Positions 1 to 64,000 of a stretch of DNA of 64,000 bases are shown piece after piece. Location of the stretch: the NCBI RefSeq assembly GCF_009708215.1, contig NZ_CP046175.1, positions 3,596,001 through 3,660,000 of the forward strand, given 5' to 3'. Within the stretch, counting starts at the first letter, position 1. Each line of letters begins with the position of its first letter. The stretch is from Occultella kanbiaonis. GTDB lineage: Bacteria > Actinomycetota > Actinomycetes > Actinomycetales > Beutenbergiaceae. The notes beneath the pieces are model-generated. The model saw only the letters and a list, made by a program, of their open reading frames with translations, searched no databases and had not been told where the DNA came from. The position numbers were made by a program, and so were the translations under genes.

Positions 1-614
1 GGCAGCGGCAAACTTCGGTGGACTGGTCCGACATCGCGGACGGGGTGGGCACCGGGTGGTTCCTGGGCGGCTACCGCGGCCGCGTGCTGGTCGGCCACGA
101 GGGCGAGGACCCCGGGTTCACCGCCTACCTCGGACTCGTCCCGGAGCTCCGCGGCGCAGTGGTTCTGCTCGCGAACTCGAACTCGGTCCCGCTGGCGACC
201 CTCACGAGGGCCGCTCTCGACGTGCTGCTCGGCGAGGGCGTGGACGAGTTCGAGGTGCCTACGACACCGATCACCGTGCCCGTGGGCGCGGTTCTCGCCG
301 AGCACGGCGTCTTCGCCGCCATCGCCGAGTACCGCCGCCTCGCCGACGACCCGACCTACGACGCGTCGCCGGATGTCTTCATGGACGCCGCGTGGGCCGC
401 CATCGAGGTCTATCGCAGCGACACGGTCCGCCCGCTGCTCGAGACCTGGACCCGGGTCCAGCCGGACTCGGCGCAGGCGTGGGAGGCGACCGGCTGGGCG
501 GACCTGCACGAGGGTGACCGGGAGGCTGCCACGACACACCTGCGCCGCGCCCTCAGCCTGGATCCCGGTGCCGAGGACGCGGCGCGGCTGCTCCGCCGGG
601 CGGAGCGTGGCTGA
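1..614 (+). CDS. Serine beta-lactamase-like hydrolase, C-terminal part (cut by window edge)
   Basis: Only the 3' part is present. The frame (codons from base 3) is open to the left edge, so no start can be given. The first ~55 visible residues look like the end of a class C beta-lactamase / esterase-type domain: a GTGW element, a HEGEDPGF loop (the H-x-G equivalent of the third active-site motif) and a hydrophobic VVLLANS strand. The SxxK and YxN motifs would lie outside the window. The last ~120 residues are Ala/Leu-rich helices ending in a TPR-like repeat (W-A-D-L, then RRALSLDPG), a tail often attached to such hydrolases. Substrate unknown. The stop (TGA) is 84 bp before the next gene on the same strand. 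Confidence 0.7.
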   Translation, partial: QRQTSVDWSDIADGVGTGWFLGGYRGRVLVGHEGEDPGFTAYLGLVPELRGAVVLLANSNSVPLATLTRAALDVLLGEGVDEFEVPTTPITVPVGAVLAEHGVFAAIAEYRRLADDPTYDASPDVFMDAAWAAIEVYRSDTVRPLLETWTRVQPDSAQAWEATGWADLHEGDREAATTHLRRALSLDPGAEDAARLLRRAERG

Positions 615-698
615 GGGTCCTCAACCGCGTGTGTGAGCGCTCGGGGACCCCGCGGAAAACACCACCGGCGGACCTTCCGACGGGGCCATACTGGGTCC

Positions 699-1712
699 GT
701 GGCTGCCTCGCGTGGGCTCCGACTCGACCAGCCGCCGACGATCGCGCCGGCCGGCGGCCAGGTGAAACGCGCGCTGCTCATCGGTGTCGACGACTACGAA
801 CACACAGCCGGACTGACCGGTTGCGTCAACGACGTCACGGCCCTGCGACCGCTGCTGGCCCGCAACGCCGACGACAGCCCGAACTTCGAATGTCGCACCA
901 TCCTCGGCCCACCCGAACGGGTCACCCGGCCTTCGGTCCTCGCCGCGCTCGCCGCGCTGTGCGCGCCGGGCGCCGACCTGGCCCTGCTGTACTTCGCCGG
1001 GCACGGCCGCAGCAGCGGTGAGGACGTCACGCTCGTGACGACCGATGGCATGGAGCACGCCTGGGGCGTGGGCTTCGCCGAGGTGATGGCGCTGGTGATG
1101 GCGTCGCCGGTGCCGGAGGTCCACGTCATCCTGGACTGCTGCTTCTCCGGCGCGGCCGGAGCGGTCCCGCAACTCGGCTCGTCGGCCGCGACCCTGCGTT
1201 CGGGCGTGGCGATCCTGACGGCGGGGCGCAGCGACCAGCTCGCGGCCGAGTCCGGTGGCCGCGGGCGGTTCTCGGTGATGCTCTGCGGTGCCCTCGACGG
1301 CGGAGCGGCCGACGTGCTGGGTCAGGTCACCGCCGCGGGCATGTACGCCTATCTGACCGAGTCGTTCGGGGCGTTCGACGCGCGGCCGATGCTCAAGGCG
1401 AACATCGACCGGCTTCGCGCCCTGCGGAGCACGCGACCCTGGATCACGCCGTCCGACCTGCGCCGCCTTCCCGTGCTCTTCGAGACCGAGGACGGGGCGC
1501 TGCGCCTCGATCCCGGGTACGAACCGACAGCCGGCCTCGGCGAGACCGGCAAGGAACACGACTTCGCCCTCCTGCAGCAGTGCCGGGATTCACGCCTCGT
1601 GGAGCCCGTCGACGAGGAGCACCTGTACTACGTCGCGATGCACTCGGGTACGTGCCGCCTCACGCCGCTGGGCCGGCACTACTGGCGGATGGCCGCCTCC
1701 GGGCGGATCTGA
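699..1712 (+). CDS. Caspase-family (metacaspase-like, peptidase C14) protein
   Basis: A 337-aa cysteine peptidase of the caspase/metacaspase clan. An N-terminal beta strand (RALLIGVDDYE) is followed by the p20 core with both catalytic residues: His102 in YFAGHG and Cys148 in LDCCFSG. Such enzymes cleave after basic or acidic residues; the target here is unknown. The last ~60 residues (from about 275) do not belong to the protease and look like a small winged-helix-type module (LTPLGRHYW), possibly for protein contacts. GTG at 699 was chosen because CATACT at 687-692 ends 6 nt before it, the spacing of a leaderless actinobacterial promoter; GTG at 762 is an alternative that still keeps the whole core. 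No signal peptide is seen. The membrane protein gene starts 25 bp downstream on the same strand, so the two are probably one operon. Confidence 0.85.
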   Translation: MAASRGLRLDQPPTIAPAGGQVKRALLIGVDDYEHTAGLTGCVNDVTALRPLLARNADDSPNFECRTILGPPERVTRPSVLAALAALCAPGADLALLYFAGHGRSSGEDVTLVTTDGMEHAWGVGFAEVMALVMASPVPEVHVILDCCFSGAAGAVPQLGSSAATLRSGVAILTAGRSDQLAAESGGRGRFSVMLCGALDGGAADVLGQVTAAGMYAYLTESFGAFDARPMLKANIDRLRALRSTRPWITPSDLRRLPVLFETEDGALRLDPGYEPTAGLGETGKEHDFALLQQCRDSRLVEPVDEEHLYYVAMHSGTCRLTPLGRHYWRMAASGRI

Positions 1713-1737
1713 GCGAGAACGAGCTGCGAGGGTGACG

Positions 1738-3135
1738 ATGGCGCAGACCCGACCGGACCGAGACACCGAGCGCAATGCCGCGCTGGCGTGCTTGCGGGAC
1801 TGCGTCGCGCCGGGGGCCATCGCGATCGTGTGCTGGTTCGCGCCGAGGTGGCCCCCGCTCCAGGACTTCGTGCGCGACCTCGGGCTCGTCGACCTGGCGA
1901 CGGTGCAGTGGTTCGCGGCCATCGGCGCATCGATCGCGACGGTGCTGGCCGCGATTCACCTGCTCCGGGCCGGCTCGCACCTGGTGCGGTGGCGGTCCGC
2001 CGTGCGCTGGGAGCGGCAGCTCGAGGATCCCGCGCGGGCCCACCTGGTGCCGCCGCTGGCGCGCCACACGCGGTCGTTGCGCGATCTGTCCGCCCAGGTT
2101 CGCGCGGTCCTGGTGGGAAGTGTGGTGGTGGTGGCGTTACTGGCCTATCTGGGCCTCGCGGCCGCGGGCCTGGCCCCACGGCCCCCGGACCAGGTGACCA
2201 CGGAGTGGGGACCCACCGCCCTGTGGCTGCTTGGCCTGTTCGTGCTGACGCGGTTCGGGATGATGCGAGTCATCCCCCGTTGGCGCCGGGCACGCACGGT
2301 CGAACGCCTCTCGGTGGACCCAGCCCTTGCCGCCTCCGGGGCCGGGCTGCCCGCCGAGGTCGCCACCCATCGGGCCGCCCGGATCCCGACCCTCGACGTG
2401 GTCTTCGGGGCGAGTGGTCCGAGCGTGGCGGACCTGGCCGGCCGGCCCGGCCGACGGAGCTCGGGTCCGCTGGACATCCTCTACCTGAGGTTGTTCGACA
2501 ACGTCGACGGCACGGCCGCCTTCCTCGGCAGCCCGTGGCGCACCGTGGGGTTCGTGCACCTGCTGCGCAGTGCCGGTCAGGTGGCCGCCGACGAACTCCG
2601 GGCGGCACGGGCCGGTGGCTCCCCTGCCACGATGTTCATCACGACGCCGGACCAGCTGGCCGCCACGCTCGCCGCACAGCCGACGCAGCGTCACGACCCG
2701 ACCCGGCAGGGCGGGCTGCTCGGTACCCGCCGTTGGCTCCGCGACTCCGAACGTGGCCGATATCCGACCCGGGCGCTGCTCTGCCACGGCTCGTTCTGGC
2801 AGCAGGCGGTCGACCTGCTCCTCGACCGGATGGACCTGGTGGTGCTCGATCTGAGTGGGTACCGGCCGGAGAACACCGGCACCCGGTTCGAGTTGCAGCG
2901 CCTCGTCGACCGCGTCCCGTTCGAACGCGTGATGTTCCTCGCCGAGAGCTCCACCGACCAGCCGTTCCTCACCGCCCAGCTGCGCCTCGCCTGGTCGCAG
3001 ATGGCGTCCGGGTCCCCGAACGCCGGCGTCGGCGAGCGCCGTGCCAGGGTCGCCTGGCTCGCTCCTCCGACCGGGTTCAGGCTCCCCGCGGCGCCCGCTG
3101 GCAGCGCGGGCAGAAGTACGAGGACCGGTTCATGA
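1738..3135 (+). CDS. Membrane protein with large TIR/SEFIR-like cytoplasmic domain, partner of the caspase
   Basis: A 465-aa protein I cannot assign to a named family. Membrane segments are predicted at about residues 53-76, 124-144 and 158-178, with a weaker one near 22-38. The ~285-residue remainder is soluble. It alternates hydrophobic strands and helices ([21 protein letters not shown], then W-Q-Q-A-V-D-L-L followed by [20 protein letters not shown] and VMFLAE), an order reminiscent of TIR/SEFIR domains; this is a visual fold guess. ATG 1738 has GCGAGGG about 6 nt upstream; GTG 1732 is less likely. The pairing with a caspase suggests that this protein senses or signals at the membrane and the protease executes. 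The last 59 bp overlap the 3' end of mutM on the other strand. Confidence 0.65.
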
Positions 3136-4018
3136 AGGCCTCCCGCACGATGGCGGTGCCGCAGCGCCGGCACGGCTCGCCCTCCTGCCCGTACACATTC
3201 AGGGACCGGTCGAAGTAGCCGCTCGCGCCGTTCACGTTGACGTACAGCGCGTCGAAACTGGTGCCGCCGGCCACCAACGCCTCGGTCATCACCTCGGTGG
3301 CGGCGTCCAGGACGTCCTCCACCTGGCCGGCACGGAGCCTGTCCGTGGGCCGGGCGTAGTGGAGCCGTGCCCGCCAGAGCGCCTCGTCGGCGTAGATGTT
3401 GCCGACGCCCGAGACCGTCTCCTGATCCAGCAGCACGCGCTTGATACCGCGGGAGGAGGAGCGGATCCGCCGGTTCAACACCCGCCGGGCGGGCGCGCCC
3501 GGCGCGGCCAGCAACGGGTCGAGCAGGTCCCTCGCGATGTGCGCCACAGGCGCCGGCAGGTACGCCCGATCGGGCGACGTGCCCGCGAAACCGCCGGGGC
3601 CGCCGTCGGGCGTGGGCACGAGCGGCACCACGGCGAGGTAGCCGAACGTGCGCTGGTCCACGAAGTGCAGTTCGGAGCCGTCGGCGAAGGCGGCGCGCAC
3701 CCGCAGGTGCGGGTTGCGTTCGGCGTCGGGCGCGCTCGCGCCGGTGACGAGCAGTTGGCCGCTCATGCCCAGGTGGGCCAGGAGGGCGTGGTCCTCGGCG
3801 ACGCCGTCGGGGCCGTCCAGGGTGAGCCAGAGGAACTTGCCGCGGCGCACGGCGGCACTGAGCGTCCGGTCGGTCAGCAGCGCAGTGAGCTCGTCGGCGC
3901 CGCCCTCCTGATGTCGCACGGCGCGGTCCCGGAGCACCTCGACGGCGGTGATGCGGCGGCCGAGTACGTGGTCGGCGAGGCCGGCCCGGACGGTCTCGAC
4001 CTCGGGGAGTTCGGGCAC
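3077..4018 (-). CDS. mutM: Formamidopyrimidine-DNA glycosylase (Fpg/MutM)
   Basis: A 313-aa base-excision repair enzyme that removes 8-oxoguanine and formamidopyrimidines and cuts the abasic site by beta/delta elimination. After the GTG start comes PELPEVE, giving the catalytic Pro2 and Glu3. A Lys in RRGKFLWL matches the conserved hairpin lysine. The helix-two-turn-helix region ([19 protein letters not shown]) and a C-terminal zinc finger (CRRC then CPRC) are complete. The start codon follows the rnc stop after a single base, so the two are translationally coupled at the end of the coaD-to-mutM operon. The 3' end overlaps the convergent membrane-protein gene by 59 bp. Confidence 0.97.
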
Positions 4019-4019
4019 C

Positions 4020-4742
4020 TCAGTCCCGCTCGGCGGCCAATGCGCGGTACGCCTGCTCGGCCGCGTTCTGCTCGGCGATCTTCTTCGAGGAGCCCTCGCC
4101 CTCGCCCCAGGCGACGTCGCCGAGGAGGAGCCGCGCGGTGAACGAGCGCTCATGGTCCGGGCCGGTGCCGGACACGTCGTACACGGGTGCGCCGAGGCCA
4201 CGGTTGGCCGCCAGTTCCTGAACGCTGGTCTTCCAGTCAAGGCCGGCGCCGAGGTCGGCCGCGGCCTGCAGGGTGGGTCCGACGAGGCGCTGCACCATGG
4301 CTCTGGTGAGTTCGATCCCGTGGCACAGGTAGACGGCACCGATCACGGCCTCGAGGGTGTCGGACAGGATCGAGTCCTTGTCCCGGCCACCGGTGCCGGT
4401 CTCGCCCTTGCCGAGCAGCAGGTAGTCGCCCAGGTCGATGCCGCGGGCGGTCGCCGCGAGCGCTCGCTGGGAGACCGTCGCGGCCCGCATCTTGGCCAGG
4501 TCCCCCTCGGACAGGTCCGGGTGGGCGCGGTAGAGGTGCTCGGTCACCACGACGCCGAGGACCGCGTCGCCGAGGAACTCCAGCCGTTCGTTCGTCGGGA
4601 TCCCACCGGCCTCGTGGGCGAACGAACGGTGGGTCAGGGCGAGCACGAGGAGTTCGGGATCGATCTCGATGCCGAGCGACGCCAACAGCCGCGTCGCGCT
4701 CGGGGCGGAGACGTCGACGGCCTGGTCGTCGGCGGCGTTCAT
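4020..4742 (-). CDS. rnc: Ribonuclease III
   Basis: A 240-aa double-strand-specific endoribonuclease that processes rRNA precursors and structured mRNAs. The catalytic signature [13 protein letters not shown] is near residues 50-62, with the second acidic cluster (DTLEAVIGA) around 130. A C-terminal double-stranded RNA-binding domain (WKTSVQELA to the [13 protein letters not shown] helix) completes the usual architecture and length. The ATG overlaps the stop of the DUF177 gene by 4 bp. In many actinobacteria rpmF (ribosomal protein L32) sits between these two genes; here it is absent. Confidence 0.97.
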
Positions 4743-5356
4743 CCGCGCGCCTGGGGGCCGGGACCGGGCTTGCGGCGGTCGCTCGCTGCGGGTTCCGCGG
4801 AGTCATCGGCCGTGGTCAGCCCGCTCAGTGCGGCCCAGCGTGGGTCCAGGATCTCGTGGGAGTGCCCGGGCTCGGCGTCCTCGAGCCGGATCCCGCACTC
4901 GGGGCACAGGCCCGGGCAGTCCGGGCGGCACAGCGGCTGGAACGGCAGGGAGAGCACGACGGCGTCCGTCACCGTCTCCTCGAGGTCGAGCAGTTCGCCG
5001 TTCATCTCCTTGAGCGGTTCGGCCTCTTCGTCCTCCTCCTCGACCTTCGGGTGGCGTCCACCGGCGTAGGCGAACAGCTCGGTCAGGTCCACCTCGACGT
5101 CGTGGATGATGTCGCGCAGGCAGCGCACGCACTCGCCGGTCGCCTCGGTCTCGGCGGTGCCGGTGACCAGCACTCCCTCCATCACGGCCTCGAGACGCAG
5201 GTCGAGCTCGATGGGGTTGCCGGCCTGGACGCCGATGACCTCGGTGCCCATCAGCTGCGCGGCCGGAACGGTCAGGGTCAGCTCGCGCATCGATCCGGGG
5301 CGCCGGCCCAGGTCGTGCGTGCTGATCACGAACGGGCCCTGCGGGGTGTGGCTCAT
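4739..5356 (-). CDS. YceD/DUF177 family protein (23S rRNA accumulation protein)
   Basis: A 205-aa cytoplasmic protein of the DUF177 family, linked in other bacteria to accumulation of 23S rRNA and the large ribosomal subunit. Two cysteine groups typical of the family are visible: CVRC near residues 95-98, and [13 protein letters not shown] near 165-177, probably binding zinc. An acidic linker ([11 protein letters not shown]) lies between them. Both ends overlap neighbouring genes by 4 bp, so it is coupled to the coiled-coil protein upstream and rnc downstream, matching a role in rRNA maturation. Confidence 0.9.
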
Positions 5357-5961
5357 GACTTCTCCTGACCGCCGCGCGGGCCCTGGTGGTTGCCCGCGCG
5401 ATCCTTCGTCGCGAGCCGGCGGGGCGGGTTGGCGGGGCCCACGCGGGTGGGTCCCTGATCGTCGGCCGCGTCCTCACGCGCCGCGCGGCTGCGGTTGCGC
5501 TCCACGAGTCTGGCCCGGCCGGCCGCGACCTGGGTGTTGATCGCGTTCAGGTCGATCTCGAACTGGGCGAGCTGACGGTCGCAGTAGTCGTCGGCCTCGC
5601 GGGACAGCTTCTCCGCCGAGGCCTTCGCGTCGGCGATGATCTGTTCCGCCTTGGCGTTCGCGTCCTTCACCACGCTCTCCTTGGAGACGAGGTCCGCGGC
5701 ACGCTCCTTGGCCTTCTCGACGATGCGGCCGGCCTCGGAGCGGGCCCGCTCCAGGACGGCGTCGGCGTCCGCGACGACGGTGTCGGCCTGAGAGATCTGG
5801 CTCGGCAGGACCGCCTTGGCGGACTCGACCAGCTCCAGGACCTCGGCCCGGTTCACCAGCGCTGACGCGGACATCGGCATCGACCGCGCCGAGGCGACCA
5901 GGTCGGAGAGCTCGTCGAGGATCGCGACCAGCGATTCCCCGTGCTCGGCTGCAGTACTCAT
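5353..5961 (-). CDS. Coiled-coil (DivIVA-like / F0 subunit B-like) protein in the coaD operon
   Basis: A 202-aa soluble protein dominated by a long heptad-rich helix (about residues 60-160: ADAVLERARSEAGRIVEKAK, SAEKLSREADDYC and similar) that resembles DivIVA or the ATP-synthase b-subunit stalk; no membrane segment. The N-terminal ~50 residues form a short helical cap and the C-terminal ~45 are Arg/Pro/Gly-rich and probably disordered. Proteins of this type sit between coaD and yceD in many Actinobacteria; a role in polar growth or cell-division scaffolding is inferred from the family resemblance only. Start ATG 5961 overlaps the coaD stop, and its stop overlaps the DUF177 start, each by 4 bp. 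Confidence 0.8.
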   Translation of the reverse strand: MSTAAEHGESLVAILDELSDLVASARSMPMSASALVNRAEVLELVESAKAVLPSQISQADTVVADADAVLERARSEAGRIVEKAKERAADLVSKESVVKDANAKAEQIIADAKASAEKLSREADDYCDRQLAQFEIDLNAINTQVAAGRARLVERNRSRAAREDAADDQGPTRVGPANPPRRLATKDRAGNHQGPRGGQEKS

Positions 5962-6482
5962 CTGTGGTCTTCCTTGCTCTCGGTCAGGCGTGCGCCCGGG
6001 GCGGTGCCCAGCGCGTCGTACACGGCGTCGGCCACGCCGGGTGGGACGAGGTCGGTGATCTCCCCGCCGTAACGGGCCACCTCCTTCACCATGGAGGAGG
6101 AGATGTGCGAGAGGGTCGCCTCGCTGCTCAGGTAGACGGTCTCGACGCCCGCCAGGTGCCGGTTCATCAGGGACATCGGTTGCTCGGAGTCGAAGTCGGC
6201 GCCACCCCGGAGACCCTTGACGATGGCCGACGCGCCGAGCTCCCGGCACACGTCCGCGATCAGGCCGGGCGCGGTCAGTACCCGGGCGCCGGGCAGGTCC
6301 GCGACGGCCGCGGCGAACAGATCCCGGCGCTGGTCCACGGTGAGCAGGGTGGCCTTGGCGGCGTTGATGCCGATGACCACCACGACCTCGTCGAAGAGGG
6401 TGAGCGCCCGGCGCACGATGTCGAGGTGTCCCAGGGTCACCGGGTCGAAGGAACCCGGGCACACGGCGATTCGAGACGTCAC
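5958..6482 (-). CDS. coaD: Phosphopantetheine adenylyltransferase
   Basis: A 174-aa nucleotidyltransferase catalysing the penultimate step of coenzyme A synthesis (4'-phosphopantetheine + ATP to dephospho-CoA). It has the SFDPVTLGHLDI motif with its catalytic HxGH-type histidine near residue 19, GLRGGADFDSE, and the ISSSMVKE motif near residues 126-133. GTG 6482 was chosen because it directly precedes the conserved TSRIAVCPGSFDP start and because TACGTT (6489-6494) lies 6 nt upstream, fitting a leaderless transcript. It heads the operon coaD / coiled-coil / DUF177 / rnc / mutM. The divergent altronate dehydratase gene begins 155 bp away. Confidence 0.96.
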   Translation of the reverse strand: MTSRIAVCPGSFDPVTLGHLDIVRRALTLFDEVVVVIGINAAKATLLTVDQRRDLFAAAVADLPGARVLTAPGLIADVCRELGASAIVKGLRGGADFDSEQPMSLMNRHLAGVETVYLSSEATLSHISSSMVKEVARYGGEITDLVPPGVADAVYDALGTAPGARLTESKEDHR

Positions 6483-6567
6483 CCCGTTAACGTACCGCCA
6501 CCGCGGGCCCCGGCCACTTCTGCCGGGCGCGGCTCGCGTGTGGCCGGACGACCGGCCCGTCATCGGG

Positions 6568-6588
6568 AAGCGGTTTCTCGGCTAGGGT
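6568..6588 (+). promoter_or_regulatory. uxaA promoter with AAGCGGTTTC element
   Basis: AAGCGGTTTC lies at 6568-6577. A -10-like TAGGGT follows within GCTAGGGT at 6583-6588, about 50 bp before the uxaA ATG. The same decamer, also followed by CTAG and a -10-like box, lies before the PmoA/Gfo operon at 9015. AAGCGGTTTCC-type half sites are common for LacI-family regulators, but no such regulator is encoded in this window, so the binding protein is unknown. Confidence 0.45.
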
Positions 6589-6637
6589 GGGAACGGTTGC
6601 GGCACGTTTGCCGTCCCCCGTCTGCAAAGGCTCATCG

Positions 6638-8185
6638 ATGACCGACCTCCCCCTGCCCCTGCGCGACGTCGCCCTGCTGCTGCGCCCCGACGACTCGGTG
6701 GCCGTGGCCACCCGCGACCTCGCCGCCGGCACGTCGCTGACGCTGACCGACGGCGCCCCGCTGACCGTCCTGGTGGACGTGCCCCGCGGGCACAAGCTCG
6801 CCGTCCTCGACGTCGCGGAGGGTGGCCAGGTCCTCAAGTACGGGCAGTCCATCGGCCGCGCGACCGCGCCGATCGCGGCGGGCGAGCACATCCACTCCCA
6901 CAACCTGGGCATGGATGCCACCGAGCGCGAACACGAGTTCGGCACGGCCCGCGTCACGCCCGAGGCGCCGGCGGACCTGCCCCGGACGTTCCTCGGCTAC
7001 CATCGCGCGGACGGCCGGGTGGCGACCCGCAACTTCATCGGCGTGATCACGTCCGTGAACTGCTCGGCGAGCGCGGCGAAGATGATCGCGGACCAGTTCC
7101 GTGGCATGGCGATGGATGCCTACCCGAACGTCGACGGCGTCATGGCGATCACCCACCAGAGCGGCTGCGGCCTGGTGCCCTCCTCCGAGGGTGGGCAGAT
7201 GCTGCTGCGGACGCTGCGCGGGTACGCCCAGCACCCGAACTTCGGCGGACTGCTGGTCCTCGGCCTCGGCTGCGAGATGATCCCGGTCTCCTCCCTCGCG
7301 GAGGGTCTTGACCTGCCCGAGGGGCTGCTCGTGGAGACCATGACCATCCAGGACAGCGGCGGCGTGCGCGCCACGGTGCGGGCCGGCGTCGAGAAGATCA
7401 AGGAGATGCTTCCCCGGGTCAACGAGGCGACCCGTGCCCCCGCGGACATCTCCCACCTGGTCCTCGGCCTGAACTGCGGCGGCTCCGACGGCTACTCCGG
7501 GATCACCGCGAACCCGGCCCTCGGCGTGGCCTCGGACATGCTCGTGGCAGCTGGTGCGACGTCCGTGCTCGCCGAGACCCCCGAGGTCTACGGCGCCGAG
7601 CACCTGCTCACCCGCCGGGCCACGACCCCCGAGGTGGGTCAGAAGCTGCTGGACCGGATCGAGTGGTGGAAGGCCTACACCGAGGCAGGCGAGGGCACCC
7701 TCGACAACAATCCCTCCCCCGGCAACAAGGACGGCGGGCTCACCACCATCCTGGAGAAGTCCCTCGGCGCGGTCGCCAAGGGCGGCACGGCCGAGATGAC
7801 GGCGGTCTACGAGTACGCCGAGCCCATCACGGACAAGGGCTTCACGTTCATGGACACCCCCGGCTACGACCCGGTCTCGGTGACCGGGCTGGTGGCCGGT
7901 GGCGCGACCGTGGTCTGCTTCACCACCGGCCGTGGCTCGGTGTTCGGGTGCAAGCCGACCCCCTCGATCAAGCTCGCCACGAACACCGAGATGTACGACC
8001 GGATGTCGGAGGACATGGACATCAACTGCGGCCGGATCGTCGACGGCACGGCTTCCCTGCCCGACGTGGGCCGGGAGATCTTCGAGAAGATCATCGCGGT
8101 GGCCTCCGGCGAGCAGACCGTCAGCGAGGACCTGGACATCGGCCAGGAGGAGTTCATCCCCTGGCATGTCGGTGCCGTCACCTGA
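6638..8185 (+). CDS. uxaA: UxaA-family altronate/galactarate dehydratase
   Basis: A 515-aa sugar-acid dehydratase of the UxaA/GarD family. These iron-dependent enzymes convert D-altronate to 2-keto-3-deoxy-D-gluconate in galacturonate breakdown. The N-terminal ~90 residues form the SAF domain (ending AAGEHIHSHNLG); the long catalytic part contains THQSGCG, LGLGCEM, LNCGGSDGYSGI and GRGSVFGCKPTPSIK, the Cys- and His-rich stretches of the family. Both halves are in one chain of the usual length. ATG 6638 is preferred because upstream in-frame sequence is not conserved in character. The substrate (altronate versus another aldonate or aldarate) cannot be fixed from sequence. It shares a promoter element with the PmoA/Gfo operon at 9096. 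Confidence 0.88.
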   Translation: MTDLPLPLRDVALLLRPDDSVAVATRDLAAGTSLTLTDGAPLTVLVDVPRGHKLAVLDVAEGGQVLKYGQSIGRATAPIAAGEHIHSHNLGMDATEREHEFGTARVTPEAPADLPRTFLGYHRADGRVATRNFIGVITSVNCSASAAKMIADQFRGMAMDAYPNVDGVMAITHQSGCGLVPSSEGGQMLLRTLRGYAQHPNFGGLLVLGLGCEMIPVSSLAEGLDLPEGLLVETMTIQDSGGVRATVRAGVEKIKEMLPRVNEATRAPADISHLVLGLNCGGSDGYSGITANPALGVASDMLVAAGATSVLAETPEVYGAEHLLTRRATTPEVGQKLLDRIEWWKAYTEAGEGTLDNNPSPGNKDGGLTTILEKSLGAVAKGGTAEMTAVYEYAEPITDKGFTFMDTPGYDPVSVTGLVAGGATVVCFTTGRGSVFGCKPTPSIKLATNTEMYDRMSEDMDINCGRIVDGTASLPDVGREIFEKIIAVASGEQTVSEDLDIGQEEFIPWHVGAVT

Positions 8186-8217
8186 GCCGCACGTGGCGCT
8201 GCGTCATCAGGTGCGGC
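8186..8217. terminator. Possible bidirectional hairpin between uxaA and the ThuA gene
   Basis: GCCGCAC (8186-8192) and GTGCGGC (8211-8217) form a 7-bp stem around an 18-nt loop, starting at the uxaA stop and running into the 3' end of the convergent ThuA gene. There is no T-run, so termination is only suggested by the position. Confidence 0.3.
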
Positions 8218-8881
8218 GCAGCAGCCAGTCCACCTCGCGCCGCAGGAGTTCGATGCGCCCGGCCAGGGCGTACGCGCGCGGGTCATGGCCGAACGCGTCG
8301 TAGACCACGCGGGCACCGGCCCGCTCGCGCGCCCAGACCAGCGGGTGGTCCTGCTCGTCGTGGGCATGGGTGACGAGCACCGTCACGTCCGGCGCCGTCT
8401 CGAGGTAGGAGTACCGCTCGTCGGTGGCCTCGAAGTCGCCGAGCCCGGCGGTGATCGGGTGGTCCGCACCGACCACCCGCACCACGGTGGTGTCCAGGGG
8501 CGGGTGCATCGAGGTACCCGGCACCCATCGGCCACCGAGGACCTCGGCCCACTCGGGTGTCTCGAAGAACGTGTTGGACGCCGCGTGCGTGGCCAGGACC
8601 GGCCCGCCGGCGCGGGCGAACGCGAGCGCCGCCTCCCGCGCATGCCCCTGCGCCAGTTCCGGCGCCGGCGTGCTGCCCCCACCGGCATCGACCACCAGCA
8701 GGGACACGTGGTCGAACGCGAAGGCGGCCTCGTCCGTGCCGCTGACCCGGGCGGAGACGCCAAGTTCCCCGAGCAGCGCCACGATCTGAGCCGACGTGCC
8801 CGCGAAGTCGTGCCACGGGTCCGCGTAGCGCCCCACCCCGGTGAGCACGACGGCGGTGGGTGGTTGCTGGTCGGTGCTCAC
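8207..8881 (-). CDS. ThuA-domain protein (class I glutamine-amidotransferase-like fold)
   Basis: A 224-aa ThuA-family protein. The family was named for trehalose utilisation and is tied to metabolism of 3-keto sugars and related glycosides. Typical stretches are VVLTGVGRYADPWHDF at the N terminus, LLVVDAGGG, the HAASNTFFE turn in place of the nucleophile elbow of true amidotransferases, DERYSYLE, and VLVTHAHDEQDHPLVWARE near the C terminus. No signal peptide. It is transcribed towards uxaA and lies back to back with the PmoA/Gfo operon, which fits a shared sugar pathway, but its chemistry is not established. Confidence 0.85.
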   Translation of the reverse strand: MSTDQQPPTAVVLTGVGRYADPWHDFAGTSAQIVALLGELGVSARVSGTDEAAFAFDHVSLLVVDAGGGSTPAPELAQGHAREAALAFARAGGPVLATHAASNTFFETPEWAEVLGGRWVPGTSMHPPLDTTVVRVVGADHPITAGLGDFEATDERYSYLETAPDVTVLVTHAHDEQDHPLVWARERAGARVVYDAFGHDPRAYALAGRIELLRREVDWLLRRT

Positions 8882-9014
8882 GGGGCGCCCTTCAGGTCGT
8901 GCCAGGTGGTCTCGTCCGTTTCGACGGACGATCGCGGCTTCTCGCCCGAACCTATCGCTGCGCCGCGTGCCGCGGGACCCACCCCATGACCACCCCGTGC
9001 CAGGGCGACCCGGT

Positions 9015-9033
9015 AAGCGGTTTCCGCTAGCAT
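9015..9033 (+). promoter_or_regulatory. Promoter element of the PmoA/Gfo operon (AAGCGGTTTC)
   Basis: AAGCGGTTTC at 9015-9024 is followed by CGCTAGCAT with a -10-like TAGCAT at 9028-9033. AGCGG-TTT-CCGCT here also makes a short inverted repeat. The same decamer is found in the uxaA promoter at 6568 with nearly the same spacing to its -10-like box, suggesting one common regulator. The 5' leader to the GTG at 9096 is about 55 nt. Confidence 0.45.
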
Positions 9034-9095
9034 GTCCGCATCAGCTGTGCCCGCATCTCGTCAGGACGCGGACCCGAGGCAACCGAAGGAGTTCC

Positions 9096-9926
9096 GTGAC
9101 CGCACTGCACATCGGTGCGCGCGCCGTCGCCACCTACCACGACGGCCAGGACCTGGCCGAGCACCTCTCCCCCCGGCCCTACCTGCACCCGGTGACCACG
9201 CTCGAGGGCACCGTGCTCACCGAGGTCGAACCGGAGGACCACCGCCACCACTACGGGGTGAGCAACGCCGTCGTCGAAGTGAACGGGCACATGTTCTGGG
9301 GCGGCGCCTCCTACGTGCACCCGACCGGCTACGAGCTGCTCGAGAACCACGGGCGGCAGGTCCCGCGCAGCAGCGACACCACCGACCACCGCATCACCGA
9401 GACCCTCGAGTGGCTCGGCAGCGACGGCGCGCACGTCCTCACCGAGGACCGCGAGATCACCGCCGACCTGCTCCCGGAGCACCCGGCCTGGGCACTGCGC
9501 TGGCACAGCACGCTGCACGCCGACGCCGACGACCTCGAGGTCGGCTCGCCGGCCACCCGCGGTCGCACCGGCGCCGGGTACGGCGGTCTGTTCTGGCGGC
9601 TCTCCGCCGCATCGGTCGCCACCACGGCCACCACGGCCGACGGCGGCCCTCCCCTGGGCTCGACGGCGCCCTGGCTCCTGCTCACCCAGGCGCGCGAGAC
9701 CGGACCGGTCTCCCTGCTGCTCGCGCAGCCGCGCGAGCGGGTGCTGCCGTGGTTCGTGCGCACGCAGGGGTACGTCGGCGCCGGACCGGCTCTCGCCTGG
9801 GACGCGCCCCGCACGATCGCCGCCGGGACGAGCCTCGATCTGCACCTGTGGGCACTCCTCGTGGACGGCGACCTGTCGCCCGAGACCGCCCAGGTCCACT
9901 ACGACCGGCTGGAGCAACTGGCATGA
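9096..9926 (+). CDS. PmoA-like protein (DUF6807)
   Basis: A 276-aa protein of the PmoA/DUF6807 family, beta-rich proteins found in sugar-utilisation clusters together with Gfo/Idh/MocA oxidoreductases and ThuA proteins. Visible family traits are PRPYLHPV near residue 27, the metal-site-like DHRHHYGV near residues 48-55, and long strands such as GYGGLFWRLS. The reaction is unknown. GTG 9096 has GAAGGA 5 nt upstream (9085-9090), which decides this start. Its stop overlaps the next start by 4 bp (ATGA), so it is coupled to the oxidoreductase. Confidence 0.8.
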   Translation: MTALHIGARAVATYHDGQDLAEHLSPRPYLHPVTTLEGTVLTEVEPEDHRHHYGVSNAVVEVNGHMFWGGASYVHPTGYELLENHGRQVPRSSDTTDHRITETLEWLGSDGAHVLTEDREITADLLPEHPAWALRWHSTLHADADDLEVGSPATRGRTGAGYGGLFWRLSAASVATTATTADGGPPLGSTAPWLLLTQARETGPVSLLLAQPRERVLPWFVRTQGYVGAGPALAWDAPRTIAAGTSLDLHLWALLVDGDLSPETAQVHYDRLEQLA

Positions 9927-11056
9927 CCACCACGTTCGCCGTCGTCGGGATCCACGGGTTCGGCAGCCACCACCTGCGCGAGCTGGTCGAGCTGACCGCG
10001 GACGGCCTCGCCGAGGTCATCGCTGTGGCCGACCCGCGCGGCGCCGAGGGTGCCGAGAACGTCCCCCCGACGGCTCGTGCGTACCCGGACCTGACCGCGC
10101 TCCTGGCCGCCGAGAGTCCGGACGTCGTGATCATCGCGACGCCGATCCACACGCATCTGCCGCTCGCGGTCGAGGCGCTGCGGGCCGGCTCCCACGTGCT
10201 CCTGGAGAAGCCGACCACGGCGTCCCTCGCCGAGCTCGACGAGCTGATCGCAGTCTCGGCCGAGACCGGCCGGTCGGTGCAGGTCGGCTTCCAGAGCTTC
10301 GGGTCGCACGCACTGCCGGCCATCGACGCGCTCATCGCCGGCGGGGAGATCGGCGAGCTCGTCGGCGTCGGTGGCGTCGGCACGTGGCTGCGGGACACCC
10401 GGTACTACGCCCGCTCCCGCTGGGCCGGGCGGCGCACCCTGGACGGCGTCGCGGTGGTCGACGGCGCCGTCACGAACCCGCTCGCGCACGCCGTGGCCAC
10501 GGCACTGCGGCTCGCGGGCGCGACCACCACGACGGACGTCGCCGAGGTGGTCGTGGACCTGTACCACGCGCACGACATCGAGGCAGACGACACCTCGGCC
10601 GTGCGGCTGCGCACCACGAGTGGCATCCCGGTCGCGCTCGGGCTCTCCCTGACGTCCGCGACCCAGCGCGCGCCGAGGCTGATCGTGCGCGGCACCCGCG
10701 GCACCGCCGAGCTGCGCTACACCGACGACGTCCTGACCGTCCGCACCCCCGACGGCGAACGCACCGAGACCTTCGAGCGGACCAGCCTGCAGCGCAACCT
10801 CGTCGACCACATCACGACCGGTGCCCCCTTGGTCGCCGACGCCCGGGACACCGGCGCGTTCATCCGGGTGCTCGAGGCGGTCCGCACCGCGCCGGACCCC
10901 ACGCCGATCGCAGCCGAGTTCGTGCAGTGGCGCGACGACGAGCATGGCCGCCACCCGGAGGTCGCCGACGTGGAGGTGTGGTGCGAGCGGGTCGCGAGCG
11001 AGTATGCGACGTTCGCCGAGCTCGGGGCGCCGTGGGCCACCGGACCCCGACCATGA
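9923..11056 (+). CDS. Gfo/Idh/MocA-family NAD(P)-dependent oxidoreductase
   Basis: A 377-aa dehydrogenase of the glucose-fructose oxidoreductase / inositol dehydrogenase family, acting on sugars or cyclitols in the cytoplasm. The N-terminal Rossmann domain begins AVVGIHGFGSHH. The family's EKP motif is present (VLLEKPTTAS, near residues 93-102), where the Lys is catalytic. The C-terminal domain holds DGAVTNPLAHAV, supplying the conserved Asp and His. The ATG overlaps the PmoA-like stop by 4 bp. Together with the ThuA, PmoA-like and dehydratase neighbours it points to oxidation of an unusual sugar or glycoside; substrate unknown. Confidence 0.9.
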   Translation: MTTTFAVVGIHGFGSHHLRELVELTADGLAEVIAVADPRGAEGAENVPPTARAYPDLTALLAAESPDVVIIATPIHTHLPLAVEALRAGSHVLLEKPTTASLAELDELIAVSAETGRSVQVGFQSFGSHALPAIDALIAGGEIGELVGVGGVGTWLRDTRYYARSRWAGRRTLDGVAVVDGAVTNPLAHAVATALRLAGATTTTDVAEVVVDLYHAHDIEADDTSAVRLRTTSGIPVALGLSLTSATQRAPRLIVRGTRGTAELRYTDDVLTVRTPDGERTETFERTSLQRNLVDHITTGAPLVADARDTGAFIRVLEAVRTAPDPTPIAAEFVQWRDDEHGRHPEVADVEVWCERVASEYATFAELGAPWATGPRP

Positions 11057-11072
11057 CGGGCGCCCGCCACCG

Positions 11073-11457
11073 ATGACCGGCCCAGAGCCGAGTCCCGCCG
11101 GACCGGCCGTCGCCGCTGTGCTCTGGGACGCCGACGGCGTCCTCCAGGACCTACCCGGTGGCTGGGTCCGCGCGATGGGCCAGATCGTGCCGGAACGCAC
11201 CGAGGAGTTCCTCCGGGACGCCTGGTGCGCCGAACGGCCGACCCTCGCCGGTGACGGAGACTGGCCCGATCTGCTCGGCGAGGTGGTCGCCCGGTGGGGG
11301 CTCGAGCACGCCTACGGCGACATCCTGGGGGTCTGGCACGCAACGTGGAGGTGCCCGTCACGTCGGACTGCGCGCCGTGCAATGGACGATCGGCGAGGGC
11401 CACGAGGTCCTGCGGGGGCACCTGCACCGGCACGCCGCGCTGCCCGCCTCTTCCTGA
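11073..11457 (+). pseudogene. Remnant of a HAD-superfamily phosphatase
   Basis: An N-terminal piece in one frame (from ATG 11073) carries the HAD nucleophile motif LWDADGVLQ and a cap-like helix up to GVWHA near 11340. The sequence then jumps straight to the C-terminal end of a HAD protein: NVE in a second frame, and RHVGLRAVQW to HRHAALPASS in a third, ending at TGA 11455-11457. The middle ~100 residues, including the Ser/Thr and Lys motifs, are missing. An internal deletion plus at least one further frameshift explains this. The remnant lies 16 bp after the Gfo gene, so it was probably once part of that sugar operon. Confidence 0.75.
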
Positions 11458-11491
11458 CCGACATCGCCGCGGTCCACCAGGAGAACCGGGG

Positions 11492-12541
11492 TCAGGCTTG
11501 CGGCACCGGCACCGGAACCGGCACCGGTGCCGTCCGGCCCGCACGCGCCGCCTCGACCGCCGCCGCAGTGTCCTGCGCCACCAGGGCGGCGTTGATCTGC
11601 GCACCGGCCCGCATCCCGGCCGCGGCCGCCGTGATCACCTGCGTGCTCACATCGGCGACGTTCCCGGCCGCCCAGATCCCCGGCACCGACGTCTCGCCCT
11701 TGCCGTCGGTGGGCAGGTAGGTCCCGAACAGGGTCTCGCCCATTTGGAACTCCTCCGCTTGCAGCCCCAGACCCTCGAGGGGACCGACCGGCGCGAACAC
11801 CCGGGTCTGCACGGCCAGGGCCGACCTTGGCACGAACGCGCCGGACGCCAACCGGACCCCGGTGAGCCGGTCGTCGGCGCTCTCCACCGCTGCGACGGCG
11901 CCGTCGACGACCGCGATTCCCCGCGCGGTCAGCTGCTCCCACTCGGTCTCGCTCGGCTCGAGCACGTCGTTGAGGAACAGCGTCACGTCCGCGCTCCACT
12001 GCCGCAGCAGCAGCACCTGGTGCATCGCCATCGGCGAGGACGCGAGGACCCCGATCGGGAGATCCCGGACCTCCCAGCCGTGGCAGTACGGGCAGTGCAG
12101 CACGTCCCGACCGAAGCGCTCCGCCAGGCCTGGGACGTCCGGCAGCTCATCGCGGGCACCGGACGCGAGGAGCACGTGCCGGGCTCCGGTGCTACGGCCG
12201 TCGGCCAGAGTGATCTCGAAGCCGTCCGTCTCGGCCCGCCCGACGGCGGTGACGACCCCGGCGGTGATCTCGCCGCCGTAGCCGCGCACCTCGGCGCGGC
12301 CGATGGCCAACAGGTCACCGGGCGGTGTGCCCTCCCGGCCGAGGTAGTTGTGGACGCCGTCCGCGGGCGTGTTGCGCGGTTGCCCGGCGTCCACGACGAG
12401 GACGCTGCGACGAGCGCGGGACAGGGTCAGAGCGGCGCTCAGACCCGCGGCCGCGCCGCCGATCACCACCACGTCGTAGCCCCCGCGCAGTCCGGGCTCG
12501 TCGGGGTTCGTGCCGGGCATCGGGTTCGAGTTCGTCTGCAT
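11492..12541 (-). CDS. Thioredoxin-reductase-like FAD/NAD(P) oxidoreductase
   Basis: A 349-aa flavoprotein of the thioredoxin reductase class. The FAD-binding fingerprint DVVVIGGAAAGLSAALTL is near residues 23-40, the redox motif CPYC near residues 150-153, and the C-terminal FAD motif GIWAAGNVAD near residues 293-302. It probably reduces a disulfide or low-molecular thiol partner, but no thioredoxin gene is adjacent. ATG 12541 follows an AGGAG about 6 nt upstream. The last residues form a PVPVPVPVPQA tail encoded by GGCACC-type hexamer repeats, beyond the usual end of the family. It lies back to back with an XRE-cupin regulator, a frequent arrangement in actinobacteria. Confidence 0.9.
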   Translation of the reverse strand: MQTNSNPMPGTNPDEPGLRGGYDVVVIGGAAAGLSAALTLSRARRSVLVVDAGQPRNTPADGVHNYLGREGTPPGDLLAIGRAEVRGYGGEITAGVVTAVGRAETDGFEITLADGRSTGARHVLLASGARDELPDVPGLAERFGRDVLHCPYCHGWEVRDLPIGVLASSPMAMHQVLLLRQWSADVTLFLNDVLEPSETEWEQLTARGIAVVDGAVAAVESADDRLTGVRLASGAFVPRSALAVQTRVFAPVGPLEGLGLQAEEFQMGETLFGTYLPTDGKGETSVPGIWAAGNVADVSTQVITAAAAGMRAGAQINAALVAQDTAAAVEAARAGRTAPVPVPVPVPQA

Positions 12542-12626
12542 GAAGGCTCCTGGGGTCGGTAGACCGGAACAGCCGGCACTGTTGAGAATTGGTCTCGTTA
12601 GTAGTTCACACCACCCCGCCGCGAGC

Positions 12627-12653
12627 GGCAACGATCTTTGCCGGTCTGGCAAA
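12627..12653. promoter_or_regulatory. Overlapping inverted repeats, likely operator of the XRE-cupin regulator
   Basis: GGCAA (12627-12631), TTTGCC (12637-12642) and GGCAAA (12648-12653) make two overlapping inverted repeats. The second, TTTGCC-N5-GGCAAA, is perfect and ends 8 bp before the regulator's ATG. The position between the divergent flavoprotein and regulator genes suggests control of both by the XRE protein. Confidence 0.5.
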
Positions 12654-12661
12654 CTCGTCCC

Positions 12662-13270
12662 ATGACGACCACAGACCAAGCGAGCGAGCTCGGCGACGTG
12701 CTGGACGCCGTCGGCCCGCGGTTGCGCTCCCTGCGTACCCGACGCGGCACCAGCCTGACCGAGCTGTCGCAGACCACCGGAATCTCGGTGAGCACCCTGT
12801 CCCGCCTGGAGACCGGGCAGCGGCGCCCGACGCTGGAGCTCCTGCTGCCGCTCGCCCGCGCCTATCAGGTGACCCTCGACGACCTCGTCGGCGCACCCGA
12901 GACCGCGGACCCGCGCGTCCACATCCGGCCCGTCGTCCACCACGGTGTGGCGCACGTGCCGCTCACCAGGCGGGTCGGCGGTCAGCTCGCGGCGAAACTG
13001 ATCCTGCCGCCGGTCGACGTCGTCACGCCGCCGGACCTGCAGACCCATGAGGGTTACGAGTGGCTGTACGTGCTGAGCGGGCGGCTTCGGCTGATCCTCG
13101 GCGAGCACGACGTGGTGCTGACCGAGGGTGAGGTGGCCGAGTTCAACTGCCGGACCACCCCGCACTGGTTCGGCAACCCCGGCCCGGGACCGACGGAGCT
13201 GCTGAGCATCTTCGGACCGCAGGGGGAACGGATCCACGTGCGGGCTGCCCCCAAGCGTAGACAGGGTTAG
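12662..13270 (+). CDS. XRE-family transcriptional regulator with C-terminal cupin domain
   Basis: A 202-aa regulator. Residues ~20-75 form a helix-turn-helix of the XRE type (SLTELSQTTGISVSTLSRLE is the recognition region). Residues ~115-195 form a cupin barrel (HEGYEWLYVLSGRLRLILGE then GEVAEFNCRTTPHWFGN) that would bind a small ligand. It probably controls the divergent flavoprotein gene and itself through the inverted repeats at 12627-12653. ATG 12662 was chosen over the upstream in-frame GTG because it begins the family-like N terminus. Confidence 0.92.
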   Translation: MTTTDQASELGDVLDAVGPRLRSLRTRRGTSLTELSQTTGISVSTLSRLETGQRRPTLELLLPLARAYQVTLDDLVGAPETADPRVHIRPVVHHGVAHVPLTRRVGGQLAAKLILPPVDVVTPPDLQTHEGYEWLYVLSGRLRLILGEHDVVLTEGEVAEFNCRTTPHWFGNPGPGPTELLSIFGPQGERIHVRAAPKRRQG

Positions 13271-13366
13271 GTGTCTCGTCCGGCTGCGTAGAATCGTGGC
13301 TCCTGTGCCCGTCCGTGACACCTGCGCGCACACCGACGGTTTCCCGTTCGACCGAAGGACTGAGCC

Positions 13367-13690
13367 GTGCCGGACCGACCTGAGATCGTCTGCATCTGCG
13401 GCTCCGCCAGGTTCGTGGCCGAGATGAGTGCGGCGAACCGTGCTCTGACCCTCGCAGGTGTCATCGTCGTCTCGCCAGCCGTCTTCCTGCGGCCCGAGGG
13501 TCAGGAGACGGACGAGTTGATCACCAACGAGCAGAAGACCGCGCTGGGCGCCCTCCACCTGCGCAAGATCGACCTGGCTGACCGGGTTCTGGTCGTCAAC
13601 CCAGGTGGGTACCTCGGCGAGTCCACGAGCAGGGAGATCGCCTATGCCCACGCCACCAGCAAGCCGGTCTCTTTCACCGATCCCACCTGA
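13367..13690 (+). CDS. Small nucleoside-deoxyribosyltransferase-like (DUF4406-type) protein
   Basis: A 107-aa protein with a Rossmann-like layout: IVCICGSARF near the start, a middle helix-strand unit, then RKIDLADRVLVVNPGGYLGESTSREIAYAHA. The GxY-x-GxST-x-EI pattern resembles nucleoside 2-deoxyribosyltransferases and DUF4406 proteins. It is shorter than a full deoxyribosyltransferase, so binding of a nucleotide is likelier than a proven reaction. GTG 13367 has GAAGGA 7 nt upstream (13354-13359), and a -10-like TAGAAT lies at 13289-13294. It is convergent with thyX, 9 bp from its end. Confidence 0.7.
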   Translation: MPDRPEIVCICGSARFVAEMSAANRALTLAGVIVVSPAVFLRPEGQETDELITNEQKTALGALHLRKIDLADRVLVVNPGGYLGESTSREIAYAHATSKPVSFTDPT

Positions 13691-13699
13691 CCGGTTCGT

Positions 13700-14428
13700 T
13701 CAGGGAGCGACCCGGCCGTTCTCGTTGAAGGCCTCGTGGGTGAGCGGCATGAGGCCGGCCCAGAAGGCTTCCATCTTCTCCGCCACCATCTCGATCTCAC
13801 GCTGTGGGAACGACGGGAATCGGCTGCCCTCGTTCTTCGTGCGCAGGGAGACGAAGTTCATGAGCGCGCGGGCGTTCATCGTCACGTACATCGAGGAGTA
13901 GATCGTGAGCGGCAGGACGATGCGAGCGACCTCGCGGGCGACACCGGCGTCCAGCATCCGCTGGTAGGAGCCGAAGGCCTCCGTGCAGACGGCGCGAACC
14001 TCGGCGGAGACCAGGTCCGTCTGCTCGGGGGTCCCGGGCAGGAAGTCGTAGGCACCGGCCTTGCCCACCTGCACGAGGTTGCGCTCGGGGCCGGGCACGT
14101 AGAAGACCGGGTTGAGCTCCCGGTACCGACCGCTCTCCTCGTTGTAGGAGGCGATGCGGTGCCGCATGAACTCGCGGAAGACGAAGATCGGCGCCTGCAC
14201 GTAGAACGTCATCGAGTTGTGCTCGAACGGCGACCCGTGACGGTCGCGCATGAGGTAGTTGATCAGGCCCTTCGAGCGGGAGGCGTCGAGGCTCTCGTCC
14301 TGGGCGGCCCCGAGGGTCTTCTCGCCCTGCGTCGACACCCTGGCGGCGAAGAGGACGTCGGAGTCCGACGCGCTGGAGCGGACGAGTTCGACGGACACGT
14401 CGGAACGGAACGAGATCTCTTGAGCCAC
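13700..14428 (-). CDS. thyX: Flavin-dependent thymidylate synthase ThyX
   Basis: A 242-aa FAD-dependent enzyme methylating dUMP to dTMP with methylenetetrahydrofolate and NADPH. The ThyX signature RHR-x7-S is present as RHRIASYNEESGRY near residues 82-95, and the C-terminal SLRTKNEGSRFPSFPQREI region is complete. GTG 14428 is preferred: a TATCGT box (14436-14441) lies 7 nt upstream, fitting a leaderless transcript, and the family length is met. It is divergent from the AlaRS-like locus; no dihydrodipicolinate genes are attached, unlike the thyX locus of many relatives. Confidence 0.96.
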   Translation of the reverse strand: MAQEISFRSDVSVELVRSSASDSDVLFAARVSTQGEKTLGAAQDESLDASRSKGLINYLMRDRHGSPFEHNSMTFYVQAPIFVFREFMRHRIASYNEESGRYRELNPVFYVPGPERNLVQVGKAGAYDFLPGTPEQTDLVSAEVRAVCTEAFGSYQRMLDAGVAREVARIVLPLTIYSSMYVTMNARALMNFVSLRTKNEGSRFPSFPQREIEMVAEKMEAFWAGLMPLTHEAFNENGRVAP

Positions 14429-14493
14429 GGCCCTCACGATAGCGAGCACGCCGCGCCCCAGAAATGGGCGCGCCGACGCCGGGGCCGTTCCGG

Positions 14494-14499
14494 TACGCT
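14494..14499 (+). promoter_or_regulatory. -10 box of the Ala-leader / short AlaRS transcript
   Basis: TACGCT ends 7 nt before the ATG of the leader peptide at 14507. This spacing puts the transcription start at, or one base from, the ATG, so the leader would be translated from a leaderless mRNA. No clear -35 box is seen. Confidence 0.55.
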
Positions 14500-14506
14500 T
14501 GACGAC

Positions 14507-14572
14507 ATGCACCAGATGTCTCGCTTCGCCGCGGCCGCCCGAGCTCCTCGCTCGCCGGCTGCCGCTGCCTGA
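14507..14572 (+). CDS. Alanine-rich leader peptide (putative attenuator peptide)
   Basis: A 21-codon reading frame in front of the short AlaRS gene. Nine of 21 codons are Ala: four in a row at 14528-14539 (RFAAAAR), one at 14543 and four in a row at 14558-14569 just before TGA. A -10 box sits 7 nt upstream and a very stable hairpin starts 11 nt after the stop. This is the layout of amino-acid attenuators: scarcity of charged tRNA-Ala would stall the ribosome in the leader. The downstream gene being an alanyl-tRNA-synthetase relative makes chance unlikely. Translation has not been shown. Confidence 0.7.
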   Translation: MHQMSRFAAAARAPRSPAAAA

Positions 14573-14583
14573 CATCCCCTTCC

Positions 14584-14614
14584 ACACCGGCGACCGGAAA
14601 CGGTCAGCCGGTGT
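14584..14614 (+). promoter_or_regulatory. Attenuator hairpin with GAAA tetraloop, with alternative pairing
   Basis: ACACCGGC (14584-14591) pairs with GCCGGTGT (14607-14614), and GACCG (14592-14596) pairs with CGGTC (14601-14605) around a GAAA loop; one A (14606) is bulged. This 13-bp stem has no strong T-run after it, as is common in actinobacterial terminators. Leader bases 14552-14558 (TCGCCGG) are an exact complement of 14587-14593 (CCGGCGA) in the 5' arm. A ribosome stalled on the first Ala cluster would leave them free to form an anti-attenuator; one reaching the stop would tend to mask them. Confidence 0.6.
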
Positions 14615-14647
14615 TGTGCTGTTCGCACCTGGCCAGCTGGTCTTTCC

Positions 14648-14667
14648 GGTCCTCCCCCGAAAGGACC
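14648..14667 (+). promoter_or_regulatory. Hairpin covering the ribosome binding site of the short AlaRS gene
   Basis: GGTCCT (14648-14653) and AGGACC (14662-14667) form a 6-bp stem with an 8-nt loop. The AAGGA ribosome binding site of the TTG start at 14674 lies at 14661-14665, inside the 3' arm, so the hairpin could hold translation low until opened. Confidence 0.4.
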
Positions 14668-14673
14668 ACTCCG

Positions 14674-15867
14674 TTGAGCCTCGAGAAGACCTTCATCGAC
14701 TACTTCGTCCAGCGCGGTCACATCCCGACCACGGGATCCTCGCTGATCCCGCGACCCGGCGACCCCGTCCTCTTCACCGCCGCGGGCATGCATCCGCTGA
14801 CTCCGTTCCTGGAGGGTGAGCCGCACCCACTCGGGCGACGGCTCGTCGGGGTCCAGCGGTGCCTGCGGACCACCGACCTCGATGAGGTCGGCGATCCGAC
14901 CCATCTCACGGTGTTCGAGATGCTCGGCTCCTGGTCCCTCGGCGACTACGGCAGCGAGCAGAGCCTGCGGTGGGGATACGAGTTCCTCCATGACGTGCTC
15001 GGCGTCGACCCGGTGCGGATGCATGTCACCGTCTTCGGTGGCGACGACCGGGTCGAGGCGGACCTGGAGTCGCTGCGCACCTGGCAAGATCTCGGACTCC
15101 CGATCGAGCTGACCACCGAGGACAACTGGTGGTCGAACGGCCCGACCGGTCCGTGCGGCCCGGACTCGGAGATCTTCCTGTGGACCGGAGATGGCTCACC
15201 GGAGGGCACGCCGACCACGGACGACCGCTGGATCGAGGTGTGGAACCACGTCATGGTGCGCTTCCGCCAGCAGGAGGACGGGTCACTGGAACCGCTGCCG
15301 CAGCACAACATCGACACCGGCCTCGGCCTGGAGCGGCTCAGCATGCTGCTCGAGGGCAAGCGGTCCGTCTACGAGACCGACCGGTTCGAGCCATGGATGC
15401 GGCTCCTACCCGAGCTCTGGAAGCTGGACGAGGAGTCCGAACGGATCGTGATCGACCACCTGCGTTCGAGCATCGTCATCATCGGCGACGGCGTCCGACC
15501 GTCGAACACCGGTCGCGGCTACGTGCTGCGCCGGCTGATCCGGCGGGTGCTGACCCTGCTGTGGCGCTTCGATCAGTCCAGGACGCTCGTCGATCTGCCG
15601 GTGGAGGTGGTCGAGCACACGCTGCGACACTTCCACCAGGATGAGGGCGTCACGCTGGTGCAGCAGGTGCTCCTCGACGAGGAGGTCCGGTTCACCGACC
15701 TGCTCCAGCGGGGCCGGCGGATCCTCGGCAGCGACCGGTTCCGGAAGACGCTCGACCAACACGACTTCGAGTATCTGCACCAGACCCACGGTCTCCCGCG
15801 CGAACTCGTCCAGTCGCTGATCGCGCAGGAGAGTGGGGGGTCGAGCGCTCCCCTCTCGCTCACCTAG
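14674..15867 (+). CDS. Short alanyl-tRNA synthetase paralogue (catalytic and tRNA-recognition part only)
   Basis: A 397-aa relative of AlaRS. The class II core is intact: FIDYFVQRGH at the start, FEMLGSWSLGDYG (motif 2 region), EDNWWSNGPTGPCGPDSEI (ATP/Ala pocket) and GLGLERLSMLLEG (motif 3). The tRNA-binding mid-domain is also present (IVIDHLRSSIVIIGDGVRPS, RGYVLRRLIRR, and HGLPRELVQSL at the end). The editing domain and C-Ala domain of a full-length (~870-900 aa) enzyme are absent, as a clean end rather than visible decay. TTG 14674 is chosen from AAGGA 8 nt upstream. A housekeeping alaS must exist elsewhere. The Ala-rich leader suggests induction when charged tRNA-Ala runs low, for example under an AlaRS inhibitor; this is inference. 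Confidence 0.88.
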   Translation: MSLEKTFIDYFVQRGHIPTTGSSLIPRPGDPVLFTAAGMHPLTPFLEGEPHPLGRRLVGVQRCLRTTDLDEVGDPTHLTVFEMLGSWSLGDYGSEQSLRWGYEFLHDVLGVDPVRMHVTVFGGDDRVEADLESLRTWQDLGLPIELTTEDNWWSNGPTGPCGPDSEIFLWTGDGSPEGTPTTDDRWIEVWNHVMVRFRQQEDGSLEPLPQHNIDTGLGLERLSMLLEGKRSVYETDRFEPWMRLLPELWKLDEESERIVIDHLRSSIVIIGDGVRPSNTGRGYVLRRLIRRVLTLLWRFDQSRTLVDLPVEVVEHTLRHFHQDEGVTLVQQVLLDEEVRFTDLLQRGRRILGSDRFRKTLDQHDFEYLHQTHGLPRELVQSLIAQESGGSSAPLSLT

Positions 15868-15880
15868 TGGCCGACGCGCC

Positions 15881-15908
15881 GATCTCGCCCATCCGCGGGG
15901 GCGAGATC
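15881..15908. terminator. Terminator hairpin after the short AlaRS gene
   Basis: GATCTCGCCC (15881-15890) and GGGCGAGATC (15899-15908) form a perfect 10-bp stem with an 8-nt loop, 13 bp after the stop and between two convergent genes (the other is rsmD, ending at 15927). No T-run is seen; it could act in both directions. Confidence 0.6.
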
Positions 15909-15926
15909 AGGCGAGCACGTGCGATC

Positions 15927-16493
15927 TCAGCGGGTGAGGTCAGTGGTGGTCGCGAACCACAGCGTCGTGTCGCCGTAGGTCTTCTCACCGTCCGGGGTCA
16001 GTCCCTCCGGCCAGGTGGGTTCGCCCGACCGCCGGGCCTGCTCCACCACGACCACGGCGCCCGGAGCGAGCCAGCCCGGGGCGGCGAGTGCGGCCAGCAC
16101 CTCGTCGAGTCCGCCGAGGTCGTAGGGCGGGTCCAGCAGCACGAGGTCGAACGGGCTGCCGGGCGGGCCGCCGTCGAGGTAGCGCTCCACCCGGGTCGCG
16201 ACCACCCGGACCCGGTCCGCCAGGCCCACCTGCGCGGCGTTGGACCGGCACAGCGCCGCGGCCGCCTTCGCGGCCTCGACCGCGACCACCTCGGCGGCGC
16301 CGCGGCTGGCGGCCTCAAGCCCGAGCGCGCCGGAGCCGGCGTACAGGTCCAGCACGCGGGCGCCGCGAACCACGCCGAGATGATCGAGCCGCGAGAACAG
16401 GGCCTCCCGGACCCGCTCGCTGGTGGGCCGGGTCCCGGTGCCGGGCACCTTGAGCGCCCGGCCACCGGCGGTGCCGGCCACGATCCTCGTCAT
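15927..16493 (-). CDS. rsmD: 16S rRNA (guanine966-N2)-methyltransferase RsmD
   Basis: A 188-aa SAM-dependent methyltransferase modifying G966 of 16S rRNA. It shows the N-terminal RIVAGTAGGRALKVP and RPTSERVREALF substrate region, the SAM loop VLDLYAGSGALGLEA near residues 46-60, and the catalytic LLDPPY near residues 118-123. The length is normal. The ATG overlaps the stop of the upstream membrane-protein gene by 4 bp, so in this genome rsmD is translated as the last gene of the recG / ABC unit. Confidence 0.96.
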   Translation of the reverse strand: MTRIVAGTAGGRALKVPGTGTRPTSERVREALFSRLDHLGVVRGARVLDLYAGSGALGLEAASRGAAEVVAVEAAKAAAALCRSNAAQVGLADRVRVVATRVERYLDGGPPGSPFDLVLLDPPYDLGGLDEVLAALAAPGWLAPGAVVVVEQARRSGEPTWPEGLTPDGEKTYGDTTLWFATTTDLTR

Positions 16494-18115
16494 CGCGCCC
16501 CGGCTGCCTTCTGCGCCTCCGTGGCCCGCTCCATCATCGACGGCTTCTTCTCGTCCTTCACGTGGGTCGCGATGGCGAACGCGATCGCCGAGGTGGCGGC
16601 CTGCAGCCAGACGAGCACGAAGGTCGGCCCGAACGCGATGAGCGCGATGAGCGTCGGGATCAGGCAGAGCACCACCAGGTCCGGCCCGCGGGCGAACGCC
16701 AGCAGCACACCGGGCGGCACCGGTCCCATCGGGCCCGTCACCAGCGGCTTGGTCCAGTCCGGCGGCTTCCGGTACGCGGCCCGGACCACACCTGCGGCGA
16801 AGGTGGGCGCCGCGATCACGCCGAGCACGATCCAGCCGGGCAGGCTGCCATGCGTGGCACCCCAGACGGCGAACACCCCGGCGGACCAGAGCACCATGAT
16901 CACGCCCGGCAGGATGATGCGGACCCGGCGCACGTCGAACGCGGAGATCGGGAAGAAGCGGTCCAGCACCGGCGCCATCTCGGCGCGGCGGGCGCTCTCG
17001 GCCGTGGCCATGGCAGCCAGGTAGCCACCGATCAGCAGCATCGCCACGTTCACGCCGGTGGGCCAGCCGGCGAGCAGTGCCATCAGCGCAACGGACGCCG
17101 CCACGGCGATCTGGATCAGGTGCCGCGGAGAACGGGCCAGCACCAGTGCATCCCCGGTGACGATGGCACTGATGGGACCGCGCACCCAGGACAGCCGCGC
17201 CGAGCGGCGACGCTGGTCCGGGGCGGTGCTCACGCTCAGGGCACGGCCGAGCTCACGGGTGTCCACCGAGGTGACCGCCCCGGCGGCGTACGCCGACACG
17301 GCGCCGCGGGCCCGTAGTTCCCGCCCTGAGATGGCGTTCAGGCCGGTGTCCACCCGGACCACCAGGGCCACCACCAGGACCGCGAGCACGGCGATGGCGA
17401 CCACGGCGACGGTGCCACTGGGCAGGTTCAGGGGCGGGGGCCGCACGAACACCAGGATCAGCCCGAGCAGCGGGCCCGCGGCCATCAGGATGTCCCCGAT
17501 CAGGGCTGCGGGACGCACCCGTGCTGCTCGCTTGTTGCCGAGCTGCACCTGGCCGGCGGCCACGGCGAGCGCGAGCGCCGCGCCCGCGAGGGTGCACAGG
17601 GCGACGATGGACCCGAGCGCGGGGCCGGGCTCCCCCAGCGCCAGGAACGCGATCAGGAGGCCACCTGCCGCGCCGACCACGGCGCCCATGATCGGCACCA
17701 GCACCGACCGAGGGCGCAGCAGTCCGCGGCGGTCCGCCGGCGTCGTCAGCCACCAGACGGCCTGACCGCCACCCATCCCGATCGGCCCGATCCGCCCGGC
17801 CAGCCCCACGACCGCGCCGGCCACGATGAGGGCTGCGACGACCGCGAGCCAGGTCGGGTCGAGGGTGTGCACCTCGGGCCCGGTGGTGATCGTGGCGTTC
17901 AGTCCCTGCACGGCGCCGAGCGCGACCGCCAGCGCTATGGCGGCGCTGAAGACCACCGAGTAGACCTCGGAGATCACCTCGAAGAAGTTCCCGCCGGTGT
18001 GCGCCTCGGTCGCGTCCCTGGTCAGCGAGCGCAGTTGCCGGCCGGTGGGCCAGGCGTCGTCGGGGACGCCGTCCTCGTCGGTCGGCCGATCCTCGCCGGT
18101 GTCCGTGGTGCTCAC
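16490..18115 (-). CDS. Multi-spanning membrane protein (DUF6297-like), ABC exporter partner
   Basis: A 541-aa integral membrane protein with about 11-12 hydrophobic segments, a soluble N-terminal ~45 residues, and loops rich in Arg. It overlaps the ATP-binding protein upstream by 4 bp, so it most likely supplies the membrane part of that exporter, though no classical permease motif is visible. The resemblance to actinobacterial DUF6297 proteins found beside recG/rsmD is from memory of gene context, not a search. Substrate unknown. Confidence 0.75.
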   Translation of the reverse strand: MSTTDTGEDRPTDEDGVPDDAWPTGRQLRSLTRDATEAHTGGNFFEVISEVYSVVFSAAIALAVALGAVQGLNATITTGPEVHTLDPTWLAVVAALIVAGAVVGLAGRIGPIGMGGGQAVWWLTTPADRRGLLRPRSVLVPIMGAVVGAAGGLLIAFLALGEPGPALGSIVALCTLAGAALALAVAAGQVQLGNKRAARVRPAALIGDILMAAGPLLGLILVFVRPPPLNLPSGTVAVVAIAVLAVLVVALVVRVDTGLNAISGRELRARGAVSAYAAGAVTSVDTRELGRALSVSTAPDQRRRSARLSWVRGPISAIVTGDALVLARSPRHLIQIAVAASVALMALLAGWPTGVNVAMLLIGGYLAAMATAESARRAEMAPVLDRFFPISAFDVRRVRIILPGVIMVLWSAGVFAVWGATHGSLPGWIVLGVIAAPTFAAGVVRAAYRKPPDWTKPLVTGPMGPVPPGVLLAFARGPDLVVLCLIPTLIALIAFGPTFVLVWLQAATSAIAFAIATHVKDEKKPSMMERATEAQKAAGAR

Positions 18116-18819
18116 ATCGCCTCGATCGCCTGGGCTGCGACCTCGGGGCTGACGACCCGGACCTCCTCCTCGCCGAGCAGGACCGCACGTGTGGCGACCA
18201 CTCGGACCAGGACCGGGTCGTGGGTGGCCATGACCACGCCGCCGCCGGTCTTGCGCTCGGCGGCGAGCCGTTCCGCGAGGCGGTCGCGCATGCCGGAGTC
18301 GAGACGTTGCTCGGGCTCGTCGAGGACCATCAGCCGGCGGGGCCGGACGAAGGCCGAGGCGAGCAGCAGCCGGCGCCGCTGCCCGGAGGACAGTGCCGTG
18401 GGTGCGGCCTGCTGGCGGGCCGTGAGCCCGAACTCCTCGATGATCCCGGTGACCAGGTCCGAGACGCGCTCCATGCCGTGCCCGCGGGCGGTCAGCAGGA
18501 GATGCTCGCGGACGGTGAGGGCCGGCAGGTAGGAGTCCTCGTCGAGCACGATCGCGACGTCGGCGCGGAACCGACGGGTGCGCTCGTCGACGGGGCGACC
18601 GAACACGTTGATCTGCCCGCCGAGGACGTCCAGGAGGCCTGCGACGGCGCGGAGGAAGGTCGACTTGCCGGTGCCGTTCGCGCCCACGACGGCCAGGCCC
18701 TCGCCCGCCTTCATGCTGACGGAGATGGGCGGGCAGACGGCGCTGGCGATGTCCGAGCCGTAGCCGACGCTGACCTTGTCCGCGCGGATCATGGGGGCGG
18801 ACGTCTGCTTCTTAGCCAC
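18112..18819 (-). CDS. ABC transporter ATP-binding protein
   Basis: A 235-aa ATPase subunit. Walker A is GANGTGKST near residues 43-51, the signature is LSSGQRRRLL near 147-156, Walker B is LMVLDEPE near 167-174 and the switch His is in MATHDPV. It drives the membrane protein encoded next (4-bp overlap). The pair sits between recG and rsmD, genes that are neighbours in many actinobacteria. An exporter is likelier than an importer because no binding protein is encoded. Confidence 0.92.
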   Translation of the reverse strand: MAKKQTSAPMIRADKVSVGYGSDIASAVCPPISVSMKAGEGLAVVGANGTGKSTFLRAVAGLLDVLGGQINVFGRPVDERTRRFRADVAIVLDEDSYLPALTVREHLLLTARGHGMERVSDLVTGIIEEFGLTARQQAAPTALSSGQRRRLLLASAFVRPRRLMVLDEPEQRLDSGMRDRLAERLAAERKTGGGVVMATHDPVLVRVVATRAVLLGEEEVRVVSPEVAAQAIEAM

Positions 18820-18848
18820 GGTCGGGTAACTCCAGGGGGTAGGGCCGT

Positions 18849-21050
18849 TCAGGCACGATCGAGGAACTCCTCGTGGTCCGGGTCGACGAGCTGGGTGATG
18901 GCGACCAACAGGTCCGGGTGGTGGACCAGGTTGGGATCCTCGGCGATGAGCCTACGCGCGTCCTCGCGGGCCTCCTCGATCACGCCCCGGTCGGTGAACA
19001 CCCGGAGCAGCTTGAGGGAGTTGCCGCGGCCGGACTGCGCCGCGCCGAGCACGTCCCCCTCGCGGCGCTGCTCGAGGTCCTTCTCCGCGAGCACGAAGCC
19101 GTCGGTCGTCTCGGTCAGGACCTTGAGCCGCTGCAGCGCCGGCGTGTCCTCGGCGGCGCCGGTGACGAGCAGGCAGGTACCCGGTGCGCTGCCCCGGCCC
19201 ACCCGGCCGCGGAGTTGGTGCAGCTGGGACAGCCCGAACCGGTCCGCGTCCATGACGACCATGACGGACGCCTCTGGCACGTCCACGCCGACCTCGATGA
19301 CCGTGGTGGTGACCAGCACGGGCGTGCGGCCGGTGGAGAACGCCGCCATGACGGCGTCCTTCTCATCGCTCGGAAGCCGGCCGTGCATCACGCCGACGGC
19401 GATCCCGGAGAGCACCGGTTCGGCCTCGAGCAGCTCGGCGACCTCCTCGACGGTGGCCAGTGGACGCTTGTCGTCGGGTGCATCGAGCAGGTCCGCGCCG
19501 TCGTCGCCGCCGTTCGCGGTGATCCGAGGCGCCACCACATAGGCCCGCTCGCCCCGCTCGACCGCCTCGGCGACCAGCTGCCAGGTGCGCGCGACCCACT
19601 TCGGCTTGTCCACCGGGACCAGGTGCGTGGTGATCGGCGAGCGACCGGCGGGCACCTCCCGCAGGGTGGACACCTCGACGTCGCCGAAGAACGTCATCGC
19701 GACCGAGCGCGGGATCGGGGTGGCGGTCATGTAGAGCTGGTGCGGCACGGTGCGCCCCTTGGCCCGCAGGGCGTCCCGCTGCTCCACCCCGAACCGGTGC
19801 TGCTCGTCGATCACGGTGAGTGCGAGGTCGGCGAACTGGACCTTCTCGTTCAGGAGCGAGTGCGTGCCGATGACGATGCCGGCCGCCCCGGAGGCCGCGT
19901 CCGCGAGCGCCTGCCGCCGCTGGGCCGCGCTCAGCGAACCGGTCAGCAACGCCACCCGGGTGCCGTCGGCGGCGCCGCCCAGCATGCCGGCCTCGCCGAG
20001 CGGGCCGAGCAGGTTCCGGATGGACCGGGCATGCTGTTGGGCGAGCACCTCCGTCGGTGCGAGCAGCGCCGCCTGCCCGCCGGCGTCGATGACCTGCATC
20101 ATCGCCCGAAGTGCCACCACCGTCTTGCCGGACCCGACCTCGCCCTGCAGGAGCCGCTGCATCGGGCTGGGGGCGGCCAGGTCCGCGGAGATCTCCGCGG
20201 CCACCTCGAGCTGACCGCCGGTCAGGGCGAACGGCAGCTGCGTGTCGAGCGCGTCCAGCAGGGCGCCGGGCCGCGGTGGGCGGGGCGTGGCCTCGTAGGC
20301 GGCGATGTCCGCGCGCCGGCGGGCCAGGGCGGTCTGCAGCAGGAACGCCTCGGTGTAGCGGAACCTGTGCTGGGCACGGCGGTAGTCGGCCTCCGCATGC
20401 GGACGGTGGATCATCCGCATCGCCTGGGTCGCGTCCAGCATGCCCCGGCGCTCCACGATCTCGGGCGGCACCGGGTCGTTGACCTCGCCGTCGTGCAGCG
20501 GGTCCACCACCATGCGCATCGCCCGCCTGATCAGGAGCGAACTGACCTTCGCCGTTGCCGGGTAGACCGGGACCGGCCGCTCGGCCTCGTGGGCAGCGCG
20601 CAGATCGTCGAGGACGTCGCCGGTGTCGAACGGCTCGAACTCGGGGTGCTTGAGCTGGATGGTGCCGTTGAAGTTCTCCACCTCCCCGGAGAAGATCGCC
20701 GAGGTGCCGACCGTCAAGGCGTGCGCCAGCCCGTGGACGGTGCCCTGGTGCCGCGCGAAGAAGCGCATCGGGAGCCGGGTGCGTCCGTCGCTGACCGTGA
20801 CGTCCACCAGCGTCATCGTCCCGCTGCGGGCGCGACGGGAGGAGAAGTCCACTACCTCGGCGGCAACGGTGACGTTCTCCCCCACCCGCAGTTCGGACAG
20901 CGTGGTGTACTCGCCGCGCTTGAGGTACCGGCGCGGGAAGTGGAAGAGCAGACCGCGCTGGTCGGTGATGCCGAGGGTGACCAGTGCCTTGGCAGCACCC
21001 GGACCGACCAGGCGGCTGAACTCCTTGGTCGGCGTGGGCTTCTCGGCCAT
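18849..21050 (-). CDS. recG: ATP-dependent DNA helicase RecG
   Basis: A 733-aa branch-migrating helicase that regresses stalled replication forks and processes recombination intermediates. The N-terminal wedge/OB domain (GENVTVAAEVVDF) precedes the helicase core with Walker A GEVGSGKT, DEQH box (VIDEQHRFG), TATPIPRS, GRLPSDEK and the Q-x-x-GRVGRG motif of RecG-type enzymes. ATG 21050 is preferred over 21056 because the GGGAGGG ribosome binding site is then about 7 nt away. The DAK-domain gene that often separates rpmB and recG is missing here; rpmB is divergent 280 bp away. Confidence 0.97.
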   Translation of the reverse strand: MAEKPTPTKEFSRLVGPGAAKALVTLGITDQRGLLFHFPRRYLKRGEYTTLSELRVGENVTVAAEVVDFSSRRARSGTMTLVDVTVSDGRTRLPMRFFARHQGTVHGLAHALTVGTSAIFSGEVENFNGTIQLKHPEFEPFDTGDVLDDLRAAHEAERPVPVYPATAKVSSLLIRRAMRMVVDPLHDGEVNDPVPPEIVERRGMLDATQAMRMIHRPHAEADYRRAQHRFRYTEAFLLQTALARRRADIAAYEATPRPPRPGALLDALDTQLPFALTGGQLEVAAEISADLAAPSPMQRLLQGEVGSGKTVVALRAMMQVIDAGGQAALLAPTEVLAQQHARSIRNLLGPLGEAGMLGGAADGTRVALLTGSLSAAQRRQALADAASGAAGIVIGTHSLLNEKVQFADLALTVIDEQHRFGVEQRDALRAKGRTVPHQLYMTATPIPRSVAMTFFGDVEVSTLREVPAGRSPITTHLVPVDKPKWVARTWQLVAEAVERGERAYVVAPRITANGGDDGADLLDAPDDKRPLATVEEVAELLEAEPVLSGIAVGVMHGRLPSDEKDAVMAAFSTGRTPVLVTTTVIEVGVDVPEASVMVVMDADRFGLSQLHQLRGRVGRGSAPGTCLLVTGAAEDTPALQRLKVLTETTDGFVLAEKDLEQRREGDVLGAAQSGRGNSLKLLRVFTDRGVIEEAREDARRLIAEDPNLVHHPDLLVAITQLVDPDHEEFLDRA

Positions 21051-21211
21051 CTGCATCCCTCCCCCGCGATGCTATCGCCCGGCGCCGACAGCGCCGCGCC
21101 CCGCGCAGGTCCGGGTGCGCCCACCCGGCCACGGCCGGCGGTGAGAAGATGTGGCCAAGCCCACGCACCGCCGTCGGGCCGTAGGGTTTGGGCCCGAGGG
21201 CCCGCGTGGAG

Positions 21212-21217
21212 TACTCT
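21212..21217 (+). promoter_or_regulatory. Probable -10 box of rpmB
   Basis: TACTCT lies about 113 nt before the rpmB start, with TTGGGC at 21188-21193 as a possible -35 at 18-bp spacing. The leader in between shows no strong structure that I can support. Confidence 0.4.
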
Positions 21218-21329
21218 GGACCGGTTGCCCAACCATGGGCACGGTACGGCAGGCGTTGCGCCACGGCCGACCCCAACGAACTTTGCCGCTTCACCCTGTG
21301 GCGAGCACTGACCTAAGAGGAGACACACC

Positions 21330-21524
21330 GTGGCTGCTACGTGTGACGTCTGCGCCAAGGCCCCGAGCTTCGGCCACAGCATCTCGCACTCCCACCGTCG
21401 CACCAAGCGTCGCTGGAACCCGAACATCCAGAAGGTTCGCACCATCGTTGACGGCACGCCCAAGCGCGTGAACGTGTGCACCTCCTGCCTCAAGGCGGGC
21501 AAGGTCGTCCGCCGCGCCAGCTGA
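21330..21524 (+). CDS. rpmB: Ribosomal protein L28 (zinc-binding form)
   Basis: A 64-aa 50S subunit protein. It carries the two CxxC pairs (CDVC near residue 5 and CTSC near residue 50) of the zinc-containing L28 form and the basic HSHRRTKRRWNPN stretch typical of the family. GTG 21330 is preceded by AAGAGGAGA about 7 nt upstream. It is followed by a strong hairpin and is transcribed alone. Confidence 0.97.
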   Translation: MAATCDVCAKAPSFGHSISHSHRRTKRRWNPNIQKVRTIVDGTPKRVNVCTSCLKAGKVVRRAS

Positions 21525-21539
21525 GACCCACAGACTCCG

Positions 21540-21577
21540 GGAGCCGTCCACCATCGAGGTGGGCGGCTCTCGTGTTT
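21540..21577 (+). terminator. rpmB terminator
   Basis: GAGCCGTCCACC (21541-21552) and GGTGGGCGGCTC (21558-21569) form a 12-bp stem with one G-U pair and a 5-nt loop, followed by TCGTGTTT. It lies 16 bp after the rpmB stop. Confidence 0.8.
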
Positions 21578-21588
21578 CACGGCCCCGG

Positions 21589-22533
21589 TCAGGTGGTCAG
21601 GGTGCGGAAGCCGTCCCGCCAGCTCGGGTGGTCCGGCTCCCAACCGAACTCGGTGCGCGCCCGGGTGTTGTCCGAACCACGGACGGCCGTCATCAGGTTC
21701 AGCCCGTGCCTGCCGAGCAGGGGCCGCACCAGCCAGGCCGGGACCCGCCGCGGCGGGCGTACGCCGAGCACCTCGTGCAGGTACGGCAGCCACACACTGA
21801 CCGGCGCCGGGTCGGAATCGGTGATGTTGTAGATCCCCGGCCGGCCCCGGCCCACCGCGAGCGCCGTGGCCCGGGCGGCGTCGGCGATGTGCACGAACGA
21901 CCAGACCCCGCTTCCGCCACCGACCACCGGAAGCGTGCGGGCCTTGACCATGGCGAGCTGGTCGCCGCCGGGACCGATGCCGGTGCCCGGTCCGTAGAAC
22001 GTGCCGTACCGCAGCGCGAGCGCCTCGATCCCGGTCGCGGCGGTGACCGCCGCCTCGGTGTGCTTGATGCCCGCGAGCGTCAGACGGGACTCCGGCGCGG
22101 GATCGGCGTCGAGCGGTGCCGACTCGTCATGCACCGACGCCCCGGTGCGCGCGTTCGGCCACCCGGTGTAGCTGGCGGCGATGAACCGCTTCGCACCCAC
22201 CGCCCGAGCCGCCTCGAGCAGGTTGTCGGTGCCCGCGACCCGGAGTTCGTTCGTCACCGCGAACTCCTCGTCGAAGTGCCTCAGGTCGCCGCCGCTGCCG
22301 GCCAGGCCGCTCATCTGGTGGATGACGACATCCGGCGCGGCGGCCCTGACCACGTCCAGCACCTCGGCACGGTCGAGCCCGTCCAGCACCACCGGTTCGG
22401 CGCCGAGGGCGCGCAGCGCATCGTCGTGGGTGTGGCCACGGCTGGAGCCGATCACCGTGTGCCCGTCGGCTACCAGCATCGGCACCAGAGGCCGACCGAC
22501 CGCGCCGGTCGCACCGGCCAGGAAGATCCTCAT
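21589..22533 (-). CDS. NAD(P)-dependent epimerase/dehydratase (ECF41 partner)
   Basis: A 314-aa extended SDR protein. The N terminus has the NAD(P) fingerprint IFLAGATGAVGRPL; a Y-x-x-x-K active site is not clear (YTGWPN in the usual place, a K in AGIKHTE), so an atypical binding or reductase role is possible. The gene lies divergent from an ECF41 sigma factor. Proteins of this class are the usual companions of ECF41 (carboxymuconolactone decarboxylase, oxidoreductase or epimerase). Its promoter matches the ECF41 consensus exactly at 22566-22592. The ATG is preceded by GAGGAGAG. Confidence 0.85.
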   Translation of the reverse strand: MRIFLAGATGAVGRPLVPMLVADGHTVIGSSRGHTHDDALRALGAEPVVLDGLDRAEVLDVVRAAAPDVVIHQMSGLAGSGGDLRHFDEEFAVTNELRVAGTDNLLEAARAVGAKRFIAASYTGWPNARTGASVHDESAPLDADPAPESRLTLAGIKHTEAAVTAATGIEALALRYGTFYGPGTGIGPGGDQLAMVKARTLPVVGGGSGVWSFVHIADAARATALAVGRGRPGIYNITDSDPAPVSVWLPYLHEVLGVRPPRRVPAWLVRPLLGRHGLNLMTAVRGSDNTRARTEFGWEPDHPSWRDGFRTLTT

Positions 22534-22565
22534 GTCGCTCTCCTCATCTCTCGTTCACCCCGTCC

Positions 22566-22592
22566 GACGAGGCAGCCCGCCCGGCTGTGACA
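22566..22592 (-). promoter_or_regulatory. ECF41-type promoter for the epimerase gene
   Basis: Read on the minus strand, TGTCACA (22592-22586) is followed after exactly 16 bases by CGTC (22569-22566). This equals the known ECF41 consensus TGTCACA-N16-CGTC. It points at the epimerase ATG 33 bp further on and lies directly in front of the ECF41 gene itself. Confidence 0.8.
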
Positions 22593-22603
22593 GGACGTGT
22601 CAC
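22587..22603. repeat. Inverted repeat GTGACA-N5-TGTCAC between epimerase and sigma factor
   Basis: Perfect 6-bp arms around GGACG. The left arm contributes to the ECF41 -35 element of the epimerase promoter; the right arm ends 9 bp before the sigma-factor start. Autoregulation of the sigma gene from the right arm is not supported, because no CGTC stands 16 bp from it. Confidence 0.5.
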
Positions 22604-22612
22604 GATGGGACG

Positions 22613-23587
22613 GTGGGTCTTGACGTCGAAGCCACACACGACCGGCTGCGACCGCTGATGTTCGCGATCGCCTACCGGATGCTGGGCAGCGTCACCGAGG
22701 CCGAGGACGTGGTGCAGGAAGGGTTCGCCCGGCTGCACGGCGCCCGGGACATCGAATCCGTGGAGGCGTACGCGACCACGGTCACCACCCGGCTCGCCAT
22801 CGACGCGCTGCGCTCGGCCCGGGTCCGCCGGGAGCGGTACGTCGGGTCGTGGCTGCCCGAGCCGCTCGTCACGGCGGGCGCCCCGGTGGCGTCCGGGACG
22901 TCGCCGGCACCGGATCCGGCCGACGTCGCGGTGCGGCGGGAGTCGCTGTCCGTGGCCGTGCTCATGCTGATGGAGGAGCTCGGGCCGGTCGAACGCGCCG
23001 TCTACGTGCTGCGCGAGGCGGTCGGCCTCGACTACCCGCGGATCGGCGAGATCGTGGAACGGTCACCGCAGGCCTGCCGCCAGGTGTACTCGCGGGCGCG
23101 CCGCCGCCTGGCCGCGGCAAGCCCGCCCGACGGCGCAGCTGCTGACCGCAGGTCCGTCGCCGAGGCGCTGGTGGACGCGCTACACCGCGAGGACGTCGCG
23201 GGCGTGGAGGCGTTGCTCGCCGCGGACGTTCGCTTCCACGCCGACGGCGGTGGCAGGGCGCCGGCGATCGCACAGCCTCTCGAGGGGGCGGAAGCGGTGG
23301 CGCGGTTCCTGCTGGGGCTGGCCCGGCGGGGCGCTCGGTTCGGGCTCCAGCTCGACGTCATCGAGGCGAACGGCGGGCCGGCCCTGCGGGCGCGGGGCGC
23401 CGACGGCGCGTGGCTGGCCGTGATGGCCGTGCAGGTGGCCGGCGGCCGGGTGATGGGCCTGCAGAATCAGCTCAACCCGGACAAGCTCGCGCACCTGGGA
23501 CCGGTCGGGGACCTCGCGGCGCTGATGGCGGGTGCTCCTCGACGGACTCCTTCAGGACGTCGCCTCCGCACAACCCGGAGACACTGA
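22613..23587 (+). CDS. ECF41-family RNA polymerase sigma factor with SnoaL-like C-terminal domain
   Basis: A 324-aa extracytoplasmic-function sigma factor. Region 2 (RLRPLMFAIAYRMLGSVTEAEDVVQ) and region 4 (ERAVYVLREAVGLDYPRIGEI) are clear. The fused C-terminal domain (about 190-300) is SnoaL-like and modulates activity in this group, which has no separate anti-sigma factor. Group hallmarks are the WLPEP motif near residue 80 and NPDKL near residue 292. GTG 22613 gives the usual N terminus. The last ~15 residues (Arg-rich) overlap an alternative upstream reading of the next gene. Confidence 0.93.
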   Translation: MGLDVEATHDRLRPLMFAIAYRMLGSVTEAEDVVQEGFARLHGARDIESVEAYATTVTTRLAIDALRSARVRRERYVGSWLPEPLVTAGAPVASGTSPAPDPADVAVRRESLSVAVLMLMEELGPVERAVYVLREAVGLDYPRIGEIVERSPQACRQVYSRARRRLAAASPPDGAAADRRSVAEALVDALHREDVAGVEALLAADVRFHADGGGRAPAIAQPLEGAEAVARFLLGLARRGARFGLQLDVIEANGGPALRARGADGAWLAVMAVQVAGGRVMGLQNQLNPDKLAHLGPVGDLAALMAGAPRRTPSGRRLRTTRRH

Positions 23588-23681
23588 CCCTGGCGACCTG
23601 CTCGGCACCGACGTTCCGGTCGGCCTGCCGCCGGCTGGACTCGGGGCGCGACCTGGTCTCGTCCCGGTAGATGATGCGGAG

Positions 23682-24605
23682 GTGGAGACCCCGGATGTCA
23701 GTGCCGCCTTCAGGGCGGAGATCACTCGACGTGACGCCTCGGCCGCCCCGTGGCTCGAGAGCATCCCTGATCTGTGGCGGAGGCTGTCGGGCGCGTGGGG
23801 CTTGACCACCGTGGGCCCCGCAAGGACGGGCAGGACATCACTCGTCGTTCCGGTCGTCACACCCAGCGGCGCCAGGGCCGCGTTGAAGCTGGTGAGTCCA
23901 GTGGTGTCGATGGAGGCCGAGGCGTCGGCGCTGGGCGCGTTCGGTGGTCGTGGGGCGGTGACCCTGCTCGACGCCGACACTGCGCGCCAAGCCATGTTGC
24001 TGGAGTGGGCAGTTGGACCGGCGCTCAGCGAGCTGGCCGATGAGGGCGCCGCGATGTCCATCGCGGGAGAACTCTGTCACGAGTTGGCCGCCGCGACACC
24101 ACCTCCAGGTGCACCGCGTCTCGCCGAGCAGGCGTCCGGTTGGGTGGCACAGCTGCGAGCACAGCACGAGGTCGCCCAAGAGTCTGAGTCTGCACTCTCG
24201 GACCAGCACATCGAGGTGGCGGCGGAGATCATCCAGGATCTTGCGTCCGACGACACCTCGACCCTCACCCATGGCGATCTGAGCCTGTCCAACATCCTCC
24301 AGGCGGATGCTGATCGGTGGGTGGCCATCGACCCCCTGCTGCTGGTCGGGACCGTGGCCAACGAGGCTCATACAGTGGTCCGGAGCCACGTGGCGACCAT
24401 CAGCAGGACGGACGACCCCGTGGTTCTCCTGACCGACTGGACCCGACGCTTCACCGAGGCGGCGGGCGTCGACCACGCGGTGGCGCAGGCCATCTCGTTC
24501 GCGCGCTACGTGTCCTCGTACTACTGGGAGTCGCAGAACCACGGAGCACCCACCAACGTGGCCGGATTGAGACGGGTCGCGCTGTCACTGGCCCGCTCAA
24601 TCTGA
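23682..24605 (+). CDS. Aminoglycoside/hydroxyurea kinase-like protein (StrB-type)
   Basis: A 307-aa small-molecule kinase of the APH(6)/StrB-like group. It shows a Lys strand (AALKLVSP), an inserted helix region, the catalytic loop LTHGDLSLSNIL with Asp and Asn, and VAIDPLLLVG holding the metal-binding Asp. GTG 23682 gives a normal length; GTG/GTA-rich sequence upstream makes the start uncertain, and a longer reading would overlap the sigma-factor end. Codon use here looks less GC-biased than in the neighbours, hinting at transfer (not computed). It may inactivate an aminoglycoside-like compound, or a different sugar. Confidence 0.75.
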   Translation: METPDVSAAFRAEITRRDASAAPWLESIPDLWRRLSGAWGLTTVGPARTGRTSLVVPVVTPSGARAALKLVSPVVSMEAEASALGAFGGRGAVTLLDADTARQAMLLEWAVGPALSELADEGAAMSIAGELCHELAAATPPPGAPRLAEQASGWVAQLRAQHEVAQESESALSDQHIEVAAEIIQDLASDDTSTLTHGDLSLSNILQADADRWVAIDPLLLVGTVANEAHTVVRSHVATISRTDDPVVLLTDWTRRFTEAAGVDHAVAQAISFARYVSSYYWESQNHGAPTNVAGLRRVALSLARSI

Positions 24606-24732
24606 GTTCGAGCGAGGCCCATCGCCTGAAACCCTCGCCGGGGCATGCTCGCGGACGATCGCGTGTCGGGAGTGCTCGAGTCGCCCTGATCGGCTTGCCG
24701 GCCCATGGAGAACCCGCACAGACAGCCGTGGC

Positions 24733-25056
24733 TCAAGCGATCACGCAGAAGAGAGTGCCGTCCGGATCAGCCAGCACCACGAAGTCGGCGTCGTCGGGAT
24801 ACTCCCATTCAACCCTCCGGGCGCCGAGCGTGATCAAACGCTCAACCTCTGCGCGCTGGTCCTGCTCGCCGTCTGCCCACAGATCAAGATGCGTCCTGTC
24901 CTCCACGTCCAGATGAAGCCGAACACCGGATCCATGCTCGGGCACCAGGAACGCCGGATTGTGCGGTTGTCTGGCATAGCCGAGTGCCGCTGACCAGAAT
25001 GCCCCGGCCTTGTCGACGTCTGACACGTTCATCACCACAGCTCCGAGTCTCAACAT
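24733..25056 (-). CDS. VOC (glyoxalase/bleomycin-resistance-like) family protein
   Basis: A 107-aa protein with the VOC beta-alpha-beta-beta-beta layout: LGAVVMNVSDVDKAGAFW, then VRLHLDVEDRT, and finally FVVLADPDGTLFCVI. Family members bind metals and act on small compounds or sequester drugs; the ligand is unknown. ATG 25056 is chosen because it starts the first strand directly. It is convergent with the StrB-like kinase, 127 bp away; that gap shows no clear element. Confidence 0.8.
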   Translation of the reverse strand: MLRLGAVVMNVSDVDKAGAFWSAALGYARQPHNPAFLVPEHGSGVRLHLDVEDRTHLDLWADGEQDQRAEVERLITLGARRVEWEYPDDADFVVLADPDGTLFCVIA

Positions 25057-25151
25057 GACTCGATCCTGACGCGCCAAGCGGCATTCAGCACGCGAAGTGG
25101 CACATCAACCGAGCCCGCCGCGCACCCTGGCCACGACCGGACGGCCACCGG

Positions 25152-26348
25152 TCACACCTCGTCGTCCGCCAGGGCTGTCGCCACCGGAACGCCTCCGCGC
25201 AGGGACATCGCCACGAGCGGGAAGACGAGCACCGACAGCATGCCGGCGCCGACGAGCGCCGCCGCCAGCCCGGTCGTGAGGAAGCCCTCGGAGACGCCGA
25301 TAGCGGTCACCGCGACGATGATCGGCAAGCCCGTCGCGCCCATGAGACCGATGGAGGTCCGCTCCCGCCGCGACGCGCCGACGGGTGCCGCGAGCATCGA
25401 CGGGACGCCACGCACCACGAACAGGGCGACGAAGCCGACGACCAGCACCACCAGCAGCCTCGGGTCCGCCAGCAGCGCCGCGAGATCGAAGGAGACCCCG
25501 GTGTTGATGAAGAAGACCGGCACCAGGAAGCCGAACGCGATGGCCTCGACCTTGCTCTCGACCGCCTCCTGATCCTCGTGCTTCGCGTCCCGGATCAGCA
25601 AGCGCCAGACGAGGCCTGCGACGAAGGCGCCGAGCAGGAAGTCGACCTCGAGGGCGAGGCTGAGCGCCAGGAGCGCGGCGAGCAGGAGGAACACGACGCG
25701 GATCGCGAACTGGCCGGAGGTGTGCAGCGTCGCGTTGACGAACGTGTGCAGAGCGCCGTGCGGACCGCGGATCCCGTACCAGATCGCCAGCCCGGCGACG
25801 ACGGCGAACACGGCCAGTACGACCGACGCGGCGCCGGGCGACCGGGTTCCTAGGAAGACCGAGATCGCGATGAGTGGGCCGAACTCGCCGACCGCGCCGA
25901 GTGCGCTCACGCTGTGACCGAACGGCGTGTCGAGTTCGCGGGCGTCCCGCAGGATGGGCAGCAGGGTCCCGAGCGCCGTCGAGGCCATGGCGACACCGAG
26001 GATCACGGCGGCCTCCCCGGGCGCGATGAGCCACCCGAGGCCCACACCGACGACGAGGCTCACGAGCCAACCGAGCGTTGCGTTTCGGCCCGTCCGCCCT
26101 CGCAGTGCCGACGTCTGGATCTCGGTGCCGGCCACGAAGAACAGCATCGCGAGACCGAGGTCGGCGAGTCGGTCGATGAACTCGTTCGGATGCACCCACC
26201 CGAGCAGGCTCGGGCCCGCCACGATGCCGAGCATCAGCTCGAACACGACGACGGGGATGCGCACCCACCGCCCGAGCCCTCGCGTCAGCAGCGGCGCGAG
26301 CACTGCCAGCAAGGGGATGACCACGAGCGCGACGTCGGCGTCCTCCAC
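25152..26348 (-). CDS. Monovalent cation:proton antiporter (CPA2-like)
   Basis: A 398-aa integral membrane protein with about 12 hydrophobic segments. The PVVVFELMLGIVAGPSLLG opening, the GLAMLFFVAGTEI helix and SALGAVGEFGPL are typical of Na+/H+ (KefB/CPA2-type) antiporters, and the FLLGAFVAGLV segment follows a KefB-like pattern. No C-terminal TrkA domain is attached. The GTG start has TACGCT (26355-26360) 6 nt upstream, fitting a leaderless mRNA. Confidence 0.88.
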   Translation of the reverse strand: MEDADVALVVIPLLAVLAPLLTRGLGRWVRIPVVVFELMLGIVAGPSLLGWVHPNEFIDRLADLGLAMLFFVAGTEIQTSALRGRTGRNATLGWLVSLVVGVGLGWLIAPGEAAVILGVAMASTALGTLLPILRDARELDTPFGHSVSALGAVGEFGPLIAISVFLGTRSPGAASVVLAVFAVVAGLAIWYGIRGPHGALHTFVNATLHTSGQFAIRVVFLLLAALLALSLALEVDFLLGAFVAGLVWRLLIRDAKHEDQEAVESKVEAIAFGFLVPVFFINTGVSFDLAALLADPRLLVVLVVGFVALFVVRGVPSMLAAPVGASRRERTSIGLMGATGLPIIVAVTAIGVSEGFLTTGLAAALVGAGMLSVLVFPLVAMSLRGGVPVATALADDEV

Positions 26349-26385
26349 GGGGCCAGCGTAGTAACACCCGGCTCGAAACCCGGGT

Positions 26386-26904
26386 CTACTCCTCGGGCGA
26401 GCCGAGCGAGTCGAGGTAGCGGCGCAACAGCTCCACGAACGCCGACCGGTCCGCCGCGTCGAAGCCGGCCAGGGTTGCCTCCTCGTCGGCGAACAGTGCG
26501 GTGACAGTCGTCTCGAGCAGGTCGAGGCCGGCGGGGGTGAGTGCGACCACCACCGACCGCGAGTCCCGGGCGGACGTCCGGCGGGTCACCAGCGCGGCAG
26601 CCTCGGCGCGGGTCAGACGCTGGGACACAGCGCCGCTGGTGACCAGGGTGCGTTCGGCGAGCTGCCCCGGCGTCAACTCGTACGGCGGCCCGGACCGTCG
26701 GATCGTGCTGAGCAGGTCCAGGGTGGCATCGTCGGTGCCGAGCCCTCGTAGCAGTCGGGACCGGCGCAGTTGCAACAGTTTCGCGGTGCGTCGGATCCGG
26801 GTGATGACGGCGATCGAGGACACGTCCAGGTCCGGGCGTTCGCGGTGCCAGTCCCGCTCGATCGCGTCAACGGGGTCGGTCGGCGAGTCGCTGGGCTCTG
26901 TCAT
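26386..26904 (-). CDS. MarR-family transcriptional regulator
   Basis: A 172-aa winged-helix regulator. After a helical N terminus come the DNA-reading helices LTPGQLAERTLVTSGAVSQR near residues 82-101 and the wing RRTSARDSRSVVVALTPAG near residues 112-130. The gene follows the SDR gene by 7 bp, so both form an operon. The perfect palindrome CTTAGCGCTAAG in front of the SDR start is the likely operator. Confidence 0.9.
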   Translation of the reverse strand: MTEPSDSPTDPVDAIERDWHRERPDLDVSSIAVITRIRRTAKLLQLRRSRLLRGLGTDDATLDLLSTIRRSGPPYELTPGQLAERTLVTSGAVSQRLTRAEAAALVTRRTSARDSRSVVVALTPAGLDLLETTVTALFADEEATLAGFDAADRSAFVELLRRYLDSLGSPEE

Positions 26905-26911
26905 CGCTCGC

Positions 26912-27652
26912 TCATCCGGGCAGCGCGCCACCGTTGACGCCGATCACCTGGGCGGTCAGGTGCCCGGCGTCGGCGGAGGCCAGGAACGCGATCGTCGCTG
27001 CGATGTCCCCCGGTTCGCCGGCCCGCTTCGTGAGGGTCTCGCCGACGAGCCGGAGGTGGCGCGCATCGGTCATCGCGTCCCCGAAGAACTCGGTGCCGGA
27101 GGTGTAGCCGGGTGCGACCACGTTCACGGTGATGCCCCGCGCCCCGAGGGCGCGAGCCCGGTCGTAGGCCCACCCGTGCAGCGCCGCCTTCGCGCTCGCG
27201 TAGCCGAGCCCGCCGCCACGTTGCCCGGCGATCGAGCCGACGGCGACCACCCGGCCGCGCCCGGCGCGCAGGGCCGGGCCGAGGGCATGGGTGAGCAACG
27301 CCGTCGAGAGCACGTTCGCAGCGAACGAGGAGCTCAGGTCCGCCGCCACCGTGCCCAGTCCGTCGCCGTCGTCGACCGGCTCGGGATCCACGAGGCCCCC
27401 GGCGGCGTGCACGAGGACGTCGACGCCGTCGTACCGCTCGTTGATCTCCGCGGCCACGCGCCGCACCTGCGCGACGTCGGTCAGGTCGCCCGGATGGACC
27501 GAGTGGCCCTCGCCCGGCAGGCCCGCACGGCTGCGTTCGAGCCGGTCCGGTCGGCGTCCGCACAGGGCCACCGTGTAGCCGTCGCCGGCCAGTCGGGCGG
27601 CCGTCGCGGCGCCGATCCCGCTTCCGGCTCCTGTGATCACTGCGATCGTCAT
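26912..27652 (-). CDS. Short-chain dehydrogenase/reductase
   Basis: A 246-aa classical SDR. It has the cofactor loop TGAGSGIGAATA at residues 7-18, the HAAGG strand, and the catalytic S-YxxxK set (VAVGSIAG, then YASAKAAL near residues 153-160). The C-terminal G-x-NGGALPG is typical. Substrate unknown. ATG 27652 has a TAAGGT box (27659-27664) 6 nt upstream, partly inside the palindromic operator. It is co-transcribed with the MarR regulator. Confidence 0.9.
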   Translation of the reverse strand: MTIAVITGAGSGIGAATAARLAGDGYTVALCGRRPDRLERSRAGLPGEGHSVHPGDLTDVAQVRRVAAEINERYDGVDVLVHAAGGLVDPEPVDDGDGLGTVAADLSSSFAANVLSTALLTHALGPALRAGRGRVVAVGSIAGQRGGGLGYASAKAALHGWAYDRARALGARGITVNVVAPGYTSGTEFFGDAMTDARHLRLVGETLTKRAGEPGDIAATIAFLASADAGHLTAQVIGVNGGALPG

Positions 27653-27660
27653 GGATATAC

Positions 27661-27672
27661 CTTAGCGCTAAG
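27661..27672. promoter_or_regulatory. Perfect 12-bp palindrome CTTAGCGCTAAG, likely MarR operator
   Basis: Lies between the SDR start (27652, minus) and the acetyltransferase start (27692, plus) and overlaps the SDR -10 box. Binding by the MarR protein encoded in the same operon would repress the SDR/MarR operon, and possibly the divergent gene. Confidence 0.65.
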
Positions 27673-27691
27673 CAATAGTGGACTGTCTAGC

Positions 27692-28255
27692 ATGGCGTTC
27701 GTGCCGACCTCGCGACCGCCATCCGTCCGCCTCGCCACCGCCGCCGACGTGCCCGGGATCGCCGAGGTACACGTGCGGGCCTGGCAGCGCGCCTACGCGG
27801 GCATCGTGCCTGCGGATCACCTCGACTCCCTGGACGTGTCCGTGCGCGCCCAGCAGCTCGCCCGCCGGTTCGGTCCCGACGCCGTGTCCGGGACGGTGCC
27901 GACGCTCGTCGCGCCCGGCTCCGGCGAGGACGACGGCACGGTGCTGGGGTTCGTGAACGCCGGCCCGTACCGCGAGGACGACGTGCCCGCGGATGGACCC
28001 GGCTGGGGTGAGATCTACGCGATCTACGTACACCCCGACCACTGGTCCCGCGGCGCCGGCCGGGCGCTGTTCGACGCCGCGCTAGCGACCCTCGACGCCA
28101 ACCGGACCGTCGCGCTCTGGGTCCTCGAGGCGAACGCGAACGCCCGCCGGTTCTACGAGCGGATGGGGTTCACCCCCGACGGCGCAACGAGCGTGTTCGA
28201 GGTCGCCGGGGCCGAGATCCTCGAGGTCCGTTACCGGCGCGACCCAGCCACCTGA
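27692..28255 (+). CDS. GNAT-family N-acetyltransferase
   Basis: A 187-aa acetyl-CoA-dependent acetyltransferase. The N-terminal VRLATAADVPGIAEVHVRAW, the strand GEIYAIYVHPDHWSRGAGRAL with the pyrophosphate loop (near residues 110-130), and the LWVLEANANARRFYERMGF motif are all present. Substrate unknown. ATG 27692 is used; GTG 27701 is possible. It is divergent from the SDR/MarR pair with the MarR palindrome in between. Confidence 0.88.
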   Translation: MAFVPTSRPPSVRLATAADVPGIAEVHVRAWQRAYAGIVPADHLDSLDVSVRAQQLARRFGPDAVSGTVPTLVAPGSGEDDGTVLGFVNAGPYREDDVPADGPGWGEIYAIYVHPDHWSRGAGRALFDAALATLDANRTVALWVLEANANARRFYERMGFTPDGATSVFEVAGAEILEVRYRRDPAT

Positions 28256-29257
28256 CCGGCGCCGGGCGACCGGTCGCCGCGACGGCCGGGCAGCCTCGGT
28301 ACCCATACTCGCACCGACGCCCGGTACCGCTCGTACGGGTCACCGAAGCGGGCCAGCAGGTCCGCCTCCTCGGCGCCCCTGATGCCGTGGTGCCACGCCA
28401 GACCACCCAGCACGGCGGCGAGGATCATCGTCCACGAGCCGAACCAGAGGCCGGCCCCGATGGACTGGAGCACGCCGGCGGTGGCCATCGGATTGCGGAG
28501 CCAGCGGTAGGGCCCGGCCACGACGAGGCGCCGCGCGGTCTGCGCCGGCAGCGGCGTGCCCTCGCCTGCGATCGCCATCGTCAGGCATGAGGCGAGGCCG
28601 AGCGGGCTGGCCACGAGGAACAGCGCCGCACCCACCGGGGGCCACGGGTCGGCCGCCAACGCGGACCAGTCCACCCGTAGTCGACGCTCGAACGCCACGA
28701 GCAGCAACGGGACCACGACGAAGAAGCCGACCCAGAACACGAGCAGTTGCGTCAGGCTCGCGATCACGTGCCGCCGTCGGGATCGGGCCCGGGCCACCCG
28801 GAACCGGAACGGCCCGACGAAGTACCAGCCCGTCGGGAACCGGCCGAACCGCAGGGTCACCGCTGCGGCCACGGACCCGACCGTCGCGGCCAGCATGAGG
28901 AGCACGCCCCCCGGCGGCGCGGTCGAGCAGGCCCTGGCCGAGCAGTGCGACCGTGAGTACCGTCGACCAGACCGCGGTGACGGCTGCGACCCGCCAGCTG
29001 CTGCGGGCCGCGGCGAGCGCGGAGCCGCCGACGAACAGGAGCAGGTCCGGCCCGACGAGCAGCCGCGGATCCCATGCGCCGAGCGTCCACACCCGTACGG
29101 TGTCGGAGGCGAACACGGCGACCCACCACAGCGCTCCCGCGACCGCCTGGCCGGCGAGGTAGAGCCGGGCCACGGTCGCGGGCGGGATCGGCTGGACACC
29201 GCCGGGACCCGTCGATCGTGACGGGGCGCCCCGCACTCCCCCGCCATCCGCTCGCAC
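28231..29257 (-). pseudogene. PEMT/ICMT-like membrane methyltransferase, frameshifted
   Basis: Two overlapping reading frames together make one membrane protein. The N-terminal part from GTG 29257 (VARLYLAGQAVAGALWWVAV and two more hydrophobic helices) runs to DRAAG near 28910. From there the continuation GVLLMLAATVGSVAAAVTLRF is in another frame and ends in the methyltransferase hallmark GPYRWLRNP ... DPYERYRASV. The switch falls exactly in a run of six G (minus strand; 28907-28912). One G fewer would restore a single ~340-aa protein. It is a recent mutation, a phase-variable tract or a sequencing error. Confidence 0.75.
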
Positions 29258-29302
29258 GACGGTCAGGCTATCGGGGGTCGACGTCCCGGTACCGCGCCCG
29301 GG

Positions 29303-29734
29303 TCAGCGGCGCACGTAGTCGACCAGGTGGTCCCGCTCGGCCTGGAGCTCGTCGATGCGGTTCTTCACGATGTCACCGATGGAGACGATGGCCTTGAGCT
29401 CGCCGTCGACGACGACAGGCAGGTGCCGGATCCGCAGGTCGGTCATCCGGCGAGCGAGGTCCTCCAGGTGGTCCTCGGGCAGACAGGTCTGCACCTCGAC
29501 CGTCATCACCTCGGCGACCTGCACCTGCAGCACTGCGGGGCCGCGGTGGTGCAGCTCGCGGACCACGTCACGCTCGGTGACGATGCCGGATACCGAGTGC
29601 CCACCGTCCTCGGAGACCACCAGGGCACCGATGTGGTGCTCGTCCAACTGCGCGAGAAGGTCGGCCACGGTGGCGTCCGGCCTGATCGTGACCACGGCCG
29701 CGCCCTTGCGTCGAATCACCTCTGAGATACGCAT
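29303..29734 (-). CDS. CBS-domain protein
   Basis: A 143-aa protein made of two CBS modules (about residues 5-65 and 75-130: VSGIVTERDVVREL, then IRHLPVVVDGELKAIVSIGDIV). Such pairs bind adenosine nucleotides and act as small energy sensors. No catalytic partner is fused. The ATG is preceded by TATCGT (29740-29745) 5 nt upstream. Confidence 0.9.
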   Translation of the reverse strand: MRISEVIRRKGAAVVTIRPDATVADLLAQLDEHHIGALVVSEDGGHSVSGIVTERDVVRELHHRGPAVLQVQVAEVMTVEVQTCLPEDHLEDLARRMTDLRIRHLPVVVDGELKAIVSIGDIVKNRIDELQAERDHLVDYVRR

Positions 29735-29810
29735 ACTCCACGATAGCCCGTTGTGACGTTGCTCACACAGTCGAGCACCGAAGTCGCCCGGCGACGGGTG
29801 CGATCGGGCG

Positions 29811-30830
29811 TCAGGACGACCCGAAGTGGTCCCAGCCGGAGCCGCCCACCGGCGCAGCCGCGCCGTCGAGCGTGACCCGGGCTCCGCCGTCGGGCATCTG
29901 CTCGGAGCTCTCCTCGCCGCCACCGTCGCAGGCGGGGCCGACGATACCGATCCGGCGGAATCCCGGCGGATAGGCCGCACCGGCCGGGAACGTCGCGACG
30001 AGGCCGTGGTCCTCTCCGCCGGTCAGCACCCAACCGAGGGCGCTCGCGTCGCAGGCCTGCGCCACCACGTCGAGCTCGTCCAGGGCCGGGCCGAGGTCGC
30101 GGGTGCGCAGGTCGATGGACACCCCGGAGGCCAGGGCGATCCGGCCGAGGTCCTTCAGGAGCCCGTCGCTGACGTCCATCATGGCGCTCGCCCCGGCGTC
30201 GGCCGCCGCGGGGCCGTCCGTCAGGGGCGGGTCGGGGCGCCGGTACGCGCGCACGAAGGCGGCGTCCTCGGCCGAGCCCTCGCCCGCCGTCGGGCCCTGC
30301 GCGCGGAGCAGCTCGAGACCGGCGGCGGAGTGCCCGAGCACCCCGGAGTGCACCACGACGTCCCCGGGCCGGGCGCCCGAGCGCAGCACCGGGGCGCGGC
30401 CGGCCAGGTCCCCGTGGACGGTGACGGCCGCGATGATCGCCGGCCCGCCGGACAGGTCGCCGCCGACGACGCCCACGCCGTGTGGGCCGCACGCCTGCGC
30501 GAGGCCGTCGGCGAGGTCCAGCACCCAGTCCACCTCGACGTCGTCGGGCAGCACCAGCGAGAGGACGAGGGAGGTCGGCCGGGCACCCATGGCGGCCACG
30601 TCGGCGAGGTTCTGCATGGCGGCCCGCCAGCCGACGTCCGCGCCGGTGCTCCAGGCGCGGATGAAGTGGCGCTCCTCGACGAGCACGTCGGTGCTGACCA
30701 CGAAACGGCCGTCGGCGGCGCGGATCACGGCCGCGTCGTCGCCAGGGCCGAGCAGGGTGTCGGTGCCGGCCGGGAGCCGGGGGACGATCCGGGCGAGCAG
30801 CTGCTCCTCGGACAACTCACCCACGCGCAT
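29811..30830 (-). CDS. thiL: Thiamine-monophosphate kinase
   Basis: A 339-aa kinase phosphorylating thiamine monophosphate to the active diphosphate. Family elements: LLGPGDDAAVI near residues 26-36, STDVLVEERHF, QNLADVAAMGA, the Gly-rich GVVGGDLSGG, and MMDVSDGLLKDLGR near residues 212-225. ATG 30830 has TAGCCT (30838-30843) 7 nt upstream, fitting a leaderless transcript. The order thiL / DUF3515 / ddl is conserved in actinobacteria, but two extra small genes are inserted here. Confidence 0.96.
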   Translation of the reverse strand: MRVGELSEEQLLARIVPRLPAGTDTLLGPGDDAAVIRAADGRFVVSTDVLVEERHFIRAWSTGADVGWRAAMQNLADVAAMGARPTSLVLSLVLPDDVEVDWVLDLADGLAQACGPHGVGVVGGDLSGGPAIIAAVTVHGDLAGRAPVLRSGARPGDVVVHSGVLGHSAAGLELLRAQGPTAGEGSAEDAAFVRAYRRPDPPLTDGPAAADAGASAMMDVSDGLLKDLGRIALASGVSIDLRTRDLGPALDELDVVAQACDASALGWVLTGGEDHGLVATFPAGAAYPPGFRRIGIVGPACDGGGEESSEQMPDGGARVTLDGAAAPVGGSGWDHFGSS

Positions 30831-30923
30831 GAAGGCGAGGCTAGCGGGACCACGCCGCTCCGGCCGCATCGGGCTGCTCCGGCCGGGTGCGGGTGGGCGC
30901 TCGAACGCGGCTACCGTGAGGGG

Positions 30924-31502
30924 GTGAGTTCGACCTTCCTCCCACGCAGCGGTTCGGGCCCGCGCCGGACCCGTCGGGGCGCTCGCGGTGCTCGCCGTGC
31001 TCGCGCTGCCGGTTCGACGGCGGCCCTGGCGTTGGTCGGTGCCGCGCTCCTCGCGGGGTGCGCCACCCCGGCGAGCGTGGAGCCGGCTCCGAGCGCGAGC
31101 GAGCCGGTCTGCGCGGACGTGCTGATCGCCCTCCCGGACACCCTGGCCGGCGCTGACCGTCGGTCCACCACGTCGCAGGCCTCGCGCGCGTGGGGTGACC
31201 CGGCCATCACCCTCCGGTGCGGCGTCACGCCGCCCGGGCCGACCACGGACCGTTGCATCACGGCCGAGGCCGCGGACGGTTCGACCGTCGACTGGGTGGT
31301 CGCCGAGCTCGCCGATGACGACACCGGCTCCGAGTCGGGCTCGTGGACGTTCACCACCTACGGGCGGACCCCGGCGGTCGAGGTGGTGGTGCCCGTCGAG
31401 TACGCGGGTGAGGACGCCACCTCGGTGCTCATCTCGCTCAACGGTGCGATCTCGGTCATCCCGCAGACACGCGCCTGCATCGGATCCGAGGACCTTCTGT
31501 AA
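30924..31502 (+). CDS. DUF3515-family lipoprotein
   Basis: A 192-aa secreted lipoprotein. After an Arg-rich n-region comes a hydrophobic segment ending in the lipobox LLAGC (near residue 47). The mature part has the conserved CADVLIALPDTL stretch, WGDPAITLRCGV and a late ACIGSED with matching cysteines. Function unknown; it usually sits between ddl and thiL. GTG 30924 follows TACCGT (30912-30917) by 6 nt. Confidence 0.85.
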   Translation: MSSTFLPRSGSGPRRTRRGARGARRARAAGSTAALALVGAALLAGCATPASVEPAPSASEPVCADVLIALPDTLAGADRRSTTSQASRAWGDPAITLRCGVTPPGPTTDRCITAEAADGSTVDWVVAELADDDTGSESGSWTFTTYGRTPAVEVVVPVEYAGEDATSVLISLNGAISVIPQTRACIGSEDLL

Positions 31503-31527
31503 AGGTCGCTTGACACACTCGCACGAT

Positions 31528-31561
31528 GTGAAGCACACTTGACGTCAAGCACGCTTCACAC
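31528..31561. promoter_or_regulatory. 34-bp nested palindrome before the membrane-protein/HTH pair
   Basis: Outer arms TGTGAAGC (31528-31535) and GCTTCACA (31554-31561) surround the perfect 12-bp palindrome CTTGACGTCAAG (31539-31550) with a common centre. A TTGACA-like -35 lies at 31511-31516. The size and symmetry suggest cooperative binding of a dimeric repressor, most likely the 64-aa HTH protein encoded downstream. Confidence 0.65.
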
Positions 31562-31581
31562 GTCGCACGTCGGGAGACCCC

Positions 31582-31983
31582 ATGTTCGCTCGCTGGACCC
31601 TCACCATCGCCTTCGCGCTCGTCGCCGCGGCCGCCATCGGGGCGGTCGCCTCGGTGTTCAACCCGGAGGCGCCGCTGGTCACTGGGGTGGTCTTCGCCGC
31701 GGCGACCCTCGGCCCGGCCGGTGCGCTCGGCTGGTTCCTGTTCGTGAGCCCGAAGACCGTGACGCCGGACCCCAACGCCGAGGACAACGTCGAGAACACC
31801 TGGCTGCAGAAGGCTGCCGCCGGCGCGTTCACGGACCTGCTCATCGTGCTCGCGATCGCTCTGACCGTGGTCTCGGTCACCGGCCGCTCCCCGGACGCCG
31901 AGATCCTCCTCCTCGGTGCCGTGGTGCTCGCCATGGGCGACGTCGCGATCCGGTACGTCGTCACCGCCCGCCGGGAGCGCTGA
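31582..31983 (+). CDS. Small four-helix membrane protein
   Basis: A 133-aa protein with four hydrophobic helices (about residues 5-25, 33-53, 75-98 and 104-124), a short acidic loop (TPDPNAEDNVENT) and a basic C terminus. I do not recognise a named family. The HTH gene starts 3 bp after its stop, so both are one unit. Such membrane-protein/HTH pairs often have the membrane protein act as signal partner of the regulator; that is inference here. Confidence 0.75.
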   Translation: MFARWTLTIAFALVAAAAIGAVASVFNPEAPLVTGVVFAAATLGPAGALGWFLFVSPKTVTPDPNAEDNVENTWLQKAAAGAFTDLLIVLAIALTVVSVTGRSPDAEILLLGAVVLAMGDVAIRYVVTARRER

Positions 31984-31986
31984 GCC

Positions 31987-32181
31987 GTGCGCAACTCCCT
32001 GACCGAGCGCCGCGCCGAACGCGGCTGGTCCCAGGCCGAGCTCGCGGAGCGCCTCGGCGTCTCGCGGCAGACGATCATCTCGATCGAGAAGGGGCGCTTC
32101 GACCCCAGCCTGCCGCTCGCGTTCCGGCTCGCCGAAGAGTTCGGCGTCGCGATCGAGGACCTGTTCGATCCCGAGCGCTGA
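31987..32181 (+). CDS. Small XRE-family HTH regulator
   Basis: A 64-aa protein that is almost only a helix-turn-helix: RAERGWSQAELAERLGVSRQ followed by TIISIEKGRFDPSLPLAF and FGVAIEDLFDPE, the pattern of the one-domain XRE regulators paired with membrane proteins. GTG 31987 begins right after the upstream stop. It probably binds the 34-bp palindrome at 31528-31561. It is convergent with ddl, 6 bp away. Confidence 0.9.
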   Translation: MRNSLTERRAERGWSQAELAERLGVSRQTIISIEKGRFDPSLPLAFRLAEEFGVAIEDLFDPER

Positions 32182-32187
32182 CGCCTC

Positions 32188-33315
<1,128 letters not shown>

Positions 33316-33507
33316 CGTCGAGGGTACAGGCGGACCGAGGGCCCGACGGCGGAGCGCGCCGTGGTCCGCGAAGCCGGCCCGGTCGGTGGCCGGGTAGGGC
33401 AGGGGAGGGCCAGGCCGGACCGGTCCGAGCCGGATCGGTTCGTCCGGGTCCCGAACAGCGACGGACCAGGAACCGGCGAGCGGCCGAGATGGTTCTACGC
33501 TGAATCC

Positions 33508-34758
33508 GTGACCGACGCATCCGCCACCCCGTCCGAGCCCACCGCCCACCCCGAGGGTCTGCACCCCGAGACGGTGGTCGTCTCAGCGGGCCGGCCGCCG
33601 CGCACCGAGCAGGCGCCGGTCAACCCGCCCATCGTGCTCTCGTCGACCTACGTCAGCACCGGGGAGCCCGGCCCGGGCGATCTGATCTACGCCCGCTCCG
33701 GCACCGAGACCTGGCTGCCGTTCGAGGAGGCCATCGCGAAGCTCGAGGGCGCCGAACTGCCGGGGCTGTTGTTCGGATCCGGGATGGCCGCTGTCACCGC
33801 GGCCCTGAGCCTGGTGCCGGTCGGCGGCGAGCTGATCGTCCCCCGGCACGGCTACCACGCCTCTCTGGTGGCCGCACGTGACCTGACCGCGCGCTCCGGG
33901 GTGCGGGTCACCGAGGTCGCCATCGAGGACACCGGTGCCGCGGTCGCCGCCGTGCGGGCCGCGGCCCGGCGCCTGTCCGGCGAGGGCACCGGCGCCGCCG
34001 TGCCCGCCGGCGCTGCCGGAGGGCGGGGGCCGGTGCTCTGGCTCGAGACGCCGACGAACCCGATGCTCGAGGTCGCGGACCTGCCCGCCCTGGTGGCCGC
34101 CACCCACGACGTGGGCGGTCTGGTGCTCGTGGACAACACGTTCGCCACCCCGCTCGGCCAGCAGCCGCTGAGCCACGGCGCGGACGTCGTGGTGCACTCG
34201 GTGACGAAGTACCTCTCCGGCCACTCCGACGTGGTCCTCGGCGCAGCCGTCACCGACGACCCGGAACTGCGAACGGCCCTGCTGGACCAGCGCAGCCTCG
34301 GCGGTGCGATCGCCGGACCGTTCGAGGCGTGGCTGGCCCTGCGTGGCCTGCGCACCCTGGCGCTGCGGGTCGAACGCTCGCAGGCCACGGCCGCGGACCT
34401 CGCCGAGCGCCTGTCCGGGCATCGGCACGTCGTCGCGGTCTCCTACCCCGGCCTGACCACGCACCCCCAGCACGAGCGGGCCACGATCCAGATGAACGGC
34501 TACGGCTCGATCCTGACGCTGCGGCCGGTCGGCGGGGCCGCGGGCGCGGATGCGCTCACCCGTGCGGTTCGGCTCTGGGTGCCGGCCACGAGCCTCGGCG
34601 GGGTCGAGTCCTCGCTGGAGCGCCGCCGTCGACTCGGCGCCGAGGCGCCCACCGTGCCCGAGGACCTGCTCCGGCTCTCCGTCGGCATCGAACACGCCGA
34701 CGACCTGTTCGCTGACCTGGAGCAGGCCCTGGCGGTCGCCGCCACGTACGCTGGCTGA
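33508..34758 (+). CDS. Cys/Met-metabolism PLP enzyme (cystathionine gamma-synthase type)
   Basis: A 416-aa pyridoxal-phosphate enzyme of the trans-sulfuration family. It has the LFGSGMAAV phosphate loop, WLETPTNP near residue 190, LVDNTFATPLGQQPL, and the PLP lysine in HSVTKYLSGHSD near residue 234. SSLERR and LLRLSVGIE near the C terminus are typical. Whether it is a cystathionine gamma-synthase, gamma-lyase or methionine gamma-lyase cannot be told. GTG 33508 has TACGCT (33496-33501) 6 nt upstream, indicating a leaderless mRNA. Confidence 0.9.
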   Translation: MTDASATPSEPTAHPEGLHPETVVVSAGRPPRTEQAPVNPPIVLSSTYVSTGEPGPGDLIYARSGTETWLPFEEAIAKLEGAELPGLLFGSGMAAVTAALSLVPVGGELIVPRHGYHASLVAARDLTARSGVRVTEVAIEDTGAAVAAVRAAARRLSGEGTGAAVPAGAAGGRGPVLWLETPTNPMLEVADLPALVAATHDVGGLVLVDNTFATPLGQQPLSHGADVVVHSVTKYLSGHSDVVLGAAVTDDPELRTALLDQRSLGGAIAGPFEAWLALRGLRTLALRVERSQATAADLAERLSGHRHVVAVSYPGLTTHPQHERATIQMNGYGSILTLRPVGGAAGADALTRAVRLWVPATSLGGVESSLERRRRLGAEAPTVPEDLLRLSVGIEHADDLFADLEQALAVAATYAG

Positions 34759-34786
34759 GATCACGAACCGGACCCCGGAGGCCACG

Positions 34787-35455
34787 ATGACGAGAAACCG
34801 CCACCTGTTGACCCTCGCGGCCGCCGGCGCGGCCCTCGCGCTCCTGGCCGGGTGCAGCTCGGGCCCCGGCGACGACGACCCGACCCCCACCGCCACGACC
34901 ACGGAAGAGACGCCGTCGGCCACCGGGACGGCCACCGAACCCAGCCCGAGCGAGTCCGGATCGACCGGCACCGGGCACACCGACGACGACATCGCCGACC
35001 CGCCGCCGTTCCCGGCCGACGCCACCGAGGACACCGGCGAGGCCTCCGGTGAGCCGGACCTGCTGCTCACCGACGTCCGCGCCGCCGAGCACGACGGCTT
35101 CGACCGTGTGGTCCTGGAGTTCGCCGGCACCGGCACCCCCGGGTGGCGCGCGAGCTACACCGACGCCCCGGCCCAGGAGGGCAGTGGCAACCCGATCGAC
35201 CTCGAGGGCGACGCCGACCTGCAGATCTTCGTGTCCAACACCCGCTACCCGGACGAGGGCGAGACCGGATTCTGGGAGGGCCCGAACCAGTTCGAGACGG
35301 AGGGCGAGGAGGTCGAGGAGGTGAACGTGCCGGGCACGTTCGAGGGCGAGACCCAGGCGGTCCTCGGCATCGACAGCGTCGGCGCCCCGTTCCGGGTGTT
35401 CGCGCTCACCGACCCGGTCCGCGTGGTCATCGACGTCCAGCACGTCGAGGACTAG
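34787..35455 (+). CDS. AMIN-like domain lipoprotein
   Basis: A 222-aa lipoprotein with a clear signal peptide and lipobox LLAGC (near residue 22), then a ~65-residue Thr/Asp/Pro-rich linker. A beta-rich domain follows (LLLTDVRAAEHDGFDRVVLEF to VFALTDPVRVVIDV) that resembles the actinobacterial AMIN-like domain. It probably sits on the outer face of the membrane near the wall. GGAG lies 6 nt before ATG 34787. It follows the PLP enzyme by 28 bp. Confidence 0.8.
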   Translation: MTRNRHLLTLAAAGAALALLAGCSSGPGDDDPTPTATTTEETPSATGTATEPSPSESGSTGTGHTDDDIADPPPFPADATEDTGEASGEPDLLLTDVRAAEHDGFDRVVLEFAGTGTPGWRASYTDAPAQEGSGNPIDLEGDADLQIFVSNTRYPDEGETGFWEGPNQFETEGEEVEEVNVPGTFEGETQAVLGIDSVGAPFRVFALTDPVRVVIDVQHVED

Positions 35456-35461
35456 AGCCGG

Positions 35462-36184
35462 CTACTCCGCGAAACCCGCCTGCGGGTCCGGTCGCCAGAC
35501 GAAGGGCTCCGCGGGCGGGGTCCCGTCCCGGATCGTCGCCAGCAGCGCGGTGATCGCGGCCATGATGCGATCGGTGGCCTCGCGCACGGCCGCTGGGTCC
35601 TCGGCACGCCCGGCGAGGTCGCGGAGGTCGACCGGCGGCCCGGCGACCACCTGCACCGGGCGGCGCAGCACCGGCCGGATCATCGACGCGTGCCGGGCCA
35701 TCACCTGGTGCGCGCCCCACTGCGCGATCGGCACCACGGGCGCCCCGGTGGTCAGGGCCATCCGGGCCACCCCGGTCTTCGCGCGCATCGGCCACAGGTC
35801 CGGGTCCCGGGTGAGGGTGCCCTCGGGGAACACCGACACGCACTCCCCCGCGGCGAGCGCCGAGGCAGCCACGGTCAGCGACGCGGCGGCCGAACCAGTG
35901 CCGCGGTGGACCGGGATGTATCCGACCGAGCGCAGCAGCGGCCCGAGCAGCGGCACCCGGAACAGGGACGCCTTCGAGAGCACCTTTGGGTAGCAGCCGG
36001 CCTTCGTGAGGAAGTCCAGGAGGGTCAGCGGGTCGAAGTTCGTGACGTGGTTCGCGGCGGCGATGAACCCGCCGTCGGGCAGGTGTTCGGTGCCGCGGTG
36101 GGTCGGCTTCGTCAGCGCGCGCACCACCGGGCGCGCGATGGCGACCGCGACGCGGTAGGACGTCGGCGCAGGGGGTCGGGGCAC
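35462..36184 (-). CDS. PlsC-type 1-acylglycerol-phosphate acyltransferase
   Basis: A 240-aa membrane-associated acyltransferase of phospholipid synthesis or lipid remodelling. The HX4D active site is NHVTNFDP near residues 46-53; the substrate-binding FPEGTLTRD motif is near residues 119-127, and VVPIAQWG follows. GTG 36184 is chosen because TACGAT (36191-36196) lies 6 nt upstream. It ends 6 bp from the convergent AMIN-like gene. Confidence 0.9.
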   Translation of the reverse strand: MPRPPAPTSYRVAVAIARPVVRALTKPTHRGTEHLPDGGFIAAANHVTNFDPLTLLDFLTKAGCYPKVLSKASLFRVPLLGPLLRSVGYIPVHRGTGSAAASLTVAASALAAGECVSVFPEGTLTRDPDLWPMRAKTGVARMALTTGAPVVPIAQWGAHQVMARHASMIRPVLRRPVQVVAGPPVDLRDLAGRAEDPAAVREATDRIMAAITALLATIRDGTPPAEPFVWRPDPQAGFAE

Positions 36185-36310
36185 GCACCGATCGTAGGGG
36201 TTGGCCCGAGGGCCTGCCCGACGGCGCAGCCGGGGTCGCGTAGGTCGCTCGCCGAGCCCGTGACGGGGCGGGCGGGCGCGACTGTCGGCGGTCGGTGGCA
36301 GGCTGGTGCG

Positions 36311-36694
36311 GTGGCGACCGCAGACCGACCCGACGTGCCCGCCGAGTGGCTCGACCGACTGGACCGAATCATGGCGGGGCTTCCCCGCGCGCACCTGGAG
36401 TCGGCCTGGGTGGGCATGCGGTGGCGGGTCGGCGGGGCGACCATCGCGCACGTGTTCGGCGGCGAGGACGGCCTGTTCCGGATCACGTTCCGCGCCGAGC
36501 CGGAGGAGGTGTTCGCCCTTGAGCACATGGGGCCGCCGTACTTCCGCACGGACTGGGGGCTCAACGTCGTCGGCATGCTGCTCGACGAGGGCACCGACTG
36601 GGGCGAGCTCGCCGAGATGCTCACAGATTCCTACCGGATCCAGGCGCCGGCCCGGTTGGCCGATCAGGTCCCGCAGCCCGGTTCGCCGAGTTAG
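36311..36694 (+). CDS. MmcQ/YjbR-family protein
   Basis: A 127-aa protein with the MmcQ/YjbR layout (cyaY-like fold): W-x-G-M-R-W-R-V, IAHVFGGEDGLFRITFRA, and a C-terminal WGELAEMLTDSYRIQAP helix. Proteins of this family are thought to bind DNA or nucleotides, without a proven reaction. GTG 36311 was chosen by length. Its stop overlaps the stop of the convergent response-regulator gene by 4 bp. Confidence 0.75.
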   Translation: MATADRPDVPAEWLDRLDRIMAGLPRAHLESAWVGMRWRVGGATIAHVFGGEDGLFRITFRAEPEEVFALEHMGPPYFRTDWGLNVVGMLLDEGTDWGELAEMLTDSYRIQAPARLADQVPQPGSPS

Positions 36695-37299
36695 ATCCAG
36701 CCGCGGGCGCGCGCCAGGCGCGCGGCCTCGTGCCGGTTCCCGACACCCAGTTTGGTGGCGGCGGCGGACAGGTAGTTGCGTACCGTGCCCGGGGAGAGCG
36801 ACGCGCGGGCGGCGATCTCCTCTACCGGGGCGCCGTCGGCGGCGAGCTCGAGGACGTCTGCCTCGCGGGCGGTCAGTGGGCTCGCACCCGCCGCGATGGC
36901 GTCGGCGGCCAGCTCCGGGTCGACGTACCGGCCGCCGTCGTGCACCTGCCGGATCACATCGGCAAGGACCTTCGCGGACACAGTCTTCGGCAGGAAGCCG
37001 CGCACGCCCGCCTCGAGCGCCTTCTTCAGGTAGCCGGGGCGGCCATGGCTGGTGACGATGATGCACCGGCACCCGGGCACGTCGACGGCCAGGCGCTGGG
37101 CGACCTCGATGCCGTCGAGCCCGGGCATCTGCAGGTCCAGTACGGCCACGTCCGGGGTGAACCGGGCGCCGGCGGCCACGGCCTCGGGTCCGGAGGCAGC
37201 CTGCGCGATCACCTCGAGGTCCTCCTCCATGCCCAGCATCATCGCCAGTGCGTCGCGGATGAGGTTCTCGTCGTCTGCGAGGAGCAGCCGGATGCTCAC
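36691..37299 (-). CDS. NarL/FixJ-type response regulator (module 1)
   Basis: A 202-aa regulator. Receiver domain: acidic pair in LLLADDENL, phosphoacceptor Asp in VAVLDLQMPG near residue 55, and switch Lys in LPKTV. The LuxR-type HTH (LTAREADVLELAADGAPVEE, then GTVRNYLSAAATKLG) forms the C terminus. The start codon overlaps the stop of its histidine kinase by 4 bp. It lies in the operon ATPase / permease / kinase / regulator and probably autoregulates that exporter. Confidence 0.94.
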   Translation of the reverse strand: MSIRLLLADDENLIRDALAMMLGMEEDLEVIAQAASGPEAVAAGARFTPDVAVLDLQMPGLDGIEVAQRLAVDVPGCRCIIVTSHGRPGYLKKALEAGVRGFLPKTVSAKVLADVIRQVHDGGRYVDPELAADAIAAGASPLTAREADVLELAADGAPVEEIAARASLSPGTVRNYLSAAATKLGVGNRHEAARLARARGWI

Positions 37300-38567
37300 G
37301 TGGTCACTCCAGGGGTCGGTTCGGGGGTTACGGCCGACGCGACCGTGCCGGTGTCGAGGGGCACCACGGCCGTCAGTGCGAACTGGGTCTGGTCCCGCTG
37401 CACCTCGAGCGTGCCACCGACGGTCGCGAGCCGTTCCCGCAGGCCGTTCAGCCCGGAACCGGTCCGGGCAGCAGCGGCGAGGCGGGCGCCGTCGTTGCTG
37501 ATGCTCAGGGTCGCGGCACCCGCCGCGGTGCGCAGCTCGATCACGCACCGATGGGCGTCCGCGTGCCGCACCACGTTCGTGACCGCCTCCCGGACCACCC
37601 ACGCGAGGGCCTCCTGCGCCCGCGGCGGGAGCACCAGGTCCTCCCCCGCGACCAGCACCTCCACTCCCGCCGAGCGCAGGATCTCCCGGGCGCCGGCCAA
37701 CTCGGTCGGCAGATCCGCGGCGCGGTAGCCGTCCACGACGGCGCGGACCTCCCGGAGTGCGTCCTGGGCGATCCGACGCACCTCGAGCATCTGCTCCGGT
37801 GCCCTGTCGTCGCCGCGGCGGGCGAGCTCGGCGGCGAGCTCGCTCTTCACCGCGACCGTGGAGAGGGTACGACCGAACACGTCGTGCAGGTCGCGGGAGA
37901 ACCGCAGGCGTTCCTCGGCGACGGCCAACCGGGCGTCCACCGCGCGCCGCTGCTCCTGCTCCCAGACCACGCCGATCATCCAGACCGAGACCCGGAACGA
38001 CAGTGCCGACCCGGCGGCGATGAGCGTCGTGGTGATGACCGGCACGGTCGCCTGAACCGGGCTGCCACCGGCGATCAGGGCAGCCAGGCCCGCGATCACG
38101 GGCGCGGCCAGCGTCGCCAGCATCAGTTTCCCGACGGTCAGCAGCGGCGAGAGCGCGAGGATCGCCACCACGGGCGCGATGGCCGCCACGTTCCCGACCA
38201 CGATCGGCTCGGGGTTGCGCGCTCCCGCCGCCCACGCGAATGAGACGACGACCGCGACGATCGTCGTCACGGTCAGGAACCACAGCTCCCGCCGGGCGCT
38301 CACGGCCCGGCCGAGGTAGACCTCGAGGGTGGCGCGGGTGGTCACGATCGCGGCGGCGCAGTGCGCCACCGAGACCAGCGCGAAGGCCAGGGCGCCGGCG
38401 CCGGTGTACTCGGTGGCGCCGGTCAGGAGCCCGAGCGCGATCAACGGCTCGCAGGCGAGGATGACGTACAGGGTCCAGCGGTTGTAGGTCTCGAACCGCT
38501 GCGGGTTGCTGGCCCGGGACCACCCGGCCAGCCCGGTGGCGCCGGTCGTCGTGGGGGCACCGTTCAC
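37296..38567 (-). CDS. Sensor histidine kinase (module 1)
   Basis: A 423-aa membrane sensor with about six hydrophobic helices in the first ~190 residues and no large external domain, so it may sense the membrane or the exporter itself. The HisKA_3 box FSRDLHDVFGRTLS holds the phosphorylated His; the ATPase domain contains WVVREAVTNVVRHA and GSGLNGLRERL. GTG 38567 is favoured over an ATG 25 codons upstream because TAGCGT (38575-38580) lies 7 nt before it. That places a second promoter inside the exporter operon, 48 bp after the permease. Confidence 0.9.
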   Translation of the reverse strand: MNGAPTTTGATGLAGWSRASNPQRFETYNRWTLYVILACEPLIALGLLTGATEYTGAGALAFALVSVAHCAAAIVTTRATLEVYLGRAVSARRELWFLTVTTIVAVVVSFAWAAGARNPEPIVVGNVAAIAPVVAILALSPLLTVGKLMLATLAAPVIAGLAALIAGGSPVQATVPVITTTLIAAGSALSFRVSVWMIGVVWEQEQRRAVDARLAVAEERLRFSRDLHDVFGRTLSTVAVKSELAAELARRGDDRAPEQMLEVRRIAQDALREVRAVVDGYRAADLPTELAGAREILRSAGVEVLVAGEDLVLPPRAQEALAWVVREAVTNVVRHADAHRCVIELRTAAGAATLSISNDGARLAAAARTGSGLNGLRERLATVGGTLEVQRDQTQFALTAVVPLDTGTVASAVTPEPTPGVTT

Positions 38568-38614
38568 GGTCCCCACGCTACCGGCGGTCGTCACGACCGG
38601 GCCGCCGGCACGAG

Positions 38615-39448
38615 TCACCGGCGCGGTTCCCAGCGCATCCACCGGCGGGTCGCGAGGACGCCGAGCGCGGTCCAGGCGATCAGGACGATCAACGGCACCA
38701 CCGCCTGGCCGAACGAACCCGCGAAGGCGACCTGGCCGCCGTCGGGCGTGACGCCGGTCAGGCCCAGGTTCAGCAGGGTGACCACCGGGAAGAGCGGGGT
38801 CAGCTCGGCGAGCGTCTGCGCCGGCTCCGGGAGCAGCGAGAGCGGGAGCGTCAGCCCGCTGAAGAGCATGGTCACCATCAGCACCGGCAAGGTCGTGAGC
38901 TGGGCGGCCTCGACGGTCTTGGTGAGGCCGGAACTCGCGTAGGCCAGCCCGGCGAACATGGCGAAGCCGAGGCCGAGGGCGAGGACCACGAGGATCGGGT
39001 TGGTCAACGGCGGCACCTCGATGACGCCGGCCGCGGCGGCCAGGCCGAGCACCGCCTGCGCGAGAACGATGATGAGGGCAGGCATGCTCATCGCGACGAG
39101 GACCTCGACGCGGCTGGACGTGCCGGAGGTGAGCCGCTTCAGCGTGAGTTCCTCGCGGCGAGCGACCGCGGTGGTGGTGAGGTTGTAGTAGGCCACGAAC
39201 AGCAGGCCGAACGCGACGAGCGTCGTGAGCAGGGCGCCGCTGAACACGCCGGCGCCGGCGCCGTCGGTGCGGTCACCGATGACGCCCATCAGCAGCAGCA
39301 CCATCAGGGGGGCGAGGGCGATCGCGTTGAAGAGCGTGGTCTTGTTGCGCCCGAGGAGCGTGACCTCCATCCGGGTCAGGGCCCGGGTCCGGGCGAGCGT
39401 GCCGGGGGCGAGGCGGGCACCGGTGGTGGCCGTGGCAGCGGTACTCAT
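38615..39448 (-). CDS. ABC-2 type exporter permease (module 1)
   Basis: A 277-aa membrane protein with six helices in the order typical for ABC-2 permeases: R-M-E-V-T-L-L-G-R-N at the start, a central ELTLKRLTSG coupling stretch, and FAGLAYASSGLTKTVEAAQL before a GLTLPLSLLPEPAQTL end region. Overlaps the ATPase stop by 4 bp. Probably exports a lipid- or drug-like molecule; substrate unknown. Confidence 0.9.
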   Translation of the reverse strand: MSTAATATTGARLAPGTLARTRALTRMEVTLLGRNKTTLFNAIALAPLMVLLLMGVIGDRTDGAGAGVFSGALLTTLVAFGLLFVAYYNLTTTAVARREELTLKRLTSGTSSRVEVLVAMSMPALIIVLAQAVLGLAAAAGVIEVPPLTNPILVVLALGLGFAMFAGLAYASSGLTKTVEAAQLTTLPVLMVTMLFSGLTLPLSLLPEPAQTLAELTPLFPVVTLLNLGLTGVTPDGGQVAFAGSFGQAVVPLIVLIAWTALGVLATRRWMRWEPRR

Positions 39449-40401
39449 GCGGGGACCTCCGAGAGATCGTGGGTGGGACGGCCGCCGGCGGCGATGGTCA
39501 GGAACGCCTGCTCGAGCGATGCGGCACGTGCGTCCAGGCCGTCCAGGGCGACGTCCTGGGCCTGTGACCAGTCGAGCAGGATCCGCAGGTCCGCCTGCAG
39601 GTTCTGGGTGCGGATCAGGTGCCGCACGCCCCGGGCGGACGCGTCGGCCGAGTCGCGTCCGTGCAGTGGCGGCAGCGGCTGTCCGGTGGCGAGGGTGAAG
39701 GAGATGGTGGCCGGGGCGTCCGCGCCGATCTCGGCGGGCGTGCCCTCGGCGACCACGACACCCTCGTGCATGATGGCGATCCGGTCGGCGAGGTCCTCGG
39801 CCTCCTCGAGGTAGTGCGTGGTCAGGACCACCGTCACGCCGTCGGCCAGCATGGACCGCACGAGGTCCCACGCGTCCCGGCGGCTCTCCGGATCCAGCCC
39901 GGTGGTGGGCTCGTCCAGGAACAGCACCTGTGGCCTGCCCATGATGGCAAGGGCCAGGTCGAGCCGGCGGCGCTCGCCGCCGGACAGGCTCTTGACCGCC
40001 ACGCCGGCGCGGTGCGCGAGGCCGACGGCCGCGAGCACGTCCTCCGGCGGCATCGGTGCCGGGAGGGTGGCCGCCCAGGTGCGGGCCATCTCGACGACCC
40101 GCAGGTCGGACGGGAAGCCCGCCTCCTGCAGCATGATCCCGATGTGCGGGCGCACCTTGGCCCGGGCGGCGTACGGGTCGTGCCCGAGCACGCGCACCCG
40201 GCCGTCGGTGGCGGGCGCGATTCCCTCCACGACCTCCATCAGTGACGTCTTGCCGGCGCCGTTCGTGCCGAGCAGGGCGAACAGTTCGCCGCGGCGCACC
40301 CGCAGGTCCACGCCCCGAACGGCCTCGAACGCCGCGGCGCCGGGGGTGGAGGGGCGGTACCTGCGCCGCAGCCCGTCGATCGTGATGATGTTGGAGTCCA
40401 T
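39445..40401 (-). CDS. ABC exporter ATP-binding protein (module 1)
   Basis: A 318-aa ATPase of the DrrA/Yhb type. Walker A LGTNGAGKTS near residues 43-52, signature LSGGERRRLDLA near 139-150, Walker B VLFLDEPTTGLD near 158-169, switch His in TTHYLEEAEDL. The ~90-residue C-terminal extension is the regulatory domain common to drug exporters of this group. First gene of the four-gene operon with the NarL-type system. Confidence 0.94.
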   Translation of the reverse strand: MDSNIITIDGLRRRYRPSTPGAAAFEAVRGVDLRVRRGELFALLGTNGAGKTSLMEVVEGIAPATDGRVRVLGHDPYAARAKVRPHIGIMLQEAGFPSDLRVVEMARTWAATLPAPMPPEDVLAAVGLAHRAGVAVKSLSGGERRRLDLALAIMGRPQVLFLDEPTTGLDPESRRDAWDLVRSMLADGVTVVLTTHYLEEAEDLADRIAIMHEGVVVAEGTPAEIGADAPATISFTLATGQPLPPLHGRDSADASARGVRHLIRTQNLQADLRILLDWSQAQDVALDGLDARAASLEQAFLTIAAGGRPTHDLSEVPA

Positions 40402-40570
40402 GGATCCAGACTCCCGCCGGGTCCGGCATCTGCCCAGTGCGGGCCATCACGACCCGAAGGCCCGTACGCACCGCCGGACCATGAGAAATGTCATGAGTGG
40501 GGCACCGGCTCCCGGGGGAGGGGAACCGGCGCCCCGCGCGGGCACGGGGGGAAAGTCGCGCCGCGCAGGC

Positions 40571-40594
40571 CACCCGGGCATCACGTCCCGGGTG
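40571..40594. terminator. Hairpin CACCCGGG-N8-CCCGGGTG downstream of murA
   Basis: Perfect 8-bp arms, 8-nt loop, 140 bp after the murA stop. A second barrier to read-through from murA into the exporter promoter region; no T-run. Confidence 0.45.
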
Positions 40595-40629
40595 ACGGTC
40601 TCTCGAGGTCGTTGTCCAGGCGACCCCGC

Positions 40630-40645
40630 GGCACCCTTGGGTGCC
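40630..40645. terminator. Hairpin GGCACCC-TT-GGGTGCC downstream of murA
   Basis: Perfect 7-bp arms with a very short loop, 89 bp after the murA stop. It could stop murA transcription (minus strand). Confidence 0.5.
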
Positions 40646-40733
40646 TCATGACCTACTCTGCGCGACGGGGCTGGGAGATCCCTGGGAAACCGCTGGCACC
40701 CACCTGCCAGTTCATCGGTGGTCCCGGCGGGTG

Positions 40734-42047
40734 CTAGTCCGTCTCGACCTTCGCGCCGAGCGCCTCGAGCTTGGCGGTGAAGTTCTCGTAGCCACGGTTG
40801 ATCAGCCCGATCCCCCGCACTCGCGAGGTGCCCTCGGCGGCCAGCGCCGCGATCAGGTGGGAGAAGCCGCCGCGCAGGTCCGGCACCTCGATGTCGGCGG
40901 CCCTCAGCGGGGTCGGACCCGAGACCACCGCGGAGTGCAGGAAGTTCCGCTGGCCGAAGCGGCACTGCAGGCTGCCCAGGCACTCGCGGTAGACCTGGAT
41001 GGTCGCCCCCATCCGGACCAGGGCGTCGGTGAACCCGAACCGCTTCTCGTAGACCGTCTCGTGCACGATCGACAGGCCGGCGGCCTGGGTCAGCGCGACG
41101 ACGAGGGGCTGCTGCCAGTCGGTCATGAACCCGGGGTGCACATCCGTCTCCAGGACGATCGAGTTCAGGTCGGTGCCGGGGTGGCGGAACCGGATCCCGC
41201 CATCGTCGATGTCGAACGCGCCGCCGACCTTCCGGAACGTGTTCAGGAACGTCATCATGTCGGCCTGCCGGGCGCCGCGCACGTACACGTCGCCGCGGGT
41301 GGCGAGGGCTGCCGAGGCCCACGAGGCCGCCTCGATCCGGTCCGGCAGCGCAGTGTGGGTGAACCCGCCGAGGCGGTCCACCCCCTCCACCCGGATGGTC
41401 CGGTCGGTGTCCACCGAGATGATGGCACCCATCCGCTGCAGCACGGCGATCAGGTCCATGATCTCGGGCTCGATGGCGGCGTTGCGAAGCTCGGTCAGGC
41501 CTTGGGCCCGGACCGCGGTGAGCAGCAGTTGCTCGGTGGCGCCGACACTCGGGTACGGGAGTTCGACCTTGGTGCCGTGCAGCCCGCGCGGGGCGGTGAT
41601 CAGGATGCCGGTGTCCAGCTTGTCCACCTGGGCGCCGAACTGGCGCAGGATGCCCAAGTGGTAGTCGATCGGCCGGTCCCCGATCCGGCAGCCGCCGAGG
41701 TCGGGGATGAACGCCTCACCGAGGCGGTGCACGAGCGGACCGCAGAGCAGGATCGGGATCCGGCTGGAACCGGCGTGGGTGTCGATGTCCGCCTTGTGCG
41801 CAGACTCGACATTGCGCGGGTCGAGGCGGATCACGCCGCCCTGGACGTCGCGCTCGACGATCACCCCATGCAGCTTGAGCAGACCGCTGACGACGTTGAC
41901 GTCACTGATGTCCGGGATGTTGCGCAGCTCGCTCGGTTCCTCACCCAGCAGTGCCGCGACCATCGCCTTGGAGACGAAGTTCTTCGCCCCACGGACCGTG
42001 ATCTCGCCGGACAGCGGCGACCCGCCATGCACCCGAAGCTGATTCAT
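40734..42047 (-). CDS. murA: UDP-N-acetylglucosamine 1-carboxyvinyltransferase
   Basis: A 437-aa enzyme of the first committed step of peptidoglycan synthesis (enolpyruvyl transfer to UDP-GlcNAc). The N terminus has RGAKNFVSKAMVAALL with the catalytic Lys and Asn near residues 21-22. The loop FIPDLGGCRIGDRPIDYH keeps the active-site Cys (near residue 120) that is Asp in mycobacteria; the enzyme should therefore be able to react with fosfomycin. PSVGATEQLLL and the C-terminal TSRVRGIGLINRGYE are typical. Confidence 0.96.
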   Translation of the reverse strand: MNQLRVHGGSPLSGEITVRGAKNFVSKAMVAALLGEEPSELRNIPDISDVNVVSGLLKLHGVIVERDVQGGVIRLDPRNVESAHKADIDTHAGSSRIPILLCGPLVHRLGEAFIPDLGGCRIGDRPIDYHLGILRQFGAQVDKLDTGILITAPRGLHGTKVELPYPSVGATEQLLLTAVRAQGLTELRNAAIEPEIMDLIAVLQRMGAIISVDTDRTIRVEGVDRLGGFTHTALPDRIEAASWASAALATRGDVYVRGARQADMMTFLNTFRKVGGAFDIDDGGIRFRHPGTDLNSIVLETDVHPGFMTDWQQPLVVALTQAAGLSIVHETVYEKRFGFTDALVRMGATIQVYRECLGSLQCRFGQRNFLHSAVVSGPTPLRAADIEVPDLRGGFSHLIAALAAEGTSRVRGIGLINRGYENFTAKLEALGAKVETD

Positions 42048-42197
42048 CCACTCATCCTCACGTCGGAACCCCCGACCTCACTCCCACCGTGCGGTGGGCA
42101 ACCGATCAAGGGTACGACGTGTGCTCGGGTGCGCCCGGCAACCGCGCGCGAACGCGCTCGACCCGCACCCGCGGCGGCGGTGCCGTCCGGGCCGGGG

Positions 42198-42893
42198 TCA
42201 GGTGGGTGGCACCAGGCCCGCGCGGTGCGCGAGGATCGCGGCCTGTACCCGGTTCTCCACACCGAGCTTCACCAGGATCGCGCTGACGTACCCCTTGACG
42301 GTCCCCTCCGTGAGGTGCAGTTCGCGCCCCACCTGGGCGTTCGAGGAGCCGGCCGCGAGGAGCGCCAGCACGTCGCTCTCGCGCTCGGTGAGCACCGCCA
42401 GCCGGGCCCGGTCGTCGGCCGCGGCCGGTGCGCCTGCGATCCGGAGCCGGTCGATCACCCGCCGGGCCACGCGCGGCGAGAGGTACGCGGCGCCGTCGGC
42501 GACGGCGTGCACCGCGGTCACCAGTTCGCGCGGGTCGGAGGCCTTGAGCAGGAAGCCGGACGCACCGCCCTCGAGAGCCTCGGCGATGTAGGAGTCCTCG
42601 CCGAACGTGGTCAGCATCACCACCCGGGCACCCTGACCGAGTCCGACGATCTCGCGACAGGCCATGAGCCCGTCGAGCAGCGGCATCCGGATGTCCATCA
42701 GGACCACGTCCGGTCGCCTGCGACGCGTGAGGTCGACGCCGGCACGCCCGTCGGCGGCCTCGTCGACGACCTCGATCGTGGGATCCGAGGCCAGCACCGC
42801 CCGGATGCCCGCGCGGATCATGGCCTCGTCATCGACGATCAGCACCCGGACCGCTCGGTCGGCGGCGGTCCCACCAGGGTCGATGCCCGTCAT
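42198..42893 (-). CDS. NarL/FixJ-type response regulator (module 2)
   Basis: A 231-aa regulator with a receiver (VLIVDDEAMIRAG, Asp in VVLMDIRMPLLDG near residue 67, Lys in LLKASDP) and a LuxR-type HTH (LTERESDVLALLAAGSSNAQ, GTVKGYVSAILVKLGV). Its start overlaps the sensor kinase stop by 4 bp. The system lies divergent from an ABC-2 exporter at 44439-46183, the probable target. Confidence 0.94.
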   Translation of the reverse strand: MTGIDPGGTAADRAVRVLIVDDEAMIRAGIRAVLASDPTIEVVDEAADGRAGVDLTRRRRPDVVLMDIRMPLLDGLMACREIVGLGQGARVVMLTTFGEDSYIAEALEGGASGFLLKASDPRELVTAVHAVADGAAYLSPRVARRVIDRLRIAGAPAAADDRARLAVLTERESDVLALLAAGSSNAQVGRELHLTEGTVKGYVSAILVKLGVENRVQAAILAHRAGLVPPT

Positions 42894-44275
42894 CGAGGGC
42901 CGTCCGGGGTGAGCCGGTCGGTGGCCACCACGACACCCTCGTCGAAGCAGATCCGGAAGATGTCCGAGCCGAGGTCGAGCGCGTGGCTGCGAGCGAGGTA
43001 GAACTCGCACTCGCTCGGCTCGGGCGCCGGTGGGATCGGCACCGGCACACCCTCGAGCGGAATGCTGCGGGGTGGGAGCAGGTCGGCGATCTCCGTGCGC
43101 TCAGCACCGGTCTCGATCTGGCTGAACGCCGCCGGGGCGAGACCGGTGGTGCGCACGGTGAGCACCTGCAGCACCAGCAGCGCCGCGGCCAGGAGGCAGG
43201 CGAGCGCCAGCGGAATCATCGCGGTCTGCCACTGGCGGCGCCGTTCCTGGCGGCGGGCGTGTGCCACGATCCGGTCCGTCGCCCGGTCATCTTCCGGAGC
43301 CGGTGTCCCATGCGGCGCGGACCGGGGAACGTGGGCGATCACCTCGAACCCTGAGGCGCGCGGGCCGGCGTCGAGGTGTCCCCCGGCGAGCCGGACCCGC
43401 TCACTCAGGCCGATCAGTCCCTGGCCCGCGCGTGGCGGCGGTGGTTCGCCCACCGGGGGCAGGGTGCTGGGCTCGTTGACGACCGACACCGAGACCGGGT
43501 CCTCGGTCGCGTCGATGGTCACCGTGACGCCCGCGCCGGGCGCGTGCCGGGCCGCGTTCGTCAGTGCCTCCTGCACCACTCGGTGCGCCACCCGCTCGAG
43601 GGACGGCGGCAGCTCGCCGACCCGTCGCAACCGCACCGGTGCACCGGCACGCTCGGCACGCGCGACCAGATCGTCGACGCTCTCGTGCGCCGGCACGTTC
43701 GAGGCGGCGGTGCCGTCCTCGCGAAGCAACTCGACGACCGTGTGCAGCCGGTCCGTGGCAGCCACGGCCCGGGAGCGCACCTCGGCGGCCGCCTCCCGCA
43801 CCCGGGGCGGGGCGTCCGGGGCCAGTTCGAGCGCGCCGCTGCCGAGGGCGATCATCGCGAGGTCGTGCCCGATCGTGTCATGCACCTCCTGCGCGATCCG
43901 CGCTCGCTCGCGCAGCCGGGCCTGGTCCGAGACGATCTCCCGGAGCCGCAGCCGCTGCTCCTCGCGCAGGCGCAGGTACCGTCCGATCCACCACGGCAGG
44001 ATGAGCCCGGCGAACTGGGCGATGACGGACACGAGCCACTCGGACAGAAAGGCGTCGGGGCTCCGTAGCCACGTCGCGAACAGATTGATGAGCGCGCCTG
44101 TCCCGAATGCGATCAGCGCCATTCTCAGGGAGTGCATTCGGCGACCCACGAAGAAGGCGAGCGTAATCAGGACCGGAACGACGAGGAGGCCGGCATTTCC
44201 GGTACCGAGGGGAAGCAGCACCGTCGCGGCCACCAACGCCACACCGAGGAGGCGCTCACTCGGTTGGCTTCTCAT
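42890..44275 (-). CDS. Sensor histidine kinase with extra C-terminal membrane anchor and outside domain (module 2)
   Basis: A 461-aa kinase with an unusual end. Four N-terminal helices (residues ~8-110) lead to the HisKA_3 box RIAQEVHDTIGHDLAM and the ATPase domain (VVQEALTNAARHAPG, GQGLIGLSERVRLAGG). Instead of stopping there, the chain goes on through a basic stretch, a further hydrophobic helix (LALACLLAAALLVLQVL) and ~85 residues that should lie outside the cell. That tail has two cysteines (SECEFY and FRICFDEG) and an order of elements like BamE/SmpA-type domains (FSQIETGAERTEIADLLPP). It may be the true sensor. The start ATG faces the divergent exporter. Confidence 0.88.
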   Translation of the reverse strand: MRSQPSERLLGVALVAATVLLPLGTGNAGLLVVPVLITLAFFVGRRMHSLRMALIAFGTGALINLFATWLRSPDAFLSEWLVSVIAQFAGLILPWWIGRYLRLREEQRLRLREIVSDQARLRERARIAQEVHDTIGHDLAMIALGSGALELAPDAPPRVREAAAEVRSRAVAATDRLHTVVELLREDGTAASNVPAHESVDDLVARAERAGAPVRLRRVGELPPSLERVAHRVVQEALTNAARHAPGAGVTVTIDATEDPVSVSVVNEPSTLPPVGEPPPPRAGQGLIGLSERVRLAGGHLDAGPRASGFEVIAHVPRSAPHGTPAPEDDRATDRIVAHARRQERRRQWQTAMIPLALACLLAAALLVLQVLTVRTTGLAPAAFSQIETGAERTEIADLLPPRSIPLEGVPVPIPPAPEPSECEFYLARSHALDLGSDIFRICFDEGVVVATDRLTPDGPR

Positions 44276-44344
44276 CCGGGAAGGCTAACAGCCGCAACGT
44301 CGCAGCCGGCATCCGTCGCTGGGCGGAGAGCCGGGACCACCACC

Positions 44345-44360
44345 CCTGACCTTCGTCAGG
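44345..44360. promoter_or_regulatory. Inverted repeat CCTGAC-N4-GTCAGG between kinase and exporter genes (module 2)
   Basis: Perfect 6-bp arms, about 70 bp from the kinase start and 79 bp before the exporter ATPase start. A second half site CCTGACG follows near 44368. Possible binding site of the module 2 response regulator. Confidence 0.4.
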
Positions 44361-44438
44361 TGGAGGCCCTGACGTTCGGCCGTGGCGACGCCCGTCGCGT
44401 GTTCCTTAATCTCGATCCATGATGACCGGAACAATCAG

Positions 44439-45368
44439 ATGATCGAATTGGATGGCCTCACGAAGGCCTATGGACGGAAGAAGGCGGTCGACAATCTGAC
44501 CGTGAATATACAGCCCGGAAAGGTGACGGGATTCCTGGGGCCCAATGGCGCCGGGAAATCGACGACCATGCGCATGGTTCTCGGCCTCGACCGGCCGACC
44601 GCCGGCCGCGCGCGGATCACGGGTCGACGGTATGTCGACCTCGTCGACCCGTTGCGAACGGTCGGAGCCGTGCTCGACGGCCGGGCCGGCCACCCCGGGC
44701 AGTCCGCCCGCAGCCACCTCCTCGGCATCGCCAGGAGCAACGGGCTGGCCCGTGGCCGGGTGCCCGCCGTCCTCGAGACCGTCGGCCTCGGCGCGGTCGG
44801 GAGCAAGCGGCTTGGCACCTTCTCGCTCGGCATGACCCAACGCCTCGGGATCGCCGGCGCGCTCCTCGGCGATCCCGCGGTCCTGCTCCTTGACGAACCG
44901 GTGAACGGCCTCGACCCGGACGGGGTGCTCTGGATCCGTGGGCTGATGCGCTCGCTCGCGGCGCAGGGCCGCACCGTGCTCGTGTCCAGCCACCTGCTCT
45001 CGGAGATGCAGGACACCGCCGATCACCTCGTCATCATCAGCAGGGGCCGGTTGGTGGCGGACGAGCCGATGGCCACCCTCCTCGCGAGACGAAGCGCCCG
45101 TGCCGCCACCGTCCGCACACCCCGGGGACCGGCGTTCGCGGCAGTGCTCGAGCGAGCGGGGATGTCGGTCACGACCGGCGCGGATGCCGCCCTGCACGTG
45201 ACCGGCGAGGGCATCGAGGAGATCGGCGCCCTTGCTTTCGATCACGGCCACCGGCTGGACGAACTCTCGTTCCGCCGTCCCTCCCTCGAGGAGGCCTACC
45301 TCGACCTGACCGGCGCCGACCTGGAGTACACGAGCAGACCCGTCGGGTCGCCGAAGGAGCCCACATGA
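44439..45368 (+). CDS. ABC exporter ATP-binding protein (module 2)
   Basis: A 309-aa ATPase: Walker A GPNGAGKST near residues 32-40, signature FSLGMTQRLGIA near 128-139, Walker B VLLLDEPVNGLDP near 148-160, switch His in SSHLLSEM. The SLGMTQRL signature and ~100-residue C-terminal extension are typical of the BcrA/lantibiotic-immunity type. ATG 44439 starts the domain directly; a TAATCT box lies at 44407-44412. The first ~120 bp are visibly less GC-rich than the rest. Couples to the permease by a 4-bp overlap. Confidence 0.92.
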   Translation: MIELDGLTKAYGRKKAVDNLTVNIQPGKVTGFLGPNGAGKSTTMRMVLGLDRPTAGRARITGRRYVDLVDPLRTVGAVLDGRAGHPGQSARSHLLGIARSNGLARGRVPAVLETVGLGAVGSKRLGTFSLGMTQRLGIAGALLGDPAVLLLDEPVNGLDPDGVLWIRGLMRSLAAQGRTVLVSSHLLSEMQDTADHLVIISRGRLVADEPMATLLARRSARAATVRTPRGPAFAAVLERAGMSVTTGADAALHVTGEGIEEIGALAFDHGHRLDELSFRRPSLEEAYLDLTGADLEYTSRPVGSPKEPT

Positions 45369-46183
45369 GTAGCACGCGCACCACACCGGCCCCGGGCCGG
45401 CTGCTCGGACCGCCCTCCGAACGGGGACGGGTGCATCGCTGGGTTTCGGCGATCGCGTTCGAGTGGACGAAGCTGACGGGGGTCCGTTCGACCCTGTGGT
45501 TGGTCGTGACCGGCACACTCCTGACCCTGGGCGGCACGCTCCTGATCGGCGCGTCCGCACGGGCGAGCGGCGAGAACGGACTCGAGACGGCGGCGCCGGC
45601 TCCGCTGTTCGCGGTCCAGACGATCTCGTTCACCCAGGTGACGGTGCTGCTCGTGGCCGTGTTCGCCTTCACCGCCGAGTACTCGAGCGGCTCGATCCGG
45701 ACCACGCTGCTGAGCGTGCCGGGCCGCGGCCGGGTGCTGATCGCGAAGTCCGTCGTGCTCGCCGCGATGTCGATGGCCATCGGCTCCGTGCTGGTCCTGC
45801 TCGGCACGCTCACGGCCGCTGCGGCCGCTGCCGAGTACGGCACCTTCTCGGGCACGCAACTCGGCCATGCCGTGCTCGGCACCGCGGTCTCGCTGGCGCT
45901 GACGAGCGTGTTCGTGCTCGGTGTCGCCGCCGCACTGCGGAGCACGGCCGGCACCATCCTGACCATGTTCGTGGTCCTGTACGCCCTCAGCAGCGTGCTG
46001 CCGATCTTCGGCCAGGACTGGCTCACCGACCTGGCTGCGTACCTGCCCGGCACGGCGGCAGGAGTCCTGGTGACCAACGCCGCCGAACCGTACGGCTGGG
46101 CCACCGCCCTGACGGTGTTGGCCGGGTGGGCCGGCGCGGGTCTCGGCGTCGGCTACCTGGGCCTGCGCTACCGGGACATCTGA
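45365..46183 (+). CDS. ABC-2 type exporter permease (module 2)
   Basis: A 272-aa membrane protein with about six helices. FEWTKLTGVRSTLW at residues ~31-44, the FTAEYSSGSIRTTLLSVPGR coupling region and the late ALSSVLPIFG helix are typical of the BcrB/ABC-2 family, which confers self-immunity or peptide-antibiotic resistance in other bacteria. Partner of the preceding ATPase; likely controlled by the divergent two-component system. Confidence 0.9.
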   Translation: MSSTRTTPAPGRLLGPPSERGRVHRWVSAIAFEWTKLTGVRSTLWLVVTGTLLTLGGTLLIGASARASGENGLETAAPAPLFAVQTISFTQVTVLLVAVFAFTAEYSSGSIRTTLLSVPGRGRVLIAKSVVLAAMSMAIGSVLVLLGTLTAAAAAAEYGTFSGTQLGHAVLGTAVSLALTSVFVLGVAAALRSTAGTILTMFVVLYALSSVLPIFGQDWLTDLAAYLPGTAAGVLVTNAAEPYGWATALTVLAGWAGAGLGVGYLGLRYRDI

Positions 46184-46205
46184 ACGCGCTCGGGCCCGCC
46201 GATGT

Positions 46206-46247
46206 GGAAGGTCCCGCTCATATCCGGCGATATGCGCGGGACCTTCC
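46206..46247. terminator. Bidirectional terminator between exporter and leuD
   Basis: GGAAGGTCCCGC (46206-46217) and GCGGGACCTTCC (46236-46247) form a perfect 12-bp stem; inside, CATATC and GATATG (46219-46234) add 6 more pairs around a 4-base loop. It lies between the convergent permease (end 46183) and leuD (end 46260). Confidence 0.8.
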
Positions 46248-46259
46248 GCACTCGGTGAG

Positions 46260-46898
46260 TCAGCCGACGGGCCGGGCGGCCTCGATCTCGACGGCCGGCA
46301 GGTGCTTGGCGGGGAGGGTCTTGGGCCGCCACGGCTGGCGCTGCGCCTCGAAGTCGGAGATCTCGGACTCGTGCTCGAGGGTGAGCCCGATGTCGTCCAG
46401 GCCCTCCATCAGGCGCCAGCGGGTGTAGTCGTCGATCTGGAACTGGGCGATGACGTCCCCGCAGATGACGGTGCGCGCCTCGAGGTCGACGGTGACCTCG
46501 GTGCCCGGCTCGGACTCCAGGATCTTCCAGATGAGCTCGATGTCCTCCTGGGCGACCTGCGCCGCGAGCAGGCCCTGCTTGCCGGAGTTCCCGCGGAAGA
46601 TGTCCGCGAACCGGGGTGCGAGCACAGCCTTGAAGCCGTAGTCCTTGAGGGCCCAGACGGCGTGCTCACGGGAGGACCCGGTGCCGAAGTCCGCGCCGGC
46701 GACGAGCACGGAACCGGAGGAGTAGGCCTCCTGGTTCAGCACGAACGACGGGTCGCCCCGCCAGGCGGCGAACAGCGCGTCCTCGAACCCGGTGCGGGTG
46801 ACCCGCTTGAGGTAGACGGCCGGGATGATCTGGTCGGTGTCGACGTTGTTGCGGCGCAGCGGCACCCCGACGCCGGTGTGGGTGGTGAACTTCTCCAT
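46260..46898 (-). CDS. leuD: 3-isopropylmalate dehydratase small subunit
   Basis: A 212-aa swivelling subunit of isopropylmalate isomerase in leucine synthesis. [14 protein letters not shown] near residues 18-31, the [13 protein letters not shown] motif near 68-80 and [18 protein letters not shown] are all typical. It follows leuC by 29 bp in one operon and ends before a strong terminator. Confidence 0.97.
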
Positions 46899-46927
46899 GG
46901 CTGGTTCCTTCGTTTCGTCGGGGTGGC

Positions 46928-48409
46928 TCAGACCTGGACCTGCAGGCGCGGGTCGAGCGGGGCGAGCGGCGTGCCGTCGAAGGACGTCAGGTCGGTCTCC
47001 TCACCCAGGTCGAGGTCCGCGAGCGAGGACAGCGTGCCGCGGATCGCGGTCGCGGCGGCCACCAGCGGGGACACCAGGTGGGTGCGCCCGCCCTTGCCCT
47101 GGCGACCCTCGAAGTTCCGGTTCGAGGTGGACGCGGCCCGCTCCCCCGGCTTGAGCTGGTCCGGGTTCATGCCCAGGCACATCGAGCATCCGGCATTGCG
47201 CCACTCGGCGCCGAAGTCGAGGAAGATCCGGTCCAGGCCCTCGGCCTCGGCCTGCAGCCGGACCCGCGCGGAGGCGGGCACCACCAGCACACGGACGTCG
47301 TCGGCCTTCTTGCGGCCCTTGACGACCTTCGCCACCGAGCGCAGGTCCTCGATCCGCCCGTTCGTGCAGGAGCCGATGAACACGGTGTCCACGTGGATGT
47401 CGCGCAGCGGCGTGCCGGGCACCAGGCCCATGTACTCGATGGCCCGCTCGGCGGTGGTGCGCTCGTTGTCGTCGCCGATCTCCTCGGGCACCGGCACGTT
47501 CGCGGACAGCGGCAGGCCCTGGCCCGGGTTCGTGCCCCACGTGATGAACGGCTCGAGGTCGGACGCCTTGAGCACCACCTCGGCGTCGAAGGTCGCGTCG
47601 TCGTCGGAGCGCAGCGTCCGCCAGTACTCGACAGCGGCGTCCCAGTCCGCGCCCTCGGGCGCGTGCGGGCGTCCCTCGAGGTAGTCGAACGTGGTCTGGT
47701 CCGGCGCGATCATGCCAGCTCGGGCACCCGCCTCGATCGACATGTTGCAGATCGTCATCCGAGCCTCCATGGAGAGCCTGCGGATCGCCTCGCCGCGGTA
47801 CTCGAGCACGTAGCCCTGCCCACCACCGGTGCCGATCTTGGCGATGATCGCCAGGATGATGTCCTTCGAGGTCGCGCCGGGCGGCAGATCGCCGTCGACC
47901 GTGATCGCCATCGTCTTGAACGGAGCCAGCGGGAGCGTCTGGGTGGCCAGCACGTGCTCGACCTCGCTGGTGCCGATCCCGAACGCGAGCGCGCCGAACG
48001 CGCCGTGGGTGGAGGTGTGGGAGTCGCCACAGACGACCGTCAGACCCGGCATGGTCAGGCCGAGCTGCGGGCCGACCTGGTGCACGATGCCCTGGTCCGC
48101 GTCGCCGAGCGAGTGCAGCCGGATCCCGAACTCCTTGGCGTTGTTGCGCAGGGTGTCGATCTGGGTGCGGCTGGTCAGGTCCGCGATCGGCAGGTCGATG
48201 TCGAGCGTGGGCGTGTTGTGGTCCTCGGTGGCGAGGGTCAGATCCGGGCGTCGGACCGTCCGTCCGGTGAGACGGAGCCCCTCGAACGCCTGCGGACTGG
48301 TCACCTCGTGCACCAGGTGCAGATCGATGTAGAGCAGGTCCGGAACGCCGTCCGCGCCCTTGCGGACCACGTGGTCCTGCCACACCTTTTCAGCCAGAGT
48401 TCCGGCCAT
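46928..48409 (-). CDS. leuC: 3-isopropylmalate dehydratase large subunit
   Basis: A 493-aa aconitase-family enzyme that isomerises 2- to 3-isopropylmalate with LeuD. The [4Fe-4S] ligands are in FIGSCTNGR near residues 356-364 and SMCLGM near 415-420; [24 protein letters not shown] is split by usual spacing near residues 134-157. ATG 48409 starts the conserved [13 protein letters not shown]. The divergent IclR-family gene is the likely leucine-responsive regulator. Confidence 0.97.
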
Positions 48410-48472
48410 GTCACGTCACCTTCTTCGTTCTGCAACCCCGTGGGTTTGGGGCTGTGTTGCCATCCGGACTTG

Positions 48473-48491
48473 CGTCTCACGGTGCGAGACG
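48473..48491. promoter_or_regulatory. Inverted repeat CGTCTC-N7-GAGACG between leuC and the IclR gene
   Basis: Perfect 6-bp arms in the short divergent region. A CAATAT box (48493-48498) follows, 6 nt before the regulator's ATG. The site thus overlaps the regulator's promoter and suits autoregulation and control of leuCD by the IclR protein. Confidence 0.55.
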
Positions 48492-48504
48492 GCAATATCG
48501 ACCT

Positions 48505-49227
48505 ATGGACAACTCTAGCGGAGTCGGCGTTCTTGACAAGGCGGCCATCGTCCTGGGTGCTCTCGAGGCGGGCCCCGCGACCCTGGCCCAGTTGGTGGCG
48601 GCGACCCATCTCGCGCGCCCCACGGCGCACCGCCTCGCCGTGGCGCTCGAACACCACCGCCTCGTCTCTCGTGACATGCAGGGCCGGTTCGTGCTCGGGC
48701 CGCGCCTGGCCGAGCTCGCCTCGGCCGCCGGTGAGGACCGGCTGCTCGCCGCCGCGGGCTCCGTGCTGCTCGCCCTGCGGGACCACACCGGTGAGAGCGC
48801 CCAGTTGTTCCGACGCCAGGGCGATCAGCGCATCTGCGTCGCCGCGGCGGAGAAGCAGATGGGCCTGCGTGACTCGATCCCGGTCGGCGCGACCCTGTCG
48901 ATGATGGCCGGTTCGGCTGCGCAGATCCTGCTCGCCTGGGAGGAGCCGGACCGCCTGCACCGCGGCCTGCACGGCGCGAAGTTCACCGCGACGATCCTGT
49001 CCGGTGTGCGCCGGCGTGGCTGGGCGCAGAGCGTCAGCGAGCGCGAGGTCGGAGTCGCGTCGGTCTCCGCACCGGTCCGCGGTCCCTCCGGCCGCGTGAT
49101 CGCCGCCGTCTCGGTCTCCGGACCGATCGAGCGGATGACCCGTCAGCCCGGTCGTGTGCACGCGAACGCCGTGATGGCCGCCGCGAACCGGCTCACCGAC
49201 GTCCTGCGCGCCACCGAGGAGAGCTGA
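48505..49227 (+). CDS. IclR-family regulator of leuCD (NdgR/LtbR-like)
   Basis: A 240-aa regulator: N-terminal winged helix (VLDKAAIVLGALEAGPATLA then LARPTAHRLAVALEHH) and C-terminal effector domain (RDSIPVGATLSMMAGSAAQI, WAQSVSEREVGVASVSAPV). IclR proteins divergent from leuCD in actinobacteria (NdgR, LtbR) control leucine and related amino-acid genes; the same position is seen here. ATG 48505 has a -10-like box 6 nt upstream, so the mRNA is probably leaderless. Confidence 0.93.
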   Translation: MDNSSGVGVLDKAAIVLGALEAGPATLAQLVAATHLARPTAHRLAVALEHHRLVSRDMQGRFVLGPRLAELASAAGEDRLLAAAGSVLLALRDHTGESAQLFRRQGDQRICVAAAEKQMGLRDSIPVGATLSMMAGSAAQILLAWEEPDRLHRGLHGAKFTATILSGVRRRGWAQSVSEREVGVASVSAPVRGPSGRVIAAVSVSGPIERMTRQPGRVHANAVMAAANRLTDVLRATEES

Positions 49228-49295
49228 CGGCCGGCTCCCCGGCTCCCGGGCCGATCGGATGGCTCGCACCGGTGACAGCCCGGGCCCGGTAGGGC

Positions 49296-50891
49296 TCACC
49301 GTTCACATCGTGCGCCGTCCGCGGGCAGGCTCAGGTCGATGAGATAGTCGGCGACGACCCCGTTCACGCAGGGGCTGATGGCCTCCAGCGCGGCCGTGTG
49401 CCGCTCTCCCTCCACGGTCAGCAGGCTCGAACCGAGATCCTCGGCGAGGTTCACGCCGGACTGGTAGGGCGTGGCCGGGTCCCCCGTGGTTGAGATGACG
49501 AGCGTGTCGGCCAGCCCCTCGACGTCCTGCGCATAGGGTGCGTCGAGCGTGGGCTCGGCCGGCCACTGTTCGCAGGCGTTGCGAGTCGTGCCGTCGAACT
49601 CCTCACCCGAGTCCAGGAACGGATTCACCTCGGCGATCCGGGCGCGCAACTCGGCCTCGGCCTCCGGAGTGCGCCGCTCGTCGTCCATGCAGTTGATCGC
49701 GTAGTTCGCGTCCAGGAAGTTCGACCACGACCCGTCCGGGGCACGGCCGTTCAGGTTGTCGTTCAGGACCATCAGCCGATCGGCCCGCCCCTCGTCGGCG
49801 AGTTGTGCGATCCCGGCGATCACCTCGTCCCAGAGCTCCTCGGCATACAGGCCCGAGCCGACGCCGCCCGTCACGTGGTAGAAGTCCGCGCTGCGGCCGC
49901 CCCCAGCCGGGACCGGCTCATCGACGAGCGGCTGCACGAGCTCCTGGAACACCTGCGTCGCCTGGCCCGGGTCGGTGCCGAGCGGACAGTCCGCGCTCTG
50001 CGCGCAGTACTGCGCCAACTCCTCGAAGGAGCGCTGGAAGCCGGCATGCAGCTCGATCCGGCGCTCCCCCGCGCCCTGGCGTGGGTCGATCGCGCCGTCC
50101 AGGACCATCGCCCGCACGTTCCCAGGGAACTGCTCGGCATAGACGGCACCGAGTCGGGTCCCGTAGCTCTGCCCCAGGAAACTCAGCCGGTCATCACCGA
50201 GCGCGGCGCGCAGTACGTCCATGTCCCGTGCCGCATCACGGGTGCCGACCGAGCTGAGCACGTCCTCGCCACCGGAGCCCTCCGCGCACCGGTCGACGAA
50301 GTCCTGCGTGTCGTCCGAGGTCCACGCGCCCGACGTGCCCAGCAGGGTCGTCTTGGCCAGACCCGCGTCCCGTTCGGCGTCGGTGAAACACTGGATCGAC
50401 GGGACGGAGGCGCCCACCCCACGCGGGTCGAACCCGACCAGGTCGAATCGCTGCAGTAGCGGGGACTCGGCCAGACCGATACTTGCCACGGCAGCGATGA
50501 ACGCCCCGCTCCCACCGGGACCGCCCGGGTTGGTGACCAGGGACCCGATCCGCTGCCCCGGGTCCCCCTGAGCGGGCACCCGCAGCACCGCGACCTGCAT
50601 CTGCCGGCCGTCGGGATCGTCGTAGTCCATCGGCACGTCCAGGTAGGTGCACTCGAAGGCGTCCGCCTGCAGGAACTCCGCCTCGGCCGGCGACTGGCCG
50701 AGGTCCGCACACGGACCGAACTCGAGGTCTTGCTCGTAGTACTGCGCGAGATCGGCCGCAGGCCCGTCGTCAGGCTGGTGCGGCTCGGTGGTACAAGCCG
50801 CCACCAGCGGGGCGGCCAACGCAAGGGCGGCGAGGACCACACCCGTGCGCGGACGGTTTCGGGAACGGGGTGTCGATGGTGAGGTTGGCAT
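49296..50891 (-). CDS. Secreted alpha/beta-hydrolase lipoprotein (tripeptidyl-aminopeptidase-like)
   Basis: A 531-aa exported hydrolase related to Streptomyces tripeptidyl aminopeptidases. A signal peptide ends in a lipobox (LVAAC near residue 33). VTNPGGPGGSG near residues 118-128 forms the oxyanion region, GQSYGTRLG near 237-245 carries the nucleophile Ser, STTGDPATPY near 476-485 the Asp, and VEGERHTA near 500 the His. It would trim peptides or hydrolyse esters outside the cell. ATG 50891 lies close after a long inverted repeat at 50905-50925. Confidence 0.88.
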   Translation of the reverse strand: MPTSPSTPRSRNRPRTGVVLAALALAAPLVAACTTEPHQPDDGPAADLAQYYEQDLEFGPCADLGQSPAEAEFLQADAFECTYLDVPMDYDDPDGRQMQVAVLRVPAQGDPGQRIGSLVTNPGGPGGSGAFIAAVASIGLAESPLLQRFDLVGFDPRGVGASVPSIQCFTDAERDAGLAKTTLLGTSGAWTSDDTQDFVDRCAEGSGGEDVLSSVGTRDAARDMDVLRAALGDDRLSFLGQSYGTRLGAVYAEQFPGNVRAMVLDGAIDPRQGAGERRIELHAGFQRSFEELAQYCAQSADCPLGTDPGQATQVFQELVQPLVDEPVPAGGGRSADFYHVTGGVGSGLYAEELWDEVIAGIAQLADEGRADRLMVLNDNLNGRAPDGSWSNFLDANYAINCMDDERRTPEAEAELRARIAEVNPFLDSGEEFDGTTRNACEQWPAEPTLDAPYAQDVEGLADTLVISTTGDPATPYQSGVNLAEDLGSSLLTVEGERHTAALEAISPCVNGVVADYLIDLSLPADGARCER

Positions 50892-50904
50892 GCGACCACT
50901 GCAC

Positions 50905-50925
50905 ACCGTGTTCCCGGAACATGGT
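50905..50925. repeat. 21-bp inverted repeat between the PBP and hydrolase genes
   Basis: ACCGTGTTCC (50905-50914) and GGAACATGGT (50916-50925) match in 9 of 10 positions around one C. It lies 14 bp upstream of the hydrolase start and 41 bp after the PBP stop, so it could be an operator of the hydrolase gene or part of a terminator of the PBP gene. Confidence 0.45.
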
Positions 50926-50965
50926 CAAGGCGAACCTCGATGGGTCACCGGCCCGGGAGTGCCGA

Positions 50966-53044
50966 TCAGCCCTGCGCGCCCTCGAGGAACGCCGAGACGA
51001 GCGGCCCGGAGGTCGCCGCGCCGTACTCGCCCACCTCGACGAACGCCGCGACGGCGAGATCACCCTGGTAGGCGATCATCCAGGCGTGCGTCTGGTCGGC
51101 ATCGCCGAACTCGGCGGTGCCGCTCTTGGCGCCGACCTCGTTGGGCAGGACCGCCAGCATGGTCGCCGTGCCGTAGGTGACGACGGCGCGCATCGCCGCG
51201 CGCAGCTGCGCCGCCTCCTCGTTCGTGAGGGGCACGATCTCGCTGTCGGTAGCGTCATCCGACGCAGCGTCGGTCGCGCCGGCATCGTCGGTGTCGCCTG
51301 CCTCCTCGCCGGCGTCGTCGGTGGTTTCGGCCTCATCGCTGGCGTCGTCGGCCGCTGCGGCGTCGTCGGTAGCCCCGTCGGCGCCCTCGGCCGGCTGGTC
51401 ACCCTCGGGCAGGTTCAGCAGGTACGGCTCCACGCGCGCACCAGCCGCCACGGAGGCAGCGACGGTCGCCATCGCCAGCGGCGATGCGAGCACCTGACCC
51501 TGACCGATCAGATCGGCAGCGTGCAGCGTGCCGGCCGCGTCGGTGGGCACCGAGCCGAGGAAGTACGGGAACCCGAGCTCGGGCGTCGCGGCCAGGCCGA
51601 GGGAAGCAGCCGCCGAGGCCAGGTCGGCGGCGCTGATCCGCTGGTACTCGGCGATCAGGGCGGTGTTGCAGGACTGTGCGATCGCCGTCTCCAGGCTGAT
51701 GTCACCGAGCGCGTCGGCCGGATAGCCCGGGTAGTTGGAGAACTCGCGGCCGTCCACGGTGACGGTCTCGGTGCAGTGCACCGTGTCGTCGAGGTTCAGC
51801 CCCGAGCGCAGCAGCGCGAGCAGGGTGACGATCTTGAAGGTCGAGCCGGGGGCATACTGGCCGACGGTCGCCGTCGAGAGTCCCTCCCCGCCGGGACCGC
51901 TGGCGGCGGCGAGGATCTCGCCGGTGGATGGCCGGATCGCCACGAGCGCGCTGGCGCCTGTGACCGGGGCGAGGATCGACTCGGCCAGGATCTGCAGGTC
52001 CGGGTCGAACGTGGTGGACAGGGCGGTGCCCTGGACGGCGTCGGCGGCGTACACCTCCGTGACGGCCTCGCCGTCGACGATCGAGATCACGGTCCCGCGG
52101 ATGCCGCGCAGCTGCTCGTCATGGTCGCGCTGCAGGCCGGACCTGCCGACCATGTCCCCCTCAACGATCACGCCGTCGGAGTCCTCGATGATCTCGGCGG
52201 TGGCCTCCCCGACCCGGCCGAGGATCGGCCCGGCGAAACCTGGCGTCGGGCCGAGCTGGCGTTCGCCGGAGAGCATGTTCACCCCGGGCAGCGCGCGTAC
52301 GGCGTCCAGGTCGATGCTGCCCGGGTTCTCCTGGGCCACGACGGCCGCCTCGAGGTAAGCCCGCGGCCCGGCTGCGAGGACCCGGTCCGCGTAGGCCTGC
52401 GGGTCGGACAGCCCGACCGCCTCGGCCAGGGCGAGCGCGGCGGGCCCCCACTCCTCGGCACCGATGAACGTCTTGTCGAGCCCGATCCGGAAGACGTTCC
52501 GGTTCGTCACGATCACGGCGTCCCCGCCGCCGAGCACCTCACCGCGGGCGGGCTGGCTGCGGGCGACGTCGTAGACGCCGGTCTCGCCGAGGTCGGCGCC
52601 GAGCAGGTCGCGCTGCCAAGTGGCGGTCCAGGTGTCGTCGGACTCGACGAGGTGGACCGACACGGGGTAGGACCAGTCGGTCTCGGTGCCGTCGATGTCC
52701 CAGGTCCAGCCGAGTGCGGCGTCGGCGGCACGGCCGGCGCCCTCGTCGTACACGCTGCTCACCCAGGACACCTCGACGGTCCGTGGGATCTCCGCGAGCG
52801 CGCCGAGCACGGCCTCGGTGTCCGCGACGGCCACGGCTCGGTCCTCGGCACTCAGCGGCGCATCGTCGTAGGTCCCGGCGGTCAGCGCCTGCGCCACGGC
52901 CAGTGCGGCGGCCTCCTGCGGTGGGAGGGCGTCGTCCCCACCGTCGGGGTCGGCGTCCGTACAGGCGGCGAGCCCGCCGGCGAGTAGGGCGAGGGTCAGC
53001 CCGATCCCGATCTTCCGGTCGAACCGCACCGAACCTGCCGCCAT
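50966..53044 (-). CDS. Penicillin-binding transpeptidase lipoprotein (class B PBP, MecA-N type)
   Basis: A 692-aa peptidoglycan transpeptidase. A lipobox (GLAAC near residue 28) anchors it outside. Then come a MecA_N/NTF2-like domain (about 45-150), a dimerisation domain and the transpeptidase with STFK (Ser near residue 401), SCN (near 459) and KSGTAEF (near 638). Unusually, ~55 residues of almost only Asp, Ala, Glu and Thr (about 547-602, repeats of TDDA / DDAS) are inserted between SxN and KSG. It resembles the mycobacterial lipoprotein PBP type. ATG 53044 has GAGGAGAG upstream. Confidence 0.93.
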   Translation of the reverse strand: MAAGSVRFDRKIGIGLTLALLAGGLAACTDADPDGGDDALPPQEAAALAVAQALTAGTYDDAPLSAEDRAVAVADTEAVLGALAEIPRTVEVSWVSSVYDEGAGRAADAALGWTWDIDGTETDWSYPVSVHLVESDDTWTATWQRDLLGADLGETGVYDVARSQPARGEVLGGGDAVIVTNRNVFRIGLDKTFIGAEEWGPAALALAEAVGLSDPQAYADRVLAAGPRAYLEAAVVAQENPGSIDLDAVRALPGVNMLSGERQLGPTPGFAGPILGRVGEATAEIIEDSDGVIVEGDMVGRSGLQRDHDEQLRGIRGTVISIVDGEAVTEVYAADAVQGTALSTTFDPDLQILAESILAPVTGASALVAIRPSTGEILAAASGPGGEGLSTATVGQYAPGSTFKIVTLLALLRSGLNLDDTVHCTETVTVDGREFSNYPGYPADALGDISLETAIAQSCNTALIAEYQRISAADLASAAASLGLAATPELGFPYFLGSVPTDAAGTLHAADLIGQGQVLASPLAMATVAASVAAGARVEPYLLNLPEGDQPAEGADGATDDAAAADDASDEAETTDDAGEEAGDTDDAGATDAASDDATDSEIVPLTNEEAAQLRAAMRAVVTYGTATMLAVLPNEVGAKSGTAEFGDADQTHAWMIAYQGDLAVAAFVEVGEYGAATSGPLVSAFLEGAQG

Positions 53045-53111
53045 GTCGCTCTCCTCGTCGTGGGCCGGCACGAGCCTAACCCGGCTCGCTGGAGGGGACG
53101 TAGGGACACGA

Positions 53112-53144
53112 CGAAGGCCCCCGCTCGGTGAGCGGGGGCCTTCG
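53112..53144. terminator. Strong terminator after tRNA-Glu
   Basis: CGAAGGCCCCCGCTC (53112-53126) and GAGCGGGGGCCTTCG (53130-53144) form a perfect 15-bp stem with a 3-base loop. It starts 6 nt after the 3' end of tRNA-Glu on the minus strand and would end the two-tRNA transcript before the PBP promoter. Confidence 0.85.
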
Positions 53145-53149
53145 GATTG

Positions 53150-53222
53150 TAGCCCCGACCGGATTCGAACCGGCGCTACCGCCGTGAGAGGGCGGCGTCC
53201 TAGGCCACTAGACGACGGGGCC
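53150..53222 (-). tRNA. tRNA-Glu (anticodon CTC)
   Basis: A 73-nt cloverleaf: acceptor GGCCCCG against CGGGGCT (first pair G-U, as in other actinobacterial tRNA-Glu), D arm starting CGTCTAGTGG, anticodon stem CCGCC/GGCGG with loop CTCTCAC giving CUC, and T arm around TTCGAAT. CCA is not encoded. The tRNA-Gln lies 53 bp upstream on the same strand, and a perfect terminator follows. Confidence 0.96.
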
Positions 53223-53275
53223 GTGCACTGGAAGATCATAGCGGAAGCTCCGAGGAGCGCCTGCCATGCCTACCG

Positions 53276-53347
53276 CTGGGGTACCAGGACTCGAACCTAG
53301 ACTAACTGGACCAGAACCAGTCGTGCTGCCAATTACACCATACCCCA
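53276..53347 (-). tRNA. tRNA-Gln (anticodon CTG)
   Basis: A 72-nt cloverleaf: acceptor TGGGGTA against TACCCCA, discriminator G, anticodon stem ACTGG/CCAGT with CTG in the loop, and T arm TTCGAGT. CCA is not encoded. Transcribed ahead of tRNA-Glu, probably in one transcript. Confidence 0.96.
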
Positions 53348-53510
53348 TGGGGGTATAACGTCCGGCCCGGATGCAGGTGAATCGCGCCCGAAACGTGAAC
53401 GTCGTACCGGCGAGGAACTCTACCCGAGCCGGGCCCGTTGACCAAAACCCGAGGCCGTGGGCGACGTCACAGGCAGGGCTCGCCTGCCCAGTTGAGCCGA
53501 TTCGGCCGGT

Positions 53511-54518
53511 TCACGACGCGGCCGCGCCGACGGCGAGCAACGCGTCGATGGTGCACGCCGTCACGCGCCGGTCCAGGAACTCCGCCACCCCGGCCACGCT
53601 GCGGGCCAGGTGCTCCCCGCGCAGCCAGGCCCGCACGTGCAGCTCGAGGATGTGGCCAAGCACACAGAGCACCATCGAGAAGTCCGCCGGTGCGTGCAGC
53701 CGGGCCGGTCCGCCCGCCGCCAGGTAGCCGTCGAGGAGACGCCGGGCCCGGCACACGTCGACGCTCCCGACGCCGTCGGTCGCGAACTCGGTCAGCACCA
53801 TCGCGAGTTCACCGGCCGGGTCGGCCGGGCCCGCGTTGTCCCAGTCGATCACGCACACGCGTCCGCCCGCGGTGGTCCGCACGTTGTCGCCCCACAGGTC
53901 GCGGTGGCAGATCCGCAGGCCCGACGGCGGCCGCACCACCTTCTCGAGGTCGCTCACCGACGCGGTCGCGGCGGCGAGGTCGACGGCGAACGGCGCTGCG
54001 CCGTCGAGCGCCGCCCGCGCGAGCTCGGCCCAGGCCCGCTCCCCCACGATCTCGGTGTACCAGGGGTCCACGGGAGCCGTGGTGGGCTCACCGACCCGGT
54101 GCAGTACCCCGAGGAGCTGCCCGACGGCGCCTGGATCGATGCCGGGATCGGCCTCGTCGAGGTCCACCCAGTCGTAGACCCGGACCTGGGTCGGCTCGAG
54201 CGCCGGCCGGCCCTCGGCCAGGTCGGTGAGCAGGTCCCCCTCGATGGTGCGGACGGCGGTCGGGGCGAACACGCCCGCGGCGATCGCAGCGTCGGCGAAC
54301 GCGGCGCTGGCGCGCATCTCGTGCTCGTCCTGACGGCGCACCGGCACCTTGACCGCGAAGTCGCCCTCGGTGGTGCTCAGGCGCCACACGGCACCCTGCA
54401 GCCCGGTCGCGGTGGGACCGGTCAGGGCTGTCACGGGACCGAGGCGGTAGCGCCGCGCGATCGTGGCCGCGTCGGACCGGCCCAGCATCAGGTCGCCGTT
54501 GCCCGGCGGGTCGCTCAC
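53511..54518 (-). CDS. Aminoglycoside-phosphotransferase-like kinase coupled to a response regulator (module 3)
   Basis: A 335-aa APH-fold kinase. Visible are the ATP Lys in FAVKVPVRR near residue 57, the hinge VYDWVDLDE, the catalytic loop ICHRDLWGDNV near residues 203-213 and VIDWDNAGPADP holding the metal-binding Asp. It overlaps the stop of the response regulator by 4 bp, an uncommon partner, so it belongs to the two-component operon. It could phosphorylate a drug, a choline- or sugar-like metabolite or a homoserine; the target is unknown. Confidence 0.85.
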   Translation of the reverse strand: MSDPPGNGDLMLGRSDAATIARRYRLGPVTALTGPTATGLQGAVWRLSTTEGDFAVKVPVRRQDEHEMRASAAFADAAIAAGVFAPTAVRTIEGDLLTDLAEGRPALEPTQVRVYDWVDLDEADPGIDPGAVGQLLGVLHRVGEPTTAPVDPWYTEIVGERAWAELARAALDGAAPFAVDLAAATASVSDLEKVVRPPSGLRICHRDLWGDNVRTTAGGRVCVIDWDNAGPADPAGELAMVLTEFATDGVGSVDVCRARRLLDGYLAAGGPARLHAPADFSMVLCVLGHILELHVRAWLRGEHLARSVAGVAEFLDRRVTACTIDALLAVGAAAS

Positions 54519-55237
54519 CGGTCGGCCTCGAGCAGGCCAAGGTCGAGCGCGCGCAGGACGGCGCGGGTCCGGTCCCGGACGCCGAGTTTCGCGAACACGC
54601 TGGACAGGTGGTTCTTCACGGTGCCGGCGGCCAGGTGTAGCGCAGTGCCGATCTCGGCGTTCGAGTACCCGGCCGCGGCGAGCCGCAGCACGTCCAGCTC
54701 CCGGGCGGTCAGAGGCTCGGGCCGCTCGATGCCCCTCACCTGCTCCTCACGTGCGGCGACGGCGCGGAACAGCCGGTCGGTCAGACCCGGCTGGAGCAGG
54801 GTGCCGCCGCCGGCGAGGGTGCCGATGGCCCCGACGAGCTGGGCCAGCGTGACGTCCTTGAGGAGGTAGCCCTTCGCGCCGGCGCGCAGGGCGCGCAGCA
54901 CGAGTTCGTCGTCGTCGAACGTGGTCAGGACCAGCACGGGGACGGCGGAGCCGCGTGCGGCGAGCGCCTCGAGGGTGGCGATGCCGTCCCGGCGGGGCAT
55001 CCGCAGGTCGAGCAGCAGCACCTCCACCTCGGTGGCCTCCAGCAGTTCCAGCGCCTCGTCGCCGTCGGCAGCCTCGCCGACCACGGTGACCTCGTCGCTG
55101 AGCGAGAGCAGGCTCAGGATGCCCTGACGGACCAGGGTCTGGTCATCGACGACGGCCACCCGGATCGGCGCACCGCCGGCCGGTGCGGCACCGTCGGAGC
55201 CGCCGCCGGAGGCGGCACCGCCGGACCGGCCGGTCAC
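54515..55237 (-). CDS. NarL/FixJ-type response regulator (module 3)
   Basis: A 240-aa regulator with a Gly/Ala-rich N-terminal tail (~25 residues), receiver (VAVVDDQTLVRQG, Asp in LLLDLRMPRRDG near residue 78, Lys in LLKDVTL) and LuxR HTH (LTARELDVLRLAAAGYSNAE, GTVKNHLSSVFAKLGV). The GTG overlaps the sensor kinase stop by 4 bp. Divergent from the module 3 exporter. Confidence 0.94.
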   Translation of the reverse strand: MTGRSGGAASGGGSDGAAPAGGAPIRVAVVDDQTLVRQGILSLLSLSDEVTVVGEAADGDEALELLEATEVEVLLLDLRMPRRDGIATLEALAARGSAVPVLVLTTFDDDELVLRALRAGAKGYLLKDVTLAQLVGAIGTLAGGGTLLQPGLTDRLFRAVAAREEQVRGIERPEPLTARELDVLRLAAAGYSNAEIGTALHLAAGTVKNHLSSVFAKLGVRDRTRAVLRALDLGLLEADR

Positions 55238-56346
55238 GACGGTCCCACCGAGAGCAGCAACCGGAAGCCACGGCCCGGTTCGGAAGCCAGCGTGAGCGTG
55301 CCACCGATCGCCTCCGCCCGTTCGGCCATCCCACGCAGCCCGTTGCCCCGTTCGATCGCGGCGGTGCCCCGGCCGTCGTCCTCGGCCCGCACGGTCAGTC
55401 CGTCGGCGTCGGAGCGCACCTCGATCCGCAGCCGGGTGGCTCGCGCGTGCCGGAGCGTGTTCGTGAGGGCCTCCTGGACGCAACGCACCGCGACCAGGGT
55501 GCGCTCCTCGTCGAGTGGGCGCACCTCCGCGACCGACAGGCTGACGGTGAGCCCTGGCACGTCGGAGACGATCATGCGCAGCGTCGGCTCGAGCCCGACC
55601 GGCGCATCCCGCAACTCCCCGACCGTCGCGCGCACGTCGGTGAGCAGCCCCTTCGCGATGCCGCGGGCCCGGGTGACGTGTTCGAGTCCATCGCCCGTCG
55701 TCCGGTGCGCGGCCACCTCGAGTTCGAGGGCAAGCGCGGTCAACTGGTGCCCGAGTACGTCGTGCAGCTCCCGGGCGATCCGGAGCCGCTCGGCGGACCT
55801 GCTGGTCGTCTCCAGCACCGCGGCCGAAGCGCGCAGTTCGGCGTGCGCGACGGCGAGCTCCTCGCGGGCTCGCGCCTCCTTGCGTGCCGACCCGATCACC
55901 AACGCCGCGAACGCCTGGAATGCGAAGTAGGTGATCGTGGTCAGGAAGACGCCCGCAACGGTCGCCCCGCTCAGCGCCGTGCCGACGCACACCGCGAGGG
56001 ACTGCGCCACCACCACCGCGGCGACCCACCGTGGTTCCAGCGCGTAGGCGGTGGTCGCGGCCGTGACCACGAGCAGCACCGAGCTCCAGCCGAGCTGAGG
56101 TTCAGCGAGCCAGACCGTCATTCCGCTGACGACCAGGATCGCGACGACCGGTCGCTCGGGCAGCAGCGCGCGGAAGAACATCTCGGTGTCCAGGGCGAAC
56201 GTGAGCGCGAACACGCCGTAGGCGACCCACCAGACGACGGCCGACTGGCCCTCGAGAGAACCCGCAACGAACGTCGTGATCCCGACCGCGAGGGTCGCGA
56301 GCAGCCCCGCGCCGGCGCTCATCCGTTCCGCCGTGCCAGGGACCAT
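55234..56346 (-). CDS. Sensor histidine kinase (module 3)
   Basis: A 370-aa membrane kinase. About six helices fill the first ~150 residues with no outside domain. The HisKA_3 box LRIARELHDVLGHQLTALAL carries the phosphorylated His, and the ATPase domain has VQEALTNTLRHARA and GNGLRGMAERAEAIGG. ATG 56346 has TAGAGT (56354-56359) 7 nt upstream, a leaderless arrangement. First gene of kinase / regulator / APH-like kinase. Confidence 0.92.
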   Translation of the reverse strand: MVPGTAERMSAGAGLLATLAVGITTFVAGSLEGQSAVVWWVAYGVFALTFALDTEMFFRALLPERPVVAILVVSGMTVWLAEPQLGWSSVLLVVTAATTAYALEPRWVAAVVVAQSLAVCVGTALSGATVAGVFLTTITYFAFQAFAALVIGSARKEARAREELAVAHAELRASAAVLETTSRSAERLRIARELHDVLGHQLTALALELEVAAHRTTGDGLEHVTRARGIAKGLLTDVRATVGELRDAPVGLEPTLRMIVSDVPGLTVSLSVAEVRPLDEERTLVAVRCVQEALTNTLRHARATRLRIEVRSDADGLTVRAEDDGRGTAAIERGNGLRGMAERAEAIGGTLTLASEPGRGFRLLLSVGPS

Positions 56347-56407
56347 GCTCCGAACTCTAGCCACGAGGCGTCCGCGCGCGATGTGCCGTTGGTCATGGGT
56401 CGGATCG

Positions 56408-56450
56408 GTGCCGTCCGGCACATCCGCCGCGGGCGCTGCCTTCCTAGCGT
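56408..56450 (+). promoter_or_regulatory. Module 3 exporter promoter with GTGCC-N4-GGCAC
   Basis: A short inverted repeat GTGCC-GTCC-GGCAC (56408-56421) lies upstream of a -10-like TAGCGT (56445-56450), before the exporter ATPase start at 56476. It may be the response-regulator site. Confidence 0.4.
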
Positions 56451-56475
56451 GGTCATCAGTCGGAAGGAGACTGAC

Positions 56476-57204
56476 ATGACCGTGCTGGAACTGCGCGACG
56501 TGCGCAAGGCCTACCCCGGGGTGGACGCCCTGGCCGGGCTCGACGTAAGCATCGCCCGAGGCGAGATCGTCGCCCTGCTGGGACCGAACGGTGCCGGCAA
56601 GACCACGACGTTCGAGCTCCTGCTCGGGTTGATCCGGCCCACGTCCGGAGTGGTGCGGGTGTTCGGGCAGGAGCCGGGCGGGCGGGTGCGGATCCGGATC
56701 GGGGCCATGCTGCAGGCCGCGGGTCTGCCGGACCAGCTGCAGGTACGCGAGCTCGTGCGGCTGATCGGACGGGGCTACCCGACCGCCGTGCGGGTGGACG
56801 AGGTGCTCGCCCGGACCTCCCTGACGAAGCGGGCCACCCGGACCGTGAAGTCGCTCTCCGGTGGCGAGCGGCAGCGCCTGCTCCTCGCGCTCGCCCTCGT
56901 CGGGACCCCAGAGCTGCTGCTGCTCGACGAGCCGACGGCGGCCATGGACGTGGCCTCCCGCCGCGCCTTCTGGGAGCAGGCCCGGGCCAGCGTGGCCGAC
57001 GGCGCCACGATCCTGTTCGCGACGCACGACCTGACCGAGGCGGCCGCCGTCGCCGACCGGGTCGTGGTGGTCGCCGGCGGCCGGGTGGTCGCCGACACCA
57101 CGCCGGACGCGCTCACCCACCACGGCGACGACGACCTCGAAGAGGTCTTCCTCGCCCTCACCAACGAGAGTTCCACCGCCGCGGACGAAGGAGACGACCG
57201 ATGA
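56476..57204 (+). CDS. ABC exporter ATP-binding protein (module 3)
   Basis: A 242-aa ATPase: Walker A GPNGAGKTT near residues 37-45, signature LSGGERQRLLLA near 132-143, Walker B LLLLDEPTAAMD near 151-162, switch His in ATHDLTEA. It ends without a long regulatory tail. ATG 56476 is preceded by GGAAGGAGA. The permease start overlaps its stop by 4 bp. Confidence 0.93.
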   Translation: MTVLELRDVRKAYPGVDALAGLDVSIARGEIVALLGPNGAGKTTTFELLLGLIRPTSGVVRVFGQEPGGRVRIRIGAMLQAAGLPDQLQVRELVRLIGRGYPTAVRVDEVLARTSLTKRATRTVKSLSGGERQRLLLALALVGTPELLLLDEPTAAMDVASRRAFWEQARASVADGATILFATHDLTEAAAVADRVVVVAGGRVVADTTPDALTHHGDDDLEEVFLALTNESSTAADEGDDR

Positions 57205-58043
57205 CCACCACCCGACCGGCCAAGCCGGGCTCCGCCGTCGGGCAGGTCCGCAACGGCGGCCCTCTCGGCCTGGTCGCCCTGGCTGCGACCACCGAGGTGA
57301 GATCGAAGCTGCGCACGCCCGAGTTCGCCATCGGCGCGGTCGCGATCCCGGTCCTTCTCTATGCCATGTTCGGGCTGCCCAACGGGTCCGTCCTGCCCGG
57401 CGGCACCCCGGTGGCGACCGCGTTCGTGGTGTCGATGATGGCGTACGGAGTGGTCTCGCTCGCGATCTTCACGTTCGGCGAGGACGTCGCCAAGGACCGC
57501 GGCCAGGGATGGCTGCGCACGCTGCGGGCAACGCCGGTGCCGGTCTGGACCTACTTGGCGGGCAAGGTGGCCAGCGCGGTCGTCCTGGCCGCGCTGATCG
57601 TGGTCGCCATCGGCGTGCTCGCCGCGACAGCGGGCGGAGTGCGGCTCGATCCAGGCACCTGGGTCGCCCTCGGCGCCCTGATGATCGCCGGTGTGCTGCT
57701 GTTCGCCCCGCTCGGGTTCGCGATCGCGTTCCTGGTGCGCCCGCGAGCCGCGGCCGTGATCGCGAACCTGATCTTCCTGCCGCTGGCGTTCGCGTCCGGG
57801 TTCTTCATGCCGCTCGGCGAGCTGCCCGCGATCCTGGGCGACATCGCCCGGTTCCTGCCCACGTTCCACTACGGCCAGCTCGCCTACGCGGTGGTGATGC
57901 CCACCGAGGACGTCGAGTTCTGGACCGGGGCCGCAACCAGCCCGGCGTGGGTGCACCTGATCTGGGTACTCGGCAGCGCCGTGGTGCTCGGGGCGGCCGC
58001 CCTGATCGCGGCCCGCCGGGAGGCGGTCACGGCCCGGGGCTGA
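57201..58043 (+). CDS. ABC-2 type exporter permease (module 3)
   Basis: A 280-aa membrane protein with six helices. VRSKLRTPEFAIGAVAIPVL, the coupling stretch KDRGQGWLRTLRATPV and FASGFFMPLGELPAILGDIA are close to the actinobacterial ABC-2 permeases that go with DesK/DesR-like systems. Membrane-lipid or drug efflux is likely; substrate unknown. Ends before a 15-bp-stem terminator. Confidence 0.92.
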   Translation: MTTTRPAKPGSAVGQVRNGGPLGLVALAATTEVRSKLRTPEFAIGAVAIPVLLYAMFGLPNGSVLPGGTPVATAFVVSMMAYGVVSLAIFTFGEDVAKDRGQGWLRTLRATPVPVWTYLAGKVASAVVLAALIVVAIGVLAATAGGVRLDPGTWVALGALMIAGVLLFAPLGFAIAFLVRPRAAAVIANLIFLPLAFASGFFMPLGELPAILGDIARFLPTFHYGQLAYAVVMPTEDVEFWTGAATSPAWVHLIWVLGSAVVLGAAALIAARREAVTARG

Positions 58044-58061
58044 CGTGATCACCGCCGATCC

Positions 58062-58097
58062 GGCTGACACCGGGCCCTTGGTGGCCCGGTGTCAGCC
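58062..58097. terminator. Bidirectional terminator after the module 3 permease
   Basis: GGCTGACACCGGGCC (58062-58076) and GGCCCGGTGTCAGCC (58083-58097) form a perfect 15-bp stem with a 6-base loop between convergent genes. Its right arm includes the stop codon of the SDR gene that ends at 58092. Confidence 0.85.
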
Positions 58098-58832
58098 GAT
58101 CTGGGCGGCCGGCCGGAGCAGGATCTCGTTGATGGCCAGATGTCGGGGCCGGGACAACGCGAAAGCGATGACCTCGGCCACCTCCTCGGGCTTGACGGTG
58201 GCGGCGTCGTAGCCCTGCTGGACAGCCTGCCTGGTGGCCTCGTGGGTGATGTGGGTGGGCAGTTCGGTGTCGACCACACCGGGCTCGATCAGCGTGACGC
58301 GGACGTCGGGCAGCAGTTCCTGCCGCAGCGACTCCGACCAGCCGTTCAGGCCCCACTTCGTGGCGGCGTAGACGCCGTTGGTGGCGCGGGCGGTGCGCCC
58401 GGCGACGGAGGAGATGTTGATCAGGTCGCCGCCGCCGTGCTTGAGCTGGTCGAGGAACACCTCGGTCGCGGTGATGGCGCCCAGCAGGTTGACCTCGACC
58501 ATGGCGCGATAGTCCTCGCGCTGGGCGGAGGAGAACGGGCCGAGGAGCATCGTGCCGGCGTTGTTGACCAGTACGTCCGCCCCGCCCAGCTCGTCGGCCA
58601 CGCGCTCGGCCGCGGCGACCAGCCCGTCCCTGTCGGTGACGTCGGCACGGATGGCGATGGCGCCGTCGCCGAGCTCCCTGGCGAGGGCCTCGATCCGGTC
58701 GACGCGGCGCGCCAGGAGCGCGACCCGGTAGCCATCGGCGTGCAACACGCCGGCGGTGGCGGCACCGATTCCGGAGGAGGCGCCGGTGATGACCGCGGTG
58801 CGTCGGGTGCTCTCGGACTGGGTCCTGCTCAT
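58092..58832 (-). CDS. Short-chain dehydrogenase/reductase
   Basis: A 246-aa classical SDR: TGASSGIGAATAG at residues 16-28, NNAGTM near residue 91, catalytic Ser in INISSVAG and YAATKWGLNGWSE (Tyr/Lys) near residues 154-166. The IEPGVVDTEL stretch is typical of the YdfG/clavulanate-dehydrogenase-like group. Start overlaps the previous SDR stop by 4 bp. Third gene of the operon CMD protein / SDR / SDR. Confidence 0.9.
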   Translation of the reverse strand: MSRTQSESTRRTAVITGASSGIGAATAGVLHADGYRVALLARRVDRIEALARELGDGAIAIRADVTDRDGLVAAAERVADELGGADVLVNNAGTMLLGPFSSAQREDYRAMVEVNLLGAITATEVFLDQLKHGGGDLINISSVAGRTARATNGVYAATKWGLNGWSESLRQELLPDVRVTLIEPGVVDTELPTHITHEATRQAVQQGYDAATVKPEEVAEVIAFALSRPRHLAINEILLRPAAQIG

Positions 58833-59668
58833 GCTTCCTCCAGGTCGTAGTCGGTGGTGGCGCTGACGTGCGCCCAGGCGTCGATCTCGTCGATGCGTTT
58901 CTCGTACTCGCTCCGGACGAGCCGGACGGCGTCGCTTCCGAGCAGGAGCCGGAACGGCACCTCGTCGCCCTCGAGGGTGGCGATGATCGCCCGCGCCGCT
59001 CGATGGGGGTCGCCGGGCTGGGTGCCGTGGGAGCGGTCGTTCTCCTTGCGACGCCTGCCGGCCGTGTCGGCGTAGTCGGCGATCACGGTGCTGGACTGGG
59101 TCAGGGATCGGCCCGCGAAGTCGGTGCGGAACGCCCCCGGCTCGACGACCAGCACCCGGATACCCAACGGTCCGACCTCGCGGTTGAGGGCGTCGGACAA
59201 TCCCTCCAGGGCGGCCTTCGTGGCGGTGTAGTAGCCCGAGGCCGGGTTCGACCGGGGCGCGCCGATCGAGGAGACGTTCACGATGGTGCCGGACCGCCTG
59301 GCGCGCATCTGCGGGAGCATCGTCTTGATCAGGTCGACGGGCCCGAAGAGGTTCGTCGCGAACAGTTCGGCCACCTCGTCCGGAGCGGCCTCCTCGACCG
59401 CGGCGCGATAGCCGTGCCCGGCATTGTTGACCAGCACGTCGACGGTCCCGAACCGCTCGGTGCCCGCAGCTACGGCGGCGACGACCTGGTCGTGGTCGGT
59501 GACGTCCAGCGGCACCGCCAGTGCACGATTGGGGAACCTGTCGACCAGCCCCTGCACGTCGTCGACGTTGCGGGCCGTGATCACGGCGTCGTGCCCGAGG
59601 TCGAGGACAGCCGCGGCCAGTGCGGCGCCGAGGCCGCTCGAAGCACCCGTGATGAACCAGGTCGTCAT
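58829..59668 (-). CDS. Short-chain dehydrogenase/reductase
   Basis: A 279-aa SDR: FITGASSGLGAALA at residues 5-18, NNAGHGY near residue 85, S in VNVSSIGA and YYTATKAALEGLSDAL near residues 148-163. The longer C terminus (RSHGTQPGDPHRAARAII) is typical of the retinol-dehydrogenase-like group. ATG 59668 begins the fingerprint directly. It follows the CMD-family gene by 26 bp. Confidence 0.9.
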   Translation of the reverse strand: MTTWFITGASSGLGAALAAAVLDLGHDAVITARNVDDVQGLVDRFPNRALAVPLDVTDHDQVVAAVAAGTERFGTVDVLVNNAGHGYRAAVEEAAPDEVAELFATNLFGPVDLIKTMLPQMRARRSGTIVNVSSIGAPRSNPASGYYTATKAALEGLSDALNREVGPLGIRVLVVEPGAFRTDFAGRSLTQSSTVIADYADTAGRRRKENDRSHGTQPGDPHRAARAIIATLEGDEVPFRLLLGSDAVRLVRSEYEKRIDEIDAWAHVSATTDYDLEEA

Positions 59669-59694
59669 GTTCGTCCCTCTCCTTCGTGTGATGC

Positions 59695-60015
59695 TCAGCG
59701 CTGCGCGAGAACGTCCTTGAGGATCGTTGCCGCGCTCATCCCGGCCGGCCAGCCGGCATAGAACGCCAGGTGGGTGGCGACCTCTGCCAGTTCCGCCTCG
59801 GTCACGCCGTTCTCCAGCGCCAGGCCGAGGTGGGAGCGGAGCTGATCGGGGCGGCCCAGGGCGATCAGCGCGGCGACCGTGATCAGGCTGCGGTCGCGCC
59901 GGGAGAGCTCGGGGCGCGCCCATACGTCACCGAACAACACGTCGTCGGTCAGTTCCGCCAGCTTCGGGGTGACGTCACCGACGAGCTCTTGGGCGCGGCT
60001 GCGTGCTTGTGTCAT
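59695..60015 (-). CDS. Carboxymuconolactone decarboxylase-family (CMD) protein
   Basis: A 106-aa all-helical protein: LFGDVWARPELSRRDRSLIT and HLGLALENGVTEAELAEVATHLAFYAGWP carry the conserved Glu and His of gamma-carboxymuconolactone decarboxylases. There is no CxxC pair as in AhpD, so peroxidase activity is unlikely. With two SDR genes in the operon a small-molecule detoxification or aromatic route is plausible. Confidence 0.88.
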   Translation of the reverse strand: MTQARSRAQELVGDVTPKLAELTDDVLFGDVWARPELSRRDRSLITVAALIALGRPDQLRSHLGLALENGVTEAELAEVATHLAFYAGWPAGMSAATILKDVLAQR

Positions 60016-60157
60016 GAGTGATCTCCTGAGGTCGGCCCCATGGGGCGCGTGCTGGATCGTTTCCGTTGGCGACGGTAGCCGCGCCGGCCGGAACGAGACA
60101 GGCACCGGTATTACTCCCCGCGCGCATCGGGTCCGTAGCCGGGGCGAGAATGGGCAC

Positions 60158-60433
60158 ATGGACGCCACCATCGCGCGACGGTTCGTGGTCCGCGGGCTGG
60201 TCCAGGGCGTCGGGTTCCGGTACCGGTGCGTGCGCGCTGCCACGGCCGCCGGGGTCACCGGTTGGGTCCGCAACCGCACCGACGGGGCGGTTGAGGCGCA
60301 CGTGGAGGGCCGGCCCGACGCCGTCGAGCAGGTTCTCGCCTGGGCCCGGACCGGGCCGGAGCACGCGCGCGTTGACTCGGTCGAGGTCGGCGAGGTCGCG
60401 CCCGCCGGCCACCGCGACTTCACGGTGCGATGA
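60158..60433 (+). CDS. acyP: Acylphosphatase
   Basis: A 91-aa enzyme hydrolysing acyl phosphates such as carbamoyl phosphate. The active-site Arg is in GLVQGVGFRY near residues 14-23 and the Asn in VTGWVRNRTDG near residues 33-43. Normal length. ATG 60158 has a GAGAA-type site nearby but no strong ribosome binding sequence. Confidence 0.93.
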   Translation: MDATIARRFVVRGLVQGVGFRYRCVRAATAAGVTGWVRNRTDGAVEAHVEGRPDAVEQVLAWARTGPEHARVDSVEVGEVAPAGHRDFTVR

Positions 60434-60452
60434 CCGGTGCTGGGCGCCCGCT

Positions 60453-60812
60453 TCAGCCCGGGCCGTCGGGATGGGTGAGGTCGTAGGCGCGCGAGACCTT
60501 CACCGGCACGACCATGCGCCAGGCCTCGACGACGAACTCACGGGCCTCGGTCGGGTCCAGTTCCGCGAGGCTGGCGTGGACCCAGTTGAAGCGCATGTCC
60601 GACGCCGACGGCAGCTGGAACTTGCGCGGTTCGCCCCCGACCAGCGCAGCCCGCTCCTCCTTGGGGAAGGCGAAGCCCATCACCTCCTCGTCGAGGGAGA
60701 ACGCCACGTAGACGATCTGCTTGACGCGGAACTTGAGCCGGCCGTGCACGTACACCTCGTACGAGCGGTCCAGCTCGGTACCGAGCGGGCGAACGTTTTC
60801 GAGCGTAGCCAT
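60453..60812 (-). CDS. MmcQ/YjbR-like protein
   Basis: A 119-aa protein that resembles MmcQ/YjbR or related phosphoribosylglycinamide-type small folds: YVHGRLKFRVKQIVYVAFSL, MGFAFPKEERAALVGG and FNWVHASLAELDPTEAREFV. Function unknown. ATG 60812 is preferred; a GTG at 60821 is an alternative. Confidence 0.65.
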   Translation of the reverse strand: MATLENVRPLGTELDRSYEVYVHGRLKFRVKQIVYVAFSLDEEVMGFAFPKEERAALVGGEPRKFQLPSASDMRFNWVHASLAELDPTEAREFVVEAWRMVVPVKVSRAYDLTHPDGPG

Positions 60813-60927
60813 CGTCGCCACCCCTCCCTCGTGTACCGGATACCCAGTGTTGACAGCGGCGGCGGCCCGGACTCATCGCGACCAGCGCGACCCGGCACGC
60901 TCGCGCGCACCAGATGTCCGATGTCTG

Positions 60928-62133
60928 TCAGGCGTCGGCGGCGGTGAGTTCGGTCGCCTCGGCCACGCTGTGCGGCCGCTCGGGTTCGGCGTCGACGTGC
61001 GCGAGCGTGCGACGTCCGAGGGTGATCAGCACGGCGGCGGCGGTGACCGCTGCGGCGCCCACCCAGAACGGCAGGTGAACGCTGACGTGCTCGCCGAGGT
61101 AGCCGGCGAGCCACGGCGCCACGGCTCCCCCGGCGAACCGGACGAAGCTGTAGGCGGCCGAGGCCACCCCACGCTCCACCGGGGCCGCCTTCATCACGGT
61201 CTCGGTGATGAGGGTGTTGTTGATGCCGAGGCAGGCACCGGCCAGGATCACCCCGACCGCGAGCGCCGGCTTGGAGTCCGTGAAGACCGCCATCAGGGCG
61301 AGGATCACCGCGAATGCACCGAGCGCCCACGTGATCGGGCGCAGCGTGCCGAAGCGCGCCTGCAGCCGCGGTGCGACGAACACCGAGGTGATCGCCAGTA
61401 GCGCCCCCCAGCCGAAGAAGATCAGGCCGATCTGGAAGGCACCGAGATCCAGCGGGAACGGCGTGAACGCGAGCAGGGTGAAGAACCCGAAGTTGTACAG
61501 CAGCGCCGTCAGCCCGGTGATCAGCAACCCGCGGGGGCGCAGCGCCTTGAGCGGTTCCAGCACGGAGGTGGCGCGCTCCGCCCTCGGGGTGGCGGGCACG
61601 AGGAAGAAGGTGGCGATCAGGGCGATCGCCATCAGGACGGAGACGCCGTAGAACGGACCGCGCCAGGAGATGTGCCCGAGCAGGCCACCGACGAGCGGCC
61701 CGATCGCGATGCCCACGCCGAGCGCGGCCTCGTAGAGGATGATCGCCTGGCCGACCGAGCCCTTGGCCGACTTCACGATGGCCGCGAGCGCGGTGGCCAC
61801 GAACAGGGCATTGCCAAGACCCCAGACGGCGCGCCACGCGATGATGCCCGTCACGGAGTCCTGGGAGCCGGCCATCCCGGCGCCGACGATGATGATGGCC
61901 AAGCCGATCAGCATCGTGGTCTTGGCCCCGAGCCGGCTCGACACCGCACCGGTGACCAGCATCGCCAGGCCCATCACCGCCATGTAGCTGGTGAACAGCA
62001 GCGACACCTCGGACGCGGTCGCGCCGAGCTCGTCGGCGATCGGCTTCAGGATCGGGTCCACGAGCCCGATGCCCATGAATGCGATCACGCTCGCGAAGGC
62101 GATCGCCAGGACGGATCTGGGTTGACGCAGCAT
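60928..62133 (-). CDS. MFS transporter (drug:H+ antiporter-like)
   Basis: A 401-aa permease with 12 predicted helices. The loop 2-3 motif is a divergent SRLGAKTTML near residues 65-74, and GPLVGGLLGHISWRGPFY near residues 145-162 is the antiporter motif C region of efflux pumps. Its own MarR regulator lies 44 bp upstream in the same direction, the usual layout of an inducible efflux gene. ATG 62133 has AAGGAGAA nearby. Confidence 0.9.
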   Translation of the reverse strand: MLRQPRSVLAIAFASVIAFMGIGLVDPILKPIADELGATASEVSLLFTSYMAVMGLAMLVTGAVSSRLGAKTTMLIGLAIIIVGAGMAGSQDSVTGIIAWRAVWGLGNALFVATALAAIVKSAKGSVGQAIILYEAALGVGIAIGPLVGGLLGHISWRGPFYGVSVLMAIALIATFFLVPATPRAERATSVLEPLKALRPRGLLITGLTALLYNFGFFTLLAFTPFPLDLGAFQIGLIFFGWGALLAITSVFVAPRLQARFGTLRPITWALGAFAVILALMAVFTDSKPALAVGVILAGACLGINNTLITETVMKAAPVERGVASAAYSFVRFAGGAVAPWLAGYLGEHVSVHLPFWVGAAAVTAAAVLITLGRRTLAHVDAEPERPHSVAEATELTAADA

Positions 62134-62177
62134 TGTTCTCCTTGCTCGCCCGCGGCTGCCGCGGGATCGTGCCGGCC

Positions 62178-62630
62178 TCAGACGGGGTCGGTGGGTGCGG
62201 GGACCGGCGCGACCGCCGGCAGTTCGACGAGCCGGCGCATCACGGCGATGCCCGCCTCGAGGTCGGCGCGCTCGGCGGCGCTGAGCTGCGCGAGCGACGG
62301 CTCGAGCGCACGCTCGCGGGCAGCACGTACCTCGCGCAGCGCGGCCCTCCCGGCTTCGGTCATTCCGACGAGCGCCGCGCGGCCGTCGGTCGGGTCCGGC
62401 TCCCGGCTGACCCAGCCGAGGTCCTCCAGTCGCTGCACCTGAGTCGTCATGGTGGGCTGGCTGGTGCGGTCGGCCCTGGCCAGGTCGCTGATCCGGGCCG
62501 GTCCGGCCCGCTCGACGAGCGCGAGCAGCCGGGCCTGCGCCGCCGGGACGTCGAAGTCGGCCCGCGCCGTGGCCCAACGGTTCAGCAGAGCCACCGCGGC
62601 GAGCAGGTCCGCTCCGAGGTTCGCACTCAC
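62178..62630 (-). CDS. MarR-family regulator of the MFS exporter
   Basis: A 150-aa regulator: DNA-reading helices RISDLARADRTSQPTMTTQV near residues 48-67 and the wing EPDPTDGRAALVGMTEAG near 77-94. GTG 62630 is chosen because TAATCT (62638-62643) ends 7 nt upstream; a longer reading would begin inside the operator. The palindrome at 62644-62658 is the likely binding site, so it represses itself and the exporter. Confidence 0.9.
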   Translation of the reverse strand: MSANLGADLLAAVALLNRWATARADFDVPAAQARLLALVERAGPARISDLARADRTSQPTMTTQVQRLEDLGWVSREPDPTDGRAALVGMTEAGRAALREVRAARERALEPSLAQLSAAERADLEAGIAVMRRLVELPAVAPVPAPTDPV

Positions 62631-62643
62631 TCGACTCAGATTA

Positions 62644-62658
62644 CATAGGTAACCTATG
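62644..62658. promoter_or_regulatory. MarR operator CATAGGT-A-ACCTATG
   Basis: Perfect 7-bp arms around one A, next to the -10 box of the MarR/MFS operon. Occupancy would block RNA polymerase. Confidence 0.75.
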
Positions 62659-62786
62659 CATGTCCAGCACGGTACGGGCCGCGGCATGCGCTGGAGGACG
62701 GATTCCGTCCGACGCGCCGGCGTGCTTCGGCGGAGGTCGCCGGCGGGCGGCTGGTCGCTCGGTACCGGACGTGGCAGGCCGGGCGG

Positions 62787-63776
62787 TCAGTGCCCGTCGG
62801 GCCGCTGCCCGACGGCGGTCTCGAGCCTGCCGATGATCGCGCGGCACCGCTGAAGGAACTCGGGCGGCCCGAGGATGTGGAACTCGGTGTCCAGGCCGAG
62901 CAGCCAGCCGAGGAAGCTGTCCACGTCGTCCCAGCCGGCACGCAGGATGCTCCAGTCCCCCGGCGCACCATCGGGCGGCTCCGGGTCGCCCTCGAGCTGC
63001 CCAGCGGTCGGCCCGACCCGGCCGGCGAGAGTGGCTGGACTCCCCCGCAGCCGGACGGTCACGTCGTAGCGGTACGGCGAGCGGGTGATCGCCTCCTGCA
63101 CGTAGGCTGCGGCGTCCGCGGCCGGGAGCGTCCGCGGCGTGAACCGGGTGCGCTCGCTCGGCTTGGTGCGGATCCGGTCCACCCGGAACGTGCGCCAGTC
63201 CGTGCGGGCGGCGTCCCACGCGACCAGGTACCAGCGCTGCCCGGCGTCGACGAGCTGGTAGGGCTCGACGAGGCGCCGGATCCGCTGGCCGTCCGCGCGC
63301 TCGTACTCGAACGAGAGCTGCCGCTTCGAGGAGATCGCCGCCGAGATCTCGGTCAGGTAGGAGGGGTCGACGGCGTCGGCCGTGCCGCCGAGCCGGGTCA
63401 CCGCGGCCTTGAGGGACGTGAACCTCGTGCGCAGCCGGGCCGGCAGCACCTGTTCGAGCTTGGTGAGCGCGCGCACGGATCCCTCGGCCACCCCCGCGAC
63501 CGGGCTGGCGGCCACGGCGGCCAACCCGAGCGCGACGGCGAGCGCCTCGTCGTTGTCCAGCAGCAGCGGCGGCAGTTGCGCGCCGGGTCCGAGCTGGTAG
63601 CCCCCGGCGACCCCGGCGGTGGCCCGGATCGGGTAGCCGAGCTCGCGCAGCTTGTCGATGTCGCGGCGCACGGTGCGGTCGGTGACACCCATCCGTTCGG
63701 CGAGCGCAGCGCCGGTCCACTCGCGCCGGATCTGCAGCAGCGAGAGCAACTGCAGCAGGCGTGCGGTAGAGGACAT
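62787..63776 (-). CDS. WYL-domain transcriptional regulator (YafY-like)
   Basis: A 329-aa regulator: N-terminal HTH_11 (RLLQLLSLLQIRREWTGAAL and VTDRTVRRDIDKLRELGYPI), a middle helical region, and the WYL domain (RRLVEPYQLVDAGQRWYLVA to WRTFRVDRI, near residues 165-200). WYL domains bind nucleic-acid or nucleotide ligands. ATG 63776 used; GTG 63779 is equally possible. Confidence 0.92.
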   Translation of the reverse strand: MSSTARLLQLLSLLQIRREWTGAALAERMGVTDRTVRRDIDKLRELGYPIRATAGVAGGYQLGPGAQLPPLLLDNDEALAVALGLAAVAASPVAGVAEGSVRALTKLEQVLPARLRTRFTSLKAAVTRLGGTADAVDPSYLTEISAAISSKRQLSFEYERADGQRIRRLVEPYQLVDAGQRWYLVAWDAARTDWRTFRVDRIRTKPSERTRFTPRTLPAADAAAYVQEAITRSPYRYDVTVRLRGSPATLAGRVGPTAGQLEGDPEPPDGAPGDWSILRAGWDDVDSFLGWLLGLDTEFHILGPPEFLQRCRAIIGRLETAVGQRPDGH

Positions 63777-63873
63777 CACGCCGTCATCGTAGCCCGACGT
63801 CTAGGACGGGAACTGTCCGCGTTCACAGAGACACTTGCAGGGCAGCAGAATCCACGGGACAGGCCGGAAGAAG

Positions 63874-64000
63874 ATGACCGAGATGACGCAGTACACAGGC
63901 TTCCAAGCACAGGCGTTCATGCCCTCACGGGTCGAGTCGAACCGGGCCGGCGCCGTCGCGCGCGGCCCTCGCAACACCTTGATGGTCCGGGTCGGCCGGG
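63874..64000 (+). CDS. Start of an unidentified gene (cut by window edge)
   Basis: An open frame from ATG 63874 runs off the right edge (42 codons visible). It begins MTEMTQYTGFQAQAF and continues FMPSRVESNRAGAVARGPRN. A GGAAGAAG ribosome binding site lies about 4-11 nt upstream. The visible part is too short for a family assignment. The ~97-bp divergent gap to the WYL gene suggests joint control. Confidence 0.4.
   Translation, partial: MTEMTQYTGFQAQAFMPSRVESNRAGAVARGPRNTLMVRVGR

Follow-up and report, generated by a model that had tools for sequence, protein, structure and literature searches.

The locus described here raises the question of whether a short, alanine-rich reading frame ahead of a gene for a short alanyl-tRNA synthetase (AlaRS) couples expression of that gene to the supply of charged tRNA-Ala. 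It lies in a 64,000-nt stretch of the Occultella kanbiaonis genome, referred to throughout as the window (contig NZ_CP046175.1, positions 3,596,001 to 3,660,000). An initial annotation had proposed a tRNA-Ala attenuator at this site, and the elements on which it drew, namely a TACGCT box, a 7-nt gap, a 21-codon frame with nine Ala codons, an 11-nt gap and a 13-bp hairpin with a GAAA loop, are all present at the coordinates given in Table 1. The downstream gene encodes a mini-AlaRS of the alaS2 type, which matches only the PF01411 core and also solved AlaRS cores; neither an editing domain nor a C-Ala domain was detected by domain matches and alignment. In an alignment its catalytic core matches that of the full-length enzyme, and the protein stops short of the editing domain, a separate full-length AlaRS being encoded elsewhere in the same 5.65-Mb contig. 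The window protein and that of another Occultella locus (L004) carry LHQTHG where most relatives have LHDTHG, at a site which may serve in tRNA-Ala recognition and which we take to be near the AlaRS residue linked to G3:U70 recognition. Neighboring the leader gene (alaL), ThyX is encoded on the minus strand (13700-14428), divergent from the alaL promoter; further genes on that side are a 107-aa ORF with no Pfam match (13367-13690) and an HTH-cupin regulator (12638-13270), which overlaps a long minus-strand ORF (11492-13651).

Table 1. Features of the leader region and of the short AlaRS gene, numbered from the first base of the window.
Feature	Position	Strand	Description and basis
WblC/WhiB7-like box	14461-14466	+	GAAATG, 5 of 6 to GAAAWY; motif and spacing
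Weak -35 element	14470-14475		3 bp after the box; followed by an 18-bp spacer
-10 element	14494-14499	+	TACGCT; 7 nt before leader ATG
Leader peptide gene	14507-14572	+	MHQMSRFAAAARAPRSPAAAA*; ATG at 14507, 21 codons (9 Ala), stop 14570-14572; ORF recurring in relatives, homologous to AlaL of S. lividans
Candidate control codons	14531-14545	+	Conservation in 97 leaders and model-permissive stall positions
Ala codon -3	14531-14533	+	
Ala codon -1	14537-14539	+	
Arg codon 0	14540-14542	+	CGA
Ala codon +1	14543-14545	+	
Strand A of protector helix	14531-14536	+	Partner 14557-14562; A-U/G-C covariation
Small leader hairpin	14541-14553	+	GAGC, 5 nt, GCTC; practically invariant
Strand B	14555-14564	+	CCGGCTGCCG; codons +5 to +8; partner of strand A (protector) or C (antiterminator)
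Terminator-like hairpin C:D	14584-14614	+	GAAA loop, 13 pairs, one bulged A, -24.2 kcal/mol; begins 11 nt past leader stop codon
Strand C	14588-14597	+	CGGCGACCGG; 5' arm of terminator-like hairpin; partner of strand B
Tail after hairpin C:D	14615-14624	+	TGTGCTGTTC; 5 T in 9
Element E	14643-14651	+	TTTCCGGTC; complementary to 14592-14600 in hairpin apex
RBS hairpin	14648-14667	+	GGTCCT...AGGACC; covers AAGGA at 14661-14665
alaS2-type mini-AlaRS	14674-15867	+	397 aa, TTG start at 14674; catalytic and tRNA-recognition core

The same anatomy recurs at all 111 distinct short-AlaRS loci compared, from Occultella, Kribbella, Streptomyces, Streptacidiphilus and two further families, a set that leaves out one locus with a full-length AlaRS (L002) and one duplicate (L006, of L003). 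The leader core RAxxS is present at 111/111 of these loci, seven leaders that escaped the automatic rule having been placed by hand (five with Ser-Thr replacing Ser-Pro, and two lacking TANNNT). An RNA covariance model of the leader (R1) gave hits in 12 of 395 genomes of the class, at one site each; these were exactly the 12 genomes possessing a short AlaRS and every site fell just upstream of the gene, with the caveat that the search filters may lose weak matches and that some of the 12 loci were used in the model. Given this recurrence in relatives, and the exact match between R1 hits and gene-bearing genomes, the leader, hairpin and -10 box are not chance occurrences, and sequence comparison points to a set of elements that is conserved and linked to the gene. 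The gene itself has a patchy spread: it was identified in 4/4 genomes of the genus and was absent from 20 other genomes in the family sample, and it occurs in 66 of 296 genomes in the genus of G080, in 27 of 121 in the family of G220, at one locus only in the order containing G107, and on eight plasmid records. Among named relatives Occultella glacieicola is the nearest, and over the stretch compared it is identical to genome G002 of the same genus. The protein tree groups Occultella with Kribbella in a single clade (support 1.0), which together with the patchy spread suggests that the short AlaRS has been spread by horizontal transfer; gene neighbors differ between genera (nine loci, ORF calls only).

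Conservation of individual codons was counted over 97 unique leaders, with the five Ser-Thr leaders excluded. Consistent with the expectation of the initial annotation that Ala codons would be kept in relatives with the short AlaRS, Ala occupies codons -3 and +1 in all 97 (100%), using all four synonymous codons at -3, and codon -1 in 91 (95%), the remainder carrying Val (5) or Gly (1); Val is found at this position in Kribbella leaders. Codon 0 is the Arg codon CGA in 97/97, and codon +4 is Ser in 97/97 through four synonymous codons. The 5' half of the leader and the second Ala run are variable across relatives. Codons -3, -1 and +1 alone look like sensor codons; as a sensor the second Ala run was rejected, since it varies to Val or Asp and a modelled stall there yields no antiterminator, and it is instead the strand that pairs to form the antiterminator. 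Part of the conservation of Ala -3 and +1 could be structural, because their GC also takes part in pairing.

Strands A to D define mutually exclusive helices. In the protector helix, codons -3 and -2 (strand A) are paired with codons +5 to +7, a part of strand B. Codon -2 at its first base and codon +6 at its second switch together from A-U to G-C, so that Thr/Ala and Val/Ala swaps in the peptide are coupled. Across the protector, the small leader hairpin and C:D, alignment A1 contains 44 cells in which both sides change, compared with 14.7 after shuffling (relatedness uncorrected), a number reached by 0/500 shuffles, and slid registers give only 2-22. The small hairpin, being practically invariant, provides no covariation either way. 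The antiterminator B:C pairs in 96% of cells, includes five both-side cells (relatedness uncorrected), and carries an A-C mismatch in Occultella and Kribbella. Compensatory stem changes of the kind anticipated at the outset are thus found in the protector and in C:D, and to a limited extent in the antiterminator; as read from the alignment, covariation supports the first two helices and the third less strongly. The exact complement between 14552-14558 and 14587-14593 on which the initial annotation based its exclusive structures does exist. Mutual exclusion as such is supported, but the proposed register was rejected, since it shows no both-side changes and a pairing shifted three bases downstream (14555-14564 with 14588-14597) fits better. 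Folding of the leader-to-RBS RNA gave a z-score of -6.0 against shuffled sequences, with 0/200 as good. GC-rich sequence would readily yield Ala codons and hairpins, such that the leader might be a mere unstructured uORF in a high-GC 5' UTR with incidental hairpins; conservation, covariation, gene linkage and the fold z-score all contradict this reading, which we regard as highly improbable.

We also modelled the consequences of ribosome stalling, with the ribosome assumed to cover about 16 nt from the P site. The modelled antiterminator probability was 0.85-0.95 with the A-site codon at -6 to +1, 0.43 at -7, at most 0.35 at +2 and +3, and 0 from +4 on; under this model, the conserved Ala codons fall at positions where a stalled ribosome would free the antiterminator strand. 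For RNA ending before strand D, a ribosome stalled at +1 brings B:C above 0.5 in the model at 111/111 loci; without a ribosome this happens at 0/111. With D present, C:D wins at equilibrium in most loci, the window included, even when the ribosome is stalled, so that the switch would have to work kinetically, in the manner of classical attenuators. The core idea of a tRNA-Ala attenuator thus draws support from conserved Ala codons at stall positions, from mutually exclusive helices and from the leader's obligate association with the gene, and we consider it probable that alaL is a ribosome-mediated attenuator of the auxiliary mini-AlaRS of these soil actinobacteria, situated behind a WblC/WhiB7-like promoter. 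From these comparisons we infer ribosome stalling, termination and an alanine signal, which might operate as follows. Transcription would begin at or near the leader ATG, and with no ribosome on the transcript A and B would pair and hairpin C:D would form. When Ala-tRNA is plentiful, the ribosome would reach the stop codon and cover B, again allowing C:D to form and keeping expression low. If Ala-tRNA runs short, the ribosome would wait at Ala codon -3, -1 or +1, covering A and freeing B; free B could then pair with C before D is made, blocking C:D and letting the polymerase enter alaS2.

The terminator step of this attenuator was examined through the tails that follow the hairpin. These nine-base tails contain a mean of 3.1 T versus 1.5 expected from the downstream leader (best 7), the mean being approximate as the automatic hairpin finder picked another hairpin in a few loci. 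A T tract is clear in several relatives (Kribbella and others) and weak in the window copy, which was not scored as a terminator by a terminator scan; many Streptomyces copies have none. Given the weak tract in the window, the relatives support the terminator step better than the window copy does, and it is from them that we infer termination at C:D. At two loci (L061 and L063) the hairpin has a different loop and the tail is still T-rich, which suggests that terminator function outlives the GAAA loop.

Downstream of the hairpin, element E is complementary to the apex of the hairpin at almost every locus, variant apices (L032, L062, L074 and L078-L080) being accompanied by apparent matching changes, and fits its own apex better than swapped ones (0/5000 permutations, relatedness uncorrected). 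Some of this complementarity comes cheaply because the apex is palindromic, and at L010 and L066 element E fits its own apex no better than those of others. A Shine-Dalgarno (SD) sequence precedes the short AlaRS gene in 106/107 cases, and the second hairpin that had been noted over the ribosome binding site (RBS) of this gene was confirmed. Apex:E complementarity across families, with its matching changes and own-versus-swapped excess, the near-universal SD and the many copies devoid of a T tract would all suit a translational mechanism, in which a stalled ribosome alters the pairing of apex, element E and RBS hairpin to expose or hide the RBS, with no termination involved. However, the T tracts of Kribbella and others identify the hairpin as a terminator in those loci, the palindromic apex and the exceptions L010 and L066 count against a specific apex:E match, and folding gives practically the same SD exposure for each ribosome state (0.29, 0.29 and 0.30), a result on which SD exposure was rejected as a readout. 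Overall, purely translational control appears rather unlikely. Element E and the RBS hairpin could provide an extra layer of control at the RBS, and more specifically a two-level switch can be envisaged in which one hairpin acts as terminator and, through apex:E pairing, also controls access to the RBS, a proposal that we put forward tentatively and hold to be doubtful. Were it true, an antibiotic-stress promoter and alanine-gated transcription and translation would be stacked on a single editing-less AlaRS, made only when translation is failing.

At the promoter, TANNNT lies 6-8 nt ahead of the leader start in 106/110 unique upstream sequences and in none at shifted offsets, and an SD-like sequence precedes the leader in only 3/110. 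The 7 nt between -10 element and leader ATG in the window imply a leaderless transcript, with a predicted start at or near that ATG. At least five of six bases of GAAAWY were matched 31-34 nt before the -10 element at 87/110 loci (39 perfectly), compared with 0-3% at nearly all other offsets; a box search at the promoters of the Occultella relatives L003 and L004 found no WblC-like box. Judging from motif and spacing, most promoters, including that of the window, look to be of the WblC/WhiB7 type. The window genome also encodes a WhiB-family protein (L130; G000:C1:1463494-1463643) with an AT-hook-like RGRGRPRK tail, presumably a feature to be expected of WhiB7; based on the WhiB match and AT-hook, it is a candidate WhiB7/WblC of this genome. 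In PMC7157823, the WblC promoter is defined by a GAAAWY box 3 bp before the -35 element, 16-19 bp spacing and TANNNT, and S. coelicolor alaS2 (SCO7600), which we take to be a probable member of the short AlaRS family, is WblC- and tetracycline-dependent and alaS is not, the reported induction being by tetracycline and not by alanine starvation. Such a promoter and such dependence would also be consistent with a leader that senses ribosome-targeting antibiotics instead of alanine, where drug-slowed or stalled ribosomes antiterminate a gene of the resistance regulon (compare ARE-ABCF and whiB7/wblC uORFs), and antibiotic-triggered uORF attenuation is known for ARE ABCF genes. Against this stand the three Ala codons conserved at model-permissive positions and the identity of the product as an AlaRS; furthermore, the modelled antiterminator is already down to 0.43 at codon -7, and ribosomes halted on the start codon, as is typical with LSAP drugs, would be expected to favor the default state. 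We therefore view antibiotic sensing as distinctly unlikely.

Attenuation by alanine supply would mean that an Ala leader reported in one line for a single Streptomyces is a conserved switch whose parts can be tested, and would tie this switch to the response that WblC/WhiB7 controls against ribosome-targeting drugs. It also raises the question of why drug-stressed cells would make an AlaRS without a proofreading domain. Among known systems, a T-box riboswitch was rejected, the Rfam T-box model giving no match in 14440-14700 at E up to 1; apart from tRNAs, no Rfam family was found in the window, and none in 14440-14700 at that threshold. The initial annotation held that no Ala leader before an AlaRS relative was well established, a statement overtaken by the 2021 publication, from RNA-seq, of alaL upstream of alaS in S. 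lividans TK24 as a type not described before (PMC8079986). AlaL of S. lividans (MNVIGRNIFATARATSSPVAAA*) is found letter for letter upstream of short AlaRS genes at L050 and L089, and shares the core ARAxxSPxAAA with the window leader; the latter stems from a different order and carries Ala at the two positions occupied by Thr and Val in AlaL. The available part of PMC8079986 names alaL an attenuator without giving alternative structures, conservation or a test. The S. coelicolor alaS2 study (PMC7157823, 2020) describes an auxiliary AlaRS paralogue beside the housekeeping alaS, with a GAAAWY position that agrees with our loci, and mentions no leader or attenuator in its available part. No further reports on alaL, alanine leaders or WblC uORFs were found in the open-access literature, in which alaL is published for one Streptomyces and the combination of wide conservation, switch anatomy and antibiotic-stress-type promoter was not encountered. 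The mini-AlaRS of Tupanvirus likewise lacks editing and C-Ala domains, but is viral and of eukaryotic descent, with no leader described in the available part of PMC10036535. Streptomyces trpS and leuS attenuators (Seliverstov 2005, PMC1262725) are similarly built from a leader peptide, an antiterminator and a terminator ahead of synthetase genes, with Trp or Leu in place of Ala; 'alanine' and 'alaS' are absent from that text. Finally, the auxiliary TrpRS of S. coelicolor (Vecchione and Sello 2010, as cited in PMC4787780) is likewise a spare synthetase under ribosome-mediated transcriptional attenuation, responding to Trp in place of Ala.
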